Of a stretch of DNA of 25,517 nucleotides, positions 1 through 25,517 are shown piece by piece. The stretch comes from a virus. Where the stretch lies: positions 1 to 25,517 of the IMG/VR virus record IMGVR_UViG_3300010885_053547; one strand, written 5' to 3'. Under the pieces are notes generated by a model. The model searched no databases. It was not told the DNA's origin and saw only the letters and a list, made by a program, of their open reading frames with translations. How positions within the stretch are numbered: position 1 is the first letter of the stretch; every line of letters begins with the position of its first letter. The position numbers and the translations under genes were made by a program.

Positions 1-1
1 A

Positions 2-208
2 CAAGGACTACAAGGTACTCAAGGAACTCAAGGATTGCAAGGTAATCAAGGACTACAAGGACTACAAGGTTTAAGTAATCAAGGTTCTCAAGGTCTTCAG
101 GGAACTCAAGGTACTCAAGGTCTCAGTAATCAAGGTGCTCAAGGAACACAAGCACTTCAGGGTACTCAAGGATCTGGAGTGCAAGGATTGCAGGGCCCAG
201 CAGGAAGC
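2..208 (+). repeat. Collagen-like Gln-Gly-X codon repeat
   Basis: Nine-nt and longer units of CAA GGA/GGT plus one variable codon repeat from the window edge to about nt 208. They encode the triple-helix-like shaft of the fibre. The array continues upstream of the window, so its total length is unknown. Such arrays can change length by slippage or recombination. Confidence 0.8.
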
Positions 209-1042
209 GGTGGTGGTTCTTCACTAAGTATTTCCACATCAACTTCAAGCACTCCACAATTTATAACTTTTGTTTCAAGTGCATCTACAACTTCTATTGG
301 AATTACTAATTCTAATCTGACATTTATTCCTTCAAGTGGTTTTTTGGGTATAGGAACCACAAATCCAACATACAAATTAGATGTTTTTGGTCAGGGTAGA
401 TTTACTAAAATATTTACTCCAGAAATAAACTCAGCTGGTGCGGCGCAGGTGTATTTTGAGTCTGCTGGAATACGTGTTGATGGAGATAGTTCTTTTGATG
501 GTTATATACAAGTTGGTACTGGAATTACAATGTATGCTTCCACAGGAATCGTAAGCGCAGTTTCATATCGTGGTGATGGTTCTCAATTAACCGGTGTTTC
601 TGGTGGAGTAACAGTAACTGATGATACTGCAACAAATGCAACTCGTTATGTTCTATTTGATGATATTACAAGTGGAACTGTTACTGGAGTAAATGTATCG
701 TCATCAAAACTTAGATTCAATCCATCTTCAGGAACACTCTCCGCAACTGTATTTACTTCTCTGTCTGATCAAACTCAAAAAACTAATGTAAGACCAGTCA
801 CTAATGCTATAGAATTGGTAAATCAAATGAGAGGAGTTTATTATGATTGGATTGATAATCACAATAAAGGTTCGGTTGGTGTAATCGCACAAGAAATGGA
901 GCAAATTTTACCTCAAGTAGTTACAAAAGATCCAAATGGACTTAAATCAGTTTCTTATGGAAATATTGTTGGAGTTTTAATTGAAGCAATCAAAGAACAA
1001 CAAATTCGTATTGAAGAATTGGAGAAAAAAATAAATGCCTAA
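2..1042 (+). CDS. Collagen-like tail fibre protein with C-terminal S74 chaperone domain (5' truncated)
   Basis: The reading frame is open to the left edge, so the gene starts upstream; a TTG codon at nt 35 is only internal. The first ~70 residues are a collagen-like Gly-X-Q/Q-G-X tract (many QGLQGT-type triplets), ending near GPAGSGGG. A beta-rich fibre section follows (IGTTNP, YKLDVFG, GDGSQLTG motifs common in phage fibres). The last ~90 residues match the peptidase S74 / intramolecular chaperone domain: SDQTQK at about nt 764 supplies the expected Ser and Lys of the self-cleavage dyad, followed by GVIAQEMEQILP, VSYGNI and LIEAIKEQ, then a short coiled coil. In this family the domain guides trimerisation and then cuts itself off just before the Ser. 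The gene overlaps the next one by 8 nt. Role as a host-recognition fibre is inferred from the domains. Confidence 0.88.
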   Translation, partial: QGLQGTQGTQGLQGNQGLQGLQGLSNQGSQGLQGTQGTQGLSNQGAQGTQALQGTQGSGVQGLQGPAGSGGGSSLSISTSTSSTPQFITFVSSASTTSIGITNSNLTFIPSSGFLGIGTTNPTYKLDVFGQGRFTKIFTPEINSAGAAQVYFESAGIRVDGDSSFDGYIQVGTGITMYASTGIVSAVSYRGDGSQLTGVSGGVTVTDDTATNATRYVLFDDITSGTVTGVNVSSSKLRFNPSSGTLSATVFTSLSDQTQKTNVRPVTNAIELVNQMRGVYYDWIDNHNKGSVGVIAQEMEQILPQVVTKDPNGLKSVSYGNIVGVLIEAIKEQQIRIEELEKKINA

Positions 1043-2213
1043 TCAATTTACATCCAGTGTATATGGAGATTTAGAAACATATTTTCTAACTGATTATGCT
1101 CTATTGGATCAGTATATTGGGGATACTTTATGGACTTGGGGCCGTAATAGTTTTGGACAACTTGGAGTCAATAATACTACATCTAGAAGCACTCCAGTTA
1201 CAACACTTCTAGGTGGAACCAATTGGAAATCCATTGCTTGTGGAGATGCCCATACGGTAGCACTCAAGACTGATGGAACTTTATGGACTTGGGGTCGTAA
1301 TTTTTATGGTCAATTGGGAGTCAATAATACTACATCTAGAAGCACTCCAGTTACAACACTTCTAGGTGGAACCAATTGGAAATCCATTGCTAGTGGATAT
1401 GCCCATACGGTAGCACTTAAGACTGATGGAACCTTGTGGACTTGGGGCCGTAATGATCTTGGACAACTTGGAGTCAATAATACTACATCTAGAAGCACTC
1501 CAGTTACAACACTTCTAGGTGGAACCAATTGGAAATCCATTGCTTGTGGTTTTTATCACACAACAGCACTCAAGACTGATGGAACTTTATGGACTTGGGG
1601 TTATAATAGTTTTGGACAACTTGGAGTCAATGATACTACATATAGAAGCACTCCAGTCACAACACTTCTAGGTGGAACCAATTGGAAATCCATTGCTAGT
1701 GGATATGCCCATACGGTAGCACTTAAGACTGATGGAACCTTGTGGACTTGGGGACGTAATAGTTATGGACAACTTGGAATCAATGATACTATATCTAAAA
1801 GTACTCCAGTTACAACACTTCTAGGTACAACCAATTGGAAATCCATTGCTAGTGGATATGGACATATTATAGCACTCAAGACTGATGGAACTTTATGGAC
1901 TTGGGGTTATAATTTTCCTGGCCAACTTGGAATCAATGATATGATACCTAGAAGCACTCCAGTTACAACACTTCTAGGTGGAACCTATTGGAAATCAATT
2001 GCTTGTGGTTTTTATCACACAACAGCACTCAAGACTGATGGAACTTTATGGACTTGGGGACGTAATTATCTTGGACAACTTGGAGTCAATAATACTACAG
2101 ATAGGATTACTCCAGTCACAACACTTCTAGGTACAACCAATTGGAAATCCATTGCTTGTGGAGGTGACCATACAATCGCATTGACAGCAGGACAATCAGT
2201 AGATTTTTCATAA
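1035..2213 (+). CDS. RCC1-type seven-bladed beta-propeller protein A
   Basis: The 392 aa consist of a ~30-residue unique N-terminus (MPNQFTSS...) and seven nearly identical 51-residue repeats. Each reads approximately LWTWGRNxxGQLGVNNT, then RSTPVTTLLGGTNWKSIACG, then HTVALKTDGT. This is the RCC1 (regulator of chromosome condensation) blade signature, and seven copies fit a closed propeller. The ATG is preceded by GGAG at 1021-1024 and overlaps the fibre stop (ATGCCTAA). No signal peptide is seen. In phages such repeats probably serve as binding or virion-surface modules rather than the eukaryotic Ran exchange function. The position directly after an S74 fibre gene suggests a fibre tip or accessory adhesin, which is inference. 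Propellers B (nt 2890) and C (nt 8234) are paralogues. Confidence 0.85.
   Translation: MPNQFTSSVYGDLETYFLTDYALLDQYIGDTLWTWGRNSFGQLGVNNTTSRSTPVTTLLGGTNWKSIACGDAHTVALKTDGTLWTWGRNFYGQLGVNNTTSRSTPVTTLLGGTNWKSIASGYAHTVALKTDGTLWTWGRNDLGQLGVNNTTSRSTPVTTLLGGTNWKSIACGFYHTTALKTDGTLWTWGYNSFGQLGVNDTTYRSTPVTTLLGGTNWKSIASGYAHTVALKTDGTLWTWGRNSYGQLGINDTISKSTPVTTLLGTTNWKSIASGYGHIIALKTDGTLWTWGYNFPGQLGINDMIPRSTPVTTLLGGTYWKSIACGFYHTTALKTDGTLWTWGRNYLGQLGVNNTTDRITPVTTLLGTTNWKSIACGGDHTIALTAGQSVDFS
1128..2195 (+). repeat. 153-bp tandem repeat encoding RCC1 blades
   Basis: Seven tandem units of exactly or nearly 153 bp begin at the TTATGGACTTGGGG motif (1128, 1281 and so on). Long stretches are identical between units, including the segment coding RSTPVTTLLGG and NWKSIA. 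Differences cluster in the two codons after TGGGGNCGTAAT and in the codons before the CATAC/CACAC (His-Thr) motif. That pattern suggests recent duplication or conversion of blades with a few variable loop positions. Confidence 0.85.
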
Positions 2214-2216
2214 ATA
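2209..2216 (+). promoter_or_regulatory. Possible T4-type late promoter (CATAAATA)
   Basis: CATAAATA overlaps the stop codon of propeller A and lies 12 nt before the ATG at 2229. It matches the NATAAATA late motif of T4-like cyanophages. The following gene has no clear ribosome-binding site and sits after a short gap, which is compatible with a separate late transcript. The short leader and AT-rich sequence keep confidence modest. Confidence 0.35.
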
Positions 2217-2228
2217 CTTCAAAAAACT

Positions 2229-2912
2229 ATGTACGCACTTATTCATAATTCACAATTGATTTTAGGTCCAATTCAATATAATTATCGTTTGATTAATTCT
2301 GATCTGGAGGAACTTGATATTGAAAGTAGAGTATCTCCAAGAGATTATGAAAATATTCCAATTGAACTTGATAGTGACACAGAAACTTTTTTACTTCCTG
2401 TTGTTGAAATCATTCCACCTTACGATCCAAGATTTCAAGGAATTGGAAATTTTGAATGGGGTATTATTAAGGAAAATGATATTCCAATTAGAGTTGAAAT
2501 GTCATATTTAATTAATGACAAATCACTAGAACAAATTAAAGAAGAATATAGAAGACAAGTATCACCAATTCGTAAAGAAAAGGAAAATACGACGATTGAA
2601 ATACAACTAAATGGGTCTAGTGTTTTAGTTTCAACAAATCGTGAAGATAGACTATCTTTTGTGAGTAAATTGATGGCATCTCCTGGAGCGCATAATTTTA
2701 AGTTTGGTGGTGGTACATGGTTAGAAATCACTACTACTGAACTTGAATATATTATTTCTCAAATTGATTTAAAAGTACAAGAAGCATTTGATTGGGAATA
2801 TCAAAAACTTCAAGAAATTGATGCGTGTACTACTGGTGAAGAAGTTTATAATGTAGTATTAATAGAACCTCAAGAAGTGGAGAATCCAAATGCCTTACCA
2901 ACCAGTAACTAA
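2229..2912 (+). CDS. DUF4376-like phage tail/fibre-associated protein
   Basis: This 227-aa soluble protein has no signal peptide or membrane segment. The N-terminal third is acidic and beta-rich (MYALIHNSQLILGPIQYN). From about residue 95 to 200 there is a helical segment (EEYRRQVSPIRKE), then LNGSSVLVSTNREDRLSFVSKL, then a GTWLEITTTEL segment and a helix. The 'V.TNRE.R' phrase followed by a short hydrophobic helix resembles DUF4376, a domain common in phage tail-fibre and fibre-assembly proteins. It lies between RCC1 genes A and B, and the last 23 nt overlap gene B. A role as adaptor or assembly factor for the propeller proteins is plausible but not shown. The DUF assignment was made by eye. 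Confidence 0.6.
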   Translation: MYALIHNSQLILGPIQYNYRLINSDLEELDIESRVSPRDYENIPIELDSDTETFLLPVVEIIPPYDPRFQGIGNFEWGIIKENDIPIRVEMSYLINDKSLEQIKEEYRRQVSPIRKEKENTTIEIQLNGSSVLVSTNREDRLSFVSKLMASPGAHNFKFGGGTWLEITTTELEYIISQIDLKVQEAFDWEYQKLQEIDACTTGEEVYNVVLIEPQEVENPNALPTSN

Positions 2913-4374
2913 TTTTGTAGATAGTGGTGGTGGTGATTTGGGTAAAAATTTAATCACAAAAGATTATTTTTTAACCGTTTATCCAGAAATATTAAATTCT
3001 TTGGGTAATTCTGGATTAGTAGTAAGTCCCGAATTGTGGTCTTGGGGTTATAATTATTCTGGGGAGCTGGGAACCAATGATAGAACATTTAGAAGTACTC
3101 CAGTCAAAACAATACTTCAAAGTGGTAATTGGAAATTTGTTAATACTGCAAGAAGTACCATATCAGGAATCAAGACTGATGGGACTTTATGGATCTGGGG
3201 AAGTAATAGTTCTGGACAACTTGGAGTCAATAATACTGCATCTAGAAGTACTCCAGTTACAACACGTCTAGGTGGAACCAATTGGAAATCTATTGCTGGT
3301 GGATATAGTCATACGGTAGCACTCAAGACTGATGGAACTTTATGGACTTGGGGTGCCAATTCAAATGGACAACTAGGAGTTAATGATGATATAACTAGAA
3401 GTACTCCAGTCACCACATTACTTGGTGGAACTAATTGGAAATCGATTGCTAGCGGATCTACTTATGTAGTAGCACTCAAGACTGATGGAACTTTATGGTC
3501 TTGGGGTCGTAATGTTTATGGGCAACTTGGAATCAATGATACTACAAATAGAAATACTCCAGTCACAACACTTCTAGGTGGAACCAATTGGAAATCCATT
3601 GCTTGTGGAATAGATCATACAATAGCACTTAAGACTGATGGAACTTTATGGTCTTGGGGTCGTAATATTTATGGACAACTTGGAAACAATAGACAAACCT
3701 CTGTCACTACAGTTGTTATTACGGGAACAGCGACTGCTGGAGATAGTATTTTTTATACATCTGATACGACGGGACTTGATCCTTTTGGTTCTTATAATGC
3801 CATATATACAACTCCTCCAGCATATCCATTTGATGGACCTAATTTTAGTTATATACAAAATTTAATTACTAATGTTTCTGTAGAATTTAATTCTTTTTTG
3901 GGCGGCTTTAGTAGTAATTATAGTGGGACATTAACATTTGAACAAGTTTCTTCTCCAGATAGGTATACTCCAGTTACAACACTTCTAGGTGGAACCAATT
4001 GGAAATCTATTGCTGGTGGATATGGTCATACAGTAGCAATCAAGACTGATGGGTCTTTATGGTCTTGGGGTAATAATTATGCCGCAGAATTGGGAATTAA
4101 TGATACTACACCTAGGAGTACTCCAGTTACAACACTTCTAGGTGGAACCAATTGGAAATCCATTGCTGGTGGAAGAATGCATACAATAGCAATCAAGACT
4201 GATGGGACCTTATGGGTATGGGGTGGTAATACTTATGGACAACTTGGAATTAATAATACTACATCTAGAAATACTCCAGTGACTACATTTCTTGGAGGAA
4301 CTTACTGGAGGTCAATTGCTAGTTCTCCTGAATCTAGGCAGGTTGTAGCAATTCAATCTGTAGATTATATCTAA
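2890..4374 (+). CDS. RCC1-type seven-bladed beta-propeller protein B with a ~90-residue insertion
   Basis: The 494 aa hold a ~40-residue N-terminus (MPYQPVTNFVDSGGGD) and seven RCC1 blades. The first is the most divergent (LWSWGYNYSGELG ... NWKFVNTARSTISGIKTDGT). Blades 2-4, 6 and 7 are canonical. Blade 5 is split: after WGRNIYGQLGNN a Thr/Ser/Tyr-rich stretch of about 90 residues (roughly nt 3690-3965) intervenes before the blade resumes at RYTPVTTLLGG. The insertion has alternating hydrophobic and Thr residues and looks like a beta-rich loop domain projecting from the propeller. GTGGAG at 2877-2882 sits 7 nt before the ATG inside the preceding gene, indicating coupled translation. DNA identity with gene A is high in the shared blade segments. 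An adhesin-like role is inferred from context. Confidence 0.85.
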   Translation: MPYQPVTNFVDSGGGDLGKNLITKDYFLTVYPEILNSLGNSGLVVSPELWSWGYNYSGELGTNDRTFRSTPVKTILQSGNWKFVNTARSTISGIKTDGTLWIWGSNSSGQLGVNNTASRSTPVTTRLGGTNWKSIAGGYSHTVALKTDGTLWTWGANSNGQLGVNDDITRSTPVTTLLGGTNWKSIASGSTYVVALKTDGTLWSWGRNVYGQLGINDTTNRNTPVTTLLGGTNWKSIACGIDHTIALKTDGTLWSWGRNIYGQLGNNRQTSVTTVVITGTATAGDSIFYTSDTTGLDPFGSYNAIYTTPPAYPFDGPNFSYIQNLITNVSVEFNSFLGGFSSNYSGTLTFEQVSSPDRYTPVTTLLGGTNWKSIAGGYGHTVAIKTDGSLWSWGNNYAAELGINDTTPRSTPVTTLLGGTNWKSIAGGRMHTIAIKTDGTLWVWGGNTYGQLGINNTTSRNTPVTTFLGGTYWRSIASSPESRQVVAIQSVDYI

Positions 4375-4377
4375 ATA
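4370..4377 (+). promoter_or_regulatory. Weak late-promoter-like motif (TCTAAATA)
   Basis: TCTAAATA overlaps the stop of propeller B, 21 nt before the ATG at 4399. It differs from the T4 late consensus TATAAATA at one position, and the surrounding CTAAATACTT closely resembles the ATAAATACTT after propeller A. This is a candidate start for transcription of the glycan block. Confidence 0.25.
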
Positions 4378-4398
4378 CTTTAAAATACATTATTTTAT

Positions 4399-5742
4399 AT
4401 GAATCCTCTTGAGTTGGTCTCTAAGACATTATATTCTTTTAATGAAAAGGAATTAACATATCAACTTTTAGATGCTTTTGGAAAAAAAGCAGAAACTTTT
4501 CAGCAATATAATGAAGTAGCAAAAATATTTTTTGAAATTAAAAATTTTTCAAAAGCAATTGAATATGGTGAAAATGCATTAAAAAATGCATTACTACAAG
4601 AAGAAAAACATGTAACTTCTAAGAATTTAATTAGTGCTTACAATCAATGCAATTATCCAGAAAAAGCAATCACTCAAATTGAAAAGTGTAAAAAAATTAC
4701 ACCAAACGATCCAGAACTTTTATTTGAAGAAACCATATCTTATTCGCAACTAGGACAAACAGAAAAAGCACATAAACTTTTGTTTAATCTTTCAAAAAGA
4801 AAAAATTTACCAGAAGAAGTAGAAAAAAAAGTACAACACAATCTATCTGGATATTATTTTGATAAAGATGATTTGCACACAGCATTTTCACATTTTTTGA
4901 TTGAAACTGAGAATGAAGCATATAAAAATATTCAATTACCATCTATTGAAAAGTGGAATGGTATTATTGAAGAAAATAGAACTATTGTAATTGATGCAAA
5001 TTGTGGTGCTGGTGATGAAGTGATGCATGTTCGGTTTATGAAAAATTTAAAAGAACTTGGAATGAGACCAATTTGGGCAACCACAAGAAAACATCTATCG
5101 GAAATTTTTAACTATAATGGATTTGAATCTGTTTGTGTTTGGGATAAACCAGAATATCCAAAAGATAGTACATGGGTTTATGCTCTTTCTCTTCCGTATC
5201 ATCTCAATCTTACAGTTCATGATTTGGGAAGAACTCCATATCTAAAACCACTTCCAGAAAAGGAAGAAAAATATTCATATCTTCAAAAAGATAAAAAGTT
5301 TAAGATTGGTATGTTTTGGAATTCAGACTCTGGATTTGAACAGGCACATTTTAGAAGTGTAGATTTCTTTGATTTGTGGAATGTAGTACATAAACCAGAA
5401 TATTCGCTTTACTCTTTACAGATGAGTGATAATCCAGTTCCAGAAACTTGTAAAAATGATATTATAGAGTTTCATTCAAAAGACAGAGAGTTTGCTGATA
5501 CTTTTTCGATCATTAATCAAATGGATTTGGTGATTACTTCTTGCACTTCTATTGCCCATATTGCAGCTTCAATTGGAAAAGAAGTCTGCGTTTTTGTTCC
5601 TATTATGGAATATTATTCTTGGACAAGTTTAACAGGAAAATCTTGGTGGTATGGTGATAATGTTCATTTATTTAAACAAAAGAAACCAAGAAATTGGAGT
5701 CATCCACTTAAGGAATTGGGAGAGTTTTTGAATTCATTATGA
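4399..5742 (+). CDS. TPR protein with GT9/GT41-like glycosyltransferase domain
   Basis: The 447 aa begin with helical TPR-like repeats over residues ~30-165 (for example YNEVAKIFFEIKNFSKAIEYG and EETISYSQLGQTEKA). A GT-B-like region follows. Residues 303-308 (IGMFWN) and 376-402 (DLVITSCTSIAHIAASIGKEV, then FVPI) match the nucleotide-sugar-binding half of heptosyltransferase (GT9) and O-GlcNAc-transferase-like (GT41) proteins, whose usual form is 'DLVIS.DT..AHLAG.LG..V'. Cys and Ser replace the usual Asp-Thr. The TPR part may bind an acceptor protein or glycan. The gene has a weak start context (ATG after TTTTAT). It is the first gene of the sugar block and overlaps the next gene by ATGA at 5739. 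Acceptor and donor sugars are unknown. Confidence 0.7.
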   Translation: MNPLELVSKTLYSFNEKELTYQLLDAFGKKAETFQQYNEVAKIFFEIKNFSKAIEYGENALKNALLQEEKHVTSKNLISAYNQCNYPEKAITQIEKCKKITPNDPELLFEETISYSQLGQTEKAHKLLFNLSKRKNLPEEVEKKVQHNLSGYYFDKDDLHTAFSHFLIETENEAYKNIQLPSIEKWNGIIEENRTIVIDANCGAGDEVMHVRFMKNLKELGMRPIWATTRKHLSEIFNYNGFESVCVWDKPEYPKDSTWVYALSLPYHLNLTVHDLGRTPYLKPLPEKEEKYSYLQKDKKFKIGMFWNSDSGFEQAHFRSVDFFDLWNVVHKPEYSLYSLQMSDNPVPETCKNDIIEFHSKDREFADTFSIINQMDLVITSCTSIAHIAASIGKEVCVFVPIMEYYSWTSLTGKSWWYGDNVHLFKQKKPRNWSHPLKELGEFLNSL

Positions 5743-6431
5743 AATTTCATACTTTTTGTACAGATAATATTCCGAGTTCTTTAATTAATCAGCATTCTGA
5801 ATGTTGTAAAAAATTAAATATAGAAATTGAATATCATTATGTTTCTTATGAAAATAATTTTCTAAGAATATATGAACAACATGGAGAATTTATGACTTTA
5901 TTGATGAAATATTCTTCAGAAGATGTTGTATGTTTTTTGGATTTGGATTGTATACCTCATGATAGAGATGTATTGCAAAAATCTTATGATTGGGTAAAAG
6001 AAAATAAATCCTTTTGTGGAAATGCTCAAAATGTATCTCATACTAAAATGAGAAATCATGTCTATGCTGGTGCTTCTACATTAATGATTCATAAAGAATG
6101 TTGGGAACATTTGGGAAGTCCAAGTATGTCTTGTGTTTTTGAAAATGATCTTACTCAAATAGATACTGCACAGTTATTAACTTTGCGGGCAGATCAATGT
6201 GGATTTTCATATCGTCTCTTTTATCCTATAGGATATGATGGACCAGAAGAATATGAATTATCTGGATATGGTAAATATGGTAGGGGAACACTATATCCTG
6301 CTACTTATCATTTTTTTGCTCTAACTGAATGTCTGGATAATATTCCCGATCTTTGGACAAAAAGAGTAGAAAATATATTAAACAATCAAAAAATTATTCC
6401 AAATTATTATTCTTCTTTTTATGGATTATAA
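5739..6431 (+). CDS. Putative GT-A-type glycosyltransferase
   Basis: The 230 aa start with a short beta strand (MKFHTFCTDNIP) and contain VVCFLDLDCIPH, in which DLD at residues 68-70 is a DxD-type metal/nucleotide-sugar motif. YAGASTLMIHKECW near residue 110 and the later His (YHFFAL) also fit a compact GT-A fold. It is close to the minimum size for such an enzyme. The ATG overlaps the previous stop by 4 nt, so the two are probably translated together. No close family could be named. Donor and acceptor are unknown. Confidence 0.6.
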   Translation: MKFHTFCTDNIPSSLINQHSECCKKLNIEIEYHYVSYENNFLRIYEQHGEFMTLLMKYSSEDVVCFLDLDCIPHDRDVLQKSYDWVKENKSFCGNAQNVSHTKMRNHVYAGASTLMIHKECWEHLGSPSMSCVFENDLTQIDTAQLLTLRADQCGFSYRLFYPIGYDGPEEYELSGYGKYGRGTLYPATYHFFALTECLDNIPDLWTKRVENILNNQKIIPNYYSSFYGL

Positions 6432-7206
6432 ATTTTTATTTTTAGTTGGATCTTCTATTGAACATTTTGTAGAAGAACATTTTAGTCGTTATACTATGGA
6501 ACAAAGATTCTTTCAGACCTTGGATACGATTGAATCTATAAGAACAAAAGTTCCCAATGCTTATATTTGTTTATTTGAATGTTCTTATCGACCTATTTCT
6601 GATGAATATAAAACAATTCTTCGGGAAAAGGTGGATTTATTTTTAGAGTTCTATGATGAACCCGGAATCAAAATTCTTTATGAAAATTTCTCAAAAAAAC
6701 AAGAACTCATTACTTTTGGTAAATCTTTATTAGAAACTAGAGGTATTCTAAATTGTTTATATCTACTGAAAGAAAAACAAATTTTTACTGATGTAAATAG
6801 AATTTTTAAATTGACAGGAAGATATACCTTAAATGAAGATTTTCATATTCAAGATTATGAGAGTAAGTTATTAGAAAATTATTATATAGCAAAAACTTAT
6901 ACATATTTGGATGAAGAGAAAAAAATTATGAAAATTGATGATTTGGAAAATATCTATGCCTATCTTTATCATGCTGAAGGAATGATAGTAACTGGATTAT
7001 GGTCTTTTGATAGAATGTTATTTTCTGAAACAATAGAGGCATTGGAAAGAAGTTTTGTATATCTTGAAAAAATGATACAATACACTACTGGAAATGATAT
7101 TGAACACGCACTCTATAGGTTTTTAGATAAGAAAAAAATTATTCATACACCAAATCTTGGATTAAATGTAAATAAAGGAATGGAGACTGCTAATTATTCA
7201 ATATGA
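6421..7206 (+). CDS. Uncharacterised protein of the glycan block, possibly WavE/GT-like
   Basis: The 261-aa soluble protein starts inside the previous gene (11-nt overlap) and ends in an ATGA overlap with the next. Visible pieces are MDYKFLFLVGSSIEHF, TLDTIESIRTKVPNAYICLFE (alternating strand and helix as in an N-terminal GT-A half), and RIFKLTGRYTLNEDF near residue 136. The last resembles the 'K(I/L)SGRY' phrase of WavE-like LPS-synthesis proteins. No DxD motif is obvious. The location within a chain of glycosyltransferase genes is the main clue. The function is not assigned. Confidence 0.5.
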   Translation: MDYKFLFLVGSSIEHFVEEHFSRYTMEQRFFQTLDTIESIRTKVPNAYICLFECSYRPISDEYKTILREKVDLFLEFYDEPGIKILYENFSKKQELITFGKSLLETRGILNCLYLLKEKQIFTDVNRIFKLTGRYTLNEDFHIQDYESKLLENYYIAKTYTYLDEEKKIMKIDDLENIYAYLYHAEGMIVTGLWSFDRMLFSETIEALERSFVYLEKMIQYTTGNDIEHALYRFLDKKKIIHTPNLGLNVNKGMETANYSI

Positions 7207-7874
7207 AAGTAGCAATCTTTTATCATATCGGACAAATTGGTCTTGGTGCCTTTATCTATCAGCAACAACTTCATCGATTATATGCTTCTGGTTTGCTTGA
7301 AGAAGTAGATCATATTCATTTTGGTGTTAATGGGGATCAAAAACTTTTTAATGTTCCTAAAAAGGCAATTGTAAAAAGAAATACGAATTGGAAAGAAGAA
7401 ACGGAAACTTTGATTGCTTTAAGAGATTTTGCTTTAGAAAATCCAGATTATAAAATTTTATATATTCATACAAAGGGAGCATCTAAAAATACTCTAGAAT
7501 CTCAATCTTGGAGATTAATGATGGAATATTTTGTAATTGATCGATGGAAAGAGTGTGTAGAATATCTAAATGAATATGATTGTGTAGGTCAAACATGGAC
7601 AGTTCTTGGGGATACTGTTTGGTCAAATGGTGACACTACTCCAAATGTTAATAATGTTGGACATTATCCTGGAAATTTTTGGTGGGCAAATGCATCTTAT
7701 ATTAATAAATTAGATCATGAATATTTGGGAACTGGTTATAGATTGGATAGAGAATTTTGGATTGGCACTGGAAGAAATTATAAATCAAAATCTTTAAATC
7801 CTTGGAAAAGTGATTTTTGTTTGAATAAAGATTTGAGTGATTATTATTTTTCAGAAATAGAGTATATAAAATGA
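7203..7874 (+). CDS. Putative glycosyltransferase-like protein (HYPGNFWWA family)
   Basis: The 223 aa open with MKVAIFYHIGQIG, a typical first strand of a Rossmann-like fold. YIHTKGAS lies at residues 87-94 and HYPGNFWWANASYI at 154-167. The combination 'YIHTKG ... GNFWWA' recurs in small polysaccharide-cluster proteins distantly related to rhamnan-synthesis (RgpF-like) glycosyltransferases. No signal peptide or membrane span is seen. ATGA overlaps occur on both sides (7203 and 7871). A role in transferring or modifying a sugar is inferred from family resemblance and neighbours. Confidence 0.55.
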   Translation: MKVAIFYHIGQIGLGAFIYQQQLHRLYASGLLEEVDHIHFGVNGDQKLFNVPKKAIVKRNTNWKEETETLIALRDFALENPDYKILYIHTKGASKNTLESQSWRLMMEYFVIDRWKECVEYLNEYDCVGQTWTVLGDTVWSNGDTTPNVNNVGHYPGNFWWANASYINKLDHEYLGTGYRLDREFWIGTGRNYKSKSLNPWKSDFCLNKDLSDYYFSEIEYIK

Positions 7875-8224
7875 GAGAATGTAATGGTTGCACTGCTTGC
7901 TGTACTTGGTTAATTGGTAATGCCTATGGGTGGGAATTTGGAAACGGAAAAACCTGTAAATTTTTGGAATGTAATGGATGTGGAATTCATAAAGTAAGAC
8001 CAGAAGTTTGTGAAAAATATTTTTGTGCTTGGTCACAAGAACTTATAGATGAAGAATATCGACCAGATAAATGTGGAGTTTTAGTTTCTGTAGAACAAAA
8101 TGAAAATGGACAATATCTAAAAATAATTGAAATTGTAAAAGGATCAATAAATAATAATATCGTAGAGTATTTTGAAAGTTGGAGTCAAAAAATGAATACT
8201 CCCATAATATTTGTAAAACAATAA
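7871..8224 (+). CDS. YkgJ-like cysteine-cluster (CxxCxxCC) metal-binding protein
   Basis: The 117-aa protein starts MRECNGCTACC, giving Cys at residues 4, 7, 10 and 11. Further Cys are at 29, 34, 37, 47, 52 and 68 (CNGCGIHKVRPEVCEKYFC). The CxxCxxCC start and the 'I...RP..C..Y.C' second half match the YkgJ / zinc- or iron-chelating domain family, which is found alone or next to enzymes in bacteria and probably binds Zn or an Fe-S centre. The C-terminal 45 residues have no Cys. Start and stop are coupled to the preceding glycan gene by ATGA. Why a phage sugar block carries such a protein is unclear; a maturation or modification role is possible. Confidence 0.65.
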   Translation: MRECNGCTACCTWLIGNAYGWEFGNGKTCKFLECNGCGIHKVRPEVCEKYFCAWSQELIDEEYRPDKCGVLVSVEQNENGQYLKIIEIVKGSINNNIVEYFESWSQKMNTPIIFVKQ

Positions 8225-8233
8225 GTAACAAAA

Positions 8234-9481
8234 ATGCCTAGAAATCAAAGGGAAGAAGTTAATTTTCGATTTACTGAAAATAATGTTGAATATTCATTTT
8301 CTGATGTTTTTGTTCCTAGTGATATTTTTGTAGAAGGTGATTTATGGGCTTGGGGAAGTAGAGCTTCAGGATCACTTGGTAATAATGAGGCATCAACAGT
8401 TGGACAAAGAAGTATTCCAATCACTTTACCATTAGTAGCAGGAAAATTGGGAGTTTCTAAATGGTCAACTGTTTTTGCTGGTAGTGATTATTCGGCAGCA
8501 ATAAAGACTGATGGATCTTTATGGTTATGGGGAAGCAATTCTGGAAAATTGGGCAATTTTCAAATAAATACTAGATCTACTCCAATTACTACATTTCTTG
8601 GTGGAAATAATTGGTCATCTATTTCCTTAGGAAGAAATCATACGGCAGCAATTAAGACTGATGGATCTTTGTGGTTATGGGGATCTACTAGTTATGGACA
8701 ACTGGGTATTTTTGTTGGAGGAATTACCGCATTCCGAAGCACTCCAATTACTACATTTCTTGGTGGAAGTTGGTTATCAGTTTCTTGTGGAGCATTTCAT
8801 ACAGCAGCAGTCAGGAATGATGGAACAATGTGGTGTTGGGGGAGAAATGATACAGGAGCACTGGGGAATAATAGACCAGGATCGACAAATGCTGCTAATT
8901 ATAGGAGTACTCCAGTCACAACAATTTTGGGTGGAATCAACTGGTCATCTGTTGCATGTGGATATGAATCCACAACATCAATCAAGTCCGATGGGTCATT
9001 ATGGTCTTGGGGTACTGGTAGTGGTGGGCAATTGGGAGACAATAATGTCTTATCTAGAAGCACTCCAGTTACAACACTTTTAGGTGGATTTACTTGGTCA
9101 TCTGTTACTTGTGGATCTTCACACATAGTAGCACTCAAGACTGATGGAACTTTATGGACTTGGGGAAGTAATACTAATGGACAACTTGGAGTCAATAATA
9201 CTACAAATAGAAGAACCCCAGTCACCACATTACTTGGGGGAACCAATTGGAAAACACTTGGTATACTTAATTGTGAAACTATATCTTCAGTAGCAATCAA
9301 AACGGATGGAACTTTATGGACTTGGGGTGCTGGTGGTGATGGACAATTGGGAATTAATGCTACTCCTATAGGTAGAAGTACTCCAGTTACAACAATTATA
9401 GGTGGATATTTTTGGAAGTCGGCTTCCATTGGTCAAAATCATGGATTAGGTATTCAAGTCGCAACTAATGATTTTATTTAA
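8234..9481 (+). CDS. RCC1-type seven-bladed beta-propeller protein C
   Basis: The 415 aa have a ~35-residue N-terminus (MPRNQREEVNFRF) and seven RCC1 blades with LWAWG, LWLWG (twice), MWCWG, LWSWG and LWTWG (twice) starts. Blades 1-5 diverge from those of A and B: KTDGSLWLWG, and SxLGNN in place of GQLGVNN. Blade 6 is nearly identical to A/B at the DNA level, with a 38-nt perfect match (9128-9165 against 1257-1294). It lies 9 nt after the YkgJ-like gene without a clear Shine-Dalgarno. All three RCC1 genes start ATGCC and have similar lengths, so they are paralogues. This copy sits inside the glycan block, linking the propellers to sugar enzymes. Confidence 0.85.
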   Translation: MPRNQREEVNFRFTENNVEYSFSDVFVPSDIFVEGDLWAWGSRASGSLGNNEASTVGQRSIPITLPLVAGKLGVSKWSTVFAGSDYSAAIKTDGSLWLWGSNSGKLGNFQINTRSTPITTFLGGNNWSSISLGRNHTAAIKTDGSLWLWGSTSYGQLGIFVGGITAFRSTPITTFLGGSWLSVSCGAFHTAAVRNDGTMWCWGRNDTGALGNNRPGSTNAANYRSTPVTTILGGINWSSVACGYESTTSIKSDGSLWSWGTGSGGQLGDNNVLSRSTPVTTLLGGFTWSSVTCGSSHIVALKTDGTLWTWGSNTNGQLGVNNTTNRRTPVTTLLGGTNWKTLGILNCETISSVAIKTDGTLWTWGAGGDGQLGINATPIGRSTPVTTIIGGYFWKSASIGQNHGLGIQVATNDFI

Positions 9482-9493
9482 CTTTTAAAAATT

Positions 9494-10273
9494 ATGAAAA
9501 CTCTTTATTTTCTTTCTGGTCTTCCCAGAAGTGGATCTACATTACTAGGTTCTATTCTTTCTCAACATCCAAAACTTCAAGCAACTCCAACATCTCCATT
9601 GGCAGATTTACTTTGTTGGATTGATGATGGATTTTCTAAGTTGGATATTCAATACACTTATGATAAGGATAATATTCAATATAATACTTATCATTCAATT
9701 TTAGAAAACTTTTATAATCATTTAGAAAAACCCTGTATTCTTGACAAACACAGAGGTTGGTGCAAGAATGTTTCTTCTATTGAAAAATTTCTTCACCAAA
9801 AACCAAAAATTATAGCAACCAATCGTAGAATATCAGAAGTTCTTGCTTCTTATATTATTCTTATGGAAAAAAATAAAACTGATAACTTTGTAGATGATCA
9901 TTTAAGAAGAGAGGGAAAGGTGATCACAACAACTAATCGAATTGAATGTCTTTGGAAAAATTATGTATCTGATTCATATGAAAGTTTAGTTTATGGACTT
10001 AAACATTATGGTGAAAATATTCATTTGGTAAATTATAATGATCTTACGCAAAATCCAAAAGAAACAGTTGAAAAAATTTATAAATTTTTAGAATTAGAGT
10101 TTCATCAACACGATTTTTCTAACATTCTAAATACTTGTGCCGAAGATAAGGATCATGCTTGGGGTATTGAAAATCTTCATAAGATTCGTCCAAAACTTCA
10201 AAGAACTTCACCACCTCCAGAGGAAATCATCGGTGAAGAAAATGTAAAACTTTATGATAAATTTAATATATGA
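9494..10273 (+). CDS. PAPS-dependent sulfotransferase family protein
   Basis: The 259 aa start with FLSGLPRSGSTLLGSILSQHP. GLPRSGSTLL at residues 9-18 is the 5'-phosphosulfate-binding loop of sulfotransferases. IIATNRRISEVLASY near residue 111 fits the 3'-phosphate-binding strand and helix (usual 'R.P.....S'), and HLVNYNDLTQNPKETVEKIYKFL near 178 is the usual 'Y.DL..DP......I..FLG' region. The length is normal for bacterial and phage members. It would move sulfate from PAPS to a hydroxyl, probably of a sugar, given the neighbours. It begins 12 nt after propeller C and overlaps the next gene by ATGA at 10270. Confidence 0.82.
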   Translation: MKTLYFLSGLPRSGSTLLGSILSQHPKLQATPTSPLADLLCWIDDGFSKLDIQYTYDKDNIQYNTYHSILENFYNHLEKPCILDKHRGWCKNVSSIEKFLHQKPKIIATNRRISEVLASYIILMEKNKTDNFVDDHLRREGKVITTTNRIECLWKNYVSDSYESLVYGLKHYGENIHLVNYNDLTQNPKETVEKIYKFLELEFHQHDFSNILNTCAEDKDHAWGIENLHKIRPKLQRTSPPPEEIIGEENVKLYDKFNI

Positions 10274-10968
10274 AAAAGATTGAAGTATTTTTGAGACATT
10301 GTTATTACTCAAAGATTCAAGAACAACCAAATAAAGAAAGACCAGATTGGTGGAATAAAGAAAAAGTATTTGAAAACTTTAAGAATACTTTAAATTCTGA
10401 AACTACTAACTATACCATAATCTACGACGAGTATTATGGTAAGATAGAAGATACATTTCTTTCTTCAGAAGAAAATGTTCATATTATCAATGCTGGTGGT
10501 GAAGCAAAAAGTTTTTTAAGAACGATTGAATATATTTTATCAAAAGATTTTGATGATGAAACAATCATTTATTTTCTAGAAGATGATTATGTTCATAGAC
10601 CAAACTGGGATATAATTCTACAAGAAGGATTTGAACTTCCTGTTTCCTATGTAACTCTTTATGACCATAGGGATAAGTATACTGAAATGTATGCTGATTT
10701 GATGAGTAAGATTTTGATTACAGAAAACTCTCATTGGAAACCAGTTCCCTCAACGACAAATACTTTTGCTACAAAGTTTAAAACATTGAAGGAAGATAAG
10801 AGAATTCATTATCAGTATTCTATGAATACAGAACCTACATTAGATCATCAAAAGTTTTTAGAACTAAATCAAAAGGGAAGATACTTAATTTCTTGTCTTC
10901 CTGGTTATTCAACTCATTCTGTAAAGGAATGGATTTCACCTTGTATTGATTGGAGTCAGTATCTATGA
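10270..10968 (+). CDS. Putative glycosyltransferase with EDDY motif
   Basis: The 232 aa contain TIIYFLEDDYVHRPNW, where EDDY at residues 104-107 is placed like the metal-binding acidic motif of GT-A enzymes after a hydrophobic strand. GGEAKSFLRTIEYI just upstream resembles the helix that positions the donor sugar. HWKPVPSTTNTFATKF near residue 157 suggests an acceptor-side region. No membrane segment is present. ATGA overlaps join it to both the sulfotransferase and the GT2-methyltransferase gene. The precise family and sugar are unknown. Confidence 0.6.
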   Translation: MKKIEVFLRHCYYSKIQEQPNKERPDWWNKEKVFENFKNTLNSETTNYTIIYDEYYGKIEDTFLSSEENVHIINAGGEAKSFLRTIEYILSKDFDDETIIYFLEDDYVHRPNWDIILQEGFELPVSYVTLYDHRDKYTEMYADLMSKILITENSHWKPVPSTTNTFATKFKTLKEDKRIHYQYSMNTEPTLDHQKFLELNQKGRYLISCLPGYSTHSVKEWISPCIDWSQYL

Positions 10969-12506
10969 ATATAACTTTATATGCGATTTGTAAAAATGAA
11001 GAAAAGCACATCGAAAAATTTATAGAAAATTCTAAAAATTTTCCTCATACTGTTGTGGTTGACACTGGTAGTACAGATAATACAGTTCAACTTCTACGCG
11101 ATGCTGGTATAGAAGTTTATGAGCATCCTCAAATAAAAAAAGAATTTGACTTCTCAGTAGCAAGAAATCAGGCGCTTTCTTATGTAAAAACTGATTGGGC
11201 ATTTTCTGTCGATTTTAATGAAGATATTCGGGATGTTTATTTTGAAGGATTGGAAATTATTGAAAATGAGTTCACAACATTCAAACATTTAAGATATGAT
11301 GATAATGGAGATGAAAATCCAACACAATCAAATGAAGTTCATGTGAGATTTCATCGTACAAAGAATTATAAGTGGGTCAATGCTGTTCATGAAATGCCAG
11401 TTTTTGTTTCTACTGAAGAATTTTCTGAAGAAGTTTCTATAGAGACATCTATTAAAATCACTAAAAAAATTAATCGGTCAGTTTCAAAAGAACTTTTTTA
11501 CTTTGATATTTGTGAAAGAGAATATCAGAAAGATCCTAATAACTGGTATTATATTTGGTTTATTTTCAATCATTACTTCAATGTTGGAAACTATCAAAAG
11601 GCATTTGAGTTTGGACAAAACTACTTGAATGTTTCTAAAGCATATTTTGATACTTTTAGAATCATTGCATTTATTAGATGTAGTGTTTGTTTAATGCATC
11701 TTCAAGATATGGAGAAATCTGCAAATTATTCTTTTCATGCATTGAGTGAATCTATGAACATGGGAGAACCATATCTATCTCAAGCATTTTCATATCTTAA
11801 TGAGTTATCCAAAAAAATAAACAATCCAAATATTACTGTATTTGCAACTGCTTTTAATTCGGAAACTTTAAGATTTCCAGAAAGACATGAAGCAATTGAT
11901 AAATTATTTTTAACTAATCTTTATGATATTCCCTCAACTTGTTGGACAGGTCATCGAGGATTTGCTGAATGGTTAGTTCGTCATTTAAAACCAAAGGTGA
12001 TTGTTGATCTGGGAGTTGACTGGGGATTTTCAACATTTGCATTTGGAATGCCTAGAATTGGACATGTCTATGGTGTAGATACTTTTGAGGGGGACAAGTT
12101 CACTGGTAAAACTGGGGGGCAAAATTATGATTATGTTATTTCAAAAAGAGAAAAACTTTTTATGAAAGACAATGTAACTTTCATACAGGGGTATTTTGAT
12201 GATATAGCAAAAACCTGGGATAAAAAAATTGACATCTTACATATTGATGGAGACCATTCCTATGATGCAGTTAAAAATGATTTTGAAACTTGGAGTCAAT
12301 TTGTGAGTGAAGATGGAGTTATCTTACTTCATGATACTTGTGTTGAGACTATAAATGGAAATGAATATGGAGTTAAGCAATTCTTTGAAGAAATTGATTT
12401 ACCAAAATGTACATTTACTCATACTTTTGGACTTGGTGTTATTTCAAAAAATCAAAAGTTAATTGATTTGATTCAAAATAATTTTGACTTGTCTAAACCT
12501 TTATGA
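10965..12506 (+). CDS. GT2 glycosyltransferase - SAM methyltransferase fusion
   Basis: I choose ATG 10965 (513 aa) over the in-frame TTG 10950 because it gives the classic GT2 start (ITLYAICKNEEKHI) and an ATGA overlap with the previous stop. Residues 1-~110 form a GT2 domain (VVDTGSTDNT at 31-40, SVARNQAL). The usual acidic 'DADE' is altered to SVDFNEDI (81-88), so activity is uncertain. Residues ~175-285 are helical and TPR-like. Residues ~335-490 are a class I methyltransferase of the Methyltransf_24 type: VDLGVDWGFS (347-356, SAM loop), YGVDTFEG, HIDGDHSYDAV (426-436) and VILLHDTC. The protein could add a sugar and methylate it, or use the GT2 part as a scaffold. Confidence 0.75.
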   Translation: MNITLYAICKNEEKHIEKFIENSKNFPHTVVVDTGSTDNTVQLLRDAGIEVYEHPQIKKEFDFSVARNQALSYVKTDWAFSVDFNEDIRDVYFEGLEIIENEFTTFKHLRYDDNGDENPTQSNEVHVRFHRTKNYKWVNAVHEMPVFVSTEEFSEEVSIETSIKITKKINRSVSKELFYFDICEREYQKDPNNWYYIWFIFNHYFNVGNYQKAFEFGQNYLNVSKAYFDTFRIIAFIRCSVCLMHLQDMEKSANYSFHALSESMNMGEPYLSQAFSYLNELSKKINNPNITVFATAFNSETLRFPERHEAIDKLFLTNLYDIPSTCWTGHRGFAEWLVRHLKPKVIVDLGVDWGFSTFAFGMPRIGHVYGVDTFEGDKFTGKTGGQNYDYVISKREKLFMKDNVTFIQGYFDDIAKTWDKKIDILHIDGDHSYDAVKNDFETWSQFVSEDGVILLHDTCVETINGNEYGVKQFFEEIDLPKCTFTHTFGLGVISKNQKLIDLIQNNFDLSKPL

Positions 12507-13285
12507 AATATATTTTTGAGTATGGTTTATGGGAAAATGATTTTTTTCTTAATGAAATCTTACCAAAAGGAGAAGTTGAGTACATACGACAGGAAAATAT
12601 TGAGAGTACTGAAAATATTTGTGATGTTTTTGCATTTGCTTATAGATTTCATAATTTTTTTGATATTAGAAACACTATACGAAGAATCAAACCAAAAGTA
12701 GTCATCATGACTTCTGATGAGTTTTACCAAGAAAATAATTCAATCTATAATGAACTTGGAAATGAATGTGAATTATTTTTAAGACAATATCATCATTCTG
12801 GAAATACTTATACAACAAATACGATTCATATTCCACTTGGTTATACTAATGGTTGTAAAGTTTTTAATATACCAAAAAAATTAAAGTGGTCTTGGTTTGG
12901 TGAAATTAAAAATGATAGAATTCAAATGTTAAATCAGTTTCGTCAACTTACATCATATTTGATTGGAAATTCTTTACCGAAAGAAGTAATGTGTAAAATT
13001 TATTCAGAATCTGTGTTTGTTCCTTGTGGTCGTGGAAACTCATCTTTGGATTGTTATCGTCTTTATGAAGCATCTATGAATGGTGCAATACCTGTGGTTG
13101 TGGGGTCAAAAGAAGAAATTGAATCTACATTCAAATACGAAGAAAATCCTCCTTGGATTTTTGCTGAAACTTGGAATGAAGCAGTAGAAAAATGTATGAG
13201 CACTGAAATTAATTCTCAAAGTGTGATAGAATGGTGGAATCGACGAATATCTAAAATAAAAACTAAAGTAAAACAAGTATTATGA
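12503..13285 (+). CDS. Exostosin-like (GT47-type) glycosyltransferase
   Basis: In this 260-aa protein, residues ~171-201 (VFVPCGRGNSSLDCYRLYEA, then GAIPVVVG) are the recognisable signature of exostosin-like domains: a nucleotide-sugar-binding half in which 'R......R.YEA...G.IPVV' is conserved. The N-terminal part has alternating strands and helices (VVIMTSDEFY, IHIPLGY). It lacks the long N-terminal stalk of eukaryotic enzymes, as bacterial and phage relatives do. ATGA overlaps connect it to genes on both sides (12503, 13282). It probably transfers a sugar to a growing glycan; the sugar is unknown. Confidence 0.68.
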   Translation: MKYIFEYGLWENDFFLNEILPKGEVEYIRQENIESTENICDVFAFAYRFHNFFDIRNTIRRIKPKVVIMTSDEFYQENNSIYNELGNECELFLRQYHHSGNTYTTNTIHIPLGYTNGCKVFNIPKKLKWSWFGEIKNDRIQMLNQFRQLTSYLIGNSLPKEVMCKIYSESVFVPCGRGNSSLDCYRLYEASMNGAIPVVVGSKEEIESTFKYEENPPWIFAETWNEAVEKCMSTEINSQSVIEWWNRRISKIKTKVKQVL

Positions 13286-13668
13286 AAATTACAATACCCA
13301 TATCTGTAGGAGAACTCATTGATAAAATTACAATTCTTGAAATAAAATCTTTGTTAGTGAATAACGAATATATAGAAAGAGAATTAAATGAACTTTATAA
13401 ATTAAGAAGTACAATAACTCAATACATTTTAGATTGTGAAATTAAACTAAAAAAAGTGAATGAAATTCTGTGGAAAATTGAAGATAAAATCAGACAGAAG
13501 GAAAAAAATGAAGAATTTGATGAAGAATTTATTGAATTGGCACGGAGTGTTTATATTAACAATGATAAAAGATCTGAAATTAAAAAACAAATTAATGAAA
13601 GAACTAATTCTGAATACCGCGAGGTGAAATTTTATGAAAAATATGCTATAATGTCTTCAAATTTGTAA
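13282..13668 (+). CDS. DUF6165-like small helical protein
   Basis: The 128 aa start MKITIPISVGELIDKITILEIKS; the 'SVGELIDKITILEIK' phrase is the hallmark of DUF6165 proteins found in polysaccharide clusters of bacteria. The rest is highly charged and probably coiled-coil (KLKKVNEILWKIEDKIRQKEKNEEFDEEF). No enzyme motif is visible. The position between an exostosin-like gene and a glycosidase-like gene fits the family's usual company. It may be an accessory or scaffold protein, which is inference. Confidence 0.72.
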   Translation: MKITIPISVGELIDKITILEIKSLLVNNEYIERELNELYKLRSTITQYILDCEIKLKKVNEILWKIEDKIRQKEKNEEFDEEFIELARSVYINNDKRSEIKKQINERTNSEYREVKFYEKYAIMSSNL

Positions 13669-13673
13669 AAAGT

Positions 13674-14666
13674 ATGAATAACTTTGTCAAACTGGCCCTT
13701 GAAAATGGTGGATCTATTCATCCGCTTATAATTCCTGCATCTGAGTTACAAGGACCAGCAATTACAAACCCATCTATCTACAATGATAATGGTAGAATTC
13801 TTGTAAATCTCAGAAATATTAACTACACTTTATATCATTCTGAGAAGAAAAAGTTTCAGCATCATTGGGGTCCATTGATCTACATTCATCCCGAGAATGA
13901 TCTTCGTCTTCGCACATGGAATTATATGTGTGAGATGGATGAGAATATGAGAATCAAACGGTATCACCGCATTGATACTTCAAAGCATCCAGATAAAGAA
14001 CTTTGGGAATTTGTTGGACTTGAAGATGCAAGAATTGTTAGATGGAATGGTAAACTTTACACTTGTGGAGTTAGAAGAGATCTAGATACTATTGGTACAG
14101 GAAGAATGGAGTTATGTGAAATTGAAATTACTGAGAATGGTGTAAAAGAAATTAGTCAACATCGTATTCCAACTCCTGGTGATGATAAATCTTATTGTGA
14201 AAAGAATTGGATGCCAATTCTTGATATGCCATATCACTTTGTGAAATGGACTAATGGTACTGAAGTTGTTAAGTATGATATTGAAAAAGGTGCGACAGAA
14301 ACTGTAAAACTTGTTGATTATAAGGAACTTGGTTGCATTGATCTTCGTGGAGGATCGCAAATTATTCCATTTGGTGATGAATATAGATTCTGTTTAAATC
14401 ATGAAACTTTCCTGTTTCAAAGTGAACAAAATAGAAAGGATGGAATCTATAAGCATAGATTTACAGTTTGGGATAAAGATTGGAACATTATAAAAGTATC
14501 TCCACAGTTTTCTTTCTTGAATGCTGAGATTGAGTTTGCAGTGGGTATGTGTGAGTATGGTGATGATTATCTAATGACCTTTGGGTTTCAAGATAATGCT
14601 GCTTATCTCCTTAGAGTATCGCAAAAATTTGTTCAAGATTTTATTTTTAATGAGCAATTGAGTTAA
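13674..14666 (+). CDS. GH43/GH130-like beta-propeller glycan-active protein
   Basis: The 330 aa contain TNPSIYNDNGRILVNLRNINYTLYHSE near residue 31, VGLEDARIVRWNGKLYTCGVRR at residues 114-135, CEKNWMPI, and EIEFAVGMCEYGDDYLMTFG near the C-terminus. The 'GLEDAR' phrase plus repeated strand-turn units resembles the five-bladed glycosidase/phosphorylase superfamily (GH43, GH32, GH130). In GH130 enzymes the matching loop is 'G.EDPR'. It could trim or phosphorolyse a glycan, or bind sugars. No signal peptide is present, so it acts in the host cytoplasm or in the virion. It lies 5 nt after DUF6165 and 4 nt before the next methyltransferase. Confidence 0.6.
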   Translation: MNNFVKLALENGGSIHPLIIPASELQGPAITNPSIYNDNGRILVNLRNINYTLYHSEKKKFQHHWGPLIYIHPENDLRLRTWNYMCEMDENMRIKRYHRIDTSKHPDKELWEFVGLEDARIVRWNGKLYTCGVRRDLDTIGTGRMELCEIEITENGVKEISQHRIPTPGDDKSYCEKNWMPILDMPYHFVKWTNGTEVVKYDIEKGATETVKLVDYKELGCIDLRGGSQIIPFGDEYRFCLNHETFLFQSEQNRKDGIYKHRFTVWDKDWNIIKVSPQFSFLNAEIEFAVGMCEYGDDYLMTFGFQDNAAYLLRVSQKFVQDFIFNEQLS

Positions 14667-14670
14667 ATTT

Positions 14671-15336
14671 ATGAAGATCAATACTTATCATATAAATTGT
14701 TATGGCAGTGTTACGAATTTATGTGAGATTGGATCAAAATATGGAACTGATAAATCACCTGTTTTCAATAATTTGAGCAAAAATTATTATAATCAAGAAT
14801 ATAGACATTCATATACTTCGTTTTATTCTATTTTGTTTTCTACTTTAAAAAATAAAACAATAAATTTTGGGGAAATTGGAATTGCTCACAATGCTTCAAT
14901 TAAAATGTGGAGAGAATATTTTTCAAATGCAAAAATATATGCTTGGGATGGGTCTATTGAAAATATAAAGAAAGCAGAAAATGATCATCTAAATGATGTT
15001 GTATATGATTATATGCATACCTCATATGAAGAATCTATTCAAAAGGCATTTTTGAATAGTGAAGTAAAATTTGATGTATTACTTGATGATGCAAGTCATT
15101 TTTTCTGGGATCAAATAAGAGTAATTCGTTTATGTACTGATTATTTGAAAACTGGATCTCTTTTGATTATTGAAGATATTGATAAAAATTTACCAAATAC
15201 AGATTACATAACAGAGATTACGAAGTATGGTCATGATAAATTTTTTGATGATATTTCATTTATTGAGTTTGATCATAAAAATACTGAATTGGGAGACTTT
15301 AATAATGATAAAATTATTTTAATGGTGGCAAAATAA
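14671..15336 (+). CDS. Class I SAM-dependent methyltransferase
   Basis: The 221 aa have KYGTDKSP near residue 23, RHSYTSFYSILF near 45, and INFGEIGIAHNASIKMWREYF at residues 64-84. The latter is the SAM-binding loop form (EIG...G.S..MW) seen in sugar O-methyltransferases of macrolide and LPS pathways. KIYAWDGS carries the acidic residue ending strand 2. FDVLLDDASHFFWDQIR near 134 and LLIIEDI near 163 are the next core motifs; the Asp and His there may bind metal. Likely role: O-methylation of a sugar made by neighbouring enzymes. Substrate unknown. Confidence 0.7.
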   Translation: MKINTYHINCYGSVTNLCEIGSKYGTDKSPVFNNLSKNYYNQEYRHSYTSFYSILFSTLKNKTINFGEIGIAHNASIKMWREYFSNAKIYAWDGSIENIKKAENDHLNDVVYDYMHTSYEESIQKAFLNSEVKFDVLLDDASHFFWDQIRVIRLCTDYLKTGSLLIIEDIDKNLPNTDYITEITKYGHDKFFDDISFIEFDHKNTELGDFNNDKIILMVAK

Positions 15337-16002
15337 ATGAGTTTAGATTATAGAAATTGTATTAATTTTGCACTTCCATATTTGCCTATGAATTCAATAG
15401 TGATTGATGTTGGATGTAATATCGATCCGATAGTAGAAATGAACTATGCGGAGTGGATTGAAAATTGGAATGATGACTTTACTTTTCTTGTACTGGAAAG
15501 TCTACCTAAAGCAAAATGTATTGGTATAGAACCCCTACATTGGGAAACTTATGAAAAAAGATGGGAAAATGATCCTAGGGTTGATTTATTCAAAATAGGT
15601 TTATCTGATAGAAATTGTTTTGAAACAATATTTTTTCCTGGAGTTCATCATGTTATTTCTAGTTTTTATAAACAAGAATTTTTTAATCAATATGATGTTC
15701 AAACTAAAGAAGTTGAATGCAAAACATTAGATGCATTAAGTTCTGAATTAAACTTGGAGCACATTGATTACTTAAAAATTGATACAGAGGGAGCAGAGTA
15801 TAAAATACTTTCAGGTTCAACAACACTTCTTGAAGACAAAAAAATATCCTTTATTCAATTTGAATATGGTCTTTCGGACAATACTATACCTTCTGTAGAA
15901 CTAATTTGTAACTTGTTAAGTGAATATGACTATAAAGAAGTTTTAACTTCTGGAAGAGAAAAACTGTGGGTAAATGGACAGATATATAAAACAATGAATT
16001 AA
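15337..16002 (+). CDS. FkbM-family SAM-dependent methyltransferase
   Basis: In this 221-aa protein IVIDVGCNID (residues 21-30) is the SAM loop, CIGIEPLHWETYEKRW holds the acidic residue of strand 2, and YLKIDTEGAEYKILSG (145-160) is the diagnostic FkbM phrase 'IKIDVEG.E..VL.G'. FIQFEYGL follows. The ATG directly abuts the previous stop. It stands immediately before a GT2 gene (16011), repeating the FkbM-then-GT2 order of the first two domains of the giant protein at 16874. Likely role: methylation of sugar hydroxyls. Confidence 0.78.
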   Translation: MSLDYRNCINFALPYLPMNSIVIDVGCNIDPIVEMNYAEWIENWNDDFTFLVLESLPKAKCIGIEPLHWETYEKRWENDPRVDLFKIGLSDRNCFETIFFPGVHHVISSFYKQEFFNQYDVQTKEVECKTLDALSSELNLEHIDYLKIDTEGAEYKILSGSTTLLEDKKISFIQFEYGLSDNTIPSVELICNLLSEYDYKEVLTSGREKLWVNGQIYKTMN

Positions 16003-16010
16003 AAATTTAT

Positions 16011-16835
16011 ATGAAAACAAATAATAAAATTTCATTGATATGTGCCTGCAAAAATAGAATTAAACCTCTTTTAATTTCTTTGGCGTCATGGTTATTGATT
16101 GATGAGATTGTAGAAATTATTATTGTTGATTGGAACTCGGATGAACCAATTGATTATATTACTAATTTGGATCCTAAAATTAAAGTAATAAGAGTCTCTG
16201 ATCAAGAATTTTTTAATCAACCACAACCATTAAATTTAGCATTAAAACTTTGTACTCAAGAATTTGTAATAAAAGTCGATTCTGATCATGTTTTTAATCC
16301 TTATTGGAATTTCTTTGATAGGTATGTGATTGATGATAATTCTTTTGTTTGTGGAGATCCTAGTATTAGTAATATAGATGGATCTGTACAACCTTATTTT
16401 GTATATTTAAGAGGAATTCTTTATATTAAAAGAAAGTTTTTGGAAACAGTTGGTGCATGGAACGAAAATATGGGAGAATATTATGGTGGAGAAGATGGTG
16501 AGATAGAAAATAGATTGGAATTATATGGATTAACCAAGCAAAAATTAAACTTGGATTATACACTTATACATATTCCACATTCAAATAAGGAAAGAATTTC
16601 AAATTTTAAGGGATATACTTCTAATACTAATTTGAATGAGTCTGTAAGAGGGCAGTTATCTCAAGGTTTGAGTGGAAATGAATTAGAATGGAATGTTGAA
16701 TATGTTTTAGCTGAGAGTCATATTAATTCTAATGTACAAACATTCTATAATTCTACTTCTTACTATGTTGAACCAAAAACAAACTGGGACATAATTCAAT
16801 TAGACGATCAAAATTATATTGCGAACATGGTATAA
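16011..16835 (+). CDS. GT2-family glycosyltransferase
   Basis: The 274 aa start ISLICACKNR (residues 7-16) and contain EIIIVDWNSDEP, QPQPLNLALK, VIKVDSDHVFNP (DSD at 90-92, metal/nucleotide binding) and YYGGEDGEIENRLELYG (157-173, acceptor loop with ED motif). This is a complete GT2/galactosyltransferase-C-like layout. The whole protein aligns by eye with residues ~208-490 of the giant protein, including the unusual end WDIIQLDDQNYIANMV against WKINQIDDQNYVAED. The two are therefore paralogues from duplication. It lies 8 nt after the FkbM gene. Confidence 0.8.
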   Translation: MKTNNKISLICACKNRIKPLLISLASWLLIDEIVEIIIVDWNSDEPIDYITNLDPKIKVIRVSDQEFFNQPQPLNLALKLCTQEFVIKVDSDHVFNPYWNFFDRYVIDDNSFVCGDPSISNIDGSVQPYFVYLRGILYIKRKFLETVGAWNENMGEYYGGEDGEIENRLELYGLTKQKLNLDYTLIHIPHSNKERISNFKGYTSNTNLNESVRGQLSQGLSGNELEWNVEYVLAESHINSNVQTFYNSTSYYVEPKTNWDIIQLDDQNYIANMV

Positions 16836-16859
16836 TAGTATGAATAAGATAGTTTTTAA

Positions 16860-16865
16860 AAGGAG
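16860..16865 (+). promoter_or_regulatory. Strong ribosome-binding site before the giant glycosyltransferase
   Basis: AAGGAG lies 8 nt before ATG 16874. Most genes in this block rely on stop/start coupling without a good Shine-Dalgarno, so this site suggests independent, strong initiation of the 1476-aa protein after a 38-nt gap. Confidence 0.75.
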
Positions 16866-16873
16866 ATAAAAAT

Positions 16874-19800
16874 ATGATACTAGATTTTGATTATGTCTAT
16901 GACAAATATAATTTGAATGTTTCTGGACTCCTTCATATTGGCGGACATTATGGTGGTGAGTTGCAGAAATATAAGTCTCATAATATAAACAATATTGTTT
17001 TGTTTGAACCATTATCTTCAAACTTTTTAGTACTAAGTGAGGCAGTAAAGAATATTGGTGGAAATATTGTTGCCCATCAAGTTGCTCTTGGGAATGATAA
17101 CCGAAAGGTTACAATGAACATCAGTAGCAATGAGGCACAGAGTAGTTCTATTCTCACTCCAAAGGTTCATCTGACTGCACATCCAGAAGTTTCTTTTTCT
17201 GGAACTGAAGAAGTTGAGATGAAGAAACTTGATGATTATGATTATAAAGATTATAATATGATCGTTGTCGATGTTCAGGGATACGAACTTGAAGTTCTGA
17301 AAGGAGCATCTCAAACATTGCACAATATCGATTACATTTATTGTGAAGTTAATCGTGATGAAGTTTATGAAGGTAATGCAAGAGTAGAAGAAATTGATGA
17401 GTTTCTTTCTACTTATGGATTTAAAAGAGTAGAAACTCAATGGTATTATACTGAGGTATGGGGGGATGCTTTGTACATGAAAGAAAAAAAATCTAGCCCT
17501 AATGTTTCATTAATTTGTGTATGTAAGAATCGTCTTGAGTCTCTTAGAGTTTCTTTAAGTTCTTGGTTACTTTTTGATTCAATTAAAGAAATTATTATTA
17601 TAGATTGGGATTCTGAAAAACCAATTCATAATTTGACTCAGTGGGATCCTAGAATCAAAGTGATTCATGTGAATAATAAAAAATATTTTAATTTAGCACA
17701 ACCACTGAATCTTGCCGCAAGTCAGGCAACTGGAGATTATATTTTGAAGGTTGATACTGATTATATAATAAATCCATATTATAATTTCTTAGAATCTTAT
17801 TCAATTGATGAAACTTGTTTTGTGAGCGGTGCTCACGATGCTCCAGATTTGGTTTATGATATTAATGAAGGTGGAGAATATGCCGTAGATATGGCGAAGA
17901 ATGAATTTATGAATGTTGTTGATTATGTGAATTGTTTCAGTCACTACTTCAGATATTTGAGAGGAATGCTTTATGTATCAAGAGATAATTTTTTAAGAGT
18001 AAATGGATATGATGAATCAATTCATACTTATGGATTTGAAGATGGCGATATGGAAACCAGACTCAAATCATTGGGATTAACACATAAGAAGATTTCTTAC
18101 GATCATTCTTTAATTCATATCCCACATTCCGATAAGAAAAGAATAGAAAATTGTAAGTATGATTTGCATGATGAAAAGGAAATAAGATATAATCTTTCTC
18201 ATTTCTATAGTGGAGATATACTAGAAGCACAAACTTATTATGGAGTTGTAAGTCGTTTAGTGCAAAAAAATGGAGATGTTTCTAGAAGAAAAGGACGTAA
18301 AATAACTTGGAAAATTAATCAGATTGACGATCAAAACTATGTTGCTGAAGATACAATTATGTTAAAATTAAAAGAATTTCCATCTGTTAATTATGTAAGT
18401 CTTGAAGAAAGTACAGATCGTCAAACAACTCTTGTAAATCAATTCTATGAACATGGAATTACTAATATCAATTCTGTGATTTCAAAAAGATTTGCAGAAT
18501 CAAATGATGTAGTTACTGGTAAGTATGCTTATACTCTGAATGATGGCACAAAAGGATGTGTAGTATCTCATCTTAAAGCAATCAAAAACTGGTATGAGAA
18601 TACTGATGAAGACTATGGATTCTTCTGTGAGGATGATCTGAGTCTTGAAACTATTCAGTACTGGAACTTTACATGGGAAGAATTTATTAAAAAAATTCCT
18701 TTGGATGCTGAGTGTGTTCAACTTCTTACTATTCGTGGTGACTTTGAAACCTTTGAACTCCGTGAGAGGCAGTGGAATGATTGGGCAGCAACAGCATATA
18801 TTATCACTAGAGATTATGCGAAGATGTTAATTGATACTTACATTCGAAATAATACTTATCATCTTGAGGTGCCAAATTCTGAGGTAATGCCTTTGATTGA
18901 AAATATTTTATTCTCTGGTAAGACTTATACTGCTCCTTTATTTGTAGAAAATATAGAATTTAATTCTACATTTGTCGGTTCTGATGATGATGTTAATGAT
19001 GGACAAAAGAGAGATCATTATTATGCTCATGATACAGTGTTGAATTATTGGAAAGGAAATTTGCAAGAGAAGAAGATACCTAAAAGTAAATCATTTACTA
19101 TTAAACCTCGCAAACCTAAGTCAAAAATCGTTGATTGCTTTCCATATTTTAATGAGAAAGAAATTCTAGAATTGAGAATTAATTTACTTAAAGATCATGT
19201 GGATAAATTTGTAATTGTTGATGCAAATAAATCTTTTACTGGAAAAGAAAAACCATTTACATGTAAAAATACACTTAAAGAACTTGGTCTGTGGGATGAA
19301 AATAAAATTCAAGTAATTGAACTTGATTTACATTCTGATGATGATGAAATTGATTTTACTGATACTGACAGGCATTTCAATCATAATGATCCCAAATTGA
19401 TGCTAATTGGATCTCGTGAGAGGATGCAAAGAAATGCACTTCTTTCTATTGTAGATCAATTTGATGATGAAACTGTGTTTATTGTGAGTGATTGTGATGA
19501 AATAATTAATCCAGAACATCTTACTTATGTTCCTAATATTATTAGAAGTAATCCAAATATTATCTTTAAAATTCCCTTGGTATATTGTGAAGGTAGAGCA
19601 GATTTAAGATTGTTTTATGAATCAAATAATAATCCAGTTCAATGGGACTGCTCTATGTTCTTGGCGACAAAAAATCAGTTAAAAACTCATACGCCAAATG
19701 AAATTAGATCTAATTTTAATATTTCTTATCCCATTTCATATATTGGTCAATATGAAAATGAAAATTATCTAAGATATGAAGATATGGGATGGCATTTTAG

Positions 19801-21304
19801 TTGGATGGGGGATACTGATAGAAAGAAATTAAAATCTTTATCTTATAGTCATTATGATCATGAATTTGAACATATCATTTATAAAAAATGTTCTGGAAAG
19901 TTGATGGAAGAATTCATAGAAAATCATAAAGCAGAGGAAGGAAATATTAGTGTTTCTGGGCATATTGGAACGGTTATGAAAAAATATCCACAAGAAACTC
20001 TTCCTCAAATTATTTTTGATTTACCAAGAGTTAAAGAATTTTTATTGCCGAGTATTTCATCAAAATCTGAATTTGAAGAATTACTTACGAAATATTCTTT
20101 AGATACTGAAAATGCAGATCATAATTTTGCATTGGGCGTTTGGTATGAAAATCAAGGTCATACTGCACCTGCACTTTCATATTATCTAAGATGTGCTGAG
20201 CGAGCAGAAGATGAAGATCTTGCTTACGAGGCTTTAATTCGCGGATCTTATTGTTATGAAAAACAAGGAACAAGAGATGGAAGTTCAAGATCTATGTTGT
20301 GGCAAGCACAAGCGTTTCTTCCTCACCGCCCAGAAGCATATTTTCTTCTCAGTCGTTTTGCTGAAAGAAGAGATTGGTGGCAAGATTGTTATCTAAATGC
20401 TGATTTAGCTCTTAGGTATTGTAGATTTGATTGTAAATCTTTGAGAACTGATATAGAATATCCAGGAAAATATGGACTTCTCTATGAAAAATCAGTTGCC
20501 AGCTGGTGGTGGGGTAAGGGAAAAGAAACCAGACAACTTCTTCAGGAAATCAAGGAAAATTATGAACTTACTCCAGAATATTATGATATTATAGGAAAAA
20601 AACTGATGGGATATGCCAGTGGACATGTTCCTGAAGAAGAAATTAAATATAATAAAAGTAGATATGGTGATTTTAGATTTGAATTTGATGGATTAGAAAG
20701 AATTGAAAGGAATTATTCTCAAGCATTTCAAGATATGTTTATTCTTTCTTTACTTAATGGTAAGAAAAATGGACTTTACTTAGAAATAGGAGCACAAGAA
20801 CCTTTCTTCCAAAATAATACTGCACTTTTAGAAACTGAATATGATTGGAAAGGTATTTCTATAGAGATTAGGGAAGATCTTTGTAATATGTTTAGACAGC
20901 AGAGGAAAAATTCTATTGTTTGTCAAGATGCAACTACAATCGATTATACATATTTGTTAGATGAATTTGGACAAGGAAATGTTTTTGATTATTTGCAGAT
21001 TGATTGTGAACCATCAAAAACAACCTTTGAGATTCTTCTCATGATTCCATTTGAAAAATACCAGTTTGGTATTATTACTTATGAGCATGATCATTATGTA
21101 GATATGACCAATTCTTATAGAAACAAGTCAAGGGAATATTTGGAATCAAAGGGATATAAACTCATTGTAACGAACATTTCTGCTAATGAGTTCTGCCCAT
21201 TTGAGGATTGGTGGTATCATCCAGATCTAATTGATCAAGAAATGGTAAATAAGATGAAAAATATTTCTGATGTCACTGATGTTAGAAAATACATGTTCAA
21301 TTAA
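16874..21304 (+). CDS. Giant multidomain protein: FkbM - GT2 - GT25-like - GT17-like - TPR-like - methyltransferase
   Basis: The 1476 aa are in one open frame with no stops or shifts. Domains by residue: (1) ~15-200, FkbM-type methyltransferase (GLLHIGGHYG; VVDVQGYELEVLKG 131-144). (2) ~211-425, GT2 (ICVCKNR; VDTD 293-296; FEDGDMETR 388-396). (3) ~505-700, GT25/LPS-glycosyltransferase-like (VNYVSLEESTDRQ; GCVVSHLKAIKNW; CEDDLS 585-590). (4) ~750-1010, GT17-like (IVDCFPYFNE; VSDCDEIINP 871-880 with DCD; GWHFSWMG). (5) ~1075-1250, helical TPR-like repeats (NFALGVWYENQGHTAPALSY). (6) ~1278-1440, a second methyltransferase-like domain (YLEIGAQEP 1302-1310; YLQIDCE). It probably performs several successive additions and methylations on one glycan. 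The order of domains 1-2 repeats the two preceding genes. Confidence 0.8.
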   Translation: MILDFDYVYDKYNLNVSGLLHIGGHYGGELQKYKSHNINNIVLFEPLSSNFLVLSEAVKNIGGNIVAHQVALGNDNRKVTMNISSNEAQSSSILTPKVHLTAHPEVSFSGTEEVEMKKLDDYDYKDYNMIVVDVQGYELEVLKGASQTLHNIDYIYCEVNRDEVYEGNARVEEIDEFLSTYGFKRVETQWYYTEVWGDALYMKEKKSSPNVSLICVCKNRLESLRVSLSSWLLFDSIKEIIIIDWDSEKPIHNLTQWDPRIKVIHVNNKKYFNLAQPLNLAASQATGDYILKVDTDYIINPYYNFLESYSIDETCFVSGAHDAPDLVYDINEGGEYAVDMAKNEFMNVVDYVNCFSHYFRYLRGMLYVSRDNFLRVNGYDESIHTYGFEDGDMETRLKSLGLTHKKISYDHSLIHIPHSDKKRIENCKYDLHDEKEIRYNLSHFYSGDILEAQTYYGVVSRLVQKNGDVSRRKGRKITWKINQIDDQNYVAEDTIMLKLKEFPSVNYVSLEESTDRQTTLVNQFYEHGITNINSVISKRFAESNDVVTGKYAYTLNDGTKGCVVSHLKAIKNWYENTDEDYGFFCEDDLSLETIQYWNFTWEEFIKKIPLDAECVQLLTIRGDFETFELRERQWNDWAATAYIITRDYAKMLIDTYIRNNTYHLEVPNSEVMPLIENILFSGKTYTAPLFVENIEFNSTFVGSDDDVNDGQKRDHYYAHDTVLNYWKGNLQEKKIPKSKSFTIKPRKPKSKIVDCFPYFNEKEILELRINLLKDHVDKFVIVDANKSFTGKEKPFTCKNTLKELGLWDENKIQVIELDLHSDDDEIDFTDTDRHFNHNDPKLMLIGSRERMQRNALLSIVDQFDDETVFIVSDCDEIINPEHLTYVPNIIRSNPNIIFKIPLVYCEGRADLRLFYESNNNPVQWDCSMFLATKNQLKTHTPNEIRSNFNISYPISYIGQYENENYLRYEDMGWHFSWMGDTDRKKLKSLSYSHYDHEFEHIIYKKCSGKLMEEFIENHKAEEGNISVSGHIGTVMKKYPQETLPQIIFDLPRVKEFLLPSISSKSEFEELLTKYSLDTENADHNFALGVWYENQGHTAPALSYYLRCAERAEDEDLAYEALIRGSYCYEKQGTRDGSSRSMLWQAQAFLPHRPEAYFLLSRFAERRDWWQDCYLNADLALRYCRFDCKSLRTDIEYPGKYGLLYEKSVASWWWGKGKETRQLLQEIKENYELTPEYYDIIGKKLMGYASGHVPEEEIKYNKSRYGDFRFEFDGLERIERNYSQAFQDMFILSLLNGKKNGLYLEIGAQEPFFQNNTALLETEYDWKGISIEIREDLCNMFRQQRKNSIVCQDATTIDYTYLLDEFGQGNVFDYLQIDCEPSKTTFEILLMIPFEKYQFGIITYEHDHYVDMTNSYRNKSREYLESKGYKLIVTNISANEFCPFEDWWYHPDLIDQEMVNKMKNISDVTDVRKYMFN

Positions 21305-21317
21305 ATAGAAAGATAAA

Positions 21318-21557
21318 ATGAATTTTACAATTTATTCAAAAGAAAATTGCCCATACTGTCATAAAGTTAAAACTGTTCTTGAGTTGACAGGAAATAGGTT
21401 TGTGGTGTATAATTTGGGAGAAGACTTTACTAAGGAAGAATTCTATTCTGAATTTGGTGAAGGTTCTACTTTTCCACAAGTTCTTTGTGATGATCAAAAA
21501 CTTGGTGGATGTGTGGATACAGTTAAATTTTTAAAAGAAAAACAAGTTGTTAGATAA
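21318..21557 (+). CDS. Glutaredoxin
   Basis: The 79 aa carry the active-site CPYC at residues 11-14, the cis-proline TFPQV at 51-55 and the GSH-binding GG at 63-64 (KLGGCVDT). The size is typical of phage glutaredoxins (T4 NrdC is a relative). The likely role is electron donation to ribonucleotide reductase or redox buffering during infection. The gene begins 13 nt after the giant protein with a weak AAAGATAAA leader, and marks the end of the sugar block. Confidence 0.9.
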   Translation: MNFTIYSKENCPYCHKVKTVLELTGNRFVVYNLGEDFTKEEFYSEFGEGSTFPQVLCDDQKLGGCVDTVKFLKEKQVVR

Positions 21558-21585
21558 GAACCTAAATAAAAATGGCAATCATGGT

Positions 21586-21738
21586 ATGAACCGTGGTGTC
21601 GAATTGATTCTCTCAGGAGGAAAAAGAAAGCAGACCTATCCATTTCATATCATTTTTGAAAAGATGATTTGCTTTCTAAAACGGGAAGTAACCATCTATT
21701 TTGAATTTTCCTTCAAATTGAGGAAAAGAGATCAGTAA
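21586..21738 (+). CDS. Small uncharacterised basic protein
   Basis: From ATG 21586 the frame gives 50 aa (MNRGVELILSGGKRKQ ... EFSFKLRKRDQ), rich in Lys/Arg and beta-prone. The frame is open back to a TTG at 21547, so the start is uncertain. There is no Shine-Dalgarno before 21586. The gene fills the only sizeable gap between glutaredoxin and the membrane protein, and the residue mix looks coding. No family recognised. Confidence 0.45.
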   Translation: MNRGVELILSGGKRKQTYPFHIIFEKMICFLKREVTIYFEFSFKLRKRDQ

Positions 21739-21755
21739 TTTCCCGGAGAAAAGAA

Positions 21756-21983
21756 ATGTTAGCAATCAGTCTAGTATTCGGTTCATTTTTAACCGTTTTA
21801 TTTCTTATAGTGGGACTTATAGGTGGTTGGGTGGCCAGAGAGTATATGATGAACTATCGGGAGATTCCAAGACCTCATCCCGAAATGTTCGATAATCAAG
21901 GAAACTTGATTCCAGATGAGGTCATAGCATTTAATTTTGAAAACTATCATGACTACGACGACACAGAAGAAGACGACGATTAA
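21756..21983 (+). CDS. Small membrane protein with acidic tail
   Basis: The 75 aa have one strongly hydrophobic segment at residues ~3-27 (LAISLVFGSFLTVLFLIVGL) followed by REYMMNYREIPRPHPEMFD and a very acidic end (DDTEEDDD). CGGAG at 21744-21748 lies 7 nt before the ATG. It is probably a single-span inner-membrane protein with a cytoplasmic C-terminus. The function is unknown. The 3' end overlaps the next gene by 35 nt. Confidence 0.7.
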   Translation: MLAISLVFGSFLTVLFLIVGLIGGWVAREYMMNYREIPRPHPEMFDNQGNLIPDEVIAFNFENYHDYDDTEEDDD

Positions 21984-22551
21984 ACCAAAAACTGTAGTAG
22001 CAAAAGAACCTGCAGTAATTGAAGAACTTCCAGTAAATCCATTTTCATATGAAGTTTTGAATCTTGTATCAAAACAGCGTTCAAATGTGAAAAAGGTTGA
22101 AGTTCTTAAAAAATATGATCATCCTTCCTTGAAGGCATTGTTTATTTGGAATTTTGATGAAAGTATTGTTTCAGTTCTTCCTTCAGGGGAAGTTCCTTAT
22201 GCTGCAACAAGTGAGCAAAATTCTTTCAGTGGAACTCTTTCTGAAAAGATTGAAGATGCTGTAAGCAAAATGAGTGAGATGGGATCTAATTCTCTTGGTT
22301 CTCAGGATCAAGGTAGATCATCAATTCGTAAAGAATATCAAAAATTTTATAATTTTCTAAAAGGTGGTAATGATAGTCTAAGTTCTCTTCGTAGAGAAAG
22401 TATGTTTATCAATATTCTTCAAGGTCTTCATCCACTAGAAGCAGAAATTCTAATTCTTGTAAAAGATAAGAAACTTGATACCAAGTATAAGATTAGTAAA
22501 GAAATTGTTTCAGAGGCATATCCTGATATCCAGTGGGGAAATCGAGTATAA
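21949..22551 (+). CDS. DUF6433-like conserved phage protein
   Basis: The start is set at ATG 21949 (MTTTTQKKTT, 200 aa) rather than the upstream in-frame TTG 21937. It lies inside the acidic tail of the preceding gene. A Lys/Thr-rich disordered N-terminus precedes a soluble helical body: NPFSYEVLNLVSKQRSNVKKVEVLKKY, ALFIWNFDESIVSVLPSGEVPY, RKEYQKFYNFLKGGNDSLSSLRRE and LHPLEAEILILVKDKKL. This looks like the DUF6433 family of T4-like cyanophages, assigned by recollection of the phrase 'FLKGGND.LSSLRRE'. No catalytic motif is visible. Role unknown, possibly DNA-metabolic or structural. Confidence 0.65.
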   Translation: MTTTTQKKTTIKPKTVVAKEPAVIEELPVNPFSYEVLNLVSKQRSNVKKVEVLKKYDHPSLKALFIWNFDESIVSVLPSGEVPYAATSEQNSFSGTLSEKIEDAVSKMSEMGSNSLGSQDQGRSSIRKEYQKFYNFLKGGNDSLSSLRRESMFINILQGLHPLEAEILILVKDKKLDTKYKISKEIVSEAYPDIQWGNRV

Positions 22552-22568
22552 ATTTAATTTTTAATTAT

Positions 22569-22572
22569 GAGG
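22569..22572 (+). promoter_or_regulatory. Ribosome-binding site indicating a TTG start at 22581
   Basis: GAGG lies 8 nt before TTG 22581, while the ATG at 22567 in another frame leads to a stop after three codons. This favours TTG initiation of the following gene. Confidence 0.5.
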
Positions 22573-22580
22573 AAATAACT

Positions 22581-22955
22581 TTGGAAAATACAACTAAAGA
22601 CGATCCAATGTCAGCAGAACAAGAAAAGACATTCACTAAAGAGAATATAAAGGAAGTTTGGTCCAGTCAAGAACGGGAAACTTCCAAGTCTCGCTATGGG
22701 TGTGAAATTCTACAAGAAAAGTGTACTAAACAAGATGCAAAAAATAAGCAATTGCCTATTGATTCGTATCTAGTCACTTACATGATTGATGATAATATTT
22801 TTTATGATATTATTAGGGCAAGTAAAAGAGTTGATATTTTTGACATGTATTATGATAAATTTGGAAACTGTCTTAAATCTATGGAGTGGACTGATGGTAG
22901 AATAAGTCCTAGACTCTGGGGATATAAACCACCTCAAACCAAAAAGAGAAAATGA
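22581..22955 (+). CDS. Conserved small phage protein of unknown function
   Basis: From TTG 22581 the product is 124 aa; ATG 22608 is an alternative start (115 aa). The hydrophilic N-terminus is followed by SRYGCEILQEKCTKQDAKNKQLPIDSYLVTYMIDDNIFYDIIRASKRVDIFDMYYDKFG and a basic end (PPQTKKRK). It looks like a compact alpha/beta protein. No motif links it to a known enzyme. It is the last gene before a hairpin terminator, so it ends the transcript carrying glutaredoxin and the small genes. Confidence 0.6.
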   Translation: MENTTKDDPMSAEQEKTFTKENIKEVWSSQERETSKSRYGCEILQEKCTKQDAKNKQLPIDSYLVTYMIDDNIFYDIIRASKRVDIFDMYYDKFGNCLKSMEWTDGRISPRLWGYKPPQTKKRK

Positions 22956-22960
22956 TTTCA

Positions 22961-22993
22961 AAAATACTGGGAAAAATTTTCCGGTATTTTTTT
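22961..22993 (+). terminator. Rho-independent terminator
   Basis: AAATACTGGGAA pairs with TTTTCCGGTATTT to form a stem of about 12 bp with a short A/T loop and two G-T pairs, followed by a run of seven T. It begins 6 nt after the stop of the preceding gene. Confidence 0.8.
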
Positions 22994-23008
22994 GTTTGTA
23001 CAGGATTT

Positions 23009-23016
23009 TATAAATA
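23009..23016 (+). promoter_or_regulatory. T4-type late promoter (TATAAATA)
   Basis: This is a perfect match to the T4 late -10 sequence TATAAATA. It lies just after the terminator and 19 nt before ATG 23036, the expected arrangement for a late gene of a T4-like phage. It supports a virion or morphogenesis role for the gene it drives. Confidence 0.75.
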
Positions 23017-23035
23017 ACTAAAAAGACGAAAAAAC

Positions 23036-24508
23036 ATGAAATCGTTTAATCAATTTTTGCAAGAATCATATTTGAATGAAGAACCTGCTGGTAGACCAAT
23101 GAAGAAAAGAAAACCTGGTGGACCAACATATGAACAAGAAATGCAAAAAATAAACGCTAGAGAGGCTGAGGCGGCGGCAAGAAAAGCACAGAGGGGTCCA
23201 ACAGGTGCTGCTGCGGATTCTACGACACAATTTAGACGACAGGGAACTACTACTAATGTTTCTGGACCAGATGTGAGGGGGGGAACTGAAAAGGCGGGGG
23301 CATTAGCATTAAGGCCAGAACCTGGTGCATTAGCAAAAACGCCAAAGTCTTCTGGTGCATTAGAAAAAACATCAAAATCTGGTATTAGGGGAGAAAATGG
23401 AACAGGTGGTGAAATGGTAAAGGCACAAGAACCTGGTAAATTAGCACGTTCTACTGGTAGGAATCCGAGTATTCCAGATGCTATGCTGAGAGGAGCACAA
23501 GATGCTGCAAATAAACCTCCTGCCACACCTAAACCTCCTGCTTCTACACCTACTAAACCTTCTTCTTCTGTAGGAAAACCACCAGCACTTTCTTCAACCA
23601 ATGCGAGAAGGGCAGCTGCAGAAGCAAAGAAAGCAGCAGCAAAGGCTGGAAGTGGTCCAGGCGGAAAAGCAATCGTCACTCCAGCACCATCTTCTGGTCC
23701 AGGTGGCGGCCCTGGAGGTGGCGGCCCTGGCGGTGGCGGCCCTGGAGGTGGCGGCCCTGGAGGTGGCGGCCCTGGCGGTGGCGGCCCAAAACCACCAACT
23801 GGACCAAAATTAAAAGTTCCTGCAGGTGCTAAAAAAGCACTTAGAATTGGTGGTAAATTACTGGGCCCAGCGGCCGCTGCTCTTGATGTTGCCGATGAGA
23901 GATCAAAGGGATCTGGATGGTTAAGATCATTGGCAAAAGGTGCCGTAGTTGCCGCTGGTGGTGCCGCTGGTGGTGCTGCTGGAACTGCTGCTGGTCCAGT
24001 TGGAACATTTGCTGGTGCTACAGGTGGTGCGATGGCAGCATCTAAGGCATTTGATGTTGTTGCTGGAAAGAATGCAAGAGAAAGAGCAGCAGATAGAATG
24101 GCGAATCGCCAAAGACAAGCAGGAACTGCTGTTAAAGGTATTGGTGGTAAAACTACATTCAGTCAAACCAAACCAGGTGGTGCTGGATTCATGTCAACTG
24201 GTTCTGGATCACAAAGAAAAACAGTTCAACTTGCCAAGACTGGTGTAGTTCAACGAGGTGGACAATCTGTTGCGGGTCATCTTGCATTCAAGACAGATTC
24301 GAAAGGTCAAAAACAAGCAGTCTATAAGGCACCACCTGCTCCTGGAACTGGAACTAAAAATCCATTAGAAAGAATTGGTAGATCTTTATTTAAAGGTGCT
24401 TATAAGCAATCTGATGCCGCGAATGCTGCTAGAAACCTTGCTGCTGCAAGACAGAATGATGCTAATCGCCAAAAAGCACTTGGAGTCAAGTTCGGTCCTG
24501 GTAAATAA
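23036..24508 (+). CDS. Gly/Ala/Pro-rich candidate internal head (capsid-targeted) protein
   Basis: The 490 aa start MKSFNQFLQESYLNE, which resembles the capsid-targeting sequence of T4 internal proteins (MKTYQEFIAEA in IpIII). Residues ~15-215 are low-complexity, basic, Ala/Pro/Thr-rich and disordered. Residues ~222-250 are a (Gly)n-Pro repeat. Residues ~265-345 are Gly/Ala-rich and mildly hydrophobic (KLLGPAAAALDVADE; GAVVAAGGAAGGAAGTAAGP), resembling glycine-zipper segments that can insert in membranes. The C-terminal ~130 residues are basic. The expression setting (late promoter, own transcript) and the N-terminus suggest a protein packaged in the head and possibly ejected with DNA. The function is inferred. 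Confidence 0.6.
   Translation: MKSFNQFLQESYLNEEPAGRPMKKRKPGGPTYEQEMQKINAREAEAAARKAQRGPTGAAADSTTQFRRQGTTTNVSGPDVRGGTEKAGALALRPEPGALAKTPKSSGALEKTSKSGIRGENGTGGEMVKAQEPGKLARSTGRNPSIPDAMLRGAQDAANKPPATPKPPASTPTKPSSSVGKPPALSSTNARRAAAEAKKAAAKAGSGPGGKAIVTPAPSSGPGGGPGGGGPGGGGPGGGGPGGGGPGGGGPKPPTGPKLKVPAGAKKALRIGGKLLGPAAAALDVADERSKGSGWLRSLAKGAVVAAGGAAGGAAGTAAGPVGTFAGATGGAMAASKAFDVVAGKNARERAADRMANRQRQAGTAVKGIGGKTTFSQTKPGGAGFMSTGSGSQRKTVQLAKTGVVQRGGQSVAGHLAFKTDSKGQKQAVYKAPPAPGTGTKNPLERIGRSLFKGAYKQSDAANAARNLAAARQNDANRQKALGVKFGPGK
23698..23787 (+). repeat. GC-rich 15-nt minisatellite (GGPGG coding)
   Basis: About six copies of GG(A/C)GGTGGCGGCCCT encode Pro followed by four Gly. The copies differ only at the third base of one Gly codon, which alternates A/C. 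The segment is far more GC-rich than the surrounding genome, so it is probably expanded by slippage. Confidence 0.9.
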
Positions 24509-24534
24509 AACTTTATCTTAAGTTATAAAACTAC

Positions 24535-24564
24535 TTGACTAAATATTCACAATGAGGTTATAAT
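24535..24564 (+). promoter_or_regulatory. Sigma70-type promoter (TTGACT - 18 nt - TATAAT)
   Basis: TTGACT at 24535-24540 and a perfect TATAAT at 24559-24564 are 18 nt apart. Transcription would start near 24571, exactly at the first base of the riboswitch-like element. This indicates an early or host-polymerase-driven promoter. Confidence 0.85.
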
Positions 24565-24571
24565 ACCTCTA

Positions 24572-24612
24572 CGTTCAACCCATAAGGGTCGGAAGTAAGC
24601 CGACGTGGAACG
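24572..24612 (+). ncRNA. Glutamine riboswitch aptamer (Downstream-peptide / glnA RNA class)
   Basis: The pieces are in the order expected for the class. CGTTC (24572-24576) pairs with GAACG (24608-24612) as P1. ACCC-ATAA-GGGT (24578-24589) is a short P2 hairpin. GGAAGTAAGC (24591-24600) is the conserved core, and CGG/CCG around it can form a third helix. RNAs of the glnA and Downstream-peptide classes bind L-glutamine and are found in cyanobacteria and cyanophages. The location 7 nt after the -10 box and before a micro-ORF fits the Downstream-peptide type. Ligand identity here is inferred from the class. Confidence 0.75.
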
Positions 24613-24624
24613 GATCGTTCATCT

Positions 24625-24777
24625 ATGGAAACACTCTTACTCAGTTGTCTTCAGGCACAATTGATTATTGGAAGAGTTATGAAGGCAAATATGCCTCCAC
24701 AAACTCGTAATAATTTAATTTGGGAAATCAAACAGATTACTCCCAAAGGGTGTAAAATAGACGCAACCGCCGACTGA
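24625..24777 (+). CDS. 50-aa micro-ORF behind the riboswitch
   Basis: METLLLSCLQAQLIIGRVMK begins the product, followed by PPQTRNNLIWEIKQITPKGCKIDATAD. The first half is a hydrophobic/amphipathic helix and the second is polar. The ATG is 12 nt after the aptamer P1 strand. A weak GGAACGGA lies upstream and overlaps both P1 and an alternative hairpin, so translation could be controlled by RNA folding. The residue composition looks coding and the type of product fits the 'downstream peptide' of this RNA class. Function unknown. Confidence 0.65.
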   Translation: METLLLSCLQAQLIIGRVMKANMPPQTRNNLIWEIKQITPKGCKIDATAD

Positions 24778-24817
24778 AGGAACGCTCTTTAACCTAAACC
24801 CCTAAGGAGAAAACCTA

Positions 24818-24931
24818 ATGTCACAAGTAAAAGTAAAAACTAATAATAACTGGCAACTTGTTCTAATCAAAAAACAAAAAGAGAAAGAACAACGCGAACA
24901 TCAAGCAAAACTAGCAATGGCGATGCGCTGA
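24818..24931 (+). CDS. 37-aa basic micro-ORF
   Basis: AAGGAG at 24804-24809 lies 8 nt before ATG 24818, an excellent initiation site. The product (MSQVKVKTNNNWQLVLIKKQ, then a Lys/Glu/Gln-rich helix ending AKLAMAMR) is small, basic and probably helical. It is followed 6 nt later by a terminator, so it closes the riboswitch transcript. In cyanobacteria some glutamine riboswitches control small basic inhibitors of glutamine synthetase (IF7/IF17). No clear sequence match to them is visible, so a similar role is only a hypothesis. Confidence 0.65.
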   Translation: MSQVKVKTNNNWQLVLIKKQKEKEQREHQAKLAMAMR

Positions 24932-24937
24932 TATTCT

Positions 24938-24964
24938 AGGAGGGATTGATTCCCTCCTTTTTTT
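24938..24964 (+). terminator. Rho-independent terminator
   Basis: AGGAGGGA-TTGAT-TCCCTCCT is a perfect 8-bp GC-rich stem with a 5-nt loop followed by a T run. It ends the riboswitch/micro-ORF transcript. Confidence 0.93.
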
Positions 24965-24974
24965 ATGCTAAAAT
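24946..24974 (+). promoter_or_regulatory. Candidate sigma70-type promoter overlapping the terminator
   Basis: TTGATT (24946-24951) and an extended -10 (TGC-TAAAAT, with TAAAAT at 24969-24974) are 17 nt apart. It would start a new transcript ~20 nt before the gene at 24996, just after the previous one ends. The -35 lies in the terminator loop and stem. Confidence 0.45.
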
Positions 24975-24995
24975 GAATTGAAAGAATTTTAACCT

Positions 24996-25154
24996 ATGGA
25001 TAAGGAAAAAGTAAAACTTATCGTTCGTAATTTGGAACTCCTTGTGGATTCTTTGAAGGCAGAAATTTATTCTGATGTATCATCATATCGATTTGATGAT
25101 ATTGTACCAAGAGAAGTAGATTATGATGAAGTATTCGAGGATGACGATGACTAA
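24996..25154 (+). CDS. Small acidic phage protein
   Basis: The 52 aa read MDKEKVKLIVRNLELLVDSL with a helical first half, then an acidic tail (VDYDEVFEDDDD). No good Shine-Dalgarno is seen. It ends within the next gene (ATGACTAA overlap, 8 nt). It is the first gene of an apparent small operon leading to thyX. Function unknown. Confidence 0.6.
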   Translation: MDKEKVKLIVRNLELLVDSLKAEIYSDVSSYRFDDIVPREVDYDEVFEDDDD

Positions 25155-25314
25155 AAAGGCAAAACAATTGGTAAGGATGCTTGAGAAACTTACAAAACAG
25201 GATCATTTATATTCTGGTGAGAAACTCAAAGAAATGAAAGCACAATTGCGAGTTGTAAAAGAAGAACTCGCACAGATCGAAGCACAACACTCAAAAGGAT
25301 TTGGAAAGAAATGA
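25147..25314 (+). CDS. Small coiled-coil basic protein
   Basis: The start is taken at ATG 25147 because GAGG (25137-25140) lies 6 nt upstream; earlier in-frame ATGs at 25123 and 25141 lack this. The 55 aa (MTKKAKQLVRMLEKLTKQ ... AQIEAQHSKGFGKK) form a single long charged helix with heptad-like Leu/Ile spacing. It overlaps its neighbours by 8 nt upstream and 4 nt downstream. Function unknown. Confidence 0.6.
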   Translation: MTKKAKQLVRMLEKLTKQDHLYSGEKLKEMKAQLRVVKEELAQIEAQHSKGFGKK

Positions 25315-25517
25315 GACCTATTAAATCAAAAGATCTACTTGAACTTGATAAGAATCTTGAGGTAGTAAAACTTCAATGCTACCCAATCCCAGAACAAGTA
25401 ATTTGGCAAGCAGGTAAGGGTGATTATTCTGAAGTTCCTATTCATCAAGTGGAAGTTCCTAGCAATCAAAAATGTGGTGAGTGGGTTGTAGAACAACTTC
25501 TGGCAAATGAAAGGGGA
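25311..25517 (+). CDS. thyX: FAD-dependent thymidylate synthase ThyX (3' truncated by window end)
   Basis: Only the first 69 residues are present. MRPIKSKDLLELDKNLEVVKLQCYP is followed by ACWEWVVEQLL-like spacing (here CGEWVVEQLLANERG), ending exactly where ThyX proteins continue with the substrate-binding 'GHYSPLEH' type segment. ThyX makes dTMP from dUMP with methylene-tetrahydrofolate and FADH2, and is common in cyanophages. The diagnostic RHRxxS motif lies beyond the window. The ATGA overlap with the preceding gene implies one transcript with the two small genes. Confidence 0.75.
   Translation, partial: MRPIKSKDLLELDKNLEVVKLQCYPIPEQVIWQAGKGDYSEVPIHQVEVPSNQKCGEWVVEQLLANERG

What the first reader, a model, noticed from the sequence alone, without database searches (positions are those of the whole stretch)
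24572..24784. Competing CGTTC/GAACG pairings: a possible built-in expression platform for a phage glutamine riboswitch
The aptamer P1 strand GAACG (24608-24612) is complementary to two CGTTC copies: 24572-24576 (aptamer P1) and 24616-24620, only three bases downstream. The second pairing would form a small hairpin just before the micro-ORF ATG (24625) and cover the weak GGAACGGA ribosome site. A fourth element, GAACG at 24780-24784 in GACTGAAGGAACGC right after the micro-ORF stop, can also pair with the second CGTTC, enclosing the whole ORF. The sequence shows two copies of each strand, giving mutually exclusive folds. The GATCGTTCATC and GAAGGAACGC flanks also resemble the termini of the glnA-class aptamer, so the ORF could sit inside a second, degenerate aptamer.
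Basis: partly seen in the sequence, partly recalled or inferred. Interest (0 to 1): 0.75.

Follow-up and report, generated by a model that had tools for sequence, protein, structure and literature searches.

The report
Nested glutamine riboswitch enclosing a gene
A cyanophage RNA switch that probably senses glutamine is built from two binding cores folded one inside the other, with a small protein gene sitting in a loop of the inner core, so the switch and the gene it encloses probably cannot both be in use at once.

Summary
The four CGTTC/GAACG strands are real and at the stated coordinates. They are not mainly competing copies of one P1. In 171 complete relatives they form a nested structure. 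The first CGTTC (24572-24576) pairs with the last GAACG (24780-24784), closing an outer glutamine-I (glnA) core. The middle two strands (24608-24612, 24616-24620) pair with each other, forming P1 of an inner, circularly permuted core. Both cores share one long-range P3 helix. Support: compensatory changes in outer P1, inner P1 and P3; P3 strand lengths that change together; and swaps in both 'linchpin' pairs known from the glutamine-I crystal structure. The tandem reading breaks in 68/171. The 50-aa ORF lies in the inner P2 loop. Its start codon overlaps P2, its likely ribosome site overlaps the inner P1 loop, and its stop codon is in the P3/loop-E junction. Relatives instead carry a plain P2 hairpin, an ORF in the outer P2, or one in each. 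The downstream gene is usually DUF4278-like. Likely mechanism (inferred): glutamine closes both cores, shuts the internal ORF and frees the downstream gene. Binding is untested. A new variant of the glutamine-I riboswitch; I found no description in the papers I could search.

The parts
24535..24564 (+). sigma-70-like promoter TTGACT-18-TATAAT; expected start about 24571, so the RNA would begin at the outer P1
   Evidence: 11 of 12 consensus matches; similar motifs visible upstream in many relatives
24572..24576 (+). strand 1, CGTTC: 5' strand of outer P1
   Evidence: pairs with 24780-24784; C-G to U-A double change in relatives
24578..24589 (+). P2 of the outer core, short hairpin ACCC-ATAA-GGGT
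   Evidence: double changes at all four pairs; ORF-bearing in other loci
24590..24597 (+). outer J2/3 CGGAAGTA; G24591 and G24592 correspond to G22 and G23 of the crystal structure; AGTA is one half of the loop-E motif
   Evidence: Rfam alignment; G24592-C24785 linchpin covaries
24598..24605 (+). P3 5' strand AGCCGACG, shared by both cores
   Evidence: sequence and length covary with 24768-24775
24608..24612 (+). strand 2, GAACG: inner P1
   Evidence: pairs with 24616-24620; G-C to C-G double change
24613..24615 (+). loop closing inner P1 (GAT); G24613 is the inner linchpin partner; with G24612 it gives the weak GGA ribosome site
   Evidence: C24764-G24613 covaries to G-C in L031 and L092
24616..24620 (+). 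strand 3, CGTTC: inner P1
24622..24626 (+). inner P2 5' strand TCTAT, includes the first two bases of the ORF start codon
   Evidence: complementary to 24757-24761; double changes at all five pairs in relatives
24625..24777 (+). 50-aa ORF inside the inner P2 loop (weakly phrog_504-like, two cysteines)
24757..24761 (+). inner P2 3' strand ATAGA (inside the ORF)
24762..24765 (+). inner J2/3 CGCA; C24764 is the inner linchpin base
24768..24775 (+). P3 3' strand CGCCGACT
24776..24779 (+). GAAG, second half of the loop-E motif of the outer core; its GA are the last two bases of the ORF stop codon TGA
   Evidence: stop codon at this junction in 167 of 170 ORF loci
24780..24784 (+). strand 4, GAACG: 3' strand of outer P1
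24785..24785 (+). outer linchpin base (C60 equivalent), also first base of an anti-Shine-Dalgarno strand
24785..24791 (+). CUCUUUA, complementary to the downstream ribosome site UAAGGAG at 24803-24809
   Evidence: CUCUUUA or CUCUUUAA helix in 9 of 12 representatives of the group with C after the last GAACG
24818..24931 (+). downstream ORF (37 aa); relatives have a DUF4278-like (YRGV) protein here
24938..24958 (+). intrinsic terminator ending the unit

Best explanation
A double glutamine-I (glnA-class) riboswitch in which two three-way-junction cores are nested. The outer core is made from the first and last parts of the element: outer P1 24572-24576/24780-24784, P2, CGGAAGTA, GAAG. The inner core is circularly permuted: its P1 is the hairpin 24608-24612/24616-24620 and its P2 encloses a 50-aa ORF. 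One P3 helix joins the two cores. The arrangement looks like a domain-swapped tandem duplication, since plain tandem and single glnA elements also exist in viral contigs. Proposed working (inferred): with little glutamine the inner P1/P2 opens, the ORF is translated, and the ribosome running to the stop codon at the P3/loop-E junction keeps the outer core unfolded; CUCUUUA then masks the downstream ribosome site. With glutamine both linchpin pairs (C24764-G24613 and G24592-C24785) form, the ORF's ribosome site and start codon are closed, C24785 is taken from the masking helix, and the downstream DUF4278-type gene is expressed. Shown comparatively: the fold, the ORF position and its coding nature. 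Inferred: ligand binding, direction of control and the toggle.
For: Outer/inner P1: fifth base of strands 1,2,3,4 is C,G,C,G in 103 sequences, C,C,G,G in 62 and T,C,G,A in 6, so nested pairs hold in 171/171 and tandem pairs in 103/171. P3: matched strand-length classes; in-register pairing 1.00 and 0.80 for the two main classes against at most 0.40 when slid. Outer linchpin Watson-Crick in 168/171, inner in 164/171; the tandem assignment gives 147 and 140. Tool count on 34 sequences: 96.1% of cells paired, 17 pairs with double changes against 9.5 shuffled, 0/500 shuffles as high; RNAalifold finds outer P1, inner P1, P2a and P2b unaided. Inner P2 around the ORF: first four pairs standard in at least 132/133 with 54 double changes. 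ORF: codon-position substitutions 33/13/54%, and a GGAG ribosome site over the inner loop in 72/170 ORF loci against 0/53 compact loci. Ligand-contact residues named in PMC11477058 and PMC6698751 are present in both cores.
Against: No binding or expression data. The inner core lacks the loop-E AGUA/GAA and may be structural only. For this window the nearest-neighbour model slightly prefers the tandem pairing. P3 has C-A and A-C mismatches at positions 3 and 6 of the 8-pair class. The anti-Shine-Dalgarno helix is seen only in the freshwater-like group; none of 50 representatives with G after the last GAACG has it. The inner C-G swap was itself a search pattern, although strands 1 and 4 were left free. 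Sequences are related; 76 clusters were used as a partial correction.
Confidence: 0.8

Rival explanations
1. Ordinary tandem glnA: two complete aptamers in a row, strand 1 with 2 and 3 with 4, the second interrupted by the ORF.
For: Each half alone gets an Rfam Glutamine hit (window first half 32.6 bits; compact second halves 33.5-37.8 bits). Tandem glnA is known (PMC2864571) and occurs in viral contigs (L150, L158). Lower nearest-neighbour energy in this window.
Against: Fifth P1 base mismatches on both sides in 68/171; the tandem linchpins mismatch in the freshwater group; the first half has AGUA without GAAGG and the second GAAGG without AGUA, unlike true tandems.
Confidence: 0.05
2. The nested fold is right but only the outer core binds glutamine; the inner permuted unit is a structural cap on P3.
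For: Inner unit lacks loop E; L146 seems to have lost inner P1 while keeping P3; inner linchpin slightly less regular (164/171).
Against: Inner P1, P2, the adenine after P1, the CG of J2/3 and the linchpin are conserved, several with compensatory changes; these match the ligand-contact residues. Glutamine-II has essentially the same binding site in a different architecture.
Confidence: 0.3
3. Fold competition: the RNA switches between pairing 1-2 and pairing 2-3, the latter hiding the ORF ribosome site.
For: All four strands are fully complementary in the window; energies within about 3.4 kcal/mol.
Against: Strands 1 and 2 cannot pair fully in 68/171 relatives, so such a switch is not conserved.
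Confidence: 0.1
4. Chance repeats around a single aptamer and an unrelated ORF.
For: The window alone shows only short 5-base strands.
Against: Same order and covariation in 171 relatives.
Confidence: 0.01

Closest known systems
Glutamine-I (glnA) riboswitch, Rfam RF01739
   Same: P1 CGUUC/GAACG, P2, CGGAAGUA, loop E AGUA/GAA, P3, linchpin G23-C60
   Different: P3 is long-range and capped by a second, circularly permuted core; ORF inside P2; below the Rfam threshold when only the local fold is scored
Tandem glnA elements (PMC2864571; L150, L158)
   Same: two glutamine-type cores before one gene
   Different: cores are interleaved (outer/inner), strands swapped, P3 shared
Glutamine-II (Downstream-peptide), RF01704
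   Same: same binding residues, C-G form of the linchpin, control of very short genes
   Different: no 3' pseudoknot helix here; three-way junction instead
Glycine tandem riboswitch
   Same: two homologous aptamers in one leader
   Different: glycine aptamers are consecutive, not nested, with no ORF inside (general knowledge)

Membership tests
Glutamine-I riboswitch RF01739 | Rfam gathering score 35 bits | tested here: not met
   32.6 bits for the local fold of the window; relatives L007 and L035 reach 37.8 and 35.5. The model's P3 loop is only a few bases, whereas here P3 encloses about 160. I therefore call it a variant of the class, not a threshold member.
Glutamine-I riboswitch RF01739 | P1 CGUUC/GAACG, P2 and CGGAAGUA | tested here: met
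Glutamine-I riboswitch RF01739 | loop E AGUA/GAA flanking P3 | tested here: met
   AGUA abuts the P3 5' strand and GAA the P3 3' strand in the long-range fold; not met in the local fold
Glutamine-I riboswitch RF01739 | linchpin pair G23-C60 | tested here: met
   G24592-C24785; Watson-Crick in 168/171 with G-C and C-G forms
Glutamine-I riboswitch RF01739 | binds L-glutamine and controls expression | not testable with these tools
   no experiment
Tandem glnA | each half closes its own P1 and linchpin | tested here: not met
   P1 mismatched in 68/171; linchpin only 147 and 140 of 171
Glutamine-II RF01704 | Rfam gathering score 33 bits, with a 3' pseudoknot helix | tested here: not met
   18.2 bits in the window
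DUF4278 PF14105 (downstream gene) | Pfam gathering score | tested here: not met
   window ORF has no hit; relatives L008 and L010 pass with 29.0 and 30.3 bits

The most novel reading that the evidence does not exclude
The first natural circularly permuted riboswitch core, nested in a second one to give two cooperative glutamine sites joined by P3, and with protein genes carried inside the aptamer loops, so that a translating ribosome and the ligand-bound aptamer exclude each other: a two-output toggle in which the phage makes one small protein when glutamine is low and another when it is high.
Probability: 0.4. Interest if true: 0.9.

Novelty: new variant of a known kind. Interest (0 to 1): 0.77.

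Why it matters
Riboswitch aptamers normally lie before the gene they control. Here genes lie inside aptamer arms, in more than 150 viral loci and in isolates such as P-SSM2, P-SSM7, S-SRM01 and DSL-LC02; S-PM2, Bellamy and S-CREM1 carry the compact form. If the fold is right, it shows how a tandem duplication can become an interlocked two-core RNA by strand swapping, gives a ready system to test cooperativity and ribosome-aptamer competition, and ties phage gene control to the nitrogen state of marine and freshwater picocyanobacteria. It also explains why Rfam reports these elements as weak single aptamers or overlooks them.

Tried and rejected
Plain tandem glnA: rejected by P1 and linchpin compensations. 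A local P3 hairpin CCG-ACN-CGG in the first half: absent in the AGTCG class and leaves loop E without its GAA strand. A kissing interaction between two tandem aptamers: would need both tandem P1s. Glutamine-II membership: 18.2 bits. rpsL_pseudo hit: chance level. Host origin: the genome scan gave mostly chance matches. A PirA identity for the downstream protein was considered but has no support here. Minimum-energy folding alone was not decisive. Two parser errors (end motif; outer P1 taken from a CGTTGA inside P2) were found and the affected rows dropped.

Full report
WHAT WAS CHECKED. The Rfam gathering scan of the window finds nothing; at relaxed threshold the first half matches Glutamine RF01739 with 32.6 bits, E 2.1e-5. 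The window is a 25.5-kb virus record. Its nearest relatives at this locus are Kyanoviridae cyanophages: DSL-LC03, DSL-LC02, S-SRM01, S-CREM1, Bellamy, P-SSM2, S-PM2 and P-SSM7.

COMPARATIVE ANATOMY. Reading the relatives side by side shows two kinds of locus. In S-CREM1, Bellamy, S-PM2 and AG-345-P14 a compact unit CGTTCA-hairpin-ACGCAAA...GAAGGAACG follows the first aptamer-like half. In the window, DSL-LC02, DSL-LC03, S-SRM01, P-SSM2 and P-SSM7 the hairpin is replaced by an ORF of about 50 codons. The first half has AGUA but no GAAGG; the second has GAAGG but no AGUA. A glnA core needs both, flanking P3 (loop E). This suggested that one core is built from the first and last parts of the element. 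The published S-CREM1 glnA annotation already spans 99 bases, i.e. the whole element (PMC9964418).

THE TEST. Viral contigs were scanned with patterns that fix only parts of the element. Of 250 non-identical loci, 171 are complete with a resolved outer P1. Fifth base of P1 strands 1,2,3,4: C,G,C,G 103; C,C,G,G 62; T,C,G,A 6. Pairs 1-4 and 2-3 hold in all; pairs 1-2 and 3-4 fail in 68. The pattern fixed strands 2 and 3 but not 1 and 4, so the constancy of pair 1-4 is a genuine result. P3 strands: AGTCG/CGACT, AGCCGACN/NGYYGACT with N complementary (T-A, G-C, A-T), GGACGG/CCGCCC, AGACGACG/CGCCGCCT, AGTCA/TGACT; strand lengths match. In-register pairing is 1.00 and 0.80 for the two main classes among cluster representatives, at most 0.40 when slid; observed pairing over all is 0.887 against a maximum of 0.801 in 2000 shuffles. 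Linchpins: the base after CG in the first half matches the base after the last GAACG (168/171), and the base after CG in the second half matches the base after the middle GAACG (164/171). In the freshwater group the four bases are G,G,C,C, which only the nested assignment pairs; L092 is C,C,G,G; L031 is G,C,G,C. On a tool-made alignment of 34 sequences with ORF interiors removed, the nested structure has 96.1% paired cells, 17 pairs with double changes and 100 such cells against 23.6 shuffled, with none of 500 shuffles as high. The tandem structure has no double change in either P1 and loses 10 of 34 cells at the fifth pair of each and 6 of 34 at each linchpin. RNAalifold, given no structure, returns outer P1, inner P1 and both P2 helices.

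THE INNER CORE. The middle hairpin, GAACG-GAT-CGTTC in the window, is P1 of a core whose open end is P3 instead of P1: a circular permutation. It keeps the adenine after P1, P2, the CG of J2/3 and the linchpin. Reviews of the structures place glutamine against G22/G23, C58, C1-G59 and the G23-C60 linchpin (PMC11477058; PMC6698751); equivalents exist in both cores. The inner core lacks loop E, so binding by it is plausible but unproven.

THE GENE INSIDE. Of 170 loci with a long inner insert, 167 have a stop codon formed by the last P3 base plus the next two bases (GA or AA) of loop E, and the start codon lies a fixed few bases after CGTT[CG]A in nearly all. The inner P2 persists around the ORF (TCCC/GGGA, TCTAT/ATAGA, TCCTCA/TGAGGA): the first four pairs are standard in at least 132 of 133, with 54 double changes; at least one start-codon base lies in that helix in 109 of 128. 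The ribosome-site-like GGAG spans the inner P1 loop in 72/170 ORF loci and 0/53 compact ones (among cluster representatives 22/63 against 0/13, p 0.015). Substitutions by codon position are 33, 13 and 54%. The 150 distinct proteins all have exactly two cysteines; most of those tested match phrog_504 or phrog_13397, function unknown; the window ORF matches phrog_504 only weakly, E 0.015. AlphaFold gives a two-helix hairpin. In 24 loci whose outer P1 lies further upstream, an ORF-sized insert sits in the outer P2 (14 of them also have the inner ORF), typically ending at AAG-TAA inside the loop-E AGUA; an ORF longer than 30 codons in that exact frame was read in 9 of the 24, the others ending by another route or not being resolved.

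DOWNSTREAM. Nearly all loci lead into a small DUF4278-like protein with YRG motifs; the window version lacks the motif. In the group with C after the last GAACG, a helix starting at that linchpin base covers the downstream ribosome site (10 of 12 representatives; CUCUUUA/UAAGGAG in the window), but in none of 50 with G there, so the marine group must use another read-out. A sigma-70-like promoter at 24535-24564 and a terminator at 24938-24958 frame the unit. Glutamine-II acts as an ON switch for a small regulator (PMC6698751), which fits the proposed direction for the downstream gene.

LIMITS. No ligand or expression data. Relatedness is only partly handled (76 clusters). Viral scans stop at 120 stretches, so frequencies are not unbiased. 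Ren 2015 and Klahn 2018 are not held and Ames and Breaker 2011 was not read, so an earlier remark on this layout cannot be excluded; searches of the held library found none.

Noticed in passing
L014, L019, L035, L048, L057, L078, L278, L349 and others: ORFs inserted in the outer P2 loop, some ending ...GRK* with TAA inside the loop-E AGUAA; several loci carry an ORF in both P2 loops.
   Followed up: partly
window 24625-24777 and 149 related ORFs: Every internal ORF has exactly two cysteines about 30-35 residues apart, suggesting a disulfide or metal site in a small helical hairpin.
   Followed up: partly
L377, L415, L429 downstream of the element: A CxxC...CxxC protein (MRQCSKCSEYKPLSSFYSQK...) resembling the start of an HNH-type mobile endonuclease follows the element, with a further GAAGGAA / CGTTCATCCCATC motif between them.
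   Followed up: no
L150 and L158: True tandem glnA aptamers, each with its own AGUA and GAAGG, in viral contigs: a possible ancestor of the nested form.
   Followed up: partly
L146: Variant that appears to have lost inner P1 but keeps P3 and the inner P2 hairpin.
   Followed up: no
L152: Inner P1 loop enlarged by an extra long hairpin.
   Followed up: no
L240 (Nonlabens xiamenensis contig NZ_RMVE01000006, 188 kb) and L255 (Prochlorococcus AG-418-C09, 189 kb): Nested elements or parts of them in 'bacterial' contigs of typical cyanophage genome length; the second has the same length as an IMG/VR phage record (L305), so both may be phage genomes in bacterial assemblies.
   Followed up: no
window 23036-24508: 490-aa ORF with a long GGPGGGGPGGGG repeat and no Pfam or PHROG match.
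   Followed up: no
window 16874-21304: 1476-aa ORF that looks like several glycosyltransferase and methyltransferase domains joined together.
   Followed up: no
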